Assembly: GCA_023100825.1 (NCBI GenBank)
Contig: CP095846.1
Location: 2,108,001 to 2,172,000, forward strand
Direction: 5' to 3'
DNA from: Nocardioidaceae bacterium SCSIO 66511
GTDB taxonomy: Bacteria > Actinomycetota > Actinomycetes > Propionibacteriales > Nocardioidaceae
DNA length: 64,000 bases
In this document: in pieces, positions 1-64,000 of the stretch
How positions within the stretch are numbered: the stretch's first letter is position 1
How the letters are laid out: every line of letters starts with the position of its first letter
Notes under the pieces: model-generated
The model's database searches: none
What the model was told of the DNA's origin: nothing
The model's input: the letters and a program-made list of their open reading frames with translations, nothing else
Made by a program: the position numbers and the translations under genes

Positions 1-1
1 G

Positions 2-1825
2 CGCGACGGTGACACCGTCGAAGGCGTTGCGATCGACAGCCCCGACGGGCTCGACATCCTGCGCCACTCGACGGCCCACGTGATGGCGCAGGCTGTGCAG
101 GATCTCTACCCCGAAGCCAAGCTCGGCATCGGCCCGCCCGTCGAGAACGGCTTCTACTACGACTTCGACGTCGCCGAGCCGTTCACACCCGACGATCTCG
201 CCAAGATCGAGACCCGCATGCGCAAGATCGTCAAGGAGGGTCAGAAGTTCGCGCGTCGCGACATCTCCGACGACGACGCGCGCGAGGAGCTGTCCGACGA
301 GCCCTACAAGCTCGAGCTGATCGGGCTGAAGAGCACCGCGGGCGACGCAGCCGAAGGAGCCAGCGTCGAGGTCGGCGAAGGCGGCCTCACGATGTACGAC
401 AACCTCAAGCGCGACGGCGAGCTCGCCTGGACCGACCTGTGTCGTGGTCCGCATCTGCCCACCACCAAGCGCATCCCGGCGTTCAAGCTGATGCGGGTCG
501 CCGCCGCGTACTGGCGGGGCAACGAGAACAACAAGCAGCTCCAGCGCATCTATGGCACCGCGTGGCCGAGCAAGGACGCTCTTGCCGACTACTTGCACCG
601 GCTCGAGGAGGCGGAGCGCCGCGACCACCGAAGGCTCGGCCGCGAGCTCGATCTGTTCAGCTTCCCCGACGAGCTGGGCTCGGGGCTGCCGGTCTTCCAC
701 CCGAAGGGCGGTGTGCTCAAGCGGGAGATGGAGGACTACGTCCGTCGGCGGCACATCGAGGAGGGCTTCGAGTACGTAGGTACGCCGCACATCACCAAGG
801 AAGGCCTCTTCGAGACCTCCGGGCATCTGTCGCACTTCGACCACGGGATGTACCCCCCGATGGAGCTGGAGGGCGTCAACTACCGCCTGAAGGCGATGAA
901 CTGCCCGATGCACAACCTGATCTACCGCTCCCGCGGCCGGTCGTACCGTGAGCTGCCGCTGCGGTTGTTCGAGTTCGGTTCCGTCTACCGGTACGAGAAG
1001 TCGGGCGTCGTGCACGGGCTCACCCGCGTACGCGGCATGACCCAGGACGACTCGCATTCGTACGTGACCGCCGAGCAGGCCCCCGACGAGATCAAGCATC
1101 TGCTGAGTTTCGTGCTCGGGCTGCTCAAGGACTTCGGGCTCGACGATTTCTACCTCGAGCTGTCGACTCGCGACGACAAGGGCAAGTTCATCGGCTCCGA
1201 CGAGGAGTGGGCGGTCGCGACCAAGGTTCTCGAGGACGTCGCGAAGGAGACCGGGCTCGAGCTCGTACCCGACCCAGGTGGGGCCGCGTACTACGGGCCG
1301 AAGATCTCTGTGCAGTGTCGCGACGCGATCGGACGGTCCTGGCAGCTGTCGACGATCCAGTACGACTTCAACCAGCCCGAGCGGTTCGAGCTCGAGTACA
1401 CCGCCGCAGACGGCTCGCATCAACGCCCGGTGATGATCCACTCCGCGAAGTTCGGCTCGATCGAGCGGTTCATCGGCGTACTGACCGAGCACTACGCGGG
1501 TGCGTTCCCTCCGTGGCTGGCGCCGGTTCAGGTCGTCGGCATCCCGATCGCCGAGCGGCACGTCGACTACCTGTACGACGTCGCAGCCCGCCTGAAAAAG
1601 CGCGGCATCCGCGTCGAGATCGATGAGTCCGATGACCGGATGCAGAAGAAGATCCGCAATGCACAGCTGCAGAAGGTGCCGTACATGCTGATCGCCGGCG
1701 ACAAGGACGTCGAGGCGGGGGCGGTTTCGTTCCGATACCTCTCCGGTGAGCAGGACAACGGCGTTGCCGTCGATGAGGCGGTCGAGCGCATCGCGACGGC
1801 CGTCGCGGAGCGGGCCTCAGCGTGA
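2..1825 (+). CDS. thrS: Threonyl-tRNA synthetase (5' end missing)
   Basis: Charges tRNA-Thr with threonine in the cytoplasm. The reading frame is open from the first bases of the window, so the N-terminal TGS domain and true start lie upstream. The visible part begins in the second additional (editing) domain, with the metal-site pattern HSTAH near the start and CRGPH further on. The class II catalytic core follows, with the zinc-binding cysteine in MNCPMH, the motif 2 stretch [10 protein letters not shown] and the motif 3 stretch GSIERF, then the anticodon-binding domain. The stop overlaps the next start (GTGA), so it is the first visible gene of the operon running into PIM-lipid synthesis. 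Identification is secure; only the 5' boundary is unknown. Confidence 0.97.
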
Positions 1826-2370
1826 CACACGAAGAGCCCGATCTGGAGCACCGCGAAGGCGTCGGCATGCCCGACCGACTGCAGCGGCTCTGGACCCCGC
1901 ATCGGATGGCCTACATCAAGGGCGCATCCGAAGACGGCGCCGATGAGGAATGTCCGTTCTGCCGGATCCCGAAGCTGTCCGACGACGACGGGCTCATCCT
2001 GCATCGCGGGCAGTCGATGTACGCGGTACTCAACCTGCATCCGTACAACCCTGGTCACCTGATGGTGCTCCCGTACCGCCACATCGCCGACCTCGAAGAT
2101 CTCGACGACGAGGAGGCGCGGGAGCTCACATCGCTTACGCAACAAGCGATCCGAGCGATCAAGCAGGCATCTGCTCCGCACGGCTTCAACGTCGGCCTCA
2201 ACCTCGGTGGTGTTGCGGGCGGGTCGCTGTCGGAGCACCTGCATCAGCACGTCGTACCCAGGTGGTCCGGTGACGCCAACTTCATCACCATCACCGCTCA
2301 GACGAAGGTGATTCCGCAGTTGCTGTCGCAGACCCGAGAGATCCTGGTGGAGGCCTGGCCCGATGCTTGA
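1822..2370 (+). CDS. HIT-family hydrolase/phosphorylase (Ap4A phosphorylase-like)
   Basis: A 182-residue histidine-triad protein with the active-site signature HLHQHVV near residue 140. The central His of this motif forms the nucleotidylated intermediate in the family. Its place between thrS and pgsA matches the mycobacterial homologue known as a diadenosine tetraphosphate phosphorylase, so degradation of Ap4A made by aminoacyl-tRNA synthetases is a reasonable role. This is inferred from family and gene order. The GTG start overlaps the thrS stop by 4 bp and the end overlaps pgsA by 8 bp, implying translational coupling. Confidence 0.88.
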
Positions 2371-2968
2371 GCGGTTCCGGAGCTTCTTCACCGCCGTCTT
2401 CCGTCCGATCGCCGACCTGTTGCTGCGGATGGGCGTCAGCCCCAACACCGTGACCTTCGTCGGCACGCTCGGCGTATGTGCGGGCTCCCTCGGATTCTTC
2501 CCGCGGGGCGAGCTTTTGATCGGCGTACTCGTCGTCACGGCGTTCGTCTTCTCCGACCTCATCGACGGCTACATGGCGCGTTCGTCGGGCCAGACCAGCG
2601 TCTGGGGCTCGTTCCTTGACTCCACCCTCGACCGGGTCGGCGACGCCGCGGTGTTCGGCGGCCTGACGCTGTGGTTCGCGTGGGGCGGGGACAACAAGGT
2701 CCTCGCGTGCGTCGCCCTGTGGTGTCTCGTCATGGGTGCCGTCACCTCGTACGCCCGCGCGAAGGCCGAGAGCCTCGGCATGCAGGCCAAGGGCGGCATC
2801 GCCGAGCGGTCCGACCGGTTGGTGTTGATCCTGGTGATGACGGGGTTCTCCGACATCTTCGATCTGGAGCTGCTGCTCGCGATCGCGCTGTGGCTGCTGG
2901 CAGCGGCAAGTGCCGTGACCGTCGTGCAGCGGATGATCATGGTCCGCCGCCAAGCCCTCGCCGAATGA
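2363..2968 (+). CDS. pgsA: Phosphatidylinositol phosphate synthase (CDP-alcohol phosphatidyltransferase)
   Basis: Membrane enzyme that joins CDP-diacylglycerol to inositol 1-phosphate, the first step toward phosphatidylinositol and PIMs in actinobacteria. The CDP-alcohol phosphatidyltransferase signature is complete: D-x2-D-G-x2-A-R-x8-G-x3-D-x3-D, read from DLIDGYMAR through GSFLDSTLD. Several hydrophobic helices follow. The length of 201 residues is normal. The gene overlaps the HIT gene before it by 8 bp and the acyltransferase after it by 4 bp. Inositol phosphate as acceptor, rather than glycerol phosphate, is inferred from the adjacent patA-like and pimA genes. Confidence 0.9.
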   Translation: MLERFRSFFTAVFRPIADLLLRMGVSPNTVTFVGTLGVCAGSLGFFPRGELLIGVLVVTAFVFSDLIDGYMARSSGQTSVWGSFLDSTLDRVGDAAVFGGLTLWFAWGGDNKVLACVALWCLVMGAVTSYARAKAESLGMQAKGGIAERSDRLVLILVMTGFSDIFDLELLLAIALWLLAAASAVTVVQRMIMVRRQALAE

Positions 2969-3828
2969 GGACGGACTGGGCGTACCGGCTCGGCTGGAGC
3001 GTCGCCTGCCGGCTGCCCGAGTCAGTCGTACACGTGGCATTGGACCAGGTCGCCGACCAGCTGTGGCGGCAACGCGGCAAGGGCGTACGCCGACTCGAGA
3101 GCAACCTCGCGCACGCGGTCGCTCCGGAGGTCGCCGCCGACGAGAGCGCCGTGCGGGAGCTGGGGCGCCGGGCGATGCGCTCGTACCTGCGTTACTGGGG
3201 TGAGGTTTTCCGCCTGTCACGTTGGTCGCACGATGACATCTTCGCCGGCGTCGAAGTGGAGAACTTCCATCTGCTCCGGGATGCACACGAGGCCGGCCGC
3301 GGAGTCGTCGGTGCGCTGCCGCATATGGGCAACTGGGAGCTGGCCGGCGCCTGGTCGTGTGCGATGGGCATCCCGCTGACCGCGGTCGCCGAGCGGTTGC
3401 ACCCGGAGAGCCTCTACCAGGACTTCGTCGCGTTCCGCGAGAGCCTCGGCATGGAGATCGTTCCGATCAACGGCGGTCCGCCGGTCATGCCGTTGCTCGT
3501 CGAGCGGCTCGAAGCCGGCGGATTCGTCTGCCTGCTGTCCGATCGCGACCTCTCCCGCAACGGCATCGAGGTGGAGCTACTCGGGGCACCAGCTCGTGTC
3601 CCGCAGGGCCCGGCGTTGCTTGCTCGGCGTACGGGCTCGCTGTTGATCCCGATCACGAGCACGTACGACGATGGACTGATGAGGCTGCGGCTGCACGATC
3701 CGGTGCCCGAGACCGACGCGCCGACGATGATGCAGGGCGTCGCCGACGCGTTCGGCGATGCGATCCGAGCGCGTCCGGTCGACTGGCACATGTTGCAGCG
3801 GGTCTTCGTGTCGGACCTGGATGAGTGA
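2965..3828 (+). CDS. patA: Phosphatidylinositol mannoside acyltransferase (PatA-like, LpxL/HtrB family)
   Basis: A 287-residue lysophospholipid-acyltransferase-type enzyme expected to acylate the mannose of PIMs at the inner face of the membrane. The catalytic H-x4-E motif is seen as HMGNWE (His120, Glu125). A downstream LLSDRDLSRNGIEVE stretch resembles the substrate-site region of PatA. I placed the start at the ATG overlapping the pgsA stop (ATGA); the open frame extends upstream inside pgsA, but that part has no family resemblance. It lies directly before pimA, as in mycobacteria, which supports the specific call over a generic lipid A acyltransferase. Confidence 0.88.
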   Translation: MRTDWAYRLGWSVACRLPESVVHVALDQVADQLWRQRGKGVRRLESNLAHAVAPEVAADESAVRELGRRAMRSYLRYWGEVFRLSRWSHDDIFAGVEVENFHLLRDAHEAGRGVVGALPHMGNWELAGAWSCAMGIPLTAVAERLHPESLYQDFVAFRESLGMEIVPINGGPPVMPLLVERLEAGGFVCLLSDRDLSRNGIEVELLGAPARVPQGPALLARRTGSLLIPITSTYDDGLMRLRLHDPVPETDAPTMMQGVADAFGDAIRARPVDWHMLQRVFVSDLDE

Positions 3829-3834
3829 GCGGTC

Positions 3835-4941
3835 ATGAGAATCGGCATGGTGTGCCCCTACTCGCTTGCCGTGCCCGGTGGAGTCCAGAACCATGTGCAG
3901 GACCTGACCGGATCGTTGCTCGCCTCCGGCCATGAGGTGTCGGTGCTTGCACCTGCCGATGACGGCGCGGTCGTACCCGACCACGTCGCGTCCGCCGGGC
4001 GGGCCGTTCCTGTGCACTACAACGGAGCGGTCGCGAGGCTCGCGTTCGGACCGGTGGCGATGAGGCGTACGCGACGCTGGATTCGCGACGGTGACTTCGA
4101 CCTGCTCCACATTCACGAGCCCACCGTGCCGAGCGTCTCCATGATCTCGCTCGGGATGTCGGCATGCCCGGTGGTCGCGACCACGCACAACGCGACACCG
4201 AGGCTGCGGGCGATGGCGGTGTCCGAGCCCGTACTGCGTCCGGCGCTGGAGAAGATCAGTGCGCGCATCGCGGTGTCGGAGCATGCGAAGCGGTTCATCG
4301 ACGAGCACACCGGGGGAGAGGCCGTCATCATCCCGAACGGCCTGTACGCCGAGCATTTCACCGGCCCGCGTACGAACGACCCGGACGAGCCCACGATCGT
4401 CTTCCTCGGCCGCTACGACGAGCCGCGCAAGGGTCTCACGGTGCTGTTCGAGGCGATGGGCGACATCCTCGCTGCGCGACCCGACGTGCGCGTGATCGTC
4501 GCCGGTGTCGGACACGAGGCCGAGGCGCGATCGCGACTGCCGGGTCACCTCGGGTCGCGGGTGAGGTTCGTCGGGCCGATCGACGACGAGGAGAAAGCGA
4601 AACTACTACGCGGAGCCGACCTGTACGTCGCCCCCAACACCGGCGGCGAGAGCTTCGGCATCGTGCTGATCGAGGCGATGGCCGCGGGTGCGCCGGTGGT
4701 CGCGAGCGATCTGCCTGCGTTCGCGACGGTCCTGGAGGACGGCCGACTCGGCCGGTTGTTCCACAACGGTGATCCGAAGTCGCTCGCCCGAACTGTGGTC
4801 GACGTACTTGCCGATCCGGATGCCGAGGCGAGGGCGAAGCTCGCTGCGGACGCCGTGTGGAAGTACGACTGGAGCGTCGTCACTCGCTCGATCGTGCGCG
4901 TGTACGACGCCGTCGTCGGGCAGACGGGGAGCACGCCATGA
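3835..4941 (+). CDS. pimA: Phosphatidylinositol alpha-mannosyltransferase
   Basis: A GT-B fold glycosyltransferase (GT4 family, 368 residues) that transfers the first mannose from GDP-mannose to phosphatidylinositol at the cytoplasmic membrane face. The acceptor-side glycine-rich motif PGGVQNHV is near residue 15. The nucleotide-sugar-binding E-x7-E region is seen as ESFGIVLIEAMAAG in the C-terminal half. The ATG start lies 6 bp after the acyltransferase stop. It forms a PIM lipid operon with pgsA and the acyltransferase, so this specific identity is preferred over a generic GT4 enzyme. Confidence 0.92.
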   Translation: MRIGMVCPYSLAVPGGVQNHVQDLTGSLLASGHEVSVLAPADDGAVVPDHVASAGRAVPVHYNGAVARLAFGPVAMRRTRRWIRDGDFDLLHIHEPTVPSVSMISLGMSACPVVATTHNATPRLRAMAVSEPVLRPALEKISARIAVSEHAKRFIDEHTGGEAVIIPNGLYAEHFTGPRTNDPDEPTIVFLGRYDEPRKGLTVLFEAMGDILAARPDVRVIVAGVGHEAEARSRLPGHLGSRVRFVGPIDDEEKAKLLRGADLYVAPNTGGESFGIVLIEAMAAGAPVVASDLPAFATVLEDGRLGRLFHNGDPKSLARTVVDVLADPDAEARAKLAADAVWKYDWSVVTRSIVRVYDAVVGQTGSTP

Positions 4942-5516
4942 CGGAGCTGAGCTGGATCCTTGCGGCGTTGCTCGTCATCGGCGTCGTCGCCGTGTTTCTG
5001 TCGTGGACGGCGGGCCGCCTCGACCGGATGCACATCCGGCTCACGACGGCACATGCGTCGTTGGACCGCCAGCTGATCGACAGGTCGTCTACCGTGCGCG
5101 ACTTCGCGGTCTCGGGGCTCGTCGACCCGGCAGCGACCCTCGTACTCGTGGAGGCCGCCGACAGCGCCCGCGCCGCGCCGCCGGCCGAGCGCGAAGACGC
5201 CGAGGGCGAGCTGTCGCGGCTCGTTCGTACCGTGTTGGGGCCGGCCGAGGAGGCCGACGATGTCTGGAACAGAGCCGACGAGCCACACCGCGAACTGTTG
5301 GCGGATCTGGTCGCGTCATGCGAGCGCGTGCGGTACGCGCATCGCTTCCACAACGACCTCGTCGAGCGTACGCAGGCGATGCGCCGGCGTCCGGTCGTAC
5401 GCGTCTTCCGGCTCGCCGGCCGCGCACCATGGCCGCAGCCGTTCGTGTTCGACGACGCGGCACCCGAGGGCCTGACCCGGCTGGTCGGCCAGGCCGCTTC
5501 GGGCCGCGCGGGCTGA
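4938..5516 (+). CDS. Membrane-anchored LemA-like protein of unknown function
   Basis: A 192-residue protein with an N-terminal transmembrane segment (about residues 5-25: ILAALLVIGVVAVFLSW) followed by a helical soluble part. The spacing of RLTTAHASLDRQLIDRSSTV after the membrane segment, and of the C-terminal FHNDLVERTQAMRR then LAGRAPWPQPFVFDD, resembles LemA-family proteins. This is by-eye similarity only. The ATG at 4938 overlaps the pimA stop (ATGA); an upstream GTG lies inside pimA and is less likely. It closes the thrS-to-pimA operon. No enzymatic motif is visible and the function is unknown. Confidence 0.72.
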   Translation: MTELSWILAALLVIGVVAVFLSWTAGRLDRMHIRLTTAHASLDRQLIDRSSTVRDFAVSGLVDPAATLVLVEAADSARAAPPAEREDAEGELSRLVRTVLGPAEEADDVWNRADEPHRELLADLVASCERVRYAHRFHNDLVERTQAMRRRPVVRVFRLAGRAPWPQPFVFDDAAPEGLTRLVGQAASGRAG

Positions 5517-5524
5517 GCGCTGCC

Positions 5525-5556
5525 CGCGAATTACCACGGGCCCGTGGTAATTCGCG
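5525..5556. repeat. Perfect 32-bp palindrome downstream of the LemA-like gene
   Basis: Sixteen bases on each side of the 5540/5541 junction pair without a mismatch. The core reads TTACCACGGG|CCCGTGGTAA and is flanked by CGCGAA and TTCGCG. As RNA it would form a very stable hairpin ending the thrS-to-LemA operon. There is no T-run after it, so it could equally be a dyad operator for pdxS, whose start is 150 bp downstream. Confidence 0.75.
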
Positions 5557-5706
5557 CCGCTACCCCGGCAAGTTTGCTCCGTAGCGGCGATAAATCACTG
5601 GGGAGCGGTGACCGCGTGGGTCGGACCTCCGCGTACGGACCGGTGTCTGGCGGCCGTACGATGGGAACCGGAGCCACTCACCCCGCAGAGAACCCGAGGA
5701 ACACCC

Positions 5707-6621
5707 GTGACTGAAGCTGTGACCGCCCCCGAGCCCACCCACGACGTCGGCACCGCTCGCGTCAAGCGCGGCATGGCCGAGATGCTCAAGGGCGGCGTGA
5801 TCATGGACGTCGTCGATGCCGAGCAGGCGAAGATCGCCGAGGATGCCGGCGCCGTTGCGGTGATGGCCTTGGAGCGCGTACCTGCCGATATCCGCTCGCA
5901 GGGCGGCGTCGCACGGATGAGTGATCCGGACCTGATCGACGGCATCGTCGAAGCCGTGTCGATCCCCGTGATGGCCAAGGCGCGCATCGGCCACTTCGTC
6001 GAGGCACAGGTGCTGCAGTCGCTCGGCGTCGACTACATCGACGAGTCCGAGGTGCTGACCCCGGCCGACTACGCGAACCACATCGACAAGTGGCAGTTCA
6101 CGGTGCCGTTCGTATGCGGCGCGACGAACCTCGGCGAGGCACTCCGCCGCATCACCGAGGGGGCGGCGATGATCCGTTCCAAGGGCGAGGCAGGCACGGG
6201 TGACGTCTCGAACGCCACGACCCACATGCGCCAGATCCGCGCCGAGCTCCGCCGGCTCACCAGCCTGCCCGAGGACGAGCTCTATGTGGCCGCCAAGGAG
6301 CTGCAGGCGCCGTACGCGCTGGTCCAGGAGGTCGCTGCCGCGGGCAAGCTCCCTGTCGTGTTGTTCACCGCCGGCGGCATCGCGACGCCGGCCGACGCCG
6401 CGATGATGATGCAGCTCGGCGCCGAGGGTGTGTTCGTCGGTTCCGGCATCTTCAAGTCGGGCAACCCGGCGCAGCGTGCCGAGGCGATCGTCAAGGCGAC
6501 GACCTTCCACGACGATCCCGATGTGATCGCCAAGGTCTCCCGTGGCCTCGGTGAGGCGATGGTCGGCATCAACGTCGACGACGTGCCCGAGCCGCACCGA
6601 CTCGCCGAACGCGGTTGGTGA
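5707..6621 (+). CDS. pdxS: Pyridoxal 5'-phosphate synthase, synthase subunit
   Basis: Builds PLP from ribose 5-phosphate, glyceraldehyde 3-phosphate and ammonia supplied by PdxT, in a cytoplasmic 12+12 complex. The 304-residue protein shows the near-invariant family stretches [27 protein letters not shown] and [13 protein letters not shown], plus [13 protein letters not shown] in the phosphate-binding region. The GTG at 5707 is preferred because GAGG lies 8 bp upstream and the family similarity begins just after it. Its partner pdxT lies 4.2 kb downstream, separated by six genes, rather than adjacent as is usual. A TACGAT sequence at 5657-5662 could be its -10 element. Confidence 0.96.
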
Positions 6622-6633
6622 CGCGGGCACCGG

Positions 6634-7206
6634 ATGGGTTTCCGCAGCGTCCCGAAGCTGACGGTAGATGAGGAGCTTCGCGGGTTCGCACGCGTCGTCG
6701 TCCGGGCAGGTACGTACGACGACGAGCGTACGTACGCCGAGATCGTCGAGGCCGTACGCGCATCCGGCTCTGCCGAGCCGGAGGTCCGCGCCACGGCGTT
6801 GCTCGAGGAGGCGACCTCGGCGCTGAACCGTGATCAGACGTCGTGGCCAGACGTCACCGACTTCGACCGGCTGCAGGGCGTGTTCGCCGACCTCGACTCG
6901 CGCGGACTCCCGGTGCTGCAGGCGATCGAGGACCACTGGGTCGCGCAGGCCGAACTCGAGCGGCGCGCGCGTACGGGTCCGGCATGCCGGGGTGTCGTCT
7001 GGTTCACCGCACCCGACGTCTGGCACGCGGTCGACCACGGGATGCTGGAGCTGAACGTCTGGCATGCCGACTCCGCGAACGTCGCCGACGGCGATCCGCT
7101 CCTTGCCGAGGTGCTGGAGGCGCTTGCGACGGCGGGTTTCGACGCGCAGTTCGATGAGGGCCGCATCGAGGTCTCCGCTTCCTGGCACCGACGCCTCGGC
7201 ACCTGA
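6634..7206 (+). CDS. Uncharacterised protein (resembles DUF6891-type proteins)
   Basis: A 190-residue acidic soluble protein. The N-terminal half is helical with a VVVRAGTYDDERTYAEIVEA stretch, and the middle carries SWPDVTDFDRLQGVFADL. This W-x4-TD-x-DRL pattern resembles the uncharacterised DUF6891 group, by eye only. There is no signal peptide or membrane segment and no catalytic motif I can recognise. It begins 12 bp after the pdxS stop and is probably co-transcribed with it. A role in vitamin B6 metabolism is not shown by the sequence. Confidence 0.68.
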   Translation: MGFRSVPKLTVDEELRGFARVVVRAGTYDDERTYAEIVEAVRASGSAEPEVRATALLEEATSALNRDQTSWPDVTDFDRLQGVFADLDSRGLPVLQAIEDHWVAQAELERRARTGPACRGVVWFTAPDVWHAVDHGMLELNVWHADSANVADGDPLLAEVLEALATAGFDAQFDEGRIEVSASWHRRLGT

Positions 7207-7225
7207 CGTACGCCCTCCTCTTGAA

Positions 7226-7284
7226 GAGTTTGCGGACTTTTCAGTGCTGGCGCAGCGTACGAACACCGAAAAGTCCACAAACTC
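7226..7284. repeat. Imperfect inverted repeat after the 6634-7206 gene (likely terminator-like element)
   Basis: The left arm 7226-7250 (begins GAGTTTGCGGACTTTTC) pairs with the right arm 7260-7284 (its complement begins GAGTTTGTGGACTTTTC) with only a few mismatches. The loop is about 9 bases. It starts 19 bp after a stop codon, like the nusB-linked element at 58050-58108. Confidence 0.65.
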
Positions 7285-7359
7285 CGTCACGCGCCCGCGG
7301 ATGGCTCGAAGTAGCCGCTCCGCATAGCCCTTTCGAGGCATCTTTACTTGAAGTTTGAA

Positions 7360-7372
7360 TAACTGTCCGTGA
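7360..7372. promoter_or_regulatory. Candidate BldD-box upstream of the SipW/TasA-like module
   Basis: The sequence TAAC-TGTCC-GTGA fits the pseudo-palindromic TNAC-N5-GTNA BldD operator pattern. It lies 112 bp before the first gene of the module, in the 278-bp gap 7207-7484. The pattern has six fixed bases, so chance occurrence is possible. The case rests on its intergenic position and on the presence of bldD in the same window. I could not assign a convincing -35/-10 pair here. Confidence 0.4.
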
Positions 7373-7484
7373 TCTCGTGTTTGCATGAAGTGACTCCACC
7401 GAGCGTCTCTGAGCCGGGTTACTGCGAGTCGTCATGTCAGCCGAAGGCGCGTGCTCACGCGCCCATGCGTAGAAAGACCACGAG

Positions 7485-8012
7485 ATGAACAAGACAACCA
7501 AGGGCGCCCTCGCTGCCGCGACTGCCGCAGCCCTGCTCATCGGCGGTGCGGGCACGCTCGCGTTCTGGTCCGACAGTGACAGCGTCGACGCGGGGACGAT
7601 CACGGCCGGCAACCTCAGCCTGACGCCCGCCGCGCCTGCCGCGACGTGGACCGACGCCCACGACTCGTCCACGATCTCCGACATCGCGAGCTTCCGTGTC
7701 GTACCCGGCGACAAGCTGGTCTACGAGGCAGGGTTCACCGTCAACGTCGACGGCGACAATCTCGAGGCCGCTCTCGACGTCGACGATGCCTCGGTGTCCG
7801 GCGCGCTGCTCGACGAGTCGAGCGTCAACGTCGCCGTGACCGACTCCGGCGGTGGCGCGATCGACGCGATCACGCCTGCCCAGGACGGCGAGACGATCAC
7901 CGCCAGGGTCACCTTCGACTTCCCGTACGCGGCGGCGACCAACGATTCGCAGCAGCAGGCCGTGGACCTCAGCGGTCTGCGACTCACGCTGACCCAGCAG
8001 CCGGTTTCCTGA
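7485..8012 (+). CDS. Exported protein with alternate (SipW-type) signal peptide, TasA/camelysin-like
   Basis: A 175-residue secreted protein. The N-terminus MNKTTKGALAAATAAALLIG followed by TLAFWSDS is the alternate-type signal peptide recognised by SipW-like peptidases. The mature start then shows the typical GTITAGNLSL strand. The rest is beta-rich and Asp/Ala-rich, consistent with a single jelly-roll domain like TasA or camelysin fibre subunits (family inference). It is the first gene of a five-gene module that includes two SipW-type peptidases. It probably ends up on the cell surface or in the extracellular matrix; fibre formation is not shown by the sequence. Confidence 0.85.
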   Translation: MNKTTKGALAAATAAALLIGGAGTLAFWSDSDSVDAGTITAGNLSLTPAAPAATWTDAHDSSTISDIASFRVVPGDKLVYEAGFTVNVDGDNLEAALDVDDASVSGALLDESSVNVAVTDSGGGAIDAITPAQDGETITARVTFDFPYAAATNDSQQQAVDLSGLRLTLTQQPVS

Positions 8013-8031
8013 GGCCGGGGAGACGACTGAC

Positions 8032-8562
8032 ATGCGGATGCGCTCGGCGTTCCTCGTCGCGGGCTTGGTTGTCGTCGTGACCGGCGCGGTCATGACGACA
8101 ACGAGCGCGCGCTGGCACGCCGAGCGCGGATTCGATGCGGGCGTCGTCAGCGGTGGAGAGCTCTCCGTCGCGGTCGGAGCGGGCGGGGCTCAGTCCTCGA
8201 ACCTTGCGCTGGACGGGCTCAGCGGCGAGAACCTCGGTCCGGGCAGCTACCGGCAGTCCCCGCTCACGGTCAGCAACGACGGCGACATCGACCTGCGCTA
8301 TCGCCGAGCCGGCGTGTCATGGGGCGCGCTCGCCGGGCAGGCGACGTTGACCGCCGTACGCGTTTCGGCCGAGTCTGCGTGTCAGCCGACCGGATCGCCG
8401 GCGAACGCCGGGGGCGACTTCACGCAGTTCCGTACGCTCGCGCCTGGCGATTCGGAGACCTGGTGCCTGCGGCTCGCCTTGGGCGACAACCCGCCGCAGA
8501 GCGTCTCCGCAAACGTCGTCAGCGTCGAAGTGCGGGCAGAGCAGGTGCGTCATGGCGCCTGA
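8032..8562 (+). CDS. Exported SipW-dependent-type protein, second member of the module
   Basis: A 176-residue protein with a hydrophobic leader (about residues 5-22: AFLVAGLVVVVTGAVMTTTS) followed by ARWHAERGFDAGVVSGGELS. The aromatic residue after the leader and the glycine-rich turn repeat the alternate-signal layout of its neighbours. The body is beta-rich, with the phrase LGPGSYRQSPLTVSNDGDIDL, like the 'interval' strands of TasA-type domains. Two cysteines (SACQPT and TWCLRL) could form a disulphide after export. It starts 19 bp after the previous gene, and its 3' end overlaps the signal peptidase gene by 11 bp. Confidence 0.78.
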   Translation: MRMRSAFLVAGLVVVVTGAVMTTTSARWHAERGFDAGVVSGGELSVAVGAGGAQSSNLALDGLSGENLGPGSYRQSPLTVSNDGDIDLRYRRAGVSWGALAGQATLTAVRVSAESACQPTGSPANAGGDFTQFRTLAPGDSETWCLRLALGDNPPQSVSANVVSVEVRAEQVRHGA

Positions 8563-9136
8563 TCACGTCGCTGGCGCCTGGTCGTGGGTACGCCAGGTCG
8601 TCGCGTGGTTCGTACTTCTCGCGGCGATCGCGGTCCTCGCAGTCGCCGTGATCGTGCCGCGTATCGCGGGGGCGACCCCGTACGCGGTGCAGACCGGTTC
8701 GATGCAGCCGACGTACCCGCCGGGCACCCTCGTCGTCACGAAGCCGGTCGACAACGCCGACATCGGTATCGGTACGCCGATCACGTATCAACTCGACTCA
8801 GGGCGCAGCACTGTCGTGACGCACCGCGTCGTGGGCGTACGTCTAGGCGCCGACGGCAAGAACTGGTTTCAGACCCAAGGCGACGCCAACAACGCGCCCG
8901 ATGAGGAGTTGGTGCGCCCGATCCAGGTCCGCGGCGAGGTCTGGTACGACGTCCCGTACCTCGGCCGGCTGAACGCCGTACTCACCGGGAGTCAGCACCA
9001 GCTCCTGGTGTTCCTCGTGGCGGGCGCCCTCGTGGCGTACGCGCTGCTGATGTTCGGGTCTGCGTTGCGTGACCGAGCGCGTGATCGTCGTGGAGAGACG
9101 ACGGACGTCGGTCGACACCGGGAGCTCGCATCATGA
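8552..9136 (+). CDS. sipW: SipW-type signal peptidase I
   Basis: A 194-residue membrane peptidase expected to remove the alternate signal peptides of the neighbouring exported proteins. A TM helix at about residues 17-37 is followed by the catalytic serine in TGSMQP (Ser50). The general base is a histidine in VVTHRVV (His91) in place of the bacterial lysine, which marks the SipW/ER type. The conserved GDANN (Asp111) follows, then a second TM helix near residues 148-168. The gene overlaps its predecessor by 11 bp and its successor by 4 bp, so synthesis is tightly coupled to the putative substrates. Confidence 0.9.
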   Translation: MAPDHVAGAWSWVRQVVAWFVLLAAIAVLAVAVIVPRIAGATPYAVQTGSMQPTYPPGTLVVTKPVDNADIGIGTPITYQLDSGRSTVVTHRVVGVRLGADGKNWFQTQGDANNAPDEELVRPIQVRGEVWYDVPYLGRLNAVLTGSQHQLLVFLVAGALVAYALLMFGSALRDRARDRRGETTDVGRHRELAS

Positions 9137-9687
9137 CCATTGGAGAACGCATCCGCCACGCATGGACCTCCGCACGGGTCCGTGCCGTGCTTTCGCTCGG
9201 TTTCGTCGCCGGCCTTGCCGTCGCTACGACGTCTGCGTACTGGACCGACACCGCGACCGCGACCGCGACGATCAGCACCGGCAGCATCGATCTCCGGCTC
9301 GGCGCAGCAGCGGTCGACAACGACCCGGTCGAGACGACGTCGTTCTCGATCAGCGACATGGTTCCCGGCTCGACGAAGGATCAACCGCTGCCCGTCGCCA
9401 ACGTCGGCACAGTCCCGATCACGTACGCGATGTCAGTCACCGCGTCAGGTGGGCTTGCTTCGGGACTCCGGATGCAGGTGTACTCCGCGGACAGCGATGG
9501 TGCGTGTACCGGGACGGTGGTCGCCGACGGTCTACCGATGTCCGCCGCGAGCTTCTCCGGTCGGCCGCTGGCAGCGGGCGGACACGAACGACTCTGCCTT
9601 CGGGTGACGCTTCCGGTGGGAGCATCGTCAGCCCTGCAAGGCACGTCGGCCACCGCAACGCTCACCTTCACGGCGACGTCGAGGTGA
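9133..9687 (+). CDS. Exported SipW-dependent-type protein, third member (TasA-like)
   Basis: A 184-residue secreted protein. The leader AVLSLGFVAGLAVATTS is followed by AYWTDTATATATISTGSIDL, the classic alternate-signal layout with AYWTD at the processing region. The body has the strand phrase MVPGSTKDQPLPVANVG that recurs in TasA/camelysin-type domains. A pair of cysteines (GACTGT and RLCLRV) may form a disulphide. It overlaps the upstream signal peptidase gene by 4 bp (ATGA) and is followed 7 bp later by the peptidase-fusion gene. Its leader and mature start resemble the 7485 protein, suggesting related surface subunits. Confidence 0.83.
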   Translation: MTIGERIRHAWTSARVRAVLSLGFVAGLAVATTSAYWTDTATATATISTGSIDLRLGAAAVDNDPVETTSFSISDMVPGSTKDQPLPVANVGTVPITYAMSVTASGGLASGLRMQVYSADSDGACTGTVVADGLPMSAASFSGRPLAAGGHERLCLRVTLPVGASSALQGTSATATLTFTATSR

Positions 9688-9694
9688 TGCCGCT

Positions 9695-10786
9695 GTGAAT
9701 TCCTTCCCTCGACCCGCGCGGCTCGCGCGTGAGGCCGCGCTCACGCTCGGCGCGTTCGCGGGCATTGTCTGCATCGTGCTTGCGCTGATGCCGGCGTTCG
9801 GCATCCGCCCACTCGTCGTCACATCTGGTTCGATGGAGCCTGACATCGCCACCGGGGCGCTCGCGTTCACGCACGGTGTCGGAGCGGGAGACCTCCGCGT
9901 CGGCGATGTCGTGAGCGTGCGTGACGAGTCGGGTGTTCGGGTCACGCACCGGATCGAGTCGATGCGCGGCAACGACGGGCTCGCTCAGTTGACGCTGCGA
10001 GGCGACGCCAACGCGGTCGCCGATGCGCGCGCCTACGAGGTCAGCCGCGCGGACCGAGTGCTGTTCTCGGTCGACGGACTCGGGTACGCATTGGGCTGGT
10101 TGCGTACGCCTTTGGGCATCGTCGTCGCGAGTGCGATCGCGATTTCGCTGCTGTGGTTGGCTTTCCGGGACGGCGCCGACAACACGCGTACGCAGAGATC
10201 AGCAGGACGCAGGGGAGTGGCGAGCGCCGCCGCGATCGCTGTCGTCGCGGTGGCCGCGGCGGGGGCGTACGAGTTCGCTTCGGCCGAGCCGACGCGGGCG
10301 GCGTGGACGGACCAGGCGAGTGCGCGCACCGGCCAGTTCGATGCGGCCACGGTGCTTCCGCCCACGACTGCACCGGAGTGCACGAACCAAGGCGGCCTGC
10401 TGGGGCTGCTCGGCTACGCACAACTCACCTGGCCCCACCGAGACGCGGCGTACTCCTACGCCTACACGATCACCCGAGTGTCCAACGGCCAGGTCGTCGG
10501 CGGAGGCAGCGTGTCGGCGAGTGGTGGGGTCGGATCGACGGTCACGCTCGATGTCCGCACCGCGCTACTGGGCAACAACCTGCTGGAGAACACCGACTAT
10601 GACGTGACGGTGCGATCCGTACTCAACGCATCCGGCGGGTGGCAGTCGACCGGCAGATGGACCACGCGCGTGCACTCGGCCAACCTCCTCGTCGGCCTGA
10701 GCATGCGGTGCGGACCCGGCGGAGTCAACCGAATCGTGTCCTCGACGACCGACTCGCCAGCGGCGACAACTAATCTGGAGCGGTGA
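9695..10786 (+). CDS. SipW-type signal peptidase fused to an exported substrate-like domain
   Basis: A 363-residue two-part protein. Residues 1-160 are a SipW-type peptidase: TM near 13-35, catalytic Ser46 in TSGSMEP, His85 in VRVTHRI, GDAN at 103-106 and a second TM near 133-157. Next comes a third hydrophobic segment (about 174-195, [18 protein letters not shown]), then [16 protein letters not shown], which copies the alternate-signal cleavage layout. A beta-rich C-terminal domain of about 150 residues follows, fibronectin-III-like in feel. So a peptidase appears joined to a substrate of its own type. The GTG start has GAGGTG 8 bp upstream. The stop overlaps pdxT (GTGA). Confidence 0.82.
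10771..10776 (+). promoter_or_regulatory. Possible -10 element of a leaderless pdxT transcript
   Basis: TAATCT ends 6 bp before the pdxT GTG. This is the spacing expected when transcription begins at or next to the start codon. It lies inside the 3' end of the peptidase-fusion gene. No clear -35 is visible. It would let pdxT be expressed independently of the surface module before it. Confidence 0.38.
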
Positions 10787-11391
10787 GCACAACCCCCACC
10801 GTCGGCGTCTTCTCGCTCCAGGGCGACGTACGCGAACACCTGCGCGTACTGTCCGATCTCGGCGCCGAGGCGATCGCCGTACGAAGGCCGAGCGAACTCG
10901 AGCGCTGCGACGGCTTCGTGCTGCCCGGCGGCGAGTCGACCACGATGTACAAGCTGGCGCGTACGTTCGAGCTGTTCGAGCCGCTGCAGAAGCGGATCGC
11001 GGGCGGGATGCCGACGTTCGGTACGTGCGCCGGGATGATCATGCTGGCCGACGAGATCAAGGACGGCATCGAGGGCCAGGAGACGCTCGGCGGGCTCGAT
11101 GTCACGGTGCGACGCAACGCGTTCGGGCGTCAGGTCGACTCCTTCGAGACCGATCTCGAGTTCGATGCGTTCGCAGCACCCGTGCACGCGGTGTTCATCC
11201 GGGCGCCGTGGGTGGAGCGTGCCGGCCCCGACGTCGAGGTGCTCGCCCGCGTACCCACAGGTGACGAGGCGGCCGGAGCGGTCGTCGCGGTCCGCCAGGG
11301 CCATCTGCTGGCGACGTCGTTTCACCCGGAAGTCGCGCATGACGACCGCATCCACCGCTACTTCCTCGACCTGGTACGCGCGGGAGGCTGA
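10783..11391 (+). CDS. pdxT: Pyridoxal 5'-phosphate synthase, glutaminase subunit
   Basis: Class I glutamine amidotransferase (202 residues) that releases ammonia from glutamine and passes it to PdxS. Visible signatures are [13 protein letters not shown] at the N-terminus, the oxyanion region LPGGEST, the catalytic cysteine in GTCAGM, and the His/Glu pair in HPEV near the C-terminus. The GTG start overlaps the preceding stop by 4 bp. Normally next to pdxS, it is here separated from it by an uncharacterised gene and a five-gene surface-protein module. It may have its own promoter just upstream. Confidence 0.95.
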
Positions 11392-11444
11392 CCCCGGCCC
11401 GGTAAGGTGGACAAGGCCCGAAAGCAGGCAAGGGAAGGATCGTC

Positions 11445-12206
11445 ATGTCAGGCCACTCCAAGTGGGCGACTACGAAGCACAAGAAGGCCGTGATCGACGC
11501 ACGGCGCGGCAAGATGTTCGCGAAGCTGATCAAGAACATCGAGGTTGCCGCGCGTACGGGCGGTCCTGACCCGGCCGGCAACCCGACCCTGTACGACGCG
11601 ATCCAGAAGGCGAAGAAGTCGTCGGTCCCCAACGACAACATCGACCGGGCCGTCAAACGCGGCGGCGGGCTCGACGGTGCGGGCGTCGACTACACGACGA
11701 TCATGTACGAGGGCTACGGGCCCGGTGGCGTCGCGTTCCTGATCGAGTGCCTCACCGACAACAAGAACCGCGCCGCGATGGAGGTACGCACCGCGATGAC
11801 CCGTGGCGGCGGTTCGATGGCCGACCCGGGCTCGGTGTCGTACATGTTCAACCGTAAGGGCGTCGTCATCGTCAACCGCGAGCAGGAGTCGGGAGAGACC
11901 AACGAGGACGACATCCTGTTGGCCGTGCTCGACGCGGGCGCCGAAGAGGTCAACGACCTCGGCGAGAGCTTCGAGATCATCAGCGAGCCGACCGATCTGG
12001 TGCCGGTACGCACGGCGCTGCAGGACGCCGGGCTCGACTACGAGTCCGCAGAGCAGTCCTTCGTACCGACCGTCACCGTCGAGGTCGACGCCGAAGGTGC
12101 CGGCAAGGTGGTGCGGTTGATCGAGGCGCTCGAAGACTCCGATGACGTACAGAACGTGTTCGCCAACTTCGATGCGTCCGACGAGGTCATGGCCGAGGTC
12201 GGTTGA
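11445..12206 (+). CDS. yebC: YebC/PmpR family protein (transcription and translation factor)
   Basis: A 253-residue cytoplasmic protein beginning [14 protein letters not shown], the diagnostic start of the YebC/TACO1 family, followed by [12 protein letters not shown] and [12 protein letters not shown]. Members are described as DNA-binding regulators or as factors helping ribosomes through difficult sequences; which applies here cannot be told from sequence. A strong ribosome-binding site (AGGGAAGGA) lies upstream of the ATG. A TAAGGT at 11403-11408 could be a -10 element. Its position just before ruvC-ruvA-ruvB is conserved in actinobacteria. Confidence 0.94.
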
Positions 12207-12209
12207 TTC

Positions 12210-12608
12210 ATGCGGTTGACCGACTCGACCGGCACCAGATGGCGAGTCAAACGCCGCTGGGTGCCGTGGCGCCGGCGCGTGCGCGACTTCGGCTACGACA
12301 TCCCGTACGTCAGCGGGATGGGCGACGACCCGATCAGCATGGTGCTCGGCGTGATCGCGTTCATCATCGCGATCCCGCTCCTCGTTCTCGCGTTCGTCGC
12401 GATGCTCGAGCTGTTGGTTCTGTTGCTGCTGGTGCCGATCGCCATGCTGATCCGGGCGTTGTTCGGCGGCGCATGGCCGATCGAGGTGTTCTGTGACGGC
12501 AAGCTGCAGGGCACCGAGTACGTCAAGGGCTGGCGCGCGTCCCGCGAGCGCATGCGCGCCATCATGGCGCAGCTCCGGCATCGTGGCGGCGTGCGAGAGG
12601 GCGCCTGA
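12210..12608 (+). CDS. Small membrane protein of unknown function
   Basis: A 132-residue basic protein. Residues 1-30 are rich in Arg/Trp (RVKRRWVPWRRRVRDFGYD), followed by two closely spaced hydrophobic segments at about 44-62 and 64-85. A C-terminal cytoplasmic-looking tail contains RASRERMRAIMAQLRHR. It starts 3 bp after yebC and is probably co-expressed with it. I recognise no family; a membrane-anchored adaptor is possible but not shown. Confidence 0.68.
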   Translation: MRLTDSTGTRWRVKRRWVPWRRRVRDFGYDIPYVSGMGDDPISMVLGVIAFIIAIPLLVLAFVAMLELLVLLLLVPIAMLIRALFGGAWPIEVFCDGKLQGTEYVKGWRASRERMRAIMAQLRHRGGVREGA

Positions 12609-12617
12609 CGACGGCGC

Positions 12618-12648
12618 TTGACCCTCCCCCTGGGGGAGACCGCAGGCT
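12618..12648 (+). promoter_or_regulatory. MerR-type promoter with central dyad operator
   Basis: The -35 TTGACC (12618-12623) and -10 CAGGCT (12643-12648) are separated by 19 bp, the overlong spacer typical of MerR-controlled promoters. The spacer contains the perfect dyad CTCCCCC-T-GGGGGAG (12624-12638). The -10 ends 6 bp before the regulator's ATG, suggesting a leaderless, autoregulated transcript for the MerR and VOC genes. Confidence 0.78.
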
Positions 12649-12654
12649 GTAGCC

Positions 12655-13491
12655 ATGAGTCAAGGACTTCTGGCGATCGGCGCCTTCTCCCGGGCGTGCC
12701 TGCTCTCGGTCAAGTCGCTCCGTGCGTACCACGAGTCGGGCGTGCTGGTGCCGGCGAGCGTCGACCCGCACACGGGCTACCGCGCGTACCACGCTTCGCA
12801 GCTGATCGACGCCGCGGTGATCTACCGGCTGCGTGCGCTCGACCTGCCGCTCGACGAGGTACGCGAGGTGCTGCGCGCACGCGATCCGGATGTGACGGCG
12901 AAGGTGCTTGCGGCCCATCAGGACGTGATGCGCGAGCGGCTCGCCCACGTCGAGCGGATCGTCTCCGAGCTGCACGAGGGACTCGAGCGGCCCGCGGCGC
13001 ACACTCCGGTCTTCGTACGAGATGAGCCGCATCAGCACACTCTTGCGGTTCGGGGCCAGGTCGGCAGTGACGAGTACGCGGCGTTCCTCGACGGCGCGTA
13101 CTCCGCGATCGGTCAGACGGTCGAACGCCACGCCGTACGGCCGACCGCGGAGTCGGGTGCGCTGTATCCCGCGGAGATAGCAGGAGACGACTCGGACGAT
13201 GTCGAGGCGTTCCTGCCGATCGCCGAGCCGGTCTCATTGGGTACGTGCGGGGCCGTCGTCAACGGCGAGGTGCCCGCGGCCAGGGTGGCCGTTCTCGTAC
13301 ACGCCGGGCCGTACGACGACATCGAGGACTCATACCTACGACTCGGGGCCTGGGTCGCCGAGAACGCCGAACCGTCGGGGCTGCGCGTACGCGAGCGGTA
13401 CCTCGTCAGTTACGGCGACACCGACGACCTGACGAGGTTCCGGACCGAGATCTGTTGGCCAATCATCAGCAAAGAGGAGATCGTTACATGA
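12655..13491 (+). CDS. MerR-family regulator with GyrI-like effector-binding domain
   Basis: A 278-residue transcription factor. The N-terminal MerR helix-turn-helix covers about residues 1-70 (IGAFSRACLLSVKSLRAYHE, then GYRAYHASQL). A coiled-coil dimerisation helix spans about 75-115, and a C-terminal GyrI-like/BacR-type ligand-binding domain runs from about 120 to the end. No cysteine cluster for metal sensing is evident, so an organic, possibly drug-like or cationic, effector is more likely. A canonical MerR promoter lies immediately upstream. The 3' end overlaps a VOC gene by 4 bp, forming a regulator-plus-resistance-type pair. The inducer is unknown. Confidence 0.88.
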   Translation: MSQGLLAIGAFSRACLLSVKSLRAYHESGVLVPASVDPHTGYRAYHASQLIDAAVIYRLRALDLPLDEVREVLRARDPDVTAKVLAAHQDVMRERLAHVERIVSELHEGLERPAAHTPVFVRDEPHQHTLAVRGQVGSDEYAAFLDGAYSAIGQTVERHAVRPTAESGALYPAEIAGDDSDDVEAFLPIAEPVSLGTCGAVVNGEVPAARVAVLVHAGPYDDIEDSYLRLGAWVAENAEPSGLRVRERYLVSYGDTDDLTRFRTEICWPIISKEEIVT

Positions 13492-13853
13492 CAGTTCAGC
13501 TAGCCGCAGTGACCTTCGACTGTGCAGACGCGTTGACCGTAGGCAACTTCTGGTCTGCGGCCCTTGGCCGCCCGCTCGACGGGCACTCCAGCAACGGCTT
13601 CGCCACGATCGGGATGGCAGAGGGCCACGCCACGGGCGGCGACAATGCGTGGATGTTCGCCAAAGTTTCAGAGCCGAAGGTCGCGAAAAACAGGATGCAC
13701 ATCGACTTCGCCGCCGATGATCGCGAGGCTGAGGTCAACAGGTTGGTCGGCCTCGGCGCGAAGCGCGGCGACGACCACGAGCAGTGGGGCATCGCCTGGA
13801 CGGTGATGCAGGACCCCGAGGGCAACGAGTTCTGCGTGGCGCAGACTCCCTGA
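13488..13853 (+). CDS. VOC-superfamily (glyoxalase/bleomycin-resistance-like) protein
   Basis: A 121-residue protein with the vicinal-oxygen-chelate layout: AAVTFDCADALTVGNFWSAALGRPL at the N-terminus, HIDFAADD in the middle, and VMQDPEGNEFCVAQ at the C-terminus. This is the usual position of the metal-ligating or ligand-binding strand. The ATG overlaps the MerR stop (ATGA), so it is the MerR regulator's co-expressed target. It may bind or modify the molecule sensed by that regulator; substrate unknown. It is followed 38 bp later by a triplet of 22-bp repeats. Confidence 0.82.
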   Translation: MTVQLAAVTFDCADALTVGNFWSAALGRPLDGHSSNGFATIGMAEGHATGGDNAWMFAKVSEPKVAKNRMHIDFAADDREAEVNRLVGLGAKRGDDHEQWGIAWTVMQDPEGNEFCVAQTP

Positions 13854-13891
13854 CTGATGAGCGACGCGGGGACCCTCGCCCGCCGCTATCG

Positions 13892-13957
13892 CTGAGTCGT
13901 CGGTCCTGCACGCCTGAGTCGTCGGTCTTGGACGGCTGAGTCGTCGGTCCCGCATGG
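13892..13957 (+). repeat. Three tandem 22-bp words after the VOC gene
   Basis: Units at 13892-13913, 13914-13935 and 13936-13957 each begin CTGAGTCGTCGGTC and differ only in the last eight bases. The orientation matches the upstream gene, and the period equals that of the arrays at 23011, 24103 and 44621. It lies in the 248-bp gap before ruvC. A TAAGGT at 14039-14044 in the same gap could be a ruvC -10. Confidence 0.85.
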
Positions 13958-14101
13958 CAAGACTGACGAGCGAGCGGTGCAGAGGTGACGAGTCAACGGG
14001 CTTCGGCGCGTCGGTACGAGCGTGACGGCGAGGGCCGTTAAGGTGTCGAACATGCGTTCGCTGTGCCGTTGTCCGTCCGTACGCCCAGGCGGTGTCGTCT
14101 G

Positions 14102-14629
14102 ATGCGCGTACTCGGCATCGACCCCGGCCTTACCCGCTGCGGCATCGGCGTCGTCGACGGTACGATCGGCCGCCCGCTGACGATGGTCGAGTATGGCGTC
14201 GCGCGTACGCCCGCGGACGAGCACGTCTCGAGGCGGTTGCTCGCCATCGAGACGGAGGTCGAAGCCTGGCTCGATCGCCACCGACCCGACGCCGTCGCGG
14301 TCGAGCGCATGTTCAGCCAGCACAACGTACGCACCGTGATGGGCACTGCCCAGGCCAGCGGTGTCGTGATGACCGCCGCGGCGCGACGCGGCCTACCTGT
14401 CGCGCTCCACACGCCGAGCGAGGTGAAGGCCGCCGTCACAGGCAGCGGCCGCGCAGACAAGACGCAGGTCGCGTCGATGGTCACTCGACTGCTCCGCCTC
14501 GGTGCGCCGCCGAAGCCGGCAGATGCGGCCGATGCGCTCGCGCTCGCCATCTGCCATGTGTGGCGCGGGCAGGCCGCGTCACGGCTCGAGGCCGCCGTAC
14601 TCGCCAACACCCCGAGGAGGACCCCATGA
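14102..14629 (+). CDS. ruvC: Crossover junction endodeoxyribonuclease RuvC
   Basis: Resolves Holliday junctions by paired nicks, working with RuvAB. The 175-residue protein starts [14 protein letters not shown] with the first catalytic Asp (Asp7). VERMFSQHN carries the second acidic residue and the C-terminal [14 protein letters not shown] carries the last acidic pair. The ATG at 14102 is chosen because the family starts exactly there; an in-frame upstream GTG would add 13 unrelated residues. The stop overlaps the ruvA start (ATGA). Confidence 0.96.
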
Positions 14630-15234
14630 TCGCCTTCGTCTCCGGCCGGGTCGCCGCGACCAACCTCACCTCCGTCGTCGTCGAGGTCGGCGGCGTCGGC
14701 ATGCTCGTCCACTGCACGCCGAGCACGATCGCCGGCGTACGCCTCGGCGAGTCGGCGACGCTGGCCACATCGATGGTCGTACGCGAGGACTCCCTCACGT
14801 TGTACGGGTTCGCCGACGACGAGGAGCGCGATATGTTCGAGCTTGTACAGACCGCCAACGGGGTCGGCCCCAAGGTCGCACAGGCGATGATCGCGGTGCT
14901 CAGCCCCGACGACATCCGGATGGCCGTCGCGGGCGACGACCACAAGACGCTCACCTCCGTCCCGGGCATCGGTGCGAAGGGCGCGCAACGGATCGTGCTG
15001 GAGCTCAAGGACCGCGTCGGCCCCGCTCCGTCGGCGGCAGCGCCCGCACCGACGCCCGGGGGAGGCAACGCATGGCGTGATCAGGTGCACGAGGCGCTGA
15101 TCGGCCTCGGCTGGTCCGCGCGCGAGGCAGATAAGGCCGTCGCGGCCGTCGCGCCGATGGCTGCCGAACAAGCCGATGCGCTCGACGTACCCGCGCTGCT
15201 ACGCGGAGCATTGCGTACTCTGTCGAGGGCATGA
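14626..15234 (+). CDS. ruvA: Holliday junction DNA helicase subunit RuvA
   Basis: A 202-residue junction-binding protein forming tetramers around the Holliday junction and loading the RuvB motor. The N-terminal OB domain starts [11 protein letters not shown]. The two helix-hairpin-helix motifs are seen as [14 protein letters not shown] and [15 protein letters not shown]. An Ala/Pro-rich linker (about 132-150) leads to the RuvB-binding domain III ([20 protein letters not shown]). It overlaps ruvC by 4 bp, and ruvB follows. Confidence 0.96.
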
Positions 15235-15274
15235 GCACGCTGGCATGACCGAACGACCGAGCGCGGAGGTGGAG

Positions 15275-16342
15275 ATGACCTACGACGCGCACCCCGACGA
15301 GTCGCCGGCCGAGTCCACCCGCGCGCTGGTCGACCCCGGTGTCGAGGGTGACGAGCGCGCATTCGAGGCCGCACTGCGACCCAAGACGCTCGACGAGCTC
15401 GTCGGCCAGGATCGCGTTCGCGAGCAGCTGACGCTCGTACTCCACGCGGCTCGCCGTCGTGAACGTACGCCCGACCACGTTCTGCTGTCGGGTCCGCCCG
15501 GTCTCGGCAAGACCACGCTGGCCATGATCATCGCCGGCGAGATGTCGGCGCCTCTGCGGCTGACGAGCGGTCCGGCGATCCAGCATGCCGGCGATCTCGC
15601 CGCGATCCTGTCCGGTATCAACGAGGGCGATGTGCTCTTCGTCGATGAGATCCATCGCATGTCGCGACCGGCCGAAGAGTTGCTGTACATGGCGATGGAG
15701 GACTTCCGGGTCGACGTCGTGATTGGCAAGGGGCCGGGTGCGACGGCGATCCCGCTGGAGATCCCGCAGTTCACGCTCGTTGGCGCGACGACGCGGGCCG
15801 GCTTGCTACCCGGACCGCTCCGTGACCGGTTCGGCTTCACCGCTCAGCTGGAGTACTACGAGGCGGCCGAGCTGCACCGCATCGTTCGGCGATCGGCCAG
15901 GCTGCTCGAGGTCGACGTCACCGAAGACGGCGGTCTCGAGATCGCGTCCCGTTCGCGCGGCACACCGCGCATCGCCAACCGGCTGCTGCGGCGCGTACGC
16001 GATTATGCCGAGGTACGCGCCGACGGCACGGTCGACGAAGACATCGCACATCGCGCCCTCGATCTCTTCGAGGTCGACCGGCTCGGCCTCGACCGCCTCG
16101 ACCGCGCCGTGCTCGACGCGCTCTGCCGCAACTTCGGCGGGGGACCGGTCGGAGTCTCGACCCTCGCCGTCGCCGTCGCGGAGGAGCGCGAGACGGTCGA
16201 GGAGCTGGCCGAGCCGTTCCTGGTTCGGATGGGGTTCCTGGCGCGTACGCCGCGGGGCCGCGTCGCCACCGGCGCGGCATGGTCGCATCTCGGCCTCACC
16301 GCGCCCGCGAACGCCGTCGCAGACACGCTTCCGCTGGACTGA
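15275..16342 (+). CDS. ruvB: Holliday junction branch-migration ATPase RuvB
   Basis: Hexameric AAA+ motor of branch migration. Visible signatures are Walker [10 protein letters not shown], Walker B VDEIHRM, sensor 1 GATTRAG and the arginine-finger region GPLRDRFG. A winged-helix domain follows, with [21 protein letters not shown] chose the ATG at 15275 because GGAGG lies 5 bp upstream of it and the resulting N-terminus resembles other actinobacterial RuvB proteins. An in-frame ATG at 15245 would add ten residues but has no ribosome-binding site at a proper distance. Confidence 0.95.
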
Positions 16343-16455
16343 CGTCTGACCCCGTCAGGAGGCGAGGGGTATCGTCGGGAAGCGGGGGCTAGGATGCGCG
16401 TGGTCCGGCAATCGGCCGGCGACGCCCCGCAAAGTTCTTTTCTGGAGTGACCTTC

Positions 16456-16857
16456 GTGACGCAAGAAGACCTGTACGCATTGCTCCCTTTCGTGCTGCTG
16501 GCGCTGGTGTTCTGGTTCCTGGTGTTCCGACCGGCACGCAAACGGCAGCGGGAGGCGGCGCAGACGCAGTCGAGTCTCGAGGTCGGCGCCCGGATCATGC
16601 TGACGAGCGGCATCTTCGGCGAGGTCGTGGCGGTTCATGACGCCGAGATCGAAGTGGAGATCTCACCGGGCACGGTGATCACTGCGCACCGGCAGGCGGT
16701 CGGACGCGTGATCCCTGAGGACGTCGAGCCCGCCGAGTCGCTTGCGCCGGCCGCCGACGACGAGACCGCCGACGACAGCGTGAGTGGTGAGGATCCGACC
16801 ACCGACACCGCGAGCGTCGAAGAAGCCCCCGAGCTGCCGACGCACAAAGAGAAGTAA
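16456..16857 (+). CDS. yajC: Preprotein translocase accessory subunit YajC
   Basis: A 133-residue single-pass membrane protein of the SecDF-YajC complex. A TM segment at about residues 9-27 (LPFVLLALVFWFLVFRPARK) with the typical FRPxRK end is followed by a small beta domain (GARIMLTSGIFGEVVAV). The acidic tail of about 45 residues looks disordered. The GTG at 16456 is preferred over one at 16447 because GGAG lies 8 bp upstream of it. TAGGAT at 16390-16395 could be the operon's -10. The stop and the secD start share a base (TAATG). Confidence 0.92.
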   Translation: MTQEDLYALLPFVLLALVFWFLVFRPARKRQREAAQTQSSLEVGARIMLTSGIFGEVVAVHDAEIEVEISPGTVITAHRQAVGRVIPEDVEPAESLAPAADDETADDSVSGEDPTTDTASVEEAPELPTHKEK

Positions 16858-18728
16858 TGTCTACCGCGCGCTCCGGGCGAATGTCCAAGAAGACACCTCG
16901 GCCGGGGCGCGTGCTCGCGGTGTTCCTCGCCGCGATCGTCGTCCTGTACGGGATCGTCGCCCTCGTCGGCGACTGGCAGCCGCGTCTCGGCCTCGACCTG
17001 CAAGGTGGTACGCGGATCGCGCTCGAGGCAAAGACGTCGAGCGGCGACGTGACCCAGGAGAAGCTCGACGAGGCGCGCGACATCATCGACCAGCGCGTCA
17101 ACGGCAGCGGCGTGTCCGAGGCCGATGTCACCACCCAAGGTGGCGACCAGGTCGTGATCGAGATCCCCGGGGAGAAGCAGGCAGGGATCGTCGACGAGGT
17201 CGGTCGTACGGCGCAGCTGCGGTTCAGGCTCGTCTGGGCGACCGGCGCGGCCGATGGCCAGCAGAGCCAGCAACCGCAGCAGCAGCCGACCCAATCGCCG
17301 AAACAGTCCGGCAACGATCAACTGCCCTTCGAGAAGCCGCCCGATCAGCAGGGCACGAAACAGAACGCCGGCAAGAACCGAGCCGCGCCGGTCGACGGCG
17401 CACAGACAGCGTCTGCCGACTCCGGAAACGACTCGGCCAAGGCATCCGGCGACGACGCCGACCAGACGAGCGGGCAGCAGTCCGATGACAACGGCGCCGA
17501 CGACAACGACGATGCAGATGACCCCGTCGCCGACTTCGACTGGACGGGCCTATCACTCGACCAGATGATCGCGGGGGAGGCACAAGGGTTGGACTCGCTC
17601 CCGCCCGACACTCGTCCGGCGATAGCCGAGCTCAACGATCAGCTCTCCTCCTTCGAATGCAATGACAAGTCAATCGAGAAGATCGACGATGTGGCCGATC
17701 AGCCGCTCGTCACCTGCGACCCCGAATCGGGCGAGACGTTCCTCCTCAGCCCCTCGGTCATCCCCGGCACCGATGTCAGCGACGTCAGCGCGGCATTGCC
17801 GCAAAACCAAGCCAACTGGGTGGTCAGCCTCGCCCTCGGCGGCGACGGCAAGGCCACCTTCGACAAGGTCACCGACGCGCTCACCCAGCAGTACAACAAC
17901 GGCAACTCTGCCGGCAGTCGCTTCGCAATCGTCCTCGACGGCGGCGTTCTGAGCGCCCCGCAGAGCGAAGCACACATCACCGACGGCCGATCCCAGATCT
18001 CTGGCAACTTCACTCAGGACTCCGCACAGTCGCTCGCCAACTCCCTCAAGTACGGCGCACTCCCGTTGACGTTCGGTGTCAACAGTGTCTCGGTCGAGGG
18101 CCCGTCGCTGGCCGGTAGCCAGCTCGACGCAGGACTGCTCGCGGGTGCGATCGGACTGCTGCTCGTCGTCTTGTACAGCCTCTTCTACTATCGCGGCCTC
18201 GGCCTCGTCGTCATCGCCTCGTTGCTCGTCGCGGCGGCCACGACGTACGCGCTCGTACTTCTGCTCGCCGCGAGTGCGGGCTTCACCCTGACCCTGCCCG
18301 GTATCGCGGGCCTCATCGTGGCGATCGGCATCACCGCCGACTCGTTCGTGGTCTTCTTCGAACGATTACGCGATGAGGTACGAGAGGGCCGCTCCCTTCG
18401 AGTGGCCGTCGAACGCGGCTGGCACCGCGCGCGAATGACGATCATCGCCGCCGATTCGGTTTCGTTCATGGCCGCACTTGTGCTGTACATCTTCGCGATC
18501 GGCGTCGTACGCGGTTTCGCGTTCGCACTCGGCCTGACCACCTTGATCGATGTGTTCATCGTCTTCTTCTTCACCAAGCCGTTGGTCGCGTTGTGCGCGC
18601 GTACTCGCTTCTTCGGTGAGGGCCACAAACTGTCCGGCCTCGACCCGGGACACCTCGGCATCAGTGGCCGATCGGTATCCCAGATGGCGTCGCGCCCGAC
18701 ACCCGCAACCACCGGAGGCGATCGCTGA
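16857..18728 (+). CDS. secD: Protein-export membrane protein SecD
   Basis: Uses proton-motive force with SecF to pull exported proteins through the Sec channel. The 623-residue protein has TM1 near residues 18-38, then RLGLDLQGGTRIALEAK and the large extracytoplasmic P1 region. Five further TMs in the last third carry GLIVAIGITADSFVVFFERL with the conserved Asp. About residues 127-235 are a low-complexity Gln/Asp/Ser-rich insert within the extracytoplasmic domain. The gene is coupled to yajC (TAATG) and to secF (TGATG). A second in-frame ATG eight codons in is a possible alternative start. Confidence 0.95.
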   Translation: MSTARSGRMSKKTPRPGRVLAVFLAAIVVLYGIVALVGDWQPRLGLDLQGGTRIALEAKTSSGDVTQEKLDEARDIIDQRVNGSGVSEADVTTQGGDQVVIEIPGEKQAGIVDEVGRTAQLRFRLVWATGAADGQQSQQPQQQPTQSPKQSGNDQLPFEKPPDQQGTKQNAGKNRAAPVDGAQTASADSGNDSAKASGDDADQTSGQQSDDNGADDNDDADDPVADFDWTGLSLDQMIAGEAQGLDSLPPDTRPAIAELNDQLSSFECNDKSIEKIDDVADQPLVTCDPESGETFLLSPSVIPGTDVSDVSAALPQNQANWVVSLALGGDGKATFDKVTDALTQQYNNGNSAGSRFAIVLDGGVLSAPQSEAHITDGRSQISGNFTQDSAQSLANSLKYGALPLTFGVNSVSVEGPSLAGSQLDAGLLAGAIGLLLVVLYSLFYYRGLGLVVIASLLVAAATTYALVLLLAASAGFTLTLPGIAGLIVAIGITADSFVVFFERLRDEVREGRSLRVAVERGWHRARMTIIAADSVSFMAALVLYIFAIGVVRGFAFALGLTTLIDVFIVFFFTKPLVALCARTRFFGEGHKLSGLDPGHLGISGRSVSQMASRPTPATTGGDR

Positions 18729-19846
18729 TGGGTCGCATCTCTTCGCTCGGGCACAACCTGTACGAGGGCCAGGTGTCGTTCGACTTCGTCGGTCGGCGAC
18801 GTCTATGGTACGCGATCTCGATCGTGATTCTGATCGTCGCGGGTCTGGGTCTGTTCGTACGCGGCCTCGACATGGGCATCGAGTTCCGCGGTGGCGTCGA
18901 GTTCACCGCCAAGATCGCGCCGACGAGTGCGAACGTCGACGCGATGCGCAACGCGGTCGTCGACTCAGGCATCGCCGACGCCGGCGACCCCACCGTGACG
19001 ACCTCGGGCCAGAGCGCCGTACGGATCGACACCAAACCCCTCAGCCAGGACGAAGCGACGAAGGTCGAGTCCGCCCTGCGGGACGCGGGCGCCAGCGACA
19101 TCAGCCAGAACCTCATCGGGCCGACCTGGGGTCAGCAGGTCGCGAAGAAGGCGGCTATCGGCCTGGTGGTGTTCATCGGGTTCGTGGTGATCTTCATCTG
19201 GGCGTACTTCCGAGAATGGAAGATGTCGGTCTCGGCGATCGTCGCGCTCATCCACGACCTCGTCATCACCGTCGGCGTCTACGCGTTGTCCGGGTTCGAG
19301 GTCACGCCTGCCACGGTGACCGGACTGCTGACCATCCTCGGGTACTCGCTGTACGACACGGTGGTCGTCTTCGACAAGGTCCGGGAGAACACCCGCGGCT
19401 TCGAGCGCTCACTTGCGCGTGCGTACGCCGAGTCGGCCAACCTCGCGGTAAACCAGACACTCGTCCGCTCCATCAACACCTCGATCATGGCTCTACTACC
19501 GGTCGGGTCGCTGCTCGTCGTCGGCGTCGCGGCGCTGGGCAGCGGACCGCTGAAGGACCTTTCGCTCGCGCTCTTCGTCGGCATGGCGGCCGGCACGTAC
19601 TCCTCGATCTTCATCGCGACGCCGCTCGCCGTACAGCTCAAGGAGTCCGAGCCGGTCGTACGCGAGCAGGCCGAGAAGGTCGAGCGCCGACGTGCCCGGG
19701 AGGCCACGAGCGGGGAAGACGAGGGCGGGGACGCTAGGGTCGGTTCGTCGACGGCACCGACCCGGACCGTCACGAAGTCAGGTGCGGCCAAGCGTGCACA
19801 GCCGAGCCGCGCACCGAGGTCGAGACGTGGGAGGCGACCCAAGTGA
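18728..19846 (+). CDS. secF: Protein-export membrane protein SecF
   Basis: Partner of SecD, 372 residues with six predicted TMs. TM1 at about residues 28-48 precedes DMGIEFRGGVEFTAKI, the conserved SecF GG motif. TM4 carries TILGYSLYDTVVVFDKVREN, and NQTLVRSINTS follows in the conserved loop. The C-terminal 70 residues form a charged cytoplasmic tail with an Arg-rich end. It overlaps secD by one base and apt by 4 bp, giving a yajC-secD-secF-apt operon. Confidence 0.95.
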   Translation: MGRISSLGHNLYEGQVSFDFVGRRRLWYAISIVILIVAGLGLFVRGLDMGIEFRGGVEFTAKIAPTSANVDAMRNAVVDSGIADAGDPTVTTSGQSAVRIDTKPLSQDEATKVESALRDAGASDISQNLIGPTWGQQVAKKAAIGLVVFIGFVVIFIWAYFREWKMSVSAIVALIHDLVITVGVYALSGFEVTPATVTGLLTILGYSLYDTVVVFDKVRENTRGFERSLARAYAESANLAVNQTLVRSINTSIMALLPVGSLLVVGVAALGSGPLKDLSLALFVGMAAGTYSSIFIATPLAVQLKESEPVVREQAEKVERRRAREATSGEDEGGDARVGSSTAPTRTVTKSGAAKRAQPSRAPRSRRGRRPK

Positions 19847-20397
19847 GCCAAGCCCGGCAGACCCCCGAGGTCGAGGCCTTGTTGCACGAACTCATCCGAG
19901 ACATACCCGACTGGCCCGAGCCCGGCGTCACATTCCGCGACATCACGCCGTTGCTCGCCGACCCCGAGGCGTTCGGGGCCGTTGTCGAGGCGATGACCGA
20001 GCTCGGCCGCAGCCTGGCCGGAGGGCCGATCGACCGCGTGCTCGGTATCGAGGCGCGCGGGTTCATCCTCGCGGCGCCCGTTGCCCTCGCGCTCGGCGCC
20101 GGGTTCGTCCCGGTACGCAAGGCCGGCAAGCTGCCGTCGTTCACGCACGCTGTCTCGTACCAGCTCGAGTACGGCGACGCGACGCTCGAGATGCACACAG
20201 ATGCACTGAGCCCGGGCGATCGTGCACTTGTGATCGACGATGTGCTCGCGACCGGCGGCACCGTCGCCGCCACCATCGACCTGATCGACAAATGCGGTGC
20301 GACTCATGTCGGTACTGCGGTGCTGCTGGAGCTGGAGGCGCTGCGAGGTCGCGATAGGCTCACCGGACTGCCGGTCGGCGCACTTCGCTTGGTGTGA
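19843..20397 (+). CDS. apt: Adenine phosphoribosyltransferase
   Basis: Purine-salvage enzyme converting adenine and PRPP to AMP (184 residues). It shows the N-terminal region PGVTFRDITPLL, RVLGIEARGFILAAPVA, and the PRPP-binding motif VIDDVLATGGTVAAT. The GTG start overlaps the secF stop. Placement between secF and relA is conserved in actinobacteria, so the call is secure. Confidence 0.95.
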   Translation: MSQARQTPEVEALLHELIRDIPDWPEPGVTFRDITPLLADPEAFGAVVEAMTELGRSLAGGPIDRVLGIEARGFILAAPVALALGAGFVPVRKAGKLPSFTHAVSYQLEYGDATLEMHTDALSPGDRALVIDDVLATGGTVAATIDLIDKCGATHVGTAVLLELEALRGRDRLTGLPVGALRLV

Positions 20398-20434
20398 GCC
20401 CGCCGGCTCGCGTACGCATCTCGCCGGAGCCGCC

Positions 20435-20530
20435 ATGAATGACGACCAACGCCGCATCGTCGCCGCCGTGATCGTGGTTGCGATGCTGCTCGCCGGTATC
20501 GCAACCCTGTTGAGCGTCGTGGTGCGGTGA
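20435..20530 (+). CDS. Putative 31-residue membrane peptide between apt and relA
   Basis: A short frame beginning MNDDQRRIVAAV and continuing as a single hydrophobic helix (VIVVAMLLAGIATLLSVVV), with GGAG shortly upstream of its ATG. Charged N-terminus plus one TM is the layout of small membrane proteins. The frame is too short for codon statistics to be convincing and I recognise no family. It lies in an otherwise gene-free 255-bp gap; TACGAT at 20591-20596 in the same gap could be a relA -10. Confidence 0.42.
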   Translation: MNDDQRRIVAAVIVVAMLLAGIATLLSVVVR

Positions 20531-20652
20531 GAATCCTCGACCGCTTGCGACCACGCCGACGCGGCTGCGCCGTGCGCTGGCGTGCGGGCATACGATGAAG
20601 ATATAGACCGTACGCCGCGCAACGCGGCAGCGACGGGCGAGTGGAGGTGCGC

Positions 20653-23007
20653 ATGGCCGACGACGCGGGATCCGGCACGGAGACGAAGTCGGGCGCCGAC
20701 CCGACGGTCCGATCGGGGTCAGTGTCCGCGTCGATGCGCGTGCGCAGCCGCCTGGCGAGATTGGGTAGCCGATCGACCTCGACCATTCCGGTGCTCGACC
20801 CGCTGCTGCACATCGTGCGTACGACCCACCCCAAGGCCGACCTGGCGATCATCGAGCGGGCGTACCTCACGGCCGAGCGGCTCCACGTCGAGCAGCGGCG
20901 CAAGAGCGGCGATCCGTACATCACCCATCCGCTCGCCGTGACCACGATTCTCGCCGAGCTCGGCATGACACCGACCACGCTGTGCGCGGCGCTGCTACAC
21001 GACACGGTCGAGGACACCCCGTACTCCATCGACCAGTTGCGCAACGACTTCGGCGACGAGATCGCCCAGCTGGTCGACGGGGTCACGAAGCTGGACAAGG
21101 TCAAGTACGGCGACTCCGCTCAGGCGGAGACGATCCGCAAGATGATCGTCGCGATGAGCCGCGACATCCGGGTGCTCGTGATCAAGCTCGCCGACCGGCT
21201 GCACAACATGCGTACGCTGCGGCACCTTCGCCAGGACAAGCAGGAGCGCATCGCGCGCGAGACGATCGAGATCTACGCGCCGCTCGCGCACCGCCTCGGC
21301 ATGAACACGATCAAATGGGAGCTCGAGGACCTCTCGTTCTCGACGCTGCATCCCAAGGTGTACGACGAGATCGTGCGCCTTGTCGCCGATCGCGCGCCGG
21401 CGCGCGAGGAGTTTCTCGCGACCGTGATCAAGCAGGTGCAAGATGATCTGCGCCGGCACAAGATCAAGGCGACCGTCACCGGCCGGCCGAAGCACTACTA
21501 CTCGATCTACCAGAAGATGATCGTGCGCGGCCGAGAGTTCGCCGATATCTACGATCTCGTCGGTATCCGCATCCTCGTTGACTCCGTACGCGACTGCTAC
21601 GCCGTACTCGGCGCGCTGCACGCCCGCTGGAACCCCGTACCCGGACGGTTCAAGGACTACGTGGCGATGCCGAAGTTCAACATGTACCAATCGCTGCACA
21701 CGACGGTGATCGGTCCGCAGGGCAAGCCGGTCGAGCTGCAGATCCGGTCGTTCTCGATGCACCGACGGGCGGAGTACGGCGTCGCGGCGCACTGGAAGTA
21801 CAAGGAGAACTCCGAAGCCGGCCGCGACACGGAGAAGGGCAAAGACAAGAGCGGCAAGGCCGATAAGGAAGCCCAGACGACACAGGGCGATATGGCCTGG
21901 CTGCGTCAGCTCGTCGACTGGCAGCAGGAGACCGCTGACCCGGGCGACTTCCTCGACTCGCTGCGCTTCGAGATCAACACCGCCGAGGTGTTCGTCTTCA
22001 CGCCGCGCGGTGACGTGATCCAGCTGCCCGCCGCTTCGACGCCCGTCGACTTCGCGTACGCCGTGCACACCGAGGTCGGCCACGCCTGTATCGGTGCGCG
22101 GGTGAACGGTCGGCTCGTACCGCTGGAGTCGAAGCTGGAGAACGGCGACGTCGTCGAAGTGTTCACGTCGAAGGCGTCGACGGCCGGGCCGAGCCGCGAC
22201 TGGTTGGAGTTCGTACAGAGCCCGCGAGCGCGGAACAAGATCAAGCACTGGTTCACCAGGGAGCGCCGCGAGGAAGCGATCGAGCGCGGCAAGGACTCCA
22301 TCACCCGCGCGATGCGCAAACAGGGCCTGCCGCTGCAGCGGCTGCTGAACCACGATTCGCTGACGTCGGTCGCGAAGGACCTGCACGTCGCCGACGTGTC
22401 GGCGTTGTACGCGGGTGTCGGCGAGGGGCACATCGGCGCTCAGAACGTCGTACACCGGGTGGTCGAACTACACGGCGGTGCGGACGGTGTCGCGGAGGAT
22501 GTCGCCGAGGCAGTCGCGATGCCGAACGACACCGATCGTCGGCGCAGCGCCAAACGCGGCGACGCGGGTGTGATCGTACGCGGGATGAGCGATGTGCTCG
22601 TCAAGCTCGCGCGTTGCTGTACGCCGGTGCCCGGTGATGAGATCGTGGGGTTCGTGACGCGTGGCGACGGGGTCTCGGTGCACCGCGGCGACTGTCCGAA
22701 CGTACGCAACCTCGAGCGTGAGCCCGAGCGGATGATGGACGTCGAATGGGCGCCGACCGCGCAGAGCGTGTTCTTGGTGGCGATCCAGGTCGAGGCGCTC
22801 GACCGGCCTCGGTTGCTCAGTGATGTGACCCGAGTGCTGTCGGACCACCACGTCAACATCTTGTCGGCGACGCTGTCGACCGGCCGCGACCGCGTCGCAA
22901 AGAGCCAGTTCACCTTCGAGATGGGCGATCCGAAGCATCTGGGACACGTGTTGAAGACCGTACGCGGTGTCGAGGGCGTCTTCGACGTCTACCGCGTCAC
23001 CCAATAA
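20653..23007 (+). CDS. relA: Bifunctional (p)ppGpp synthetase/hydrolase (RelA/SpoT family, Rel)
   Basis: Makes and degrades the stringent-response alarmone (784 residues). It has an N-terminal hydrolase domain with intact HD motif HDTVED (His116-Asp117, Glu120-Asp121), then a synthetase domain with [13 protein letters not shown] and YRxxH-like [13 protein letters not shown] domain ([14 protein letters not shown]), a conserved-cysteine region ([12 protein letters not shown]) and a C-terminal ACT domain (about the last 80 residues) complete it. The intact HD site argues for a bifunctional enzyme. The ATG at 20653 is favoured by GGAGG 5 bp upstream; an upstream GTG at 20641 is possible. The stop codon is followed 3 bp later by three 22-bp repeats. 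Confidence 0.96.
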
Positions 23008-23010
23008 CCG

Positions 23011-23076
23011 CTTACACGCGAGAAGCACCACGCTGACACGCGAGAAGCACCACGCTGACACGCGAGAAGTGTGCGG
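23011..23076 (+). repeat. Three tandem 22-bp words directly after relA
   Basis: Units are 23011-23032, 23033-23054 and 23055-23076. The second begins CTGACACGCGAGAAGCACC, the first differs at one base, and the third diverges over its last seven bases. They point in the direction of relA transcription. An inverted set of three lies at 24103-24168, so the pair brackets the minus-strand AbiEi-like gene. Confidence 0.88.
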
Positions 23077-23087
23077 TCGACACGTGA

Positions 23088-24020
23088 CTACCACGAGCGC
23101 GGCAGCGGCTCGCGGCCGATCCATTCGCCGATCTGTTGCTCGAACGCCATGTTGGTACCGAATATGTCCTCGCGCCGGCCAACGACTATTCGCCATCCGT
23201 GTACATCACGGAAGTACCTCCGCCGCCTGGCGTCGTGACTTGTGTCTGCGTCTTCGGTATGAAACTCGCGCCCGTCGTACTCCGCACCGACTTTCCATTC
23301 CTTGAGTGCAAGGTCGAGCCACCCGCGGACCTCGCCGTTTGCATCCGCGACGGGGACCTGAGGTTCCGGACGCGGGAACCCGGCATCGATGATCCGAAGC
23401 CGAGACCACGACTCGCCGGGACTATCGGTCAGCGGTTCTATGAGGAACGCCAGCTCTCGTCCCTGGATGATCCACCTATAGCCCTTGAGCTTGGCGACGT
23501 AGTCCTGAACCTCTTCAGGCTCTACCAAGCCGGCGTGCGCCATGCCGTCAGCAGCGGCGAGCGCGTACGGACGCCACTGTTCGCGAAGCATGTCGGAGGT
23601 GGTGCGTACGTCGACGGTCAAGAGAACGTCGTCGATCTCCATCACGTCCGCGTCAGGAATGAGCGCTTCGCGACACTTCACGAGTCGGCTGGTGCAGCGG
23701 GTCGAACCGATGGGAACGACGCACTGCGGCTTCAGCAGAAAGCGCTCAGACGGCTTGAAGGTGTCGACCCCGCGCAGCCAGGCTGCTGTGCTGTTGCAGA
23801 AGACGGCGTGCTCGGGCTTGATGAGTCGTGCGGCGGCGAACCGGCACTCAGCAGCATCCGGTACGGAAGCGTCAACCCATACGCCACGGGTGACCTGACG
23901 GACGAGATGAAGTCTGCGGAGTTCCTCGAACTCGCGCGGCGAGATGGACAGATCGGAAAGCTGGCGACGCAAGAAGACGTCGCCGCCGTTGATCGGAGTA
24001 GTCATACCCACAATGAACAT
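23088..24020 (-). CDS. AbiEi-antitoxin-like protein with DUF559-type nuclease-like C-terminus
   Basis: A 310-residue protein on the opposite strand to its neighbour relA. The N-terminal 150 residues have a winged-helix, AbiEi-like feel (FLRRQLSDLSISPREFEELR, then RLHLVRQVTRGVWV). The C-terminal part carries SRLRIIDAGFPRPEPQVPV, WLDLALKEWKVGAEYDGREF and RRRRYFRDVHGWRIV, a layout resembling DUF559/Vsr-type PD-(D/E)xK folds. Both assignments are by eye. No cognate toxin gene lies beside it, so a solitary or defence-island-like role is possible but unproven. ATG 24005 is an alternative start. It sits between inverted triplets of 22-bp repeats. Confidence 0.7.
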   Translation of the reverse strand: MFIVGMTTPINGGDVFLRRQLSDLSISPREFEELRRLHLVRQVTRGVWVDASVPDAAECRFAAARLIKPEHAVFCNSTAAWLRGVDTFKPSERFLLKPQCVVPIGSTRCTSRLVKCREALIPDADVMEIDDVLLTVDVRTTSDMLREQWRPYALAAADGMAHAGLVEPEEVQDYVAKLKGYRWIIQGRELAFLIEPLTDSPGESWSRLRIIDAGFPRPEPQVPVADANGEVRGWLDLALKEWKVGAEYDGREFHTEDADTSHDARRRRYFRDVHGWRIVVGRREDIFGTNMAFEQQIGEWIGREPLPRSW

Positions 24021-24102
24021 CCGTACGACAGAAACCTGTCGATTAATCCACAGCCGTAGCGAATCGGCCTGTGGGTAACCGTGAACACGTGCCGCGTGTC
24101 GG

Positions 24103-24168
24103 TGCCGTGTTACTCGCGTCTGAGCGAGGCGCTACTCGCGTGTGAGCGTGGTGCTTCTCGCGTGTCAG
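24103..24168 (-). repeat. Three tandem 22-bp words after the DUF349 gene (inverted relative to those after relA)
   Basis: Read on the minus strand, units 24168-24147, 24146-24125 and 24124-24103 begin CTGACACGCGAG, CTCACACGCGAG and CTCAGACGCGAG. The first is identical to the middle unit after relA. They start two bases past the stop of the minus-strand DUF349 gene, again oriented with the upstream gene. Confidence 0.88.
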
Positions 24169-24170
24169 CG

Positions 24171-25403
24171 TTAGGAGAAGTCGGAGAGGGCCTTACGGGC
24201 TTCGGTGAGCCACGATTCGCGAGCGGCGATCGACTCCTCCACCTCGCGTACGCGCTTGTCCTTGCCCGCGGCCTTCGCCTTCTCCAGATCGGCCTGCAGA
24301 TCGGCGATCGAGCGCTCCAACTGCGAGACCGTGTCGGACGCGCGGGCGCGCGCCTCCGGGTTGGTCCGCTTCCACTGCGCGTCGCCCGCGTCGCGGATCG
24401 CGCTCTCGACCTTGCGGATTCGCTGCTCCAGCTCGCGCATCTGTGACCGCGGCACCTTGCCCGCCGCCTCCCAGCGGTCCGCGATGTCGCGCCAGGCGGT
24501 ACGCGCGGCGTCGACGTCGGTGACCGGCAGCAGTGCCTCGGCCTCGGTCAGGATCGCGACCTTGACCTTCGCATTGGCTTCGTACTCCGCGTCGAGCTCG
24601 CGATTGGCCGCATCGCGTGCGCCGAAGAAGACATCCTGCGCCGAGCGGAACCGCTTCCACAGTCGATCCTCGACACCGCGCGGAGCCGGACCGGCCGCCT
24701 TCCACCGCGACATCAGATCGCGGTACTTGCCGGAGGTGGGTCCCCATTCGGTCGAGTCCTGCAGCGCCTCCGCCTCGACGCACAGCTTCTCCTTGACGAC
24801 CTGAGCCGACTGCCGCTGCTCGTGTTGCTCGGCGAAATGCGCCTTGCGCCTGCGGGTGTACGAGGTGCGCGCCGACGAGAAGCGGTGCCACAAGGCGTCA
24901 TCGGTCGGCCGGTCGAGCCGCGGCAGCGCCTTCCACTGGTCGAGTAGCTCGCGCAGGGTGTCGGCGCCCTTGCGCCAGTCGTTGCCGGTGGAGATCTTCT
25001 CCGCGCGTTCGACGATCGCCTCCTTGGCGGTACGCGCCTCTGCGAGACGCTGCGCCTTGGCCTCCTTGCGCTGCTCGCGTTGCTCGTCGATCCGCGGGGC
25101 GAGCGCATCGAGCCGTCGCAACAGACCGTCGAGATCGCCGACTGCCTGTGCGTCGGTGACGCTGTCGCGTACGGTGGCGACCGCTTTGTTCGCCTCCTCC
25201 GGACCGAGCGACCCAGCTGCCACCCGCTTCTCCAGCAGGTCGACCTCGAGGGCGAGTCCTTCGTACCTGCGGGTGTAGAACGCCAGTGCCTCGGTAGGGT
25301 TGCCGTCCGGCCATTGGCCGACCGAACGCTCGCCATCGGCGGTCTTGACGTAGACGGTGCCGTCGGAGTCGACGCGGCCCCACTGGCTTGACTCTGTGCT
25401 CAC
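24171..25403 (-). CDS. DUF349 repeat protein
   Basis: A 410-residue, highly charged, helical cytoplasmic protein. It contains repeated DUF349-type blocks with the pattern W-x2-xxxxxxL-x2-xWKxxPR: ALWHRFSSARTSYTRRRKAHF, then MSRWKAAGPAPRGVEDRLWK and IADRWEAAGKVPRSQMREL. Long coiled-coil segments flank them. The molecular role of the family is not settled. Its position near relA and hisS is conserved in actinobacteria. It is divergent from the metallo-hydrolase gene, with a 160-bp promoter region between (25404-25563). The stop is followed by the 22-bp repeat array. Confidence 0.87.
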   Translation of the reverse strand: MSTESSQWGRVDSDGTVYVKTADGERSVGQWPDGNPTEALAFYTRRYEGLALEVDLLEKRVAAGSLGPEEANKAVATVRDSVTDAQAVGDLDGLLRRLDALAPRIDEQREQRKEAKAQRLAEARTAKEAIVERAEKISTGNDWRKGADTLRELLDQWKALPRLDRPTDDALWHRFSSARTSYTRRRKAHFAEQHEQRQSAQVVKEKLCVEAEALQDSTEWGPTSGKYRDLMSRWKAAGPAPRGVEDRLWKRFRSAQDVFFGARDAANRELDAEYEANAKVKVAILTEAEALLPVTDVDAARTAWRDIADRWEAAGKVPRSQMRELEQRIRKVESAIRDAGDAQWKRTNPEARARASDTVSQLERSIADLQADLEKAKAAGKDKRVREVEESIAARESWLTEARKALSDFS

Positions 25404-25550
25404 GAATCCACCTTGTCGTCTGTGCTGCCGGAAGTCTAGAACAGTCGCGGCCGTGGGCTCGGCCGACCGAGCATATAGACATCTGTCCGGTCGTGGCGGG
25501 ACAAATGCCGATTCGCCTCGGCGGGTGCGCGCCGCCGAGACCGCCTCGCG

Positions 25551-25556
25551 TAACCT
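25551..25556 (+). promoter_or_regulatory. Possible -10 element of a leaderless metallo-hydrolase transcript
   Basis: TAACCT ends 7 bp before the GTG start at 25564, in the divergent gap with the DUF349 gene. No convincing -35 is visible. It is one of several TANNNT sequences at this spacing in the window. Confidence 0.35.
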
Positions 25557-25563
25557 GAGCGGC

Positions 25564-26268
25564 GTGCTGATCGCATCGTTTCCCGCCGGACCCCTGCAGG
25601 CAAACTGTTATCTCGTCGGCGCCCGCGCCGGCGCGGGCTGCGTGGTCATCGACCCCGGACAGGGCTCGCTCGACGGTGTCTCGACCGTCGTTGCCGAGCA
25701 CGACCTGACGCCGGAGGCCGTGCTCGTGACCCATGGACACTTCGACCACATGTGGTCTGCCTATGACGTCGCGGAGCGCTATGACGTCCCGGTGTGGATC
25801 CATCCGGCCGACCAGCATCTGCTCGCCGATCCGATGGCCGCAATCTCCAACGACTCCGCGACGATGCTGCGTGAGCAACTCGGCATGACCGAGCTCCCCG
25901 AGTTCACCGAGCCCGGAGACGTACGCCCGGCGACCGATGGGGCGCGTATCGAGGCAGCCGGTTTGACGTTCACCGTTGACCACACCCCGGGCCACACACC
26001 CGGCACGGTCGCGTACCGGGTCGCGTACGAGGGGCCCGAAGACGTGTCGGAGCTGATGTTCACGGGTGACTTCCTGTTCGCGGGCTCCATCGGCCGCACG
26101 GACCTCAACGGCGGTGACCACTCCGCGATGCTCGACAGCCTGACCGCGAAGGTGCTGCCGTTGCGCGACGACGTCGTGGTCCTCCCCGGCCACGGACCGC
26201 AGACGACCGTCGGCCGTGAGCGCGCAAGCAACCCGTATCTCGCCGAGCTCGTCGGGGAGCAGCAGTGA
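25564..26268 (+). CDS. Metallo-beta-lactamase-fold hydrolase (glyoxalase II-like)
   Basis: A 234-residue metal-dependent hydrolase. The metal-binding motif THGHFDH is near residue 58, with further ligands in DHTPGHTPG, FTGDFLF and LPGHGPQT, so the binuclear site looks complete. Family members hydrolyse thioesters such as S-lactoylglutathione; the actinobacterial substrate here is unknown. The GTG at 25564 is preferred because the core strand ASFPAGPLQANCYLVG begins just after it. It overlaps hisS by 4 bp. Confidence 0.88.
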   Translation: MLIASFPAGPLQANCYLVGARAGAGCVVIDPGQGSLDGVSTVVAEHDLTPEAVLVTHGHFDHMWSAYDVAERYDVPVWIHPADQHLLADPMAAISNDSATMLREQLGMTELPEFTEPGDVRPATDGARIEAAGLTFTVDHTPGHTPGTVAYRVAYEGPEDVSELMFTGDFLFAGSIGRTDLNGGDHSAMLDSLTAKVLPLRDDVVVLPGHGPQTTVGRERASNPYLAELVGEQQ

Positions 26269-27617
26269 GCAAGCCGACTCCGCTCAGTGGCTTTCCGGAG
26301 CTGCTGCCTGCCGAGCGCAACGCGGAAGCGGCGGTGATCGCCCGGCTGCAGCGTACGTTCGAGCTACACGGCTTCGCCTCGATCGAGACGCGTGCGGTCG
26401 AGCCGCTCGACCGGCTCGCCAAGGGCGGCGAGATCGACAAAGAGGTGTACGTACTCCGCAGGTTGCACGCCGAGGAGGGCACCGACTCCGGCCTGGGCAT
26501 GCACTTCGACCTGACGGTGCCGTTCGCCCGGTACGTGCTGGAGCACGCCGGCAAGCTGGACTTCCCCTTCCGGCGCTACCAGATCCAGAAGGTGTGGCGC
26601 GGGGAGCGTCCGCAAGAGGGTCGCTTCCGTGAGTTCACCCAGGCCGATATCGACGTGGTGGCGCGCGACGACCTCCCGTTCTATGCCGACGTCGAAGTCG
26701 CGACCGTGATGGCCGAGGCGTTGTCGGAGCTTCCCGTGCCGACCCTCCACCTTCAGGTCAACAACCGTCGGCTGCTCGAGGGCTTCTACCTCGGCCTCGG
26801 CATCGCTGACCCCGCTGCCGCGATGCGCGCGGTCGACAAGCTCGACAAGCTGCCCGGCGAGAAGGTCATCGAGCTCCTGACAACCGAAGCCGGCGCCACT
26901 GCCGAGCAGGCGGCCGCATGTCTGCGCCTTGCCGAGATCCGTACGCCCGATGCGTCGTTCGCCGATCGGGTACGGGCTCTCGACGTCAAACACGAGCTGC
27001 TCGACCGTGGAGTCGATGAGCTGTCGCAGGTGATGGAAGCCCTCGCCGCGCTGACGCTCGACGGCGTGACGGTGACCGCCGACCTGCGTATCGCGCGCGG
27101 CCTCGACTACTACACGGGCACGGTCTTCGAGACCCGGATGGAAGGCTACGAACGCCTCGGGTCGGTCTGCTCGGGCGGCCGCTACGACGCACTGGCGAGC
27201 GACGGCAAGACCACGTACCCGGGCGTCGGCATCTCGCTCGGCGTCACCAGGATGCTGTTGCCGCTGATCCAACACGGCGCCCTCACGGCCAGCCGGTCGG
27301 TACCGTCGGCGGTGCTGGTCGCGCTCGTCGACGAGGCGTCGCGCCCACACAGCAACGCGATCGCGCAGCGGCTGCGCGCTCGCGGCATTCCGACCGAGGT
27401 CGCAGCCGCGCCGCAGAAGTACGGCAAGCAGATCCGCTACGCGGAGCGGCGCGGCATCCCGTACATCTGGTTTCCCGCCAGCGAAAGCGACGCCGACCAG
27501 GTCAAGGACATCCGTAGCGGTGACCAGGTCGAGGCCGACGCCGATGCCTGGCGTCCGAGCGACGAAGACCTGCACCCGACCATCGTCACAACCGCATCCG
27601 AGGAGCAACCGAAGTGA
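26265..27617 (+). CDS. hisS: Histidyl-tRNA synthetase
   Basis: Class II synthetase of 450 residues. Motif 2 is seen as [22 protein letters not shown] and the His-specific motif as [13 protein letters not shown], with class II motif 3 around [12 protein letters not shown]. The C-terminal anticodon-binding domain starts near [10 protein letters not shown]. The GTG start overlaps the preceding stop, and its own end overlaps aspS, so the hydrolase, hisS and aspS form one operon. Confidence 0.95.
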
Positions 27618-29365
27618 TCCGTACCCATGACGCCGGAAGCCTGCGTACGAGCGACGTCGGGGGCCAGGTCACGCTCGCGGGCTGGGTCGCCCGGCGCCGC
27701 GACCACGGCGGGGTCGCGTTCATCGATCTGCGCGACGGCAGCGGCGTCGCGCAGGTGGTGATCCGCGAAGAAGAGGACGCTCATCCGTTGCGCAGCGAGT
27801 TCTGCCTCAAGGTCACCGGGCAGGTCGAGCAGCGGCCCGAGGGCAACGAGAATCCCTCCCTGCCGAGCGGCCAGATCGAAGTGATTGCCGACGAGGTCGT
27901 CGTGCTGAGCGAGGCGGCACCGCTGCCGTTCCCGGTCGAGGAGCACCATTCGACCGGCGTGAACGAAGAGGTACGCCTGCGCTATCGCTACCTCGATCTT
28001 CGCCGCGAAGACATGGCGCGCAACCTGCGGCTGCGCGCCGACGTCACCCGGATCATCCGCGAGGTGATGGCCACGAACGACTTCCACGACGTCGAGACGC
28101 CGTACCTCACCCGGTCGACACCCGAGGGTGCCCGCGACTTCCTGGTTCCCGTACGCCTGCAGCCCGGCAGCTGGTACGCGCTGCCGCAGTCGCCGCAGCT
28201 GTTCAAGCAGCTGCTGATGGTGGCCGGCATGGAGCGCTACTACCAGATCGCGCGCTGTTTCCGAGACGAGGACTTCCGTGCCGACCGGCAGCCGGAGTTC
28301 ACCCAGCTCGACGTCGAGATGAGCTTCGTCGAGCCAGACGACGTGCTCGGGCTGACCGAGGAGCTCCTCGTACGCCTGTGGCGCGAGGTCGTCGGCTACG
28401 AGATCTCGACCCCGATCCCGCGCATGACCTACGCGGAGGCGATGCGTCGGTTCGGCATCGACCGGCCCGATCTGCGGTTCGGCTGTGAGCTGGTCGATTT
28501 CACCGAGTACTTCAAGGACACACCGTTTCGCGTGTTCTCACCGAAGGGCGAGCGCTGGCACGTCGGTGCGGTGGTCATGCCCGGTGGTGCGTCGCAGCCC
28601 AGGCGCCAGCTCGATGCCTGGCAGGACTGGGCGAAGGCCCATGGCGCCAAGGGTCTCGCGTACGTACTCGTCGGCGAAGACGGCACGCTCGGCGGTCCGG
28701 TTGCCAAGAACCTCTCCGACGCAGAGCGTGAGGGGCTCGTCGCGCATGCGGGGGCCAACCCCGGCGACTGCATCTTCTTCGCCGCCGACGAGCGGAGCTC
28801 GGCGCTCAACCTGCTCGCATCCGTACGCCTCGAGGTGGGGGAGCGGTGCGGTCTGATCGACCACGAACGCTGGGAGTTCGTGTGGGTGACCGATGCGCCG
28901 ATGTTCGAGCGTACCGACGACGGTTCGTGGACCGCGATCCATCACCCGTTCACCGCGCCGACCGCAGAGTTCGCCGACGACTTCCAGGACCGACCCGACG
29001 ACGCGCTGAGCCAGGCGTACGACATCGTGCTGAACGGAAGCGAGATCGGCGGTGGGTCGATTCGTATCCACCGCTCGGAGATGCAGCAACGAGTGTTCGA
29101 CACGATCGGGCTGAGCGCCGACGAGGCGCAGAGCCAGTTCGGCTTCCTGCTCGAGGCGTTCGCGTACGGCCCGCCGCCGCATGGCGGGATCGCGCTCGGG
29201 CTCGACCGGCTCTGCGCGCTGCTCGCCGGCGCCGACTCGATCCGTGACGTGATCGCGTTCCCGAAGACTGCGTCCGGGGGAGACCCGCTCACCGGCGCCC
29301 CGAGTCCGATCACGCCCGCACAGCGCAAGGAAGCCGGTATCGACGCCAAACCTGAGGCTCGCTGA
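27614..29365 (+). CDS. aspS: Aspartyl-tRNA synthetase
   Basis: Bacterial-type class II synthetase of 583 residues. The N-terminal OB-fold anticodon-binding domain has [19 protein letters not shown]. Motif 2 is seen as [19 protein letters not shown], followed by the large GAD insertion (about 290-420). Motif 3 is [10 protein letters not shown]. It ends the hisS-aspS operon. Whether it also charges tRNA-Asn, as many bacterial enzymes do, cannot be decided by eye. No obvious terminator follows before the oligopeptide transporter promoter region (29366-29482). Confidence 0.96.
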
Positions 29366-29391
29366 TCGCCGTCCGATCACCGAACGTGGCC

Positions 29392-29421
29392 GAACCGTTA
29401 CCACGACGAGTCCCAAGCGTG
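29392..29421 (+). promoter_or_regulatory. Conserved 30-bp upstream motif, copy 1 (opp cluster)
   Basis: Begins GAACCGTTACCACGACGAG, 61 bp before the ATG of the first binding-protein gene. Twenty-five of 30 positions match the copy at 31363-31392. A shorter relative lies at 37621. It could be a promoter or an operator; the sequence alone does not say which. Confidence 0.5.
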
Positions 29422-29482
29422 TGCAGGTAGCCATAGCGTTCGACCCATTGGTCTCGGTGGGCACGATGGGGAGGCAGTGCGC

Positions 29483-31249
29483 ATGCACTTACGAAAGACA
29501 GCCTTGTTCGCGGCAACGGCGGCCCTGGTGGGCGTCGCGGCATGCGGCGGAGGCGACGACGACAGTAGTGGCCCCGAGGGCATCGAAGGTGCAGACGAGG
29601 CAGGCGCCGCCGGCGGCCAGATGGTCGAGGATGCCGAGGCGCCGGCGCCGGAGGTCGAAGGTGCCCAGGAGGGCGGCACAGCAACGGTGATCGCCGATGT
29701 CGCGCCGACGACACTCGATCCGACCCGCTCGTACTACACCGACTCGACGGCGATCCTGTCCGGTCTGGTGACGCGGTCACTGACGCAGTACCGCTACAAC
29801 CCCGAGACCAAGGGCCTCGAGCTGGTGCCGGATATGGCGACCGACCTCGGTACGCCCAACGAGGACTTCACCGAGTGGACCTTCGAGCTGCGTGACGGGT
29901 TGAAGTACGAGGACGGCTCGGATGTGAAGGCCGAGGACGTCGCGTACGCCGTGAAGCGGTCCTTTGCGATCGACGAGCTGCCCGATGGTCCTACGTACAA
30001 CACGCAGTTCTTCTTGGACGGCGACAAGTACAAAGGCCCGTTCAAGGACGGCAACGACTACAAGGGCGTCGAGGTCGACGGCAACAAGATCACCATCAAG
30101 ATGCGCCGTCCGTTCGGTGACATGCCGTACTACGGTTCGTTCCCGTCGTTCACTGCGATCCCGCAGAAGGCAGACAAGAACCCCGAGCAGTACGGCAACC
30201 ATCCGTTGTCGACGGGTCCGTACAAGTTCGACGACTATAAGCAGGGTCAGTACCTCAAGCTCGCGAAGAATGAGCACTGGGACCCCGCAACGGACACGAC
30301 GCGACACCAGTACGTCGACGGCTGGGACTTCCAGTGGGGCCAGGACCAAGCCGCGATGGACCAGACCATGATCGACGACCAGGGTTCGGCGCAGACGACC
30401 TTGAGCTACACCAACGTCGCGCCCGCGGTCTACGACAAGGCCAAGGAGTCCGGGCGTTTGGTCGAGGGTGTCGCCCCGTGCACCCGGATGTGGTTCCTCG
30501 ACATGACCAAGATCAAGGATCTGAAGGTGCGCCAGGCCATCGGCTGGGCGTTCCCCTACGACGGCTACTGGAAGGCCGACGGCCAGGTGCCGGGCGTGAC
30601 CAAGGTTCCGTCGACGACGATCATGGCGCCCGGTAGCGCCGGCCGGGTCGAGTACGAAGCGCCCGAGGGCCAGGACGGTAAGTCCACCGACCCGGAGAAG
30701 GCGAAGGCGCTTCTCGAGGAGGCCGGCGAGGAGGGCTTCGAGCTGAGCTGGCCGTACGCGCGCGACGACAAGCAGCAGGTCGCCGCGATGGAGGTCGTCA
30801 AGCAGGCGTTCGAGGAGGCCGGTTTCACGACCAAGCCGTACGCAACGACGACGGATGCCTTCCGTGACGTCTACTCCGATTACGACGCCCCTATCAACAT
30901 GCGTACGAGCTCGGGCTGGTGTGCGGACTGGCCGTCGGGCAGTGCCTGGTTCCCGGCGCAGTGGGACGGCGAGCTGGTCGGCGTCGCGGGCATGCCGAAC
31001 CCGGCGAACTTCGACGAGCCGGACGTCAACAAGCAGATGAACCACATCCTCGACACGATGTCTGGCGAGGAGACGGCGGAGAACCACGCCTGGGGAGACC
31101 TCGACAAGTTGATCCAGACGAAGTACTACCCGGCGGTCACTGTGGGTTACGACGGCCTCGCGCTGCTGCACGGCAGCAAGGTCGGTGGAGTGTCCATCGA
31201 CAACGTACGCGGCGAGCCGTTCTTCCCCGACATCTACGTGGAACAGTGA
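29483..31249 (+). CDS. Oligopeptide/dipeptide ABC transporter substrate-binding lipoprotein 1
   Basis: A 588-residue SBP family 5 lipoprotein. The leader LRKTALFAATAALVGVAACGG ends in a lipobox with the lipidated Cys about residue 21. An acidic linker leads to the binding domains, with TTLDPTRSYYTDS, the family pattern EWTFELRDGLKYEDGSDVKAEDVAYAVKRS, and ADWPSGSAWFP near the end. ATG 29483 is chosen over GTG 29477 because GGGGAGG lies 8 bp before it. The protein is very similar along its length to the 32533 protein, so the two look like tandem duplicates. The ligand is unknown. Confidence 0.92.
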   Translation: MHLRKTALFAATAALVGVAACGGGDDDSSGPEGIEGADEAGAAGGQMVEDAEAPAPEVEGAQEGGTATVIADVAPTTLDPTRSYYTDSTAILSGLVTRSLTQYRYNPETKGLELVPDMATDLGTPNEDFTEWTFELRDGLKYEDGSDVKAEDVAYAVKRSFAIDELPDGPTYNTQFFLDGDKYKGPFKDGNDYKGVEVDGNKITIKMRRPFGDMPYYGSFPSFTAIPQKADKNPEQYGNHPLSTGPYKFDDYKQGQYLKLAKNEHWDPATDTTRHQYVDGWDFQWGQDQAAMDQTMIDDQGSAQTTLSYTNVAPAVYDKAKESGRLVEGVAPCTRMWFLDMTKIKDLKVRQAIGWAFPYDGYWKADGQVPGVTKVPSTTIMAPGSAGRVEYEAPEGQDGKSTDPEKAKALLEEAGEEGFELSWPYARDDKQQVAAMEVVKQAFEEAGFTTKPYATTTDAFRDVYSDYDAPINMRTSSGWCADWPSGSAWFPAQWDGELVGVAGMPNPANFDEPDVNKQMNHILDTMSGEETAENHAWGDLDKLIQTKYYPAVTVGYDGLALLHGSKVGGVSIDNVRGEPFFPDIYVEQ

Positions 31250-31282
31250 CCGGCGACCAGCAATTCGTACGGCGGTGAGCGA

Positions 31283-31324
31283 CCGGCCGTGGGATGCCCG
31301 ACGAGTTCGGGTGCCCACGGCCGG
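31283..31324 (+). terminator. Hairpin after binding-protein gene 1
   Basis: The outer stem CCGGCCGTGGG (31283-31293) pairs perfectly with 31314-31324. An inner five-pair stem (31297-31301 with 31307-31311) caps it. There is no T-run. It is likely a transcript-end stabiliser or partial terminator between the lipoprotein gene and the oppC gene. Confidence 0.65.
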
Positions 31325-31362
31325 ACGTCTTCCGGCCGGTTACGGTCGGCGCAAGCGTAGCC

Positions 31363-31392
31363 AAACCGTTACCGCGACGAGTCTCAAAGGTG
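31363..31392 (+). promoter_or_regulatory. Conserved 30-bp upstream motif, copy 2 (before oppC)
   Basis: Begins AAACCGTTACCGCGACGAG and lies 64 bp before the GTG of the oppC gene. It matches copy 1 at 25 of 30 positions and sits at nearly the same distance from the start codon. Confidence 0.5.
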
Positions 31393-31456
31393 CGCCCCTG
31401 TCGTCTATCGTCTCCGACGGTGCGTAATAGAGGTGCGGCCAGAAAGGTGACCCCCT

Positions 31457-32479
31457 GTGGCAATCTCACCCCTGGGGATCGACGACTCCGCTGACCAGGC
31501 GGACGCCGATCCCGAGAAGGCACTCGCCGGTGAGGCGATTGCCGGTCGATCGCCGATGCAGCTTGCGATGGAGCAGCTGCGCAACGACAAGGTCGCGATG
31601 ACCTGTCTCGGCATCGTCGCGTTCTTCTATCTCGTGGCGATCTTCGCTCCATGGCTCTGTGACCTGTTCGGCGTTCAAGTCGACCCGGAGACCACTGCGG
31701 ATCTGACCGAGCTGACCGAGTACGACGGCTATCCCGCGGTCGGGCCGCCACGGCATCCGTTCACCTGGGACCACCCGCTCGGCCTGTCCGCGAACGGCAC
31801 TGCCACCGACAACCTCGCCTCCTGGATCTACGGTTGCCGTACGTCTGTCCTGGTCGCGACCATCTCCGCGGCGGCCGCGACGCTGATCGGCATCGTGATG
31901 GGGCTGCTCGCCGGCTTCGCCCGCGGCGCCTCGGCGACGGTGCTGAACTGGATCATTGATTTCTTCCTATCGCTGCCGTTCATCCTGGTCGCACTGGCGA
32001 CGGCGCCGATCATCATCATGCGGTTCGCCGATCAGCCCGGACTCCTCGACGCAGCCAGCCTGATCGCACTCATCCTGATTCTGTCGATCTTCGGCTGGAT
32101 GACGCTGGCCCGGTTGATCCGCGGCGAGGTGCTGTCGTTGCGCGAGCGTGAGTTCATCCAGGCCGCGCGGGTGATCGGCGTGCCGACCCGCACCATCCTG
32201 CGCCGCGAGCTGCTGCCGAACCTGGTGGCACCGATCGTCGTGTACTTCTCGCTGATGCTTCCGGCGTTCGTCGCCGCCGAGGCAGGTCTCGCATACCTCG
32301 GTATCGGCGTTGTGGGCACGCCGTCGTGGGGCCAGACGATCAACGAGGCGGCCGGTTACTACGACTCGTACTGGCTTTACCTGTGGGCGCCGATCATCGG
32401 CATCCTCGTTCTCGTCGTGGCGCTGAACCTGCTCGGTGACGCGGTCCGCGACGCATTCGACCCCAAGACTCGTCGGTGA
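31457..32479 (+). CDS. oppC: Oligopeptide ABC transporter permease, OppC/DppC type (first)
   Basis: A 340-residue inner-membrane permease. A cytoplasmic N-terminal tail of about 45 residues precedes TM1 (about 48-68), and an extracytoplasmic loop leads to five more TMs. The EAA loop that contacts the ATPases is seen as REREFIQAARVIGVPTRTILRRELLPN. The C-terminus ends in DAVRDAFDPKTRR, typical of the OppC/DppC group. Unusually it precedes the binding protein and OppB instead of following OppB. It has its own copy of the conserved upstream motif, so it may start a separate transcript. Confidence 0.92.
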   Translation: MAISPLGIDDSADQADADPEKALAGEAIAGRSPMQLAMEQLRNDKVAMTCLGIVAFFYLVAIFAPWLCDLFGVQVDPETTADLTELTEYDGYPAVGPPRHPFTWDHPLGLSANGTATDNLASWIYGCRTSVLVATISAAAATLIGIVMGLLAGFARGASATVLNWIIDFFLSLPFILVALATAPIIIMRFADQPGLLDAASLIALILILSIFGWMTLARLIRGEVLSLREREFIQAARVIGVPTRTILRRELLPNLVAPIVVYFSLMLPAFVAAEAGLAYLGIGVVGTPSWGQTINEAAGYYDSYWLYLWAPIIGILVLVVALNLLGDAVRDAFDPKTRR

Positions 32480-32532
32480 CAGGGATCGCCGAGAGATAGA
32501 GCATCGACCCAGGAAAGGTGGGAGGAGTTTCG

Positions 32533-34290
32533 ATGCGTTTGAAGAAGACAGCACTGGCTCTGGCTTGTGTGTCGTTGGTGGGTGTCGCGGCCTGTGGAGG
32601 CGGCGACGACGACTCGAGCAGCGGTCCGGGCACACTGGAGGGATCCGACGAGGCCGGCGCCGCCGGCGGCGAGATCATCAAGGACGCGCCGGCGCCGGCG
32701 CCCGAGGTGGAAGGCGCCCAAGAGGGCGGCACCATCACGTCGATCGCCGACGTCGCACCGACGACACTCGATCCGACGCGTGCGTACTACACCGACTCGA
32801 CGGCGATTCTGTCCGAGCTCGTGACGCGTTCGCTGACGCAGTACCGCTACAACCCCGAGAACAAGCAGATGGAGCTCGTCCCCGATATGGCGACCGACAC
32901 CGGTACGCCCAACGAGGACTTCACGGAGTGGACGTTCGAGCTGCGTGACGGGTTGAAGTACGAGGACGGCTCGGACGTGAAAGCCGAGGACGTCGCGTAC
33001 GCGGTGAAGCGGTCGTTCGCGATCGACGAGTTGCCCGACGGCCCGACGTACAACACGCAGTTCTTCTTGGACGGTGACAAGTACAAGGGTCCGTTCAAGG
33101 ACGGCGACGACTACAAGGGCGTCGAGGTCAACGGCAACAAGATCACGCTGAAGATGTCCAAGCCGTTCGGCGACCTGCCGTACTACGTCTCCTTCCCGCA
33201 GTTCACTGCGATCCCGCAGAAGGCCGACAAGAACCCCGAGCAGTACGGCAACCATCCGCTGTCGACGGGTCCGTACAAGTTCGAGGACTACAAGCAGGGT
33301 CAGTATCTCAAGCTCTCGAAGAACGAGCACTGGGATCCGGAGACCGACAACACCCGGCACCAGTACGCCGACGCGTGGGACTTCCAGTGGGGCCAGGACC
33401 AGGCCGCGATGGACCAGACCATGCTCGACGACCAGGGTTCGGCGCAGACGACGTTCAGCTACACCAACGTCGCGCCAGGCGTCTACCAGCAGGCGAAGGA
33501 CTCCGGCCGACTGGCCGAGGGCACGTCGCCGTGTACCTACATGTGGTACATCGACATGACCAAGATCAAGGATCTCAAGATCCGCCAGGCGCTCTCCTGG
33601 GCGTTCCCGTACGACGGCTTCTGGAAGGCCGACGGCAAGGTCCCGGGCGTGACGATGCGTGAGGCGACCAGCCTGCTGCCCCCGGGCACGGCGGGTCGCG
33701 CGGAGTTCGAGAGCCCCGAGGGCCAGGACGGTTACACCACCGATCCGGAGAAGGCGCAGGCCCTGCTCAAGGAGGCCGGCGCTGAAGGTTACGAGATCAA
33801 GTTCCCGTACGAGCGCGACGACAAGCAGAAGGTCGCCGGTATGGAGGTCATCAAGAAGGCGCTCGAGGAGGCCGGCTTCAAGGTGACGCCGATCGCCACC
33901 ACGACCGATGCCATCCGTGACGTGCTGTCGGACTACGACAACGGCGCGAACGTCCAGTACCAGGGCTGGTGCTCGGATTGGCCGTCGGGCAGCTCGTGGT
34001 TCCCGGCACAGTGGGACGGCCGCCTGGTCGGCGTCAACGGACGCCCGAACGTCGCCAACTTCAAGGTGCCCGAGATGGACAAGCTCCAGGACGAGATCCT
34101 GAAGATGGGTCCGGAAGAGGCCGCCGAGGAGTGGGGCAAGTTCGACGAGAAGATGCAGACGGAGTACCAGCCCGCCATCCCGATCGGATACTCCGGTGTC
34201 GCGATCCTGCGTGGCAGCAAGCTCGGTGGCATGGCCATCGACAATGTGCGCGGCAACCCGTACTTCTCGAACCTCTACGTGAAGCAGTGA
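32533..34290 (+). CDS. Oligopeptide/dipeptide ABC transporter substrate-binding lipoprotein 2
   Basis: A 585-residue SBP family 5 lipoprotein with leader LKKTALALACVSLVGVAACGG and a lipobox. It shares long identical stretches with lipoprotein 1 (29483), for example DVKAEDVAYAVKRSFAIDEL and the KADKNPEQYGNHPLSTGPYK region, pointing to a gene duplication. Differences concentrate in the C-terminal lobe, so ligand preference may have diverged. A strong ribosome-binding site (GGGAGGAG) precedes the ATG. It is followed by an 18-bp perfect hairpin before oppB. Confidence 0.92.
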   Translation: MRLKKTALALACVSLVGVAACGGGDDDSSSGPGTLEGSDEAGAAGGEIIKDAPAPAPEVEGAQEGGTITSIADVAPTTLDPTRAYYTDSTAILSELVTRSLTQYRYNPENKQMELVPDMATDTGTPNEDFTEWTFELRDGLKYEDGSDVKAEDVAYAVKRSFAIDELPDGPTYNTQFFLDGDKYKGPFKDGDDYKGVEVNGNKITLKMSKPFGDLPYYVSFPQFTAIPQKADKNPEQYGNHPLSTGPYKFEDYKQGQYLKLSKNEHWDPETDNTRHQYADAWDFQWGQDQAAMDQTMLDDQGSAQTTFSYTNVAPGVYQQAKDSGRLAEGTSPCTYMWYIDMTKIKDLKIRQALSWAFPYDGFWKADGKVPGVTMREATSLLPPGTAGRAEFESPEGQDGYTTDPEKAQALLKEAGAEGYEIKFPYERDDKQKVAGMEVIKKALEEAGFKVTPIATTTDAIRDVLSDYDNGANVQYQGWCSDWPSGSSWFPAQWDGRLVGVNGRPNVANFKVPEMDKLQDEILKMGPEEAAEEWGKFDEKMQTEYQPAIPIGYSGVAILRGSKLGGMAIDNVRGNPYFSNLYVKQ

Positions 34291-34305
34291 CGTAGGTCGT
34301 ACGCT

Positions 34306-34346
34306 GACCGTCGTCGGGGGCGGCGACCCCGCCCCCGACGACGGTC
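34306..34346 (+). terminator. Strong hairpin after binding-protein gene 2
   Basis: A perfect 18-bp GC-rich stem (34306-34323 with 34329-34346) has a five-base loop and no T-run. It lies inside the putative operon between the lipoprotein gene and oppB, where it could protect the upstream message or reduce read-through into the permease gene. Confidence 0.75.
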
Positions 34347-34385
34347 GACCTTCCGTGCTTCGCATGGTCGTCCAAGGAGTCTGCT

Positions 34386-35378
34386 TTGTTCGGATACATC
34401 GTTCGACGCGTGATCGCCGGCTTGCTGGTGCTGCTGGTGATCTCGTTCGGCGTCTACCTCTTCTTCTTCTACGGGCCGACGGATCCGGCCCTGGCCTACT
34501 GTCCGAAGGGCAGTTGTACGGGTGACGATCTCGCCCGCATTCGCGACAACTTCGGCCTCGACGAACCCGTGCTGCAGCAGTACGGCGAGTACCTCAAGGG
34601 CATCTTCGTCGGCCGCGACATCGCCAACGGCGCGAACGTCATTCACTGCCCGGCGCCATGCCTGGGGCAGTCGTTCAAGTACAGCGTCCTGGTGACCCCG
34701 TTCCTGTGGGACCTCTTCCCGGCCACCCTGTCGATCGCGGTCGGCTCGGCCGTCGTGTTCCTGGTGGTCGGCGTGACGATCGGCATCATCTCCGCTCGTA
34801 AGCGCGGCACCGCCCTTGACCGCGGCCTCGTCGGCACGGCGATGCTGGTGACCGCGATGCCGTACTACCTGGTCGCGCTGCTCGCGTTCCTCTACCTCTT
34901 CAGCCAGTGGGGACTTTTCCCCGAGCCCGGCTACTATCCGCTCACCGAGGACGGCCCGGTCGCCTGGTTCAAGGGCCTCTTGCTGCCCTGGCTCGCGCTC
35001 GGCCTCTTCACCTCGACCGCGTACGCGCGCTACTCGCGCGGGTCGATGATCGAGGCGCTGGGGGAGGACTACGTCCGTACCGCGCGAGCGAAGGGCCTCC
35101 GCGACCGCACCGTCGCACTCAAGCATGGCTTGCGTGCGGCCGTCGTACCCGTCGTCACGATCTTCGGCCTCGACTTCGCCGCGATTCTCGCGGGTACGAT
35201 CTTCACCGAGAAGATCTTCCGCGTCCGCGGCATCGGGCTGCAGGCGCTCGAGTCGATCACCAACAAGGATCTCCCGATCGTGTCGGCGACGGTGCTGTTC
35301 GCCGCCGCGTGCGTCGTGGTGATGAACATCCTGGTCGACCTCGCCTACGCCGTGCTCGACCCGAGGGTGCGACTATGA
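34386..35378 (+). CDS. oppB: Oligopeptide ABC transporter permease, OppB/DppB type (first)
   Basis: A 330-residue permease that starts with TTG (MFGYIVRRVIAGLLVLLVIS), with AAGGAG 7 bp upstream. Six TMs are predicted. The long extracytoplasmic loop after TM1 contains two cysteine pairs (CPKGSC and CPAPC) that could be disulphide-bonded. The EAA loop is EDYVRTARAKGLRDRTVALKHG. Its stop overlaps oppD (ATGA). It pairs with the OppC at 31457. Confidence 0.93.
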   Translation: MFGYIVRRVIAGLLVLLVISFGVYLFFFYGPTDPALAYCPKGSCTGDDLARIRDNFGLDEPVLQQYGEYLKGIFVGRDIANGANVIHCPAPCLGQSFKYSVLVTPFLWDLFPATLSIAVGSAVVFLVVGVTIGIISARKRGTALDRGLVGTAMLVTAMPYYLVALLAFLYLFSQWGLFPEPGYYPLTEDGPVAWFKGLLLPWLALGLFTSTAYARYSRGSMIEALGEDYVRTARAKGLRDRTVALKHGLRAAVVPVVTIFGLDFAAILAGTIFTEKIFRVRGIGLQALESITNKDLPIVSATVLFAAACVVVMNILVDLAYAVLDPRVRL

Positions 35379-36535
35379 CAAGTGAGATGACCGATTCGAC
35401 GAGGGATTCCGCGTTGACCGACCCAACGGCAGTAGAGCCCGCTCACGCCGCCGACAACCCGTACCTGGTGGTCGAGGACCTGAGCGTGAGCTTTCCGACC
35501 CGCGACGGCCTGGTGAAGGCGGTCTCCGGTCTGAGCTACTCCGTCGAGCTGGGTAAGACCCTCGGCATCGTCGGGGAGAGCGGCTCGGGCAAGAGCGTCT
35601 CGTCGATGGCCGTGATGGGTCTGCACGATCTGAAGCGCACCAACCTGAGCGGTTCTATCCGGCTCGACGAGACCGAGCTCATCGGGTTGCCCGACTCGCG
35701 TATGCGTCAGCTGCGCGGTAACGCGGCGGCGATGATCTTCCAGGATCCGCTGACGTCGCTGCACCCGTTCTTCACGATCGGTGCGCAGATCGTCGAGGCG
35801 TACCGCACGCATCACCCTGGCGTCGGCAAACGCAAGGCGAAGGCCAAGGCGATCGAGATGCTCGAACGCGTCGGCATCCCGCAGCCGAACCGTCGCATCG
35901 ACGACTACCCGCATCAGTTCTCCGGCGGTATGCGCCAGCGGGCGATGATCGCGATGTCGCTGGTCAACGACCCGAAGCTGTTGATCGCCGACGAGCCGAC
36001 CACGGCGCTCGACGTGACGGTGCAGGCGCAGATCCTCGACCTGCTGCAGGAGCTGCAGCGCGACTTCGGATCGGCGATCATCATGATCACCCACGACCTC
36101 GGCGTCATCGCCGAGATGGCCGACGACGTGCTGGTGATGTACGGCGGCCGCTGCGTCGAGTACGGCTCGGGCCGCGACATCATGACGCATCCGGAGATGC
36201 CCTACACCTGGGGTCTGCTGAACAGCGTCCCCGACCTGCGCGGCGACGTCAACGAGGAGTTGAACCCGATCCCCGGGGCACCGCCGAGCCTGCTGAACCT
36301 CCCGCAGGGGTGCGCGTTCAACCCGCGCTGCGGCTACAAGCACCTCGTACCCGGAGAGGCGTGCGAGACCGAGCTGCCGACGCTCGAACCCGGCAGCCAC
36401 GGATCGGGCCACCTGAAACGCTGTCACCTGCGCGATCCTGAGAAGGTGCTCCGGGCAGAGGAGCCCGTCGTCGAGGAGATCGAGGACGCCGCGTTCGACG
36501 CACACGATGACGCCGAGGAGGGCGACGATGAGTGA
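35375..36535 (+). CDS. oppD: Oligopeptide ABC transporter ATPase, OppD type (first)
   Basis: A 386-residue ATPase. It shows Walker A GESGSGKS, signature FSGGMRQR, Walker [13 protein letters not shown] and H-loop ITHD. The C-terminal oligopeptide-transporter extension carries the cysteine cluster CAFNPRC...C...C. The start overlaps the oppB stop; open frame further upstream lies inside oppB and is not coding. The acidic C-terminal tail (about 30 residues) is unusual in length. It overlaps oppF by 8 bp and forms the ATPase heterodimer with it. Confidence 0.94.
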
Positions 36536-37559
36536 GGGCCAGACCCCGCTGCTCGAGGTGAAGGACCTCGTCAAGCACTTTCCGGTCAAGTCGAGCGGGC
36601 TGATCCGGCGCACGATCGGGCAGGTGCAGGCCGTCGACGGCGTCAGCTTCGAGCTGCAGGCCGGCGAGGCGCTCGGCCTGGTCGGCGAGTCCGGCTGCGG
36701 TAAGTCGACCACCGGCCGGGTCCTGACCAAGCTCTACGAGCCGACGAGTGGCGAGATCCGCTTCGAGGGCACCGACCTGGCACCGCTGTCGAACAAGCAG
36801 ATGCTCCCGTACCGCAAGGACATCCAGCTGATCTTCCAGGATCCGTACTCCTCGCTGAACCCGCGGCACACCGTCGGTGCGATCGTCGCGACCCCGCTGC
36901 GAGTGCACAACGTGGTTCCGGAGAAGCAGGTGATGAACCGCGTCAAGGAGCTGCTCGAAGTCGTGGGTCTGAACCCCGAGCACTACAACCGCTATCCGTC
37001 GGAGTTCTCCGGCGGTCAGCGTCAGCGCATCGGCATCGCACGCGCGTTGGCCTTGCAGCCGAAGCTGATGATCGCCGACGAGCCGGTCTCCGCGCTCGAC
37101 GTTTCGATCCAGGCGCAGGTGATCAACCTTCTGCAGGGGCTGCAGAAGGAGTTCAACATCGCGTTCCTGTTCATCGCGCACGACCTCGCTGTCGTACGCC
37201 ACTTCTGCCCGCGCATCGCGGTCATGTACCTCGGCAAGATTGTCGAGATCGGCGACCGTGACGACATCTACAACAACCCGCACCACCCGTACACCCAGGC
37301 GCTGCTGTCGGCCGTACCCGATGTGAAGCAGGCCGAGGTCGGCGGGCGACGCGAGCGGATCATGCTCGAAGGCGACGTGCCGAGCCCGATCAACCCGCCG
37401 TCGGGTTGCCGCTTCCGTACGCGGTGCTGGAAGGCGCAGGAGATCTGCGAGCGGGAGGAGCCGCCACTGCTGCAGATCGGCGGTCCGCATCAGGCGGCGT
37501 GCCACTTCGCGGCGCCGATGGAGGCCGACCGCGGCGCGCCCGCGCGCGCCTCTGCCTGA
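36528..37559 (+). CDS. oppF: Oligopeptide ABC transporter ATPase, OppF type
   Basis: A 343-residue ATPase partner of OppD. It shows Walker [10 protein letters not shown], signature FSGGQRQR, Walker [13 protein letters not shown] and H-loop IAHD. The C-terminal extension has [14 protein letters not shown]. The GCGKST and VSALD versions mark the F-type subunit. It is the only OppF in the whole cluster, so it may also serve the second set at 37.7-42.6 kb, which has only an OppD. It is followed by a hairpin. Confidence 0.93.
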
Positions 37560-37578
37560 CCGGGCGTAACGAGCGGAG

Positions 37579-37601
37579 CCCCGCAATTGCGTGGTGCGGG
37601 G
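37579..37601 (+). terminator. Probable terminator after oppF
   Basis: A 7-bp stem CCCCGCA/TGCGGGG with a 9-base loop is followed by TCTTCTC. It lies 20 bp past the oppF stop and separates the first and second transporter sets. Confidence 0.55.
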
Positions 37602-37619
37602 TCTTCTCGTCGGCGTTGC

Positions 37620-37700
37620 GAAACCGTTACTACCGTACGGCCCAACGTTGGTAGTCCATTGGTCTACGCTGTGGCCTGACCCACCCTTACAGTGAGGGTG
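37620..37700 (+). promoter_or_regulatory. Upstream region of second transporter set: AAACCGTTAC motif and three dyads
   Basis: AAACCGTTAC (37621-37630) repeats the core of the motifs at 29392 and 31363. It is followed by the palindrome CCAACGTTGG (37642-37651), an imperfect dyad GTAGTCC/GGTCTAC (37651-37667) and an interrupted dyad CACCCT/AGGGTG (37682-37700). This density of dyads within 80 bp of a start suggests one or more operators. Confidence 0.45.
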
Positions 37701-37725
37701 GCGCATAGGTTCTTGGACGGTGTTC

Positions 37726-38712
37726 ATGGCGCTCGCGCCCACGGAGATGACCGAGGTCGCAACGACTGAGGTAGTCGACGTCGAAGGACGCTCGCCCGCA
37801 CAGATTGCGTTCGAACGGCTCCGACACGACAAGGTTGCCGTCATCTCGGCCGCGGTGGTGCTGTTCTTTGTGCTCATTGCGATCTTCGCTCCGCTGATCG
37901 CGGACCTGTTCGGCGTCGGCTACCGCACCGAGAGCGGGGCCGAGACGCTCGACGTGACGACCAACTACGGCAAGGTGGGACCACCGGTCCACGGCTTCAC
38001 CTGGGAGCACCCGCTCGGCATCGCGCCGAACAGCGGATACGACCTACTCGGTGAGTGGCTGTACGGCGCGCGTACGTCGATCGGCGTTGCCGTGGTCGCG
38101 ACGCTCATCTCCACCGTCGTCGGCGTCGTGGTGGGCCTGGTCGCAGGGTTCGCGACCGGCTGGCTCGACAAGGTGATCAGCTTCGTCATCGACACCTTCC
38201 TCGCCTTCCCGTTCGTGCTCGGTGCCCTTGCGCTGACGCCGATCATCACGAGTCGCTGGGCCGACGACGAAGAGACCCTCAAGGTCGCGACGTTCTTCAG
38301 CGTGGTGTTCGTGCTGTCGGCGTTCGGCTGGATGCTGCTGGCCAGGCTCGTCCGCGGTGAGGTGCTGTCGCTGCGGGAGCGCGAGTTCGTCCAGGCGGCG
38401 AGGGTGATCGGTGTGCCGCAGCGCAAGATCCTGTTCCGCGAGGTGCTGCCGAACCTCACCGCGCCGATCATCGTCGCCGTCTCTCTCGGCCTCCCGGCGT
38501 ACGTCTCGGCCGAGGCGGGGCTTGCGTACCTCGGCATCGGCATGTCAGGCGTCGCGTCGTGGGGGCAGACGATCAATGAGGCGTCCGGTTATGTCGGGCC
38601 CTACCCACTCTACCTTTGGGCACCGGTTGCCGGTGTCCTCTTCCTTGTGCTGTCGCTGAACCTTCTAGGTGATGCCATCCGCGACGCATTCGACCCGAAG
38701 ACCCGGCGATGA
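37726..38712 (+). CDS. oppC: Oligopeptide ABC transporter permease, OppC/DppC type (second)
   Basis: A 328-residue permease similar to the OppC at 31457. A 40-residue cytoplasmic N-terminus with RSPAQIAFERLRHDKVAVIS precedes TM1. The EAA loop is REREFVQAARVIGVPQRKILFREVLPN and the C-terminus is DAIRDAFDPKTRR. ATG 37726 is chosen; an in-frame GTG two codons upstream is equally possible and neither has a strong ribosome-binding site. As in the first set it precedes the binding protein. It probably pairs with the OppB at 40567. Confidence 0.91.
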   Translation: MALAPTEMTEVATTEVVDVEGRSPAQIAFERLRHDKVAVISAAVVLFFVLIAIFAPLIADLFGVGYRTESGAETLDVTTNYGKVGPPVHGFTWEHPLGIAPNSGYDLLGEWLYGARTSIGVAVVATLISTVVGVVVGLVAGFATGWLDKVISFVIDTFLAFPFVLGALALTPIITSRWADDEETLKVATFFSVVFVLSAFGWMLLARLVRGEVLSLREREFVQAARVIGVPQRKILFREVLPNLTAPIIVAVSLGLPAYVSAEAGLAYLGIGMSGVASWGQTINEASGYVGPYPLYLWAPVAGVLFLVLSLNLLGDAIRDAFDPKTRR

Positions 38713-38756
38713 CCGTCCAGCGGCCCGCGCCACGAAGAAGGAATGGAAACACAGCG

Positions 38757-40499
38757 ATGCGATTGAAGAGATGGATCGCCACCGGTAGTGCGGCTGGCCT
38801 GCTGGTGCTGGCCGCATGCGGCGGTAACAGCGACCTCGAGAGCGACACCGAGGACTCGATCAACAGTCAGGCTGCGGCCGGCACGGGTAAGGACCCCGAC
38901 GCCGAGGCCCCTGCGCCCGAGATCGAGGGTGCGGAGGAGGGCGGCACCTTGAAGGTGCTGTCGACCGAGGGAATGAACTCGATCCACCCGCAGGACACCT
39001 ACTACTACAACACGATGTCGATCACGACCGGGTTGATGTTCCGTACGCTCACGCAGTACGTCGAGCGCGACGGCCAGATGGTGCTGGTGCCCGACCTCGC
39101 CACCGATCTCGGCCAGCCCAACGACGATTTCACCGAGTGGACCTTCGAGATCCGTGACGGCGTCCGCTGGGAGAACGGCGACGAGGTCACCGCCGAAGAC
39201 GTCGCCCGCGGCATCAAGGCGTCGTTCGACCGCGACACGTTCACGGCCGGTCCTGCATACGCCAACACCTACTTCCAGGGCGGCGACTCGTACAAGGGTC
39301 TGTACTCCGATCCGAAGACCGAACCGGAGGCCGTCAGCGTCGACGGCAACAAGGTCACCATCAAGATGGCCAAGCCGTTCGCCGATATGGACTACTTCGG
39401 CGCGCTGCCGGCGATGAGCCCACTTCCGGACACGAACGAGGACCCGGCCGAGTACGCACGGCACCCACTGTCGACCGGCCCGTACAAGATCGACTCGTAC
39501 GACATCGGCAAGAAGATGACACTCGTGCAGAACGACGAGTGGGACCCCGAGACCGATCCGGGCCGTCATCAGTACCTCGACGGCTACGACTTCGACCTGC
39601 AGATCGGTGACTCGGCTCAGATCGAGAACCTCATCCTCGGCGACCAGGGCGACGCACAGACGACGGTCAGTATCGACAACGTCAACCAGGCCAACATAGG
39701 AAAGGCCAAGGAGCAGGACCAGCTGGTCTCCGGCGCGAGCGCCTGCGGGTACTTCCTGAACCCGGACTACCGCAAGGTCACCGACATCAACATTCGCAAG
39801 GCGATCGGCCTGGCGTTCCCGTACGAGGACACCTGGCTGGCCGAGGGCCAGATCATCGGTACGACTCGTGCGCCGGCGACGATGATCTCGGCGCCGAGCG
39901 TGCCGGGCCGCATCGACCCGCCGTACGACGTGCTCGGCAACAAGGGCCAGGAGACCGACACCGCCGAGGCGAAGAAGCTGCTGGAGAAGGCGGACGCGGT
40001 CGGCTACGAGCTGAAGTTCGTCTACACCAGTGACGACCCGATGCTGGTCGATATGAAGGATGCGATGGTTCGCTCCTTCGAGGAGGCCGGGTTCAAGGTC
40101 TCGCCGGTCAAGGCGGCCGACGACCAGGAGACCTCGAAGATCAACCAGGACCCCGATGCGCCGGTCAACCTGCGTCGGACCTCGTGGTGCGCCGACTGGC
40201 CGTCCGGTGCCGTGTGGATCCCGCCGGTGCTGTCCAAGGCGTACCCGGGCTCCAACTACGCGCACTTCACCGAGCCGGACGTCGAGAAGAAGATCGACGA
40301 GGTGCAGCAGCTGCCGAGCGAGGAGCAGGCGGAGGCGTGGGCCGAGCTGGAGAAGTACGCGATGGAGAAGTACTACCCGACCATCCCGATCGGCTACACC
40401 GGTTCGGCGATGCTGGAAGGTTCGCGTGTGGAGGGGATGAGCGTCGACGAAGTGTTCGGCAACCCCACCTGGAAGAGCATGTGGATCTCGTCTGAGTGA
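38757..40499 (+). CDS. Oligopeptide/dipeptide ABC transporter substrate-binding lipoprotein 3
   Basis: A 580-residue SBP family 5 lipoprotein. The leader LKRWIATGSAAGLLVLAACGG ends in a lipobox; a linker with PAPEIEGAEEGGT resembles those of lipoproteins 1 and 2. The body is recognisably related but clearly more diverged (EWTFEIRDGVRWENGDEVTA, ADWPSGAVWIPPV). The start is the ATG next to the typical leader; open frame upstream overlaps the OppC gene's end and lacks leader features. It likely gives the second transporter set a different ligand range. A perfect hairpin follows. Confidence 0.92.
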   Translation: MRLKRWIATGSAAGLLVLAACGGNSDLESDTEDSINSQAAAGTGKDPDAEAPAPEIEGAEEGGTLKVLSTEGMNSIHPQDTYYYNTMSITTGLMFRTLTQYVERDGQMVLVPDLATDLGQPNDDFTEWTFEIRDGVRWENGDEVTAEDVARGIKASFDRDTFTAGPAYANTYFQGGDSYKGLYSDPKTEPEAVSVDGNKVTIKMAKPFADMDYFGALPAMSPLPDTNEDPAEYARHPLSTGPYKIDSYDIGKKMTLVQNDEWDPETDPGRHQYLDGYDFDLQIGDSAQIENLILGDQGDAQTTVSIDNVNQANIGKAKEQDQLVSGASACGYFLNPDYRKVTDINIRKAIGLAFPYEDTWLAEGQIIGTTRAPATMISAPSVPGRIDPPYDVLGNKGQETDTAEAKKLLEKADAVGYELKFVYTSDDPMLVDMKDAMVRSFEEAGFKVSPVKAADDQETSKINQDPDAPVNLRRTSWCADWPSGAVWIPPVLSKAYPGSNYAHFTEPDVEKKIDEVQQLPSEEQAEAWAELEKYAMEKYYPTIPIGYTGSAMLEGSRVEGMSVDEVFGNPTWKSMWISSE

Positions 40500-40506
40500 C
40501 CATTGC

Positions 40507-40540
40507 ACCGATGCCCGCGGTTCATACCGCGGGCATCGGT
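40507..40540 (+). terminator. Strong hairpin after binding-protein gene 3
   Basis: A perfect 15-bp stem (40507-40521 with 40526-40540) has a four-base TCAT loop, 7 bp past the lipoprotein stop and 27 bp before oppB. Like those after lipoproteins 1 and 2, it lacks a T-run. Confidence 0.75.
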
Positions 40541-40566
40541 CAGCGCGCTGAGTCTCTGGAGCGTCT

Positions 40567-41565
40567 GTGTTCAGTTATGTGATCCGCCGGCTGGTCGGCG
40601 CGGTGCTCGTCATCGTGTTCGCGTCCATGCTGGTGTTCGGGCTGTTCTTCTACGGCCCGTCCGACCCGGGCCGGGTGCTGTGCGATGCGTCGTCGGGGCG
40701 GTGTACGCCCGAGCAGGCCGAGCGCATCAACGACTCGCTCGGCTTCAACGACCCCGTGCATGAGCAGTACGCCGTATGGGCAAAGGGCATCTTCACCGGC
40801 CGGGAGATCGACATCGGCGGATCGACCATCGACTGTCCGGCACCGTGCTTCGGCATCTCGTACCAGACGAAGGAGCCGGTCACCGACATTCTCACCGAAC
40901 GAATGCCGGCCACCATCTCGCTGGCGATCGGTGGTGCGATGGTGTTCCTTCCGCTCGGCGTACTGCTCGGCGTCCTCGCGGCCCGAAAACGCGGCACCGC
41001 GACCGACAAGCTGCTCGTCGGCTCGTCCTTGCTGATCAGCTCGGTTCCGTACTACCTGCTGGCCTTGATGGTCTATCTGTACGTCGTCACGCAGTGGGGG
41101 CTCGTCTCGGCTCCCGAGTACCACCCGATCACCGACAACCCGCTTGCCTGGGCAGGTGGTCTGATGATGCCGTGGTTGGTTCTCGGTATCGCCTCGTCGA
41201 CGCCGTACGCGAGGTTCAGCCGGGGGTCGATGGTCGACGCGCTCAGCGAGGACTTCGTACGTACGGCGCGGGCGAAGGGCATGGGCGAACGCACTGTGCT
41301 CGTCAACCATGCACTGCACGCCGCGCTGGTTCCGGTCGTGACGATCTTCGGGCTCGATATGGCGACGCTGCTCGCGGGCACGGTGTTCACGGAGAAGATC
41401 TTCGGCATCGACGGCATGGGCCTCGAAGCATTGGAAGCGGTCAAGGACGACGACTTCCCGATCCTCGCGGCGACCGTGCTGCTCGCGGCGGCGCTGGTGG
41501 TGGTCGCGAACATGCTGGTCGACTTCGTCTACTCGGTGATCGACCCGAGGGTGAGGCTGTCATGA
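40567..41565 (+). CDS. oppB: Oligopeptide ABC transporter permease, OppB/DppB type (second)
   Basis: A 332-residue permease starting with GTG (MFSYVIRRLVGAVLVIVFAS). The extracytoplasmic loop again carries two cysteine pairs (CDASSGRC and CPAPC), matching the first OppB. The EAA loop is EDFVRTARAKGMGERTVLVNHA. It overlaps the downstream OppD gene by 4 bp. Its pairing with the OppC at 37726 is inferred from position. Confidence 0.93.
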   Translation: MFSYVIRRLVGAVLVIVFASMLVFGLFFYGPSDPGRVLCDASSGRCTPEQAERINDSLGFNDPVHEQYAVWAKGIFTGREIDIGGSTIDCPAPCFGISYQTKEPVTDILTERMPATISLAIGGAMVFLPLGVLLGVLAARKRGTATDKLLVGSSLLISSVPYYLLALMVYLYVVTQWGLVSAPEYHPITDNPLAWAGGLMMPWLVLGIASSTPYARFSRGSMVDALSEDFVRTARAKGMGERTVLVNHALHAALVPVVTIFGLDMATLLAGTVFTEKIFGIDGMGLEALEAVKDDDFPILAATVLLAAALVVVANMLVDFVYSVIDPRVRLS

Positions 41566-42611
41566 CGGATGCCACCGCAAACACCGACGAGCCGTTCGTC
41601 GTCGTTGAGGACCTCACGGTTCGCTTCCCGACCGCTGACGGGCTGGTCAACGCCGTCACTGGTCTTTCGTACTCGGTCGAGATGGGCAAGACGCTCGGCA
41701 TTGTGGGGGAGTCGGGCTCGGGCAAGTCGGTCTCGAATATGGCGATCCTCGGTCTGCACGATCCGCGACGTACGCAGATCGAGGGCTCGATCCGCGTCAA
41801 CGGCACCGAGATCGTCGGTCTCGACCGGCGGCGGCTGCAGCGCATCCGGGGCAACGAGGTCTCGATGATCTTCCAGGACGCCCTGGCGGCGCTGCACCCG
41901 TTCCACCGGGTCGGGCGCCAGATCGCGGAGTCGTACGCAGCGCATCATCCGTCGGCGAGCAAGCGCGATGCGCGGCGCCGGGCGATCGAGATGCTCGACC
42001 GCGTCGGCATTCCGCAGCCCGATCAGCGTGTCGACGACTACCCGCATCAGTTCTCCGGGGGCATGCGTCAGCGGGCGATGATCGCGATGGCGTTGGTCAA
42101 CGACCCGAAGGTGCTGATCGCCGACGAGCCGACCACGGCGCTCGACGTGACGGTGCAGGCGCAGATCCTTGACCTACTGCAGGATCTCCAGCGCGACTTC
42201 GGATCGGCGATCATCATGATCACCCACGACCTCGGCGTCATCGCCGAGCTGGCCGACGACGTGCTGGTCATGTACGCCGGCCGCGCCGTGGAGTACGGCA
42301 GCTGCAAGACGATCCTGTCGCAACCGCGGATGCCGTACACCTGGGGTTTGCTGGAGTCGGTGCCCGACCTGGACAGTGACCCGCAGGCTCAGCTGTTGTC
42401 GATCCCGGGCCTGCCGCCGAGCATGCTCGCGCCTCCTAGCGGTTGTCCGTTCCACCCGCGCTGCCGATACACCGACGAGGTGTCCGGAGACCTGTGCTCG
42501 GGGGAGCTGCCGGTGCTGGACACCATCGACGACGGACACCTCGTACGTTGCCATCTCGGCGAGAAGGCGGCCAAGCTCGCCGATGCGGCGCGTGGGGAGC
42601 AGCCGGCCTGA
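41562..42611 (+). CDS. oppD: Oligopeptide ABC transporter ATPase, OppD type (second)
   Basis: A 349-residue ATPase close to the OppD at 35375. It shows Walker A GESGSGKS, signature FSGGMRQR, Walker [14 protein letters not shown]-loop ITHD and the C-terminal cysteine extension CPFHPRC. The true start overlaps the OppB stop (ATGA). No OppF gene follows; instead a convergent acetyltransferase gene ends 1 bp away. The transporter would therefore need the OppF from the first set or act as an OppD homodimer; the first is more likely. Confidence 0.93.
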   Translation: MTDATANTDEPFVVVEDLTVRFPTADGLVNAVTGLSYSVEMGKTLGIVGESGSGKSVSNMAILGLHDPRRTQIEGSIRVNGTEIVGLDRRRLQRIRGNEVSMIFQDALAALHPFHRVGRQIAESYAAHHPSASKRDARRRAIEMLDRVGIPQPDQRVDDYPHQFSGGMRQRAMIAMALVNDPKVLIADEPTTALDVTVQAQILDLLQDLQRDFGSAIIMITHDLGVIAELADDVLVMYAGRAVEYGSCKTILSQPRMPYTWGLLESVPDLDSDPQAQLLSIPGLPPSMLAPPSGCPFHPRCRYTDEVSGDLCSGELPVLDTIDDGHLVRCHLGEKAAKLADAARGEQPA

Positions 42612-42612
42612 C

Positions 42613-43188
42613 TCAGGCGACGTCTCGACGCATCACGAGTCGCGGCAGCTTGCTCGCCACCGCGTCGGTCGTACCGACGACGTCGAAGCCGGCCCGCTCG
42701 AACATGGCGCGGGTGCCGACGAAGGCCATCGTGGTGTCCATCCGCCCCGGTGGGTCGACGGGGTACGCCTCGACCGCCGGTGCGCCGTGCTCGGCGGCGT
42801 ACGCAACGGCTCCGTCGAGCAGCTGCGACGTGACACCGCGACGACGGTGACCGCTGCGTACGACGATGCACACGATGCTCCACACCGGCACGTCGTCTAT
42901 CGGCCGGATGAGCCGGGACTTGGTGAGCACCGGGATCTCCGCGCGCGGGCCGATGTTGCACCAGCCGACGGGTACGTCGTCGGCGTACGTGACGACCCCC
43001 GGCGGATGTTCCCGCTCGCACAGACGACGCATCGCCTGCTCGCGGTCGCCGTCGCCGAGCTCTCGGACATCGGCCGCGCGCAGCCGATGAGGAACACACC
43101 AGCAGTGCGTCGATCGCCTACGCGGGTTGACGACGTCGGCGAAGTCGTCGAAGCGATCGGGCGTCACGGGGTGCGTCTGCCAGGTCAT
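42613..43188 (-). CDS. GNAT-family N-acetyltransferase
   Basis: A 191-residue acetyl-CoA-dependent transferase. The core is seen as [30 protein letters not shown], containing the acetyl-CoA pyrophosphate-binding R-x-x-G-x-(G/T) type loop (RRRGVT). The N-terminal part contains CWCVPHRL. The acceptor substrate is unknown. It is convergent with the second OppD and divergent from rarA, separated by 65 bp. It is not part of either neighbouring operon. Confidence 0.85.
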
Positions 43189-43240
43189 CGAATCATCGGA
43201 TCACATGGCGCCGACAGTCCGCGACGATCGGACCGGCGGG

Positions 43241-43246
43241 TACGCT
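43241..43246 (+). promoter_or_regulatory. Possible -10 element of a leaderless rarA transcript
   Basis: TACGCT ends 7 bp before the rarA GTG, in the divergent gap with the acetyltransferase gene. No clear -35 is visible. Confidence 0.33.
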
Positions 43247-43253
43247 CGCACGC

Positions 43254-44624
43254 GTGAATTCCGACGGGTTGTTCGACATCCCCGAGGCGCCGGAGCTGGC
43301 GCCGGAGGGTCGCGGGAGTCTCAGCGCCGCCGACCATGCGTCGGCCCCGCTGGCCGTCCGCATGCGCCCACGTACGCTCGACGACCTGATCGGCCAGCAG
43401 CAGTTGCTCGGCGCGGGCTCGCCGCTTCGCCGGATGATCGACGACGACCAGCCGATGTCGGTGATCCTGTGGGGTCCGCCGGGTACGGGAAAGACGACGA
43501 TCGCATCGCTGATCAGTGCACACACCGATCGCCGGTTCGTGGAGATCTCCGCGGTGTCGGGCGGAGTCAAGGACGTACGCGAGGCGATCGACGGCGCGAA
43601 GCGGCGGTTGGCTCGCGGCGGCCGCGAGACGGTTCTGTTCGTCGACGAGGTGCACCGGTTCAGCAAGGCACAGCAGGACGCGTTGCTTCCCGGTGTCGAG
43701 AACCGCTGGGTGTCCCTGGTCGCCGCGACCACCGAGAACCCGAACTTCAGCGTGATCTCGCCGCTGTTGTCGCGCTCGCTGCTGTTGACGCTGGAGTCGC
43801 TGAGCGAGGACGACGTCGGTGTGATGATCGACCGCGCACTCGCCGATTCGGCCGGCCTCGACGGCGCTGTCGAGCTGACCGACGAAGCACGCGCCCACCT
43901 CGTACGCCTGGCGGGCGGTGACGGCCGCAGGGCGCTCACGTACCTCGAGGCGGCGGCCGGTGCCGCCGCAGCGCAGGGCTCGACGACCGTCGACGTCGAC
44001 GCGGCAGCCGTGGCCGTCGACCGGGCGGCCGTGCGGTACGACCGGCAGGGCGACCAGCACTACGACGTGACGAGCGCGTTCATCAAGTCGATCCGTGGCT
44101 CCGATGTCGACGCAGCACTGCATTACCTCGCCCGGATGGCAGAGGCGGGCGAGGACCCGCGCTTCATCGCGCGGCGACTGATGATCCTCGCCAGCGAGGA
44201 CATCGGCATGGCAGACCCGACCGCGCTGCCGACGGCCGTCGCGGCCGCACAGGCCGTTGCGCTGATCGGGTTCCCCGAGGCGCGCATCACGCTTGCGCAC
44301 GCCGTTATCGCGCTCTCGCTCGCGCCCAAGTCGAACGCCGTCGTACGAGCGATCGGTGCCGCCGGTGACGACGTACGCGCCGGCAAGACGGGCGCCGTAC
44401 CACCGGCGTTGCGCGATGCGCACTACGCGGGTGCGAAGAAGCTCGGACACGGGCACGACTACAAGTACGCGCACGACGCGCCGCGGGGCATCGCAGCGCA
44501 GCAGTACGCACCAGACGACGTACACGGTGCGGAGTACTACACGCCGACCGACCACGGGGCTGAGGCGGCGTACACCGAGCGGCTCGCGAAGATCCGCGCC
44601 ATTCTCCGCGGCGACGACCGCTGA
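43254..44624 (+). CDS. rarA: Replication-associated recombination protein A (RarA/MgsA)
   Basis: AAA+ ATPase of 456 residues acting at stalled replication forks. It shows Walker [10 protein letters not shown], Walker [10 protein letters not shown], and sensor 1 in AATTENPNF. The tetramerisation/MgsA C-terminal domain carries [16 protein letters not shown] and [13 protein letters not shown]. The GTG start is plausible because the family's [17 protein letters not shown] follows about 35 residues later. The TGA stop is itself part of the first unit of a 22-bp repeat array. The position upstream of alaS is conserved in actinobacteria. Confidence 0.95.
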
Positions 44625-44725
44625 GACGTGAGAAGTTTCGCGCTGACCCGCTGATTCTTCACCGCTGACCCGTGACTTCTACTGTGCAGAACTCGCGGGT
44701 CAGCGCGAAACTTCTCACGTCTCAG
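44621..44725. repeat. 22-bp word array folded as an inverted repeat after rarA
   Basis: Three forward units (44621-44642, 44643-44664, 44665-44686) begin CTGAGACG, CTGACCCG and CTGACCCG. Two reverse units (44682-44703 and 44704-44725) follow on the opposite strand. The outermost forward and reverse units are exact complements over 22 bp, so the whole element can fold into one large hairpin. It fills most of the 153-bp gap before the next gene. Confidence 0.88.
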
Positions 44726-44765
44726 CGTTGGCGGGGGAGGGCTACGCCACCACGGCGTACGACGG

Positions 44766-44771
44766 TAGGGT
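44766..44771 (+). promoter_or_regulatory. Possible -10 element for the 44778 gene
   Basis: TAGGGT ends 6 bp before the ATG at 44778, consistent with a leaderless transcript starting after the repeat array. No clear -35 is visible. Confidence 0.35.
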
Positions 44772-44777
44772 CGGCCC

Positions 44778-45398
44778 ATGTCGACGGAGCAGTGGATAGC
44801 GCTGTTGGCGGTGGTCGTCGCGGTCCTCGCGCTCGGCGCAACCGCGTTGCTCGCTGTCGCGCTGCGCCGGATGCGCGCCGACGTCCGCCGCATTGCCGAC
44901 GCTGCCGATGCTTCTGCATCGTCCGGGCCGTCCACGATCCCTGTAGCGGGCCAGTCGACCGGCGCCCCGGGCGAGGTCGCGACTGCATCGACGTCGGCGG
45001 CGGTGACCGTCACACCGATCCGACCCTCGACCGACCTGCCCGTCGCCACACCCGTTCCGCTCGGCGAGCAGCAGCCCTCCGACGAGCCGCAGATCGTCAC
45101 CCGCGACGGTCGCGTGGTCGTCGTACCCTCGACCAGGCAGGTCGTCGAGGCGACGATGGGCAAACCGATGATCCGCGGTGCGGTGCTCGGCCACGGCCTG
45201 CGGTACGCGCTGCGTCCCGAGAGCCGCGACCGGCTCCGCGGCCTCATCCGCCGCGAGTACCGCCGACGCCGCAAGATCCGCCTCCGGGCGGGTCGACGGG
45301 CCGCGCGTACGGCAAGCATCCCGCCGCGCGATCTGCAGTCGTGGCTCGGCACTCCGGCAAAAAGTGGGTTGAACGTCGATCACGACGGAGGATCATGA
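44778..45398 (+). CDS. Membrane-anchored protein of unknown function
   Basis: A 206-residue protein with an N-terminal TM helix (about residues 7-28: ALLAVVVAVLALGATALLAVAL). A Ser/Ala/Pro/Thr-rich linker (about 44-105) follows, and then a basic C-terminal region with RLRGLIRREYRRRRKIRLRA. A conserved-looking patch TRQVVEATMGKPMIRGAVLGH precedes it. I recognise no enzymatic motif. It overlaps the next small gene by 4 bp and, with it, precedes alaS, an arrangement common in actinobacteria. Confidence 0.72.
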   Translation: MSTEQWIALLAVVVAVLALGATALLAVALRRMRADVRRIADAADASASSGPSTIPVAGQSTGAPGEVATASTSAAVTVTPIRPSTDLPVATPVPLGEQQPSDEPQIVTRDGRVVVVPSTRQVVEATMGKPMIRGAVLGHGLRYALRPESRDRLRGLIRREYRRRRKIRLRAGRRAARTASIPPRDLQSWLGTPAKSGLNVDHDGGS

Positions 45399-45652
45399 AG
45401 GGTAGGACGCTATGGTTTCTGGTCGGCGCGGGTGCGGGTGTCTACACCAGCATCAAGGCGCGTCGGCTCGCGTACCGGCTCACCCCGGCCGGTCTCGCGG
45501 ACCAAGCAGCAGCGGTCGGTCTGGGTTTCCAGGCCTTCGGTGACGAGGTACGCGCCGGTATGGCCGAGCGCGAGGCGCAGATCGCCGAAGAGCTCGGGCT
45601 GCCGCCGCAGCGCACCCCGCAGATGATCGAACAGAGAGGCAGCACCCGATGA
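45395..45652 (+). CDS. Small DUF6167-like membrane-associated protein
   Basis: An 85-residue protein. The N-terminal hydrophobic segment is TLWFLVGAGAGVYTSIKARR, followed by LTPAGLADQAAAVGLG and an amphipathic helix (FQAFGDEVRAGMAEREAQI). This short pattern just before alaS resembles the uncharacterised actinobacterial DUF6167 proteins, by eye. The start overlaps the upstream stop (ATGA), and the end overlaps alaS by 4 bp. Function unknown. Confidence 0.7.
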   Translation: MKGRTLWFLVGAGAGVYTSIKARRLAYRLTPAGLADQAAAVGLGFQAFGDEVRAGMAEREAQIAEELGLPPQRTPQMIEQRGSTR

Positions 45653-48342
45653 AGACAGCGGAGATCAAGCGCCGCTACCTCGAGCACTTCGAGCGGCTCG
45701 GCCACACCGTGGTGCCCTCCGCCCCGCTGCCGTTCGACGATCCGAACCTGCTGTTCATCAACGCCGGCATGGTCCAGTTCGTGCCGTACCTCAGCGGCCA
45801 GCAGACACCGCCGTGGCAGCGCGCGGTGAGCGTGCAGAAGTGCATCCGGACCCTCGACATCGAAGAGGTCGGCAAGACGTCGCGGCACGTCACGTTCTTC
45901 CAGATGAACGGCAACTTCAGCTTCGGTGACTACTTCAAGGCCGGCGCGATCGAGTACGCCTGGAAGCTGCTCACCGATCCGATCGAGGCCGGCGGCCTCG
46001 GACTCGACCCGAACCGACTCTGGGCGACGACGTTCTCCAACGACGACCCCGACCTGCCCAACGACGACGAGGCGACCGAGCTGTGGCGCCGCTTCCTCCC
46101 CGAGGAGCGCATCCAGCGCCGCGGCATCGAGGACAACTTCTGGTCGATGGGTATCGCCGGCCCATGCGGCCCGTGCAGCGAGATCTTCTACGACCGCGGG
46201 CCGCAGTACGGTCAAGACGGTGGTCCCGTTGTCGACGAGGACCGGTTCGTGGAGATCTGGAACCTCGTCTTCATGCAGTTCGACGGCGACCGCGGTCACA
46301 AGGAGCCCGGGTTCAAGATCATCGGTGAGCTGCCGAACAAGAACATCGACACGGGCATGGGTCTCGAACGAGTCGCGTCGATCCTGCAGGGCGTCGACAA
46401 CCTGTACGAGATCGACGAGGTCTTCCCGGTCATCGAGCGCGCGTCCGAGCTGAGTCGGCGTACGTACGGCTGGCATCAAGAGGACAACGTCCGGTTCCGC
46501 ATCGTCGCAGACCACGTACGCAGCGCGCTGATGCTGATGAGCGACGGCGTGACCCCGGGCAACGAGGGTCGCGGCTACGTGCTGCGCCGGCTGATCCGCC
46601 GCGCGGTGCGCTCGATGCGCCTGCTCGGTGTCGAGGGGCCGACGATGCCGGAGCTGTTGCCGGTCAGCATGAATGCGATGAAGAACGCCTACCCCGAGCT
46701 GGAGGCCGACTTCGACCGCATCGCGAAGATCGCCTACGCCGAGGAGGACGCTTTCGCGCAGACGCTCGTCAAGGGCACGCAGATCTTCGACGCCGCAGCT
46801 GCCAACGCGAAGCAGACGGGCAACACGAGCCTCTCTGGCGATGAGGCGTTTCAGCTGCACGACACCTACGGGTTCCCGATCGACCTCACGCTCGAGATGG
46901 CCTCCGAGCAGGGCCTTTCGGTCGACGAGGAAGGCTTCCGCGGCCTGATGGCCGAGCAGCGCCGGCGGGCGAAGGCCGATGCCGCCGCGAAGAAGGGCCA
47001 GCACGCCGACACCACCGTCTACCGCGGCGCATTGGAGCGCTTCGGCGAGACCGAGTGGGTCGCGTACGACGAGCTGCGCACCGAGTCGCGGGTGAACCTG
47101 CTGATCGGCGACGCGGGCGAGCTTCCCGAGGCCACGGAGGGGCAGGTCGCGGAGGTCGTGCTGAGCCGCACCCCGTTCTACGCCGAGTCCGGCGGTCAGA
47201 GCGCCGACGGCGGCACGATCGTTTGGGACGGCGGCCGCGCCGAGGTGATCGACGTGCAGCGTCCGATCAACGGCGTCGTCGCACATCAGGTACGCGTACT
47301 CGAAGGTGCGTTGCGTCCGTCGTCGACCGTCGAGGCGACCGTCGACGAGCAGTGGCGGCTCGGTGCGTGCCAGGCGCATTCGGCGACGCACGTGATCCAC
47401 GCCGCGTTGCGCCAGCATCTCGGCCCGACCGCGTTGCAGCGCGGTTCGTACAACCGGCCGGGTTTCCTGCGTCTCGACTTCGGCTGGAACTCCTCGCTCA
47501 CCGACGAGGAGCTACAGCTGCTGGAGTCGACGGCAAACGACGCGCTGCGCCAGGACATCCCCGTGACGGCGTCGACGATGCCGCTCGCGAAGGCGAAGGA
47601 GATGGGCGCGCTCGCGCTGTTCGGGGAGCGCTATCCCGACGTCGTACGCGTCGTCGAGATCGACGGCCCGTGGTCGCGTGAGCTGTGCGGTGGTACGCAC
47701 GTCGAGAGCACCTCGCAGATCGGCACCATGGTGCTCACCTCGGAGGGTTCGGTCAGCGCCGGCAGCCGACGGGTCGAGATGGTCACCGGCCGCGAAGGCT
47801 TCGGCTATCTGGCGAAGGAGCGCGATCTGGTGCATCAGCTCTCCGAAATGTTGAAGACGCCGCGAGAGGACCTCGCGAGCCGGGTCGAAGACATGGTCGA
47901 GCGGCTGCGTGCTGCCGAGAAGGAGCTGGAGCGGCTCAAGGTCGGCCAGCTGCTCTCAGCGGCGCCAGAGCTGGCCGCGGCGTCCAAGGACCTCGCCGGC
48001 GTCTCGTACGTCGGTCACCGCGCGCCGGACGGCGCGACGGCCGGCGATGTACGCAAGCTGGTGCTCGACGTACGCGGCCGGCTCGGCAATGAGCGGCCAG
48101 CCGTCGTCGCGGTGGTCGGCTCGGCGAACGGCAAGCCGTCGTGCGTTGTCGCGGTCAACGATCGCGCGCGAGAAGGCGGCTTCTCGGCGAACGAACTGGT
48201 CAAGGTCGCAGCCGAGATCCTCGGGGGCAGCGGGGGCGGCAAGGACGATATCGCGCAAGGTGGGGGAGTCGACGCGTCGCGCGCCGGCGCTGCGCTCGAT
48301 GCACTCGAGCAACGCGTCGCGCAGCGGGCTACCAGCGTCTGA
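45649..48342 (+). CDS. alaS: Alanyl-tRNA synthetase
   Basis: An 897-residue class II synthetase. The catalytic core starts MKTAEIKRRYLEHFERLGH and has KCIRTLDIEEVGKTSRHVTF as motif 2. The editing domain carries HSATHVIHAAL and CGGTHVESTSQIG, giving the H-x3-H and C-x3-H zinc site. The C-Ala domain, rich in Gly, ends with SGGGKDDIAQGGG. It is in an operon with the small membrane genes upstream and with ruvX downstream (TGATG overlap). Confidence 0.97.
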   Translation: MKTAEIKRRYLEHFERLGHTVVPSAPLPFDDPNLLFINAGMVQFVPYLSGQQTPPWQRAVSVQKCIRTLDIEEVGKTSRHVTFFQMNGNFSFGDYFKAGAIEYAWKLLTDPIEAGGLGLDPNRLWATTFSNDDPDLPNDDEATELWRRFLPEERIQRRGIEDNFWSMGIAGPCGPCSEIFYDRGPQYGQDGGPVVDEDRFVEIWNLVFMQFDGDRGHKEPGFKIIGELPNKNIDTGMGLERVASILQGVDNLYEIDEVFPVIERASELSRRTYGWHQEDNVRFRIVADHVRSALMLMSDGVTPGNEGRGYVLRRLIRRAVRSMRLLGVEGPTMPELLPVSMNAMKNAYPELEADFDRIAKIAYAEEDAFAQTLVKGTQIFDAAAANAKQTGNTSLSGDEAFQLHDTYGFPIDLTLEMASEQGLSVDEEGFRGLMAEQRRRAKADAAAKKGQHADTTVYRGALERFGETEWVAYDELRTESRVNLLIGDAGELPEATEGQVAEVVLSRTPFYAESGGQSADGGTIVWDGGRAEVIDVQRPINGVVAHQVRVLEGALRPSSTVEATVDEQWRLGACQAHSATHVIHAALRQHLGPTALQRGSYNRPGFLRLDFGWNSSLTDEELQLLESTANDALRQDIPVTASTMPLAKAKEMGALALFGERYPDVVRVVEIDGPWSRELCGGTHVESTSQIGTMVLTSEGSVSAGSRRVEMVTGREGFGYLAKERDLVHQLSEMLKTPREDLASRVEDMVERLRAAEKELERLKVGQLLSAAPELAAASKDLAGVSYVGHRAPDGATAGDVRKLVLDVRGRLGNERPAVVAVVGSANGKPSCVVAVNDRAREGGFSANELVKVAAEILGGSGGGKDDIAQGGGVDASRAGAALDALEQRVAQRATSV

Positions 48343-48797
48343 TGCGTATCGGTGTGCGGCTCGGCGTCGACGTCGGTGACGCCAGGATCGGCGTTGCGGT
48401 GAGCGATCCGTCCGGGTTGCTGGCGACGCCGGTCGAAACCGTGCCCGCGGGCGGCACCGCGCTGGCCAGACTCGTCGCGCTTGCCGTCGAGCACGAGGCG
48501 ATCGAGATGGTGGTCGGCTTGCCGAGGTCGATGTCCGGAGGTCTCGGTCCTGCGGCGCGTAAGGTACGTGCCTATGCGTCTCAGCTGGCCGTTGCCGTCG
48601 CGCCGACACCCGTACGTCTCGTCGACGAGCGGCTGTCCACGGTGACCGCAGAGCAAACCCTTCGTACGCAGGGCAAACGGGGCAAGAGCAAACGCGCCGT
48701 GATCGACCAGGCGGCAGCGGTCGTGATCCTGCAGTCGGCGCTCGACACCGAACGTACGAGCGGCACTGCCCCGGGCGAGATCGTGGAGGCCGCGTGA
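48342..48797 (+). CDS. ruvX: RuvX/YqgF-type RNase H-fold nuclease
   Basis: A 151-residue putative pre-16S rRNA nuclease or Holliday-junction-resolvase-like protein. The catalytic Asp is in GVDVGDARIGVAVSD, a second acidic residue in VDERLSTVTA, and the last conserved Asp in KSKRAVIDQAAAVVILQ. The ATG overlaps the alaS stop by one base; open frame further upstream lies inside alaS and is not coding. It overlaps mltG by 4 bp. Confidence 0.93.
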   Translation: MRIGVRLGVDVGDARIGVAVSDPSGLLATPVETVPAGGTALARLVALAVEHEAIEMVVGLPRSMSGGLGPAARKVRAYASQLAVAVAPTPVRLVDERLSTVTAEQTLRTQGKRGKSKRAVIDQAAAVVILQSALDTERTSGTAPGEIVEAA

Positions 48798-49999
48798 GCG
48801 ACCACGAGCGCCCGGAGACCGACTGGGGTACGCCCGCCGACACCCGTGACGACGAGGTGCGCCCGGATGACACGACGACCCTGCCGACCGAGTCGCCTCG
48901 CCCGGCGGGCCACCGCCGCGCAAAGAAGCAGAAGCGTCGTGGGGGCATCGGCTGCATCGTCGTACTCGTGATCATCGCCATCCTCGGCGTACTCGGCTAT
49001 TGGGGTGTCCAGAAGGCGTCGTCGTTCCTCGACGACCAGTTCGGGCCGCCGGAGGACTACAACGGCAACGGCACCGGCAAGGTGGTCGTACACGTCGCAC
49101 AGGGCGCTGCGGGGGCCGAGATCGGCCGCGAGCTCAAGGAGGAGGGCGTCATCGCGAGTGTCGATGCCTACCTCGAGGCCGCCGCGGCCAATCCGGAGGC
49201 CCGGTCGATCCAGCCGGGCTACTACAAGCTCGCCCACGAGATGTCGGCCGAGGCGGCGCTCGGTCGGCTGCTCGACTCCGACTTCCGTACGCAGGGCGCG
49301 CTCGTCATCCCCGAAGGACTGCGCTCCGACCAGGTCGTGGACACGATCGTCGACGGTACGGACCTCGAGAAGGCCGACGTCGAGAAGGCCCTGAAGCGGA
49401 CGAACGCGCTCGGGCTGCCCGGCTACGCCGACGGCGATCCGGAGGGATTCTTCTATCCGGGGTCGTACGATCTGCCGGAGAAGCCGAGCGCTGCTGGGAT
49501 TCTCCGGTCGATGGTCGAACGCGCGAAGACCGAACACCGCAAGCTCGGACTCGAACCCAAAGCCGCCGACCTCGGCGTGAGCGCACGCGACGCGCTCATC
49601 GTGGCGAGCCTGATCGAGCGCGAGGCCAGCCGCGACCAGGACCGCGCAAAGGTCGCACGGGTCATCTACAACCGTCTCGACGAAGGCATGCCGCTACAGC
49701 TCGACTCGACCGTGCACTACGTCGCAGAGCGCAGCGGCGACGCGTTCACGACCGACGAGGAACGCGATATCGACTCGCCGTACAACACGTACAAGAACAC
49801 CGGCTTGCCGCCGGGGCCGATCGATTCGCCGGGCGCCGAGGCGATCAAGGCCGCACTCAAGCCGGCGAAGGGCGACTGGACGTACTTCGTCACGGTCAAC
49901 TTCGACACCGGTGAGACGCTGTTCGCGACCTCGTTGGAAGAGCACAACAAGAACGTCGACAAGCTGCAGGAGTACTGCGATGACTCCGACGCATGCTGA
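48794..49999 (+). CDS. mltG: Endolytic murein transglycosylase MltG
   Basis: A 401-residue membrane-anchored lytic transglycosylase that cuts nascent glycan strands and can terminate their growth. A disordered cytoplasmic N-terminus of about 50 residues ends in RRAKKQKRRGG, then a TM helix (about 52-75). A LysM-like region precedes the YceG/MltG domain, with the catalytic Glu in VASLIEREAS and NTYKNTGLPPGPI-type substrate loops near the end. The GTG start overlaps ruvX, and the end overlaps aroE by 7 bp. Confidence 0.93.
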   Translation: MSDHERPETDWGTPADTRDDEVRPDDTTTLPTESPRPAGHRRAKKQKRRGGIGCIVVLVIIAILGVLGYWGVQKASSFLDDQFGPPEDYNGNGTGKVVVHVAQGAAGAEIGRELKEEGVIASVDAYLEAAAANPEARSIQPGYYKLAHEMSAEAALGRLLDSDFRTQGALVIPEGLRSDQVVDTIVDGTDLEKADVEKALKRTNALGLPGYADGDPEGFFYPGSYDLPEKPSAAGILRSMVERAKTEHRKLGLEPKAADLGVSARDALIVASLIEREASRDQDRAKVARVIYNRLDEGMPLQLDSTVHYVAERSGDAFTTDEERDIDSPYNTYKNTGLPPGPIDSPGAEAIKAALKPAKGDWTYFVTVNFDTGETLFATSLEEHNKNVDKLQEYCDDSDAC

Positions 50000-50805
50000 C
50001 TGACCCGGCACGCCGCAGCTGCGCGGTGCTGGGAAGCCCGATCGCGCACTCTCTGTCGCCGGTGATGCATCGGCGTGCGTACGCCGAGCTCGGGCTCGAC
50101 TGGACGTACGACGCGATCGAGGTCACCGAGGCGGAGCTCGCAGAGTTTCTTGACGGGTTGGACGGCTCCTGGCGGGGGTTGTCGCTCACGATGCCGCTCA
50201 AACGGGTGGCGGTCGACCTCGTCGACGAGGTCTCGGATGCCGTGCGCTCGGTGTCGGCGCTGAACACGATCGTCCTCGACGGCGGTCGTCGCCTCGGTGA
50301 CAACACCGACATCCCGGGCATGGTCTCGGCGCTCGAAGAGCGAGGCGTGCGGGAGGTTCGCACGGCGACGGTCGTCGGCGCCGGCGCGACCGCGGCATCC
50401 GCCCTCGCGGCATTGCAGTCGGCCGGGTTGGAGTCGGTGAGCCTGCTCGTACGCGAACCCGCGCGGGCCGATGAGCTCGCCCGCCTGGTGCGCGGTTGGG
50501 GCGTCGAGGTGGCCATCGGTCGACTCGACGAGCCCGTACCCGGCGCAGACCTGCTCGTCTCGACTGTCCCGTCGGCAGCCGTCGGGACGTACGCGCGTAC
50601 CTGGTGCGAGCGGTCGGGCGCGGTGTTCGACGTCATCTACGACCCCTGGCCGACTGCGCTCGCCTCGGCTGCCCGAGAGGCAGGCCGACCGGTGGTCTCC
50701 GGTCTCGACCTGCTCGCGCACCAGGCAGCCTTGCAGGTCGCGCTGATGACCGGCGCGACCGTCGACGCCGCCGCCCTACGCGAGGCCGCCATCTCCGCCG
50801 TCTGA
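49993..50805 (+). CDS. aroE: Shikimate dehydrogenase
   Basis: NADP-linked reduction of 3-dehydroshikimate to shikimate (270 residues). The shikimate site is seen in LGSPIAHSLSPVMHRRAY and in LTMPLKR with the catalytic Lys. The paired Asp is in GDNTDIPG. The nucleotide-binding turn is ATVVGAGATAAS. It overlaps mltG by 7 bp. The other shikimate genes (aroC, aroK, aroB) lie 2.4 kb downstream, beyond a flavoprotein gene and a prepilin peptidase gene. Confidence 0.93.
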   Translation: MLTDPARRSCAVLGSPIAHSLSPVMHRRAYAELGLDWTYDAIEVTEAELAEFLDGLDGSWRGLSLTMPLKRVAVDLVDEVSDAVRSVSALNTIVLDGGRRLGDNTDIPGMVSALEERGVREVRTATVVGAGATAASALAALQSAGLESVSLLVREPARADELARLVRGWGVEVAIGRLDEPVPGADLLVSTVPSAAVGTYARTWCERSGAVFDVIYDPWPTALASAAREAGRPVVSGLDLLAHQAALQVALMTGATVDAAALREAAISAV

Positions 50806-50918
50806 GCGTCCACCCGACGCGTTGACCGGCGCGACCCCACCGAGCTGATCGATGTGCACGGGTCAACACGGATCCCGAAACCGCCCCGGCAATTGCCGAT
50901 GCGAGGCATGCTGGGGGA

Positions 50919-52415
50919 ATGAGCGAACTCGATCGAAGGACAGTCCTGCGGGGGACGATCGCAGGAGCATTGGCTACAACGAGTGCCGGAGCGTCCGCGC
51001 TGACGAGCTCGGCTGCGGCGCGTACGTCCGCGCCCGCGCCGATCGCGGCCGGCCGCAGCGGTCCGACGCCGGCCGACTGGCGGGCCCTCGAACGCGGCCT
51101 GAAGGGCGGGTTGCTGCGCCGCGGCGAGAAGGGTTACCGCAAGGCGACTCGGCTGTTCGACCCGCGCTTCGACGGTGATCACCCGCGCGGGATCGTGCGT
51201 GCCGCGAACGCACACGACGTCAGTGAGGCGCTGCGCTTCGCGCGCAAGTTCGATGTACGGCTGCGGCCGAAGTCCGGCGGGCATTCGTACGTCGGCGCTT
51301 CGATGTTCGACAAGGGCATGGTGATCGACACCGGCACCATCGACGGCATCGCGTACAAGTCCGGCTCGAAACGCGTCGTGATCGGCCCCGGCACTGAACT
51401 CGGCCGCCTCCACGACCGCCTCGACCGACACGGGCGTACCGTTCCGACAGGCACGTGCCCGACGGTCGGTGCAGCGGGGCTCGTCCTCGGCGGAGGGATC
51501 GGCGCCGAGAGCCGTATGTACGGGCTGACACAGGACGCCGTGGTCGACATGCAGATCGTCACGGCCGACGGCAAGATCCGCCACGCCAACGCTCACACCA
51601 ATGCCGACCTGTTCTGGGCGCTGCGCGGCGGTGGTGGTGGCAACTTCGCGATCGTCACACACCTGACCATGAAGACTTTCAAGGCACACCGGGTCGGGTT
51701 CTTCTTCCTGAGCTGGTCGGGCAAGGACGCCGTCGCCGTCGTCCGCGGCTGGCAACAGCGCCTACGGCACATGCCGCGCACCTCCTGGGCGAACGTCCAC
51801 CTGGACGCGAACAACGGCAGCATCGCCGCGCGCATCGTCGGCCTCTCGCTTACCGGCGACGGGCATCACGAGGCGCGGGCGCTGATCCGCGCGATCGGCC
51901 GCGACCCCTCGAACCAGTCGTACTCGACGAAGTCCCACCGCGAGGCGATGCATCTGCTCGCCGGCCCGACCGGCCACCAGCGCCAGTCGTTCGTCGCGGG
52001 CACCGACGTCATCGGCGCACCGATGAAGCGCCCCGCGTTGCGCGACCTGGTGGGTGTCGTACGCCAGCGTGCCCGGCACGGCGGCGGTGCCTCGGCGATT
52101 CTGGATCCGCTCGACGGGCGGGCGGGCAAACCGAAGGTGAGCTCATCGGCATTCCCGTGGCGCAATGCGGTCGCCTCGCTGCAGTGGTACGTGGCGCTGC
52201 CGAACCCGACGCCGAAGGCGGTCAAGAGCGGGCGTACCTGGATCAAGCACGGGCACCGCGCGGTCGCAGCGCGTTCGATCGGCGGCTACGTCAACTACCT
52301 CGAGCCGGGCAAGCCTGTACGCCGCTACTACGGCAAGCACTGGAAGAAGCTGCGGCGCATCGCCAACAAGCATGATCCACAGGGAGTGTTCCGGTCGCCG
52401 TACTCGATCCGCTGA
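50919..52415 (+). CDS. Tat-exported FAD-linked oxidase (berberine-bridge-enzyme-like)
   Basis: A 498-residue secreted flavoprotein. A twin-arginine leader (DRRTVLRGTIAGALATTSAG) ends near residue 35. The FAD-binding PCMH domain has RPKSGGHSYVGAS, whose His is the usual 8-alpha-histidyl attachment site. GTCPTVGAAGLVLGGGIG places a Cys where bicovalent BBE enzymes attach FAD. The BBE C-terminal motif region ends YYGKHWKKLRRIANKHDPQG-like. The substrate (sugar, alcohol or alkaloid-like) is unknown. It interrupts the conserved aroE/prepilin-peptidase neighbourhood and is probably a separate transcript. Confidence 0.88.
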   Translation: MSELDRRTVLRGTIAGALATTSAGASALTSSAAARTSAPAPIAAGRSGPTPADWRALERGLKGGLLRRGEKGYRKATRLFDPRFDGDHPRGIVRAANAHDVSEALRFARKFDVRLRPKSGGHSYVGASMFDKGMVIDTGTIDGIAYKSGSKRVVIGPGTELGRLHDRLDRHGRTVPTGTCPTVGAAGLVLGGGIGAESRMYGLTQDAVVDMQIVTADGKIRHANAHTNADLFWALRGGGGGNFAIVTHLTMKTFKAHRVGFFFLSWSGKDAVAVVRGWQQRLRHMPRTSWANVHLDANNGSIAARIVGLSLTGDGHHEARALIRAIGRDPSNQSYSTKSHREAMHLLAGPTGHQRQSFVAGTDVIGAPMKRPALRDLVGVVRQRARHGGGASAILDPLDGRAGKPKVSSSAFPWRNAVASLQWYVALPNPTPKAVKSGRTWIKHGHRAVAARSIGGYVNYLEPGKPVRRYYGKHWKKLRRIANKHDPQGVFRSPYSIR

Positions 52416-52420
52416 GCGAC

Positions 52421-52426
52421 TATCCT
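52421..52426 (+). promoter_or_regulatory. Possible -10 element of the prepilin peptidase gene
   Basis: TATCCT ends 8 bp before the GTG at 52435, compatible with a leaderless transcript. No clear -35 is visible. Confidence 0.33.
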
Positions 52427-52434
52427 CCCTGAGC

Positions 52435-53124
52435 GTGACGACCGACCATCTCCTCGCCGCGCTTGCCATGGCCGCCATCGCCGCTCTCGGCGCGTGGTGG
52501 TCGCCGCGCGTCGTCGCCCGGCTGCCGGATCCGGTCGAGATCGAGGTGCCGTACGCGGAGCTCGCCGTCAGCCCACGCCTCGGCCTGCGACTCGCGGTCG
52601 CCGCGGCTGTCGTCGCGGGTTCGATCGGGTTCGCGCTGGGGCCGGACCCGTCGCTGCCGGCCTGGTGCTTCCTGAGCGTCGCAGGTGTTGTGCTCTCGTA
52701 CGTCGACTGGCGAGTGCGTCTGCTCCCGTTTCGCATCGTGGCGCCGTCGTACGCGATCGTCGGCGTGCTGCTGATCGTCGCGGCCGTCGCCACAGGTGAC
52801 TACGACGCCGCTCGTCGTTCGCTGATCGCCTGGGTCGCCACGTACGCGGTGTTCACCGGCATGTGGTTCGTCTACCGTCGCGGCATCGGGTACGGCGATG
52901 TGCGGCTGTCTGGTGTGCTCGCGATGGCGCTCGGCTGGCTCGGGTGGAGCGAGCTGATCGTCGGGATGTACGCCGCTTTCATTCTGGGCGCGCTGATCGG
53001 CGGCGGGCTCGCGCTGGCGAAGGTCGTCGACCGCAAGGGTTATCCGTTCGGTCCGTTCATGTTCGCGGGAGCGTGGGTCGGTGTCGTGTGCGCGCCGTCG
53101 ATCACCTCGTGGCTGGGTGCCTGA
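52435..53124 (+). CDS. A24-family prepilin peptidase
   Basis: A 229-residue polytopic aspartic protease expected to process type IV or Flp-type prepilin leaders. The two catalytic aspartates are seen in SYVDWRVRLLP and in GIGYGDVRLSG, the G-x-G-D motif. About seven hydrophobic helices are present. The N-terminal cysteine domain of PilD methylating enzymes is absent, as usual in actinobacteria. The GTG start is chosen because upstream open frame lies inside the flavoprotein gene. No pilin genes lie in the window. Its position between aroE and aroC is also seen in mycobacteria. Confidence 0.87.
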   Translation: MTTDHLLAALAMAAIAALGAWWSPRVVARLPDPVEIEVPYAELAVSPRLGLRLAVAAAVVAGSIGFALGPDPSLPAWCFLSVAGVVLSYVDWRVRLLPFRIVAPSYAIVGVLLIVAAVATGDYDAARRSLIAWVATYAVFTGMWFVYRRGIGYGDVRLSGVLAMALGWLGWSELIVGMYAAFILGALIGGGLALAKVVDRKGYPFGPFMFAGAWVGVVCAPSITSWLGA

Positions 53125-53161
53125 CCCGCTCGCGTACGACCGTGCGTGAAAGACTGGCAGC

Positions 53162-54340
53162 ATGCTGCGTTGGTTGACGGCGGGCGAGTCACACGGCCCC
53201 GCCTTGGTCGCCGTGCTCGAGGGCGTTCCTGCAGGTGTCGAGGTGACGAGCGCCGATATCACCGCCGCGCTCGCCAGGAGACGGCTCGGGTACGGGCGGG
53301 GCGCACGGATGAAGTTCGAAGCCGATGAGCTCGAGGTCGTCGGGGGCATCCGACACGGCCGTACGCTCGGCGGCCCGGTCGCCCTGCGCATCGGCAACTC
53401 CGAATGGCCGAAGTGGCAGACCGTCATGGCTGCCGACCCGGTCGACCCGGAAGAGCTGGCGAGCACCGCCCGCGGTGCACCCCTGACCCGGCCGCGACCC
53501 GGTCACGCCGACCTGGTCGGCATGCAGAAGTACGACTTCGACGAGGCCAGACCGGTGCTCGAGCGGGCCAGCGCGCGCGAGACTGCTGCGCGAGTGGCTC
53601 TCGGCACGGTCGCCTCCCACCTGCTGCGCCAGACGAGTGGAGCGACGGTCGTCAGTCACGTGATCGAGTTCGGCACCGTACGCGCGCCCGCGGGCAAGCT
53701 GCCGACCATCGATGACGTCGAACGCCTCGACGCCGATCCGGTGCGTTGTCTCGACCCCGACGCGAGCGCCGCGATGGTCGAGGAGGTCGACCGCGCACAC
53801 AAGGACGGCGACACGCTCGGCGGAGTCGTCGAGGTCGTCGTCGACGGGCTGCCGCCCGGGCTCGGCAGCCATGTGCACTGGGACCGAAAGCTCGACGCGA
53901 GACTTGCCGGAGCCCTGATGGGCATCCAGGCGATCAAGGGCGTCGAGGTCGGCGACGGCTTCGAGCTCGCACGTACGCGCGGTTCGCAGGCACACGACGA
54001 GATCGTCGCGACCGACGGCGGCATCCACCGTTCGTCCGGTCGCTCCGGCGGCATCGAGGGAGGCATGAGCACGGGGGAGACCCTGCGCGTACGTGCGGCG
54101 ATGAAGCCCATCGCGACCGTGCCGCGTGCCCTTCGTACCGTCGATGTCGCGACCGGCGAGGAGACCAAAGCACATCATCAGCGCTCCGACGTGGCTGCCG
54201 TACCGGCGGCGGGCATCGTCGCCGAGGCCATGGCCTCGCTCGTCATAGCCGATGCGCTGCTGGAGAAGTTCGGCGGCGACTCGGTCGGCGAGACCAGCCG
54301 TAACGTGGAGGGCTATCTCGCCGCGCTGAGGTTCCGGTGA
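53162..54340 (+). CDS. aroC: Chorismate synthase
   Basis: Final shikimate-pathway enzyme, FMN-dependent elimination of phosphate from EPSP (392 residues). Signatures are [21 protein letters not shown] at the N-terminus, [27 protein letters not shown] and the C-terminal [15 protein letters not shown]-like motif read as [17 protein letters not shown]. It overlaps aroK by 4 bp, giving an aroC-aroK-aroB operon. Confidence 0.96.
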
Positions 54341-54867
54341 GTGGTCCGGTCCGGCCGCGGGTCGTGCTCGTCGGCCCGCCGGGTGCCGGCAAGTCGACCG
54401 TTGCGCGCGAGCTCGCCGCATTGCTCGACCTCGAGGTGCGCGACTCCGACGAAGACGTTGAGCGTACGCATGGTACGACGATCGCCGACATGTTCATCGA
54501 CAACGGGGAGGCGTACTTCCGCGAGGCGGAAGCCGCGGCAGTACGTACGGCGCTGTCCGAGCACCCCGGGATCCTCTCGCTCGGCGGTGGAGCGGTGCTG
54601 CACGAGGCGACGCGGCAGGCGCTTGTCGGACACCGCGTCGTGTTCCTCGACGTCAGCCTGTCTGAGGCGGCGAGGAGGGTCGGTCTCAACACCGCCCGAC
54701 CGTTGTTGCTCGGCAACGTACGCTCACAGTTGAAGACTTTGATGGACCAGCGGCGCCCGATCTACGCCGAGGTGGCGACTCACGTCACGTCGACCGATGC
54801 GCTGACGCCGCGCCAGGTCGCCGACGACATCGTCGCCTGGCTGGAGACAGGAGGAAGTTCGACATGA
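54337..54867 (+). CDS. aroK: Shikimate kinase
   Basis: Phosphorylates shikimate at the 3-hydroxyl (176 residues). Walker A is [10 protein letters not shown]. The shikimate-binding Asp is in [13 protein letters not shown], with [10 protein letters not shown] and the glycine-rich [11 protein letters not shown]. The P-loop begins GPPGAG where many family members have GxMGAG; this is a common variant. GTG start overlapping aroC; 3' end overlapping aroB by 4 bp. Confidence 0.94.
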
Positions 54868-55958
54868 CGCGTCCGGTGCGGTTGCGAGTGGAGACGGAGC
54901 GGCCGTACGACGTGTCGATCGGCGCAGGAGCGCTCGAAGACCTCCCCGGGCTGGTCGGTGACGCCGCGCAGCGCGTGGCGATCATCCACCCGACTCCGCT
55001 CGCCGGCCCGGCCGAGTCGATTCGCAAGCGCCTGATGACCGACACCCGTGAGGCGCACTGCATCGAGGTGCCCGATGCCGAGTCGGCGAAGACGGCCGAG
55101 GTCGCGGCGTTCTGCTGGCGCGTGCTCGGCGAGACCGGCTTCACCCGCAGCGATGTCGTCGTCGGCATCGGCGGCGGGTCGACCACCGATCTCGCGGGGT
55201 TCGTGGCCGCGAGCTGGCTGCGTGGCGTTCCCTACATCGCCGTGCCGACCTCGCTGCTCGGCATGGTCGACGCGGCAGTCGGCGGAAAGACGGGCATCAA
55301 CACCGAGCAGGGCAAGAACCTCGTCGGTGCGTTCTACGAGCCCCGCGGCGTGCTCTGCGACACCGCCGTACTCGCCTCGCTCCCGGACAACGAGCTGCGT
55401 AGCGGCCTGGCCGAGGTGATCAAATGCGGGTTCATCGCCGACCCGACGATCCTCGATCTGGTTGAGGACGATCCAGCCGCTGCACTCGACGTGCAGAGCC
55501 CGATGCTCGCCGAGCTGATCGAACGCGCAGTGCGGGTCAAGGCCGAGGTCGTCGCGGGCGACCTGCGCGAGTCGGTCGACGGTGACGCTGTCGGCCGCGA
55601 GATGCTGAACTACGGACACACCCTCGGTCACGCGGTCGAGCGCGTCGAGGAGTACACGTTCCGGCACGGCGCCGCCGTCGCGATCGGTATGTGCTTCGTC
55701 GCCCAGCTCGCCGGCTTGAGCGGACGGATAGACCGCTCGCTCGTCGACCGGCACCGCAACCTGTTGCAGCTGGTCGGGCTCCCGACGGCGTACCGCCCCG
55801 GGGTCTGGCCCGAACTGTACGATGCGATGCGGCTCGACAAGAAGGCAAGAGGTGACGTGCTTCGGTTCGTCGTACTCGACGGCCTCGCGGAGCCCGCCAT
55901 CCTTTCCGGACCCGATCCTGCGCTGCTCACCGCGGCGTACGCCGAGATTTCGAGGTGA
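54864..55958 (+). CDS. aroB: 3-dehydroquinate synthase
   Basis: Converts DAHP to 3-dehydroquinate using NAD and a metal ion (364 residues). Conserved stretches are VVGIGGGSTTDLAGFVAASW, IAVPTSLLGMVDAAVGGKTGIN, SGLAEVIKCGFI and the metal-binding LNYGHTLGHAVE. Start overlaps aroK by 4 bp. The downstream peptidase gene begins at or within 3 bp of the stop. Confidence 0.96.
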   Translation: MTRPVRLRVETERPYDVSIGAGALEDLPGLVGDAAQRVAIIHPTPLAGPAESIRKRLMTDTREAHCIEVPDAESAKTAEVAAFCWRVLGETGFTRSDVVVGIGGGSTTDLAGFVAASWLRGVPYIAVPTSLLGMVDAAVGGKTGINTEQGKNLVGAFYEPRGVLCDTAVLASLPDNELRSGLAEVIKCGFIADPTILDLVEDDPAAALDVQSPMLAELIERAVRVKAEVVAGDLRESVDGDAVGREMLNYGHTLGHAVERVEEYTFRHGAAVAIGMCFVAQLAGLSGRIDRSLVDRHRNLLQLVGLPTAYRPGVWPELYDAMRLDKKARGDVLRFVVLDGLAEPAILSGPDPALLTAAYAEISR

Positions 55959-55960
55959 CG

Positions 55961-57049
55961 ATGCCTGCCCAACACGAGAGTCGCCGTGCCCGGCTCGCCA
56001 CGACCCTGCAGGAGCGCGAGCTCGCTGCCGCGCTGGTCACCGATCTCGTCAACGTCCGCTACCTGACCGGCTTCACGGGGTCCAACGGCGCAGTTCTGGT
56101 GCATGCGGACGGTCGTACGGCCTTCGTCTCCGACGGCCGCTACACCGATCAGGCGGCGGCCGAGTGTCCCGATGTCGATCGCTACACCGACCGCGACCTC
56201 GCCGGGACCCTGCTCGCACACGCGAAACTCGAGTCCGGTGCGCAGCTCGGCGCCGAGACGCATGCGCTGTCCGTCGACGACTTCGAGGTGTTGACGCAGC
56301 TCGTCACCGACCACGGGCTCGGAGTGGCGTCGCTGCGTCGCGTCGTCGAAGGCCTCCGGGTGGTCAAGGACGCCACCGAGATCGCAGCGCTCACCGAAGC
56401 CTGTGCGATCTCGACTCGTGCGCTCGAAGGCCTGCTCGCCGGCCCGCTTGCCGGGCGTACCGAGACCGAGATCGCGCGCGACCTCGAATGGCGGATGTTC
56501 GAACACGGCGCGGAGGCGGTCGGCTTCGACACGATCGTCGCATCCGGGCCGAACTCCGCGATTCCGCACCACAGCCCGACCGGCCGCGTCGTCGAGCGCG
56601 GCGATCTGCTCAAGATCGACTTCGGTGCGCGCTACGACGGCTACCACGCCGACTGCACGCGTACGGTCACCATCGGTGCCGCAGCAGACTGGCAGCGCGA
56701 GATTCACGCCGCCGTACGCGCCGCGCAGCAGAAGGGCGTCGACACCCTGGTGGCGGGCAATCCGATCGCCGACGCCGACGCTCTCCCGCGTGAGGTGCTC
56801 GACGAAGCCGGCTACCTGGATCGCTTCACGACGGGTATCGGCCACGGCGTCGGGCTGGTGATTCACGAGGACCCGTTCATCCGCAAGACCAACGCCGGTA
56901 CACTTCTTGCTCGCACCCCCATCACGATGGAGCCCGGCATCTACCTGCCCGGCCGCGGGGGAGTGCGCATCGAAGACACCCTCGTCGTCGAGGACGGTGC
57001 GCCCACCATCCTGACGACCATGACCAAGGAACTGCAGGAGATCGGCTGA
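55961..57049 (+). CDS. pepP: Xaa-Pro aminopeptidase (M24 family)
   Basis: A 362-residue proline peptidase of the pita-bread fold. The N-terminal creatinase-like domain has VRYLTGFTGSNGAVLV. Metal ligands are seen in KIDFGARYDGYHADCTRT (two Asp), GIGHGVGLVIHEDPF (His), TMEPGIYLPG (Glu) and GVRIEDTLVV (Glu). I prefer ATG 55961 because GAGG lies 5 bp upstream; the in-frame GTG at 55955, overlapping the aroB stop, is the alternative. It sits directly before efp, as in other actinobacteria. Confidence 0.93.
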   Translation: MPAQHESRRARLATTLQERELAAALVTDLVNVRYLTGFTGSNGAVLVHADGRTAFVSDGRYTDQAAAECPDVDRYTDRDLAGTLLAHAKLESGAQLGAETHALSVDDFEVLTQLVTDHGLGVASLRRVVEGLRVVKDATEIAALTEACAISTRALEGLLAGPLAGRTETEIARDLEWRMFEHGAEAVGFDTIVASGPNSAIPHHSPTGRVVERGDLLKIDFGARYDGYHADCTRTVTIGAAADWQREIHAAVRAAQQKGVDTLVAGNPIADADALPREVLDEAGYLDRFTTGIGHGVGLVIHEDPFIRKTNAGTLLARTPITMEPGIYLPGRGGVRIEDTLVVEDGAPTILTTMTKELQEIG

Positions 57050-57613
57050 ATGGCAACGACGAACGACCTCAAGAACGGCATGGTGCTGAACCTCGACGGG
57101 CAGCTCTGGGCGGTTCTGTGGTTCCAGCATCACAAGCCCGGCAAGGGCGGCGCCGTTGTGCGTACCAAGCTGAAGAACGTGCTGTCGGGCAAGATAGTCG
57201 ACAAGACCTTCAACGCCGACGTCAAGGTCGACACGGCGAGCGTCGACAAGCGGGATATGCAGTTCCTGTACCACGACGGCGACGCGTACGTGTTCATGGA
57301 CACCGAGACGTACGAGCAGCTGAACATCCCGGCCGACACCGTCGGCGAGGCCGCGAACTTCCTGCTGGACAACCAGGAGGCGGTCGTCTCGGTGCATGAC
57401 GGCCAGCCGCTGTTCATCGACCTGCCCGCGTCGGTCGAGCTGACCATCGAGTACACCGAGCCCGGCCTGCAGGGCGACCGCTCGAGCGGCGGAACGAAGC
57501 CGGCCCGGCTCGAGACCGGATACGAGACCCAGGTGCCGCTGTTCATCAGCCAGGGCGAGCGGGTCAAGATCGACACCCGCGACGGCAGCTACCTCGGCCG
57601 CGTCAGTAGTTAA
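57050..57613 (+). CDS. efp: Elongation factor P
   Basis: Relieves ribosome stalling at proline runs (187 residues). The KOW-like domain I carries the loop [14 protein letters not shown] with the tip lysine (Lys32). OB domains II and III follow, with [19 protein letters not shown] and the C-terminal [11 protein letters not shown]. No EpmA/EpmB-type modification genes are visible nearby, in line with actinobacterial EF-P. The ATG directly follows the peptidase stop. Confidence 0.97.
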
Positions 57614-57630
57614 GGCACTGGGCATACTCG

Positions 57631-58041
57631 ATGGCTGCTCGTACGAAGGCCCGAAAGCGCGCACTCGACATCTTGTACGAGTGCGAGCTGCGCAGTGTCT
57701 CGCTCGGCTCGACACTCGCCGAGCGGATCGCCGAGGGCGAGCCGCCGGTCAACCCGTACACCGTCACGCTCGTCGAGGGCGTCGCCGAGCATCAGGAACG
57801 CCTTGACGGGCTGATCGCCGAGCACGCCGTCGGCTGGACGCTCGCGCGGATGCCCGCCGTCGACCGCAACCTGCTGCGCATCGGCGCGTACGAGATCCTC
57901 TACGCCGACGACGTACCCGATGGCGTCGCGGTCAGCGAGGCCGTCGCACTCGCCAAGGACCTCTCCACCGACGAGTCACCCGGCTTCGTCAACGGTCTGC
58001 TCGCGCAGCTGGTGAAGGTGAAGCCCACCCTTCCGGCCTAG
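57631..58041 (+). CDS. nusB: Transcription antitermination/rRNA factor NusB
   Basis: A 136-residue all-helical protein that works with NusE/S10 on boxA RNA during rRNA transcription. Conserved parts are RTKARKRALDILYECEL at the N-terminus, LARMPAVDRNLLRIGAYEIL and AVSEAVALAKDLSTDESPGFVNGLL. It starts 17 bp after efp. A hairpin-forming element begins 8 bp after its stop. In related actinobacteria bldD follows directly; here an osmoprotectant operon intervenes. Confidence 0.95.
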   Translation: MAARTKARKRALDILYECELRSVSLGSTLAERIAEGEPPVNPYTVTLVEGVAEHQERLDGLIAEHAVGWTLARMPAVDRNLLRIGAYEILYADDVPDGVAVSEAVALAKDLSTDESPGFVNGLLAQLVKVKPTLPA

Positions 58042-58049
58042 GTCTCCCA

Positions 58050-58108
58050 GAGTTCGGCGCGTAGTCGTTGGTGTTCGGCGCGCGTACGAACGACTGCGCA
58101 CCGAACTC
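58050..58108. repeat. Imperfect inverted repeat after nusB
   Basis: The arm 58050-58069 (begins GAGTTCGGCGCGTAGTCG) pairs with 58089-58108, matching at 18 of 20 positions. A partial second copy of the left word (GTGTTCGGCGCG, 58071-58082) follows at a 21-bp period. It resembles the element at 7226-7284 in position and layout. The rest of the 196-bp gap to 58237 shows nothing I can name. Confidence 0.65.
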
Positions 58109-58237
58109 CAAACGGGTAACGATCGCGCCACACTCGGCCTGGCGAGCGCACAATCGCGCAATCTTCGGTAAGTTGCGGTACGCACGCGGTTCGGGCCCGT
58201 TGAGGCTCCGGCCGGACCTCCGACGACGAGGGAGCCG

Positions 58238-58888
58238 ATGGGCAGCTACTGGGATTTTGCGCGGGATGAAGGTTCTGATTTCGTCTTCGCCTGCTACCAG
58301 CATGTGAGTTATGTCGTTCAGTCGCTGCTATTAGGTCTGGTTATCGCGCTGGTGATCGCGGTCTTGGCGTACCGCTCCCGGATGTGGACCGGCTTCGTCA
58401 ATGCGTCCAGCGCCATGGGACTCACGCTCCCTTCGTTTGCGCTGTTCGGCCTGATGATCGGCATTATCGGCGTCGGGGTCACCCCGTCGGTGATCGTTCT
58501 GGTGTTCTACGGGACGCTTCCGATTCTGCGCAATGCGGTCGTCGGCCTGCACGGTGTCGATCCGGGCCTCATCGAATCTGCGCGCGGCATGGGCATGTCG
58601 CCGTTGACCGCGTTGCTGCGTCTACAGCTCCCTATGGCCTGGCCGGTCATCATGACGGGGGTCCGCGTCTCTGCCCAGATGATGATGGGCGTAGCGGCAA
58701 TTGCTGCCTATGTCGGCGGTCCTGGGCTCGGTGGATACATCTTCACCGGGCTGTCACGACTCGGCGGCGCAAACGCCACCGAACAGGTCGTCGACGCGAC
58801 AGTTGCGATCATCATCCTTGCCATCGTCCTTGATCTCGTGCTCGGTCTCATTGCACGGCTGACAACCTCGAGGGGTATTCGTGTCTGA
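58238..58888 (+). CDS. Osmoprotectant ABC transporter permease (first)
   Basis: A 216-residue membrane permease of the glycine betaine/carnitine/choline (OpuC/QAT) type. Five TMs are predicted. The conserved loop region is VVGLHGVDPGLIESARGMGMSPLTALLRLQLP, the EAA-type ATPase contact. A strong ribosome-binding site (GAGGGAG) precedes the ATG. It overlaps the ATPase gene by 8 bp. It is the first gene of a permease-ATPase-permease-binding-protein operon ended by a strong terminator. Confidence 0.9.
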   Translation: MGSYWDFARDEGSDFVFACYQHVSYVVQSLLLGLVIALVIAVLAYRSRMWTGFVNASSAMGLTLPSFALFGLMIGIIGVGVTPSVIVLVFYGTLPILRNAVVGLHGVDPGLIESARGMGMSPLTALLRLQLPMAWPVIMTGVRVSAQMMMGVAAIAAYVGGPGLGGYIFTGLSRLGGANATEQVVDATVAIIILAIVLDLVLGLIARLTTSRGIRV

Positions 58889-60098
58889 ACAAACCGCAGT
58901 CGCCCATGCCGACGAGCCCGACAGCGCCGCCGAGACACACGGCGAGCGGATTCGACTGGAGAACGTCACCAAGCGCTACCGGGGCCAGGACGCAGCTGCT
59001 GTCGACGATGTGACGATAGAGATCCCCGCCGGTGAGATCGTGATGCTGGTCGGCCCGTCCGGCTGCGGCAAAACGACCACGATGAAGATGATCAACCGGT
59101 TGATCGAGCCCACCGACGGACGGATCCTGATCGGCGACGAGGATGTCACGAACAAGGACCCGGACGAACTGCGCCGCCGGATCGGCTACGTGATCCAAGG
59201 CGCTGGGCTGTTTCCCCATTACACGGTGGGAGACAACATCGGGCTCGTCCCTAAACTGCTGAAGTGGGACTCCGCGACGGTACGTGCGCGCGTCGACGAG
59301 ATGCTCGAGCTCGTCTCGCTGGACCCAGACCAGTATCGCGACCGCTACCCGCGTGAGTTGTCCGGTGGTCAGCAGCAGCGTGTAGGTGTTGCACGCGCAC
59401 TCGCGGCTGATCCGCCGGTGCTGCTCATGGATGAGCCGTTCGGTGCGGTCGACCCGATCACGCGGCAGCGGCTCCAGGATGAGTTGCTCAGTCTGCAAGA
59501 AGAGCTGCGAAAGACGATTGTCTTCGTCACCCACGACTTCGACGAGGCTGTGAAGCTCGGCGATCGGATCGCGATCCTGGATGTCGGGTCGGAGATCGTC
59601 CAGTACGACACTCCCGACCAGATCCTGACCAATCCGGCGTCGGAGTTCGTCGAGAGCTTCATTGGACACGGCGCTGCGCTCAAGCAGCTGACCCTGACCC
59701 GGGTCCGCGACGTCGAGTTGCACGACGCAGCGACGGCTCACCAGGGTGACGATCCGAAATCCGCCGCGGACCGTGCTCGAGAGATCGGCCGGGAACACGT
59801 CCTCGTGTTGGACGATCGCGAGCGACCGCAACGGTGGGTGTCGTTGCGCGACCTCGACGCGGGCGGGGGGATCGCACGTGTGGCGCGGGACCGAGACCTC
59901 GACGTCGTATCCGGCGCTTCTACGCTGAACGACGCCCTCGACGTCATGCTGACCTCGAGCCACGGAGTCGTTGTGGTGACCGGGAGCCGCAACCGCTATC
60001 AGGGAGTTGTCCGGGTCGAGACGATCATGGAAGCAATGAGCACGATCCAGACGACCAGCGGCGGGTCGTCGGAGTCCACGGCATCCGCGGAGGCGTGA
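58881..60098 (+). CDS. Osmoprotectant ABC transporter ATPase with CBS domains
   Basis: A 405-residue ATPase. It shows Walker A GPSGCGKTT, signature LSGGQQQR, Walker B LLMDEPFGAVD and H-loop VTHD. After about residue 290 a C-terminal regulatory part with two CBS-like halves follows (HVLVLDDRERPQRWVSLRDL, then HGVVVVTGSRNRYQGVV). In OpuA-type transporters such domains sense ionic strength, so osmotic gating is plausible by family knowledge. The GTG start overlaps the first permease gene by 8 bp; the end shares one base with the next permease start. Confidence 0.92.
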   Translation: MSEQTAVAHADEPDSAAETHGERIRLENVTKRYRGQDAAAVDDVTIEIPAGEIVMLVGPSGCGKTTTMKMINRLIEPTDGRILIGDEDVTNKDPDELRRRIGYVIQGAGLFPHYTVGDNIGLVPKLLKWDSATVRARVDEMLELVSLDPDQYRDRYPRELSGGQQQRVGVARALAADPPVLLMDEPFGAVDPITRQRLQDELLSLQEELRKTIVFVTHDFDEAVKLGDRIAILDVGSEIVQYDTPDQILTNPASEFVESFIGHGAALKQLTLTRVRDVELHDAATAHQGDDPKSAADRAREIGREHVLVLDDRERPQRWVSLRDLDAGGGIARVARDRDLDVVSGASTLNDALDVMLTSSHGVVVVTGSRNRYQGVVRVETIMEAMSTIQTTSGGSSESTASAEA

Positions 60099-60892
60099 TG
60101 AGTGCGACGCAGCAGATCGATATGGAGGGGGAGCAGCAACACGCGGCTGCGGTCGACGTCGACAAACCCGGGATCGCCCGTTGGTTCGTGCAACCGGTGC
60201 TCGCTGTCGGACTGGTTGCCGGGGTGCTCATCTACACCGAAGTAGGCGACATCTCCGGGCAGGAGAAGCGGTCACTGGAGGTTCCCCACCTGCTGGACCT
60301 CCTTGGCGAGCACATCTGGATCAGCTTCGTCGCGACCGTGCTCGTGTGCGTCATCGCCATCCCAGTCGGCATCCTGTTGACTCGCGGACCGATGCGACGC
60401 TACCGAGATCCGATTCTCGCGGTAGCGGGGTTCGGTCAGGCGACTCCGGTCATCGGGCTGATCGTGATCGCCTGGATGATCCTCGGCACCTCCAAGTCGT
60501 TTGAGGCCGCGATCCTCTCCCTTACGGTTTACGGAGTCTTGCCGATCATCGCGAACACGGTCGCCGGCCTCAACGGAGTGGATTCACGCGTGGTCGAGTC
60601 CAGCCGTGGCATGGGTATGTCCGGCATCGCAACCCTCCTCAGAGTGGAGATTCCGCTCGCGCTACCGGTGATCGTTGCGGGTATGCGTACGGCGCTGGTT
60701 CTCATGATCGGCGCGGCCTCTCTGGTGGCGCTGATCGGCGCGGGCGGTCTCGGTGAGCCGATCGATATCGGCATCAAGCGCCAACAGGACACCGTGCTGA
60801 TCTGCGGGGCGCTCCTGATCTGCGCTCTCGCTCTGTTTGTCGACTGGCTGGCACACCTGATCGAGATGGTCGCCGCGCCGAAGGGAGTATGA
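60098..60892 (+). CDS. Osmoprotectant ABC transporter permease (second)
   Basis: A 264-residue permease. A cytoplasmic N-terminus of about 30 residues precedes TM1 (PVLAVGLVAGVLIYTEV), and five further TMs follow. The ATPase-contact loop is VAGLNGVDSRVVESSRGMGMSGIATLLRVEIP, closely matching that of the first permease, so the two form the heterodimeric channel. The true start overlaps the ATPase stop (TGATG); upstream open frame is inside the ATPase gene. The binding-protein gene begins 1 bp after its stop. Confidence 0.91.
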   Translation: MSATQQIDMEGEQQHAAAVDVDKPGIARWFVQPVLAVGLVAGVLIYTEVGDISGQEKRSLEVPHLLDLLGEHIWISFVATVLVCVIAIPVGILLTRGPMRRYRDPILAVAGFGQATPVIGLIVIAWMILGTSKSFEAAILSLTVYGVLPIIANTVAGLNGVDSRVVESSRGMGMSGIATLLRVEIPLALPVIVAGMRTALVLMIGAASLVALIGAGGLGEPIDIGIKRQQDTVLICGALLICALALFVDWLAHLIEMVAAPKGV

Positions 60893-60893
60893 C

Positions 60894-61862
60894 GTGACGC
60901 GCTCACGAGTCCGCAGCAGTTTGGCCGCCGTCGTGCTGTGTTGTGCGCCGCTTCTCGCAGCCTGTGGCCTGGAGCCCGCAACGAGCGGCGTGGAGACCGC
61001 CGACCCCGGCAGTGTCAAGCACTACGACTCACTCGATGGAGTACCCATCACCGTGGGTGCGAAGGACTTCACCGAGCAGATCGTGTTCGGCAACTTGATC
61101 TCGACGGTGCTGTCGACTGCCGGTGCCGACGTGACGAACCGGAGCAACACGGCTGGCAGCGCGACAGTACGGAAAGCGTTGTTGTCCGGGGAGTTCGACA
61201 TCACGCCCGAGTACACCGGTACCGGTTGGATCACCTACCTCGGACACCCGAAGCCGATCCCTGACGAGAAGAAGCAGTGGCAGGCGGTCGCCGATGAGGA
61301 CAAGCAGAAGAACGATCTCATCTGGCTTCCTCCGGCACCGATGAACAACACGTACGCATTCGCAATGGGGCCGGATGCCGCCGAAAAACTAGGAATATCG
61401 ACGTTGTCGGAGATGGCGGACCTGCCGAAGGAGGATCTGACATTCTGCGTCGATTCCGAGTTCGCGAGCCGCGACGATGGATTCGTGCCGATGCTCGAGC
61501 ACTACGGACTCAAGGAGTCCGATGTGTCATCGAACAACTACGGCGTCGGCCAGATCTATCAAGCAACGGCCGAGGGAACCTGCAACTTCGGCGAGGTGTT
61601 CACCACCGATGGTCGAATCCAAGCCCTGGATCTGACCGTGCTCGAGGACGACAAGAGTTTCTTCCCGTTGTACAACATGACCGAAGTTGTCAATGGTGAA
61701 CTGCTGCGGAAGCATCCGGAGATCGAAGAGATCTTCGCCCAGATCAATCCGAAACTGACCAACGAGACGATGCAAGAGCTCAATGGGCGAGTAGACGTCG
61801 ACGGCGAGGATCCGGCTGACGTCGCACTGGACTGGCTCAGGGACGAGGGATTCGTCAAGTAG
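60894..61862 (+). CDS. Osmoprotectant (glycine betaine/choline-type) binding lipoprotein
   Basis: A 322-residue OpuAC/ProX-type lipoprotein. The leader SLAAVVLCCAPLLAACGLEP has a lipobox. Family phrases are ITVGAKDFTEQIVFGNLIS, NTAGSATVRKALLSGEFDI and PEYTGTGWITYL. The C-terminal lobe includes FGEVFTTDGRIQALDLTVLEDD and FFPLYN. Quaternary-amine ligand is inferred from the family; the exact compound is not shown. A perfect 17-bp terminator follows 12 bp past the stop. Confidence 0.92.
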   Translation: MTRSRVRSSLAAVVLCCAPLLAACGLEPATSGVETADPGSVKHYDSLDGVPITVGAKDFTEQIVFGNLISTVLSTAGADVTNRSNTAGSATVRKALLSGEFDITPEYTGTGWITYLGHPKPIPDEKKQWQAVADEDKQKNDLIWLPPAPMNNTYAFAMGPDAAEKLGISTLSEMADLPKEDLTFCVDSEFASRDDGFVPMLEHYGLKESDVSSNNYGVGQIYQATAEGTCNFGEVFTTDGRIQALDLTVLEDDKSFFPLYNMTEVVNGELLRKHPEIEEIFAQINPKLTNETMQELNGRVDVDGEDPADVALDWLRDEGFVK

Positions 61863-61874
61863 CGCAGTTGACGA

Positions 61875-61912
61875 AAAGCGGGGCTTCCGGAATTGTCCGG
61901 AAGCCCCGCTTT
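61875..61912 (+). terminator. Terminator of the osmoprotectant operon (also convergent with bldD)
   Basis: A perfect 17-bp stem (61875-61891 with 61896-61912) has a four-base ATTG loop. It begins AAAGCGGGGC and ends with TTT. It lies between two convergent genes and reads as a terminator on both strands. Confidence 0.92.
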
Positions 61913-61931
61913 CAGTTTGAAGCGAATATTG

Positions 61932-62405
61932 TTACTCCGACGGCCGCACAACGCCCCAGTCGGTGAACTTGCGGGCGAGGTCATCGGGATCCTCGTCGTA
62001 GATGATCGACAGGTTGCGCAGGTCGTCCTCGCGGATGGAGAGTACGCGGCCGTTGTAGTCGCCGCGCTGCGACTGGATGGTCGAGATGTACCGGGCGAGC
62101 GGTGCGCCCTCGACGGCGCGGATCTCCTTGAGCCGCTCCAGATCGATGACCAGCCGCGAGGCACCGTCGGGGGAGCCGTGCTGGTTTTCATCGACTTCGG
62201 GGAGAAAGTGCTCGATTGGAACACCGTAGAAATCGGCGAGTTCGGAAAGGCGCTGTACGGTCACGGCGCGGTCACCGCGTTCGTACGAGCCGATGACCAC
62301 CGCTTTCCAGCGGCCGCCTGACTTTTGCTCAACGCCTTGAAGCGAGAGACCTTGCTGCTGACGGATTGCGCGCAGTCGACTCCCTAGCGCCTTGGCGTAT
62401 TCCAT
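61932..62405 (-). CDS. bldD: BldD-type c-di-GMP-responsive master regulator
   Basis: A 157-residue DNA-binding protein. The N-terminal HTH is AKALGSRLRAIRQQQGLSLQGVEQKSGGRW followed by VIGSYERGDRAVTVQRLSELADFYGVP, almost as in Streptomyces BldD. The C-terminal domain keeps the c-di-GMP motif RGD-x8-R-x2-D (RGDYNGRVLSIREDD). I start it at ATG 62405, where the family begins, although the frame stays open to 62492. In sporulating relatives BldD-(c-di-GMP) represses development; the target set here is unknown. A BldD-box match lies just upstream, suggesting autoregulation. Confidence 0.93.
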   Translation of the reverse strand: MEYAKALGSRLRAIRQQQGLSLQGVEQKSGGRWKAVVIGSYERGDRAVTVQRLSELADFYGVPIEHFLPEVDENQHGSPDGASRLVIDLERLKEIRAVEGAPLARYISTIQSQRGDYNGRVLSIREDDLRNLSIIYDEDPDDLARKFTDWGVVRPSE

Positions 62406-62433
62406 GAATTGCTCAACTTTCGTCCCGAGACTG

Positions 62434-62446
62434 TCACTTAGAGTTA
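62434..62446. promoter_or_regulatory. BldD-box upstream of bldD
   Basis: TCAC-TTAGA-GTTA fits the TNAC-N5-GTNA BldD operator pattern. It lies 28 bp upstream of the chosen bldD start, as expected for an autoregulatory site. If the start were at 62492 this sequence would be coding, so it also supports the shorter gene. Confidence 0.6.
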
Positions 62447-62652
62447 CATTCTGAAGGTTACTCGCCTTCCAGCGTACCCGTGCGTAGCTCACGAGGTGTG
62501 GGAAAGAACGAAACCGGGCCGTGCGCCGATCTCGTCGAACTACGCACAGTGATCAGATGATGGGCATCTGTCGCGGCGCGCCAGTGTTGACCCGATGCAT
62601 CATAGACCCACCCGGTGAGATACGTTGGCGAGGACAGACATCCTTTAACGAC

Positions 62653-62676
62653 CGTCCCGTGAGGCGGGCAAGGAGG
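62653..62676 (+). promoter_or_regulatory. PyrR-type RNA-binding site next to the pyrR ribosome-binding site
   Basis: CGTCCCGTGAGGCG (62653-62666) closely follows the known PyrR anti-antiterminator consensus ARUCCNGNGAGGYU and can fold into a small hairpin. The Shine-Dalgarno AGGAGG (62671-62676) lies four bases further on, 7 bp before the GTG. No terminator hairpin sits between them. This implies translational rather than attenuation control by PyrR with UMP. No promoter could be assigned with confidence in the bldD-pyrR gap. Confidence 0.65.
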
Positions 62677-62683
62677 TCAGACG

Positions 62684-63265
62684 GTGTCATCACGCACCCC
62701 TGATACGGCTGCGCCGACGGCGCGCACGGTCCTCGACGACCGAGATATCTCCCGCGCACTGACGCGCATCACCCACGAGATCCTCGAACGCAACCGCGAT
62801 GCGTCCGATCTCGTCATCCTCGGCATCCCACGCCGCGGCGTACCGCTGGCCGCCCGCATCGCCGGCCGGATACATGAGGTCGAGGGCATCGAGATGCCGT
62901 ACGGCTCGCTCGACATCACGATGTATCGCGACGACCTGCGAATGCGTCCGGCGCGGGCACTCGAGCACACCGACATACCCGCCCGCGGCATCGACGACGC
63001 GGTCGTCGTCCTCGTCGACGACGTGCTGTTCAGCGGTCGTACGATCCGGTCGGCCCTCGATGCACTGAACGACCTCGGCCGACCCAAGGCAGTCCAACTC
63101 GCGGTCCTCGTCGACCGCGGCCACCGCGAGCTGCCGATCCGGGCAGACTTCGTGGGCAAGAACCTCCCGACCTCGTTGGCCGAGAACGTCCGCGTACACC
63201 TTGCGGAGAGTGACGGTGAGGACGCGGTCGTGATTGCGACCACAACGCCGGGGGCCGACGCATGA
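62684..63265 (+). CDS. pyrR: Pyrimidine operon regulator / uracil phosphoribosyltransferase PyrR
   Basis: A 193-residue bifunctional RNA-binding regulator. The N-terminal [19 protein letters not shown] and [15 protein letters not shown] are typical. [14 protein letters not shown] forms the base-binding loop. The PRPP-binding motif is [18 protein letters not shown]. The GTG start has an excellent ribosome-binding site that lies next to a PyrR-type RNA hairpin. It overlaps pyrB by 4 bp and heads the pyrimidine operon. Confidence 0.95.
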
Positions 63266-64000
63266 TCCGCCATCTACTCAGCGCCGGCGACCTCAGTCGC
63301 GACGACGCGACTGCCGTGCTCGACACCGCGCAGGAGATGCTGTCGGTCGCGAGTCGGCCGATCAAGAAGCTACCCACCCTGCGCGGGCGTACGGTCGTGA
63401 ATCTCTTCTTCGAGGACTCCACCCGTACGCGAATCTCCTTCGAGGCGGCCGCGAAACGGCTGTCGGCCGATGTCATCAACTTCTCGGCCAAAGGTTCGAG
63501 CGTGTCCAAAGGCGAGAGTCTCAAAGACACCGCGCTCACCCTGCAGGCGATGGGCGCCGATGCCGTCGTCGTACGCCACCACGGCTCCGGCGCACCGCAC
63601 CGGCTCGCGAACGCCGAGTGGATCAACGGTGCCATCGTCAACGCGGGCGACGGAACCCATGAGCATCCGACCCAGGCGCTCCTCGATGCGTTCACGATGC
63701 GTCAGCACCTCGGCGCGCTCGACGGCAAGAACGTCACCATCGTCGGCGACGTTCTGCACTCGCGGGTCGCACGCTCCAACGCGTTGCTGCTCGACACACT
63801 CGGTGCCAACGTCACCTTGGTTGCGCCACCGACGCTGCTGCCCGTCGGCGTCGACAGCTGGCCCGTCGAGACGTCGTACGACCTCGACGATGCGCTGGAG
63901 AAGGCCGACGGCGTGATGATGCTGCGGGTTCAGCGGGAGCGGATGAACGCCGCCTTCTTCCCGAGCGCACGGGAGTACAGCCGGCGGTACGGCCTCGACT
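63262..64000 (+). CDS. pyrB: Aspartate carbamoyltransferase catalytic subunit (3' end missing)
   Basis: Condenses aspartate with carbamoyl phosphate, the first committed step of pyrimidine synthesis. The visible 246 residues include the carbamoyl-phosphate site [27 protein letters not shown], and [17 protein letters not shown]. The start of the aspartate-binding domain follows, with [16 protein letters not shown]. The ATG overlaps the pyrR stop (ATGA). The gene runs past the window edge. Confidence 0.96.

Follow-up and report, generated by a model that had tools for sequence, protein, structure and literature searches.

A SipW-type signal peptidase fused to a predicted substrate of its own class in actinobacteria

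Our analysis of a 64,000-nucleotide stretch of actinobacterial DNA, referred to here as the window, indicates that the gene at 9695-10786 encodes an ER/SipW-type signal peptidase whose tail is, judged from its sequence, a complete precursor of a substrate of that same enzyme class. Peptidases of the SipW kind are known; among the matches listed in the open-licence literature, we found no description of one joined in a single chain to a protein that it cuts. The fusion, its catalytic motifs, the homology of its tail to free substrates, a pair of cysteines and the gene order can be read directly from the DNA. On this basis we favor, as the probable though by no means certain explanation, a working peptidase carrying a SipW-class precursor whose tail would be exported, cut between A202 and A203, and used as an FN3-type subunit for a TasA-like fiber. 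The genome from which the window was taken is a single contig of 4.6 Mb. The parts of the fusion gene, all on the plus strand, are as follows.

9695..10786, +: fusion gene, GTG start, 363 aa; ER/SipW-type signal peptidase, third membrane segment with SipW-type signal/cleavage motif, and FN3-type domain, predicted to be exported
9695..10174, +: signal peptidase domain, aa 1-160; TIGR02228 over aa 26-157, 57.3 bits; model helices at aa 6-35 and 139-160
9830..9832, +: catalytic Ser46 (by motif); invariant in the 14-member alignment; S[GS]SMxP in 78/78 fusions
9947..9949, +: catalytic His85 of the Ser-His (ER-type) dyad (by motif); invariant in the 14-member alignment; THR in 78/78
10001..10012, +: GDAN motif, aa 103-106; GDxN in 78/78 fusions
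10214..10270, +: third hydrophobic segment, aa 174-192, putative internal SipW-type signal peptide; from hydropathy, model helix 174-194, and a counterpart segment that opens separate tail proteins
10292..10315, +: predicted cleavage motif T200-R-A202/A203-W204-T-D206 (P3 Thr, P1 Ala, P2' Trp); predicted cut between 10300 and 10301
10301..10354, +: extended low-confidence segment, predicted mature N terminus, aa 203-220, in the place of the TasA donor strand; pLDDT of about 62 for residues 201-220; TasA strand 28-38 as described in PMC9674648
10376..10717, +: FN3-type domain, aa 228-341; strands 228-339 in a model with pLDDT 85 and pTM 0.78; best Z 9.9 to a fibronectin domain
10379..10381, +: Cys229, first of a pair conserved among fusions
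10709..10711, +: Cys339, second of that pair

With respect to the peptidase half, the earlier note on this DNA had read a SipW-type enzyme with Ser46, His85, and GDAN in the first 160 residues of the open reading frame at 9695-10786, and this reading was confirmed: residues 26-157 match TIGR02228 (archaeal/ER-type signal peptidase I) above its cut-off of 51.85 bits. Ser46, His85, G103, D104, and N106 are invariant in a 14-member alignment of fusions, and the three catalytic motifs (Ser, His, and GDxN) are intact in every one of the 78 fusions that we gathered. A Ser-His instead of a Ser-Lys dyad, together with GDxN, places the enzyme in the ER type, of which the Ser-His dyad is described as a trait (PMC10269814). 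SEC11A and SEC11C, subunits of the signal peptidase complex, were the sole solved relatives of the peptidase in a profile search at E <= 0.01, and the Bacillus SipW equivalog NF046067 gave 44.1 bits, far below its cut-off of 190. In the draft genome of Cryobacterium ruanii, in which a second peptidase could have been missed given the state of the assembly, the fusion is the only TIGR02228 match and has two TIGR04088 substrates directly upstream, while the other 17 genomes queried hold 2 to 6 TIGR02228 matches each. Since the sole match in C. ruanii lies beside two substrates, the fused peptidase is probably functional.

In a quick tree built from 122 peptidase domains (78 fused, 23 unfused, and the short SipW type thinned to 21, a quarter), the fused and unfused fusion-type peptidases fall together on one side of a branch with support 100, apart from the short type. 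Within this clade the unfused members are nested, which requires at least 6 changes, of which the starred branches alone force only 2. Three Aeromicrobium loci (L074, 564-2119; L085, 443-2053; L134, 508-2063) have two fusions plus an extra peptidase of 177 to 180 aa on a separate branch (support 99), without an adjoining tail gene.

The architecture, which the earlier note allowed might be missing from homologues, recurs across actinobacteria. Outside the window, matches to the protein at 1e-20 came from 14 places, one of them just 236 aa long. A single-protein search of genome contigs confirmed nothing; a profile search of genome contigs with the 14-member alignment, from which the best 80 of 114 relatives were kept, yielded together with the first set 78 distinct long forms of 291 to 679 aa, five loci that were present twice from different sources being counted once each. 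For the 69 long forms in loci L057 to L136, the criterion was at least 280 aa and at least 110 bits. The genera concerned are Rhodococcus, Rhodococcoides, Prescottella, Nocardioides, Aeromicrobium, Cryobacterium, Psychromicrobium, Arthrobacter, and Renibacterium, along with other actinobacteria; the taxonomy of four Rhodococcus records (L061, L066, L081, and L103) maps to the cyanobacterium Gloeocapsa, an evident name clash. Presence is patchy. Of 98 related genomes, among them the one that contains the window, 27 have a match to the protein at E <= 0.001, and the tail alone finds matches in 4. With the window protein as query, 31 of 147 genomes of the order match at 1e-10, and with an unfused relative as query, 13 of 197 genomes of the class match at 1e-12, some short peptidases being included in both counts.

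Among phages, no match to the fusion was found, and the 13 plasmid records that match do so through the peptidase domain only. An Arthrobacter plasmid protein of similar layout was nonsignificant against the tail profile (0.44). On a Pseudarthrobacter psychrotolerans plasmid (NZ_CP047900.1; L137, 4317-6164), we observed a 615-aa "signal peptidase I" in which a TasA-like SipW substrate is followed by a peptidase and then an exported-looking segment with an LPxTG-like end; it was left uncounted, as the join of its first two parts could be a read-through after a frame change.

The fusion gene closes a tight five-gene block at 7485-10786, flanked by genes that we take from their sequences to be pdxS (5608-6621) and pdxT (10783-11391). 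The last four genes of the block either overlap their neighbors or leave almost no gap, and the end of the fusion gene extends 4 bases into pdxT. The other four genes are the following.

7485..8012, +: SipW substrate, protein with alternate-type signal peptide; TIGR04089, 159.7 bits, cut-off 60
8032..8562, +: probable third SipW substrate, N-terminal segment ending in TTTSARW; no family match; homologues in other such loci
8552..9136, +: short stand-alone SipW-type signal peptidase, 194 aa; TIGR02228, 84.9 bits
9133..9687, +: TasA/camelysin-like SipW substrate; TIGR04088 signal over the cut-off; PF12389 20.0 bits, below the cut-off of 22.5

Both of the genome's TIGR04088 matches fall in this block. 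An alignment of the protein encoded at 9133 with its homologues (24 of 121 taken) has PF12389 matches in 18 of its 24 sequences, and against solved structures the 9133 protein gave just a weak hit to archaeal AbpX (E 0.064); for the protein encoded at 7485, a search for TasA homology among solved structures returned no convincing hit. At least one same-strand substrate lies beside each of the 69 fusions in L057 to L136.

The interval between pdxS and pdxT that holds the SipW block runs from 6634 to 10786 in the window. We found pdxT in 25 of 71 other fusion loci; in 22 of these 25 it starts no more than 220 bases from the fusion stop, and in 17 of them pdxS is present as well. Just one of the genomes searched, G001, belongs to the same genus; in it pdxS, the following open reading frame, pdxT, and yebC occur with no block between them, and since the same neighbors occur there without it, the SipW block is optional. 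In that assembly, pdxT (L159, 12204-12795) is split over two reading frames.

The proposal that a further hydrophobic segment and [13 protein letters not shown] (fusion residues 202-214, downstream of the hydrophobic segment 174-192) resemble the signal and processing region of the neighboring exported proteins was also borne out. Segment 174-192 is followed by T-R-A/A-W-T-D, that is, [TS]xA plus an aromatic residue with an acidic residue close behind, the arrangement typical of SipW signals. With a 36-position matrix trained on 139 signals of nonpeptidase SipW substrates, which favors the motif because its training windows were picked by motif pattern, the window tail scored 16.7, against a best of 4.6 for 780 shuffled fusion tails and 5.5 for 7027 other open reading frames. 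Among the 78 fusion tails, 71 exceeded the 99% point of the shuffles, 72 exceeded the 99% point of the other open reading frames, and 48 outscored every one of the latter, several of whose top scorers are themselves separate tail genes. Profile comparison for the SipW-dependent signal peptide gave 96.7% (E 4e-10), a figure biased by the selection of segments by motif score (39 of the 41 that passed, from 78). In the plain 14-member alignment, A202 is invariant and T200 and D206 are conserved at 90% or more; over all 78 fusions, the P3 residue is T in 62, A in 9, and S in 7, at sites chosen under a rule that demands A at P1, prefers T or S at P3, and misplaces a few. The motif of one odd member, L129_4977, was not located at the usual place in the tail by either the matrix or the rule.

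Two other tools were set aside. The curated SipW-signal model TIGR04088, which has no match to the window tail at E <= 1, was dropped as too insensitive for tails, as it matches just 2 of 14 fusions. A first substrate profile of 198 positions, with which 33 of 78 tails and none of 390 shuffles reached 10 and 9 of 78 tails had no hit at all, was replaced by the short matrix.

That the tail belongs to the peptidase's own class of substrate, as the earlier note had supposed, is supported by its existence as a free SipW-type precursor in relatives. Of 23 unfused fusion-type peptidases, we used for this count the 16 with no fusion in the locus, leaving out L093, L094, L097, and L099, where a TasA-like gene and then a separate fusion follow, and the three Aeromicrobium copies, which have fusions in the locus and no adjoining tail gene. 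In 15 of the 16, the adjacent gene encodes a separate tail protein with its own SipW-type signal that matches fusion tails at E <= 1e-3; the exception is L122, in which a profile scan shows a tail-like open reading frame on the opposite strand of the locus. The best free tail, from Prescottella agglutinans, matches the Prescottella equi fusion with 44% over 379 aa (5.6e-62), and the match begins inside the signal. All 15 adjacent free tails have T at P3 of the chosen site (the pick favors T) and their last K or R exactly 23 residues before P1. Their cysteines lie 27 to 44 and 118 to 137 residues after the cut, as do those of the window tail at +27 and +137.

In two genomes of the same family (L052 and L050), the slot of the window fusion is occupied by a free FN3 protein (166 or 156 aa) that bears a SipW-type signal; a short SipW and then another gene whose product has such a signal precede it, and pdxT follows. 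Against the tail profile, the free FN3 proteins of L052 and L050 reach 1.7e-17 and 4.1e-7, respectively. The L052 protein compares with the tail family at 96.7% (E 3.9e-10) and directly with the window tail at 31% over 121 aa; the direct match of the L050 protein is short. Neither block has a second peptidase, weaker peptidase matches lying elsewhere in both genomes, and the free FN3 proteins are presumably cut by the short SipW. Because these blocks carry the FN3 protein without a second peptidase, the fusion is not essential. A free tail form is also found on a Pseudarthrobacter plasmid (2.6e-5).

The beta-rich domain expected after the motif was recovered in structure models as an FN3-type sandwich. 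The whole-fusion model (pLDDT 74, pTM 0.48) has a third helix and then a beta-rich domain, and a model of the domain alone, built with 59 aligned sequences, shows the sandwich after about 20 low-confidence residues. The best structural match of the latter was a fibronectin domain, 5n47_D (92 residues, 2.4 A, Z 9.9), and neither model had a Foldseek hit at E <= 0.001. A tail-domain profile built from 59 of 74 linked domains finds FN3 structures with a best E of 1.7e-6. Pfam fn3 (PF00041) scores the window tail at 14.0 bits, below its cut-off of 25, and matches 7 of 59 relatives at E <= 0.1 (best 4.6e-6); PF12389 (TasA/camelysin) does not match the window tail. A cysteine pair spaced 76 to 124 residues apart is found in 75 of 78 fusions, the usual spacing being absent in L132 and L134_4980 and L090 being truncated at a contig end. 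Fusions of the Rhodococcus type (L063, L064, L069, L073, and others), at about 500 to 650 aa, have an extra C-terminal region past the FN3 domain.

Basic loops stay on the cytoplasmic side of membranes, according to the positive-inside rule. K and R make up 23.5% of the loop between the second and third membrane segments and 2.3% of the 25 residues after the third (n=77), and the loop is net positive in 57 of 77 fusions. By this rule and the loop charge, with which the conserved cysteine pair agrees, the C-terminal domain is predicted to lie outside the cell membrane; the cytoplasmic location that would have spoken against the earlier note is thus not what the prediction gives.

Considering these data, we propose a model for the fused protein. 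The chain would cross the membrane three times, with the N terminus inside, the peptidase domain outside, a short basic loop between the second helix (139-160 in the model) and the third (174-194) inside, and the tail outside. The third helix would serve as an internal signal peptide, and cleavage after A202 might be carried out by the protein's own active site, by that of a neighboring copy, or by the adjacent short SipW. The freed FN3 domain, closed by a putative Cys229-Cys339 disulfide and with an extended N terminus starting AWTD, would then join or start a fiber made of the substrates encoded at 7485, 8032, and 9133. The simplest reading is that of a SipW peptidase with a TapA-like starter or minor subunit for its neighbors' fiber, both the fiber and the tail's membership in it being assumed. 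A more daring version, which we regard as rather unlikely, makes the fusion a one-chain starter of fiber assembly that is enzyme, anchor, and first subunit at once, the cis cut being its first turnover and exposing a donor-strand-like N terminus at an active peptidase. If so, fiber growth would begin only at active peptidases, where the fused peptidase would mature the other subunits.

Whether the tail is released at all, and by which enzyme, separates the main alternatives. An exported yet uncut tail, kept on the peptidase in the membrane as a docking site or nucleator for the fiber like a tethered TapA, seems to us improbable, albeit worth keeping in view. Permanent linkage would account for the fusion being kept, and the hydrophobic span is longer than in ordinary substrates: the last K or R lies a median of 27 residues before P1 in fusions versus 18 in the 139 ordinary substrates, which makes the third helix more anchor-like, with the free tail forms intermediate at 23. 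No aromatic residue occurs near P2' in 19 of 78 fusions, all from Rhodococcus or Rhodococcoides (L075, misplaced by the matrix, is excluded). However, the invariance of A202 and near invariance of T200 among the 14 aligned members argue for a site that is used, and the tail is separate with its own signal in many relatives, so that anchoring on the peptidase is unneeded for its function there. Somewhat more credible, though still doubtful, is that the tail is processed in trans alone, by the short SipW (8552-9136), with the fused peptidase acting on other substrates or in regulation and the fusion serving chiefly to fix location and stoichiometry. Of the 64 fusion loci among L057 to L136, 59 also have a short SipW, and such an enzyme is the peptidase that shares a block with the free FN3 protein in L052 and L050; against this stands C. 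ruanii, whose draft genome offers no other TIGR02228 match to do the cutting. Trans-only cleavage is in any case a version of our preferred explanation and not exclusive of it.

The remaining alternatives deny the arrangement any meaning. That the third helix is a mere extra transmembrane segment with a coincidental motif, or the fused peptidase a dead paralogue, we regard as very unlikely. The failure of TIGR04088 to match the window tail agrees with coincidence, but a matrix score above all 780 shuffles and 7027 background open reading frames, together with separate homologues bearing the same signal, largely refutes it, and the intact motifs of all 78 fusions and the sole match in C. ruanii lead us to reject a dead enzyme. 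Chance fusion or sequencing error, to which the missing fusion in the one same-genus genome might point, is refuted by the recurrence of 78 long forms in many genera and assemblies and by GC3 values that stay even across the junction (0.82, 0.82, 0.81, and 0.85), and we give it practically no weight.

Returning to the reading of a peptidase with its own exported subunit, the closest parallels are the proteins of the Bacillus matrix fiber. Like the window system, Bacillus SipW is a Ser-His ER-type signal peptidase encoded beside its own substrates; the window differs in having a second peptidase, of a clade apart from the short SipW type of these loci (support 100), with a complete predicted substrate as its C terminus. 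TasA, like the window tail, has an aromatic residue at P2', and PMC10269814 describes it as a protein that SipW cuts and that LepB cuts poorly. The mature TasA of B. subtilis is reported to start at residue 28, and one subunit is joined to the next by a donor strand made of residues 28 to 38 (PMC10151520 and PMC9674648). The fusion tail and TasA/camelysin proteins have their signal and cleavage regions in common, as compared over motif-selected segments, whereas PF12389, matched by the protein at 9133 and its homologues, gives way in the tail to an FN3-type domain.

TapA, as presented in PMC10151520, is a minor protein with a flexible N terminus and an Ig fold closed by Cys92-Cys188, and it donates its N terminus to start TasA filaments. 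The window tail would resemble it in its SipW-type signal, flexible N terminus, and disulfide-closed beta-sandwich. The TapA fold is a V-set Ig, whereas the window domain models as FN3, and TapA was absent both from the best 60 of 85 sequence hits of the tail profile and from the structural matches listed for the domain model. TapA is not fused to the peptidase in B. subtilis, unlike the window tail; the overlap of the tapA stop and sipW start codons is taken by the authors of PMC10151520 as a hint of functional and structural association.

Signal peptidases normally act on other proteins, and the name "signal peptidase I" hides the attached exported domain from the reader. In the fusion clade, enzyme and substrate are paired by sequence alone, and as both share one chain, cis versus trans cleavage and the start of a TasA-type fiber in actinobacteria become testable. 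The C. ruanii arrangement of two substrates and one fusion offers a small natural system for the question of self-trimming, and the clade as a whole may thus help to show whether such a peptidase can cut its own tail loose and so initiate a surface fiber.
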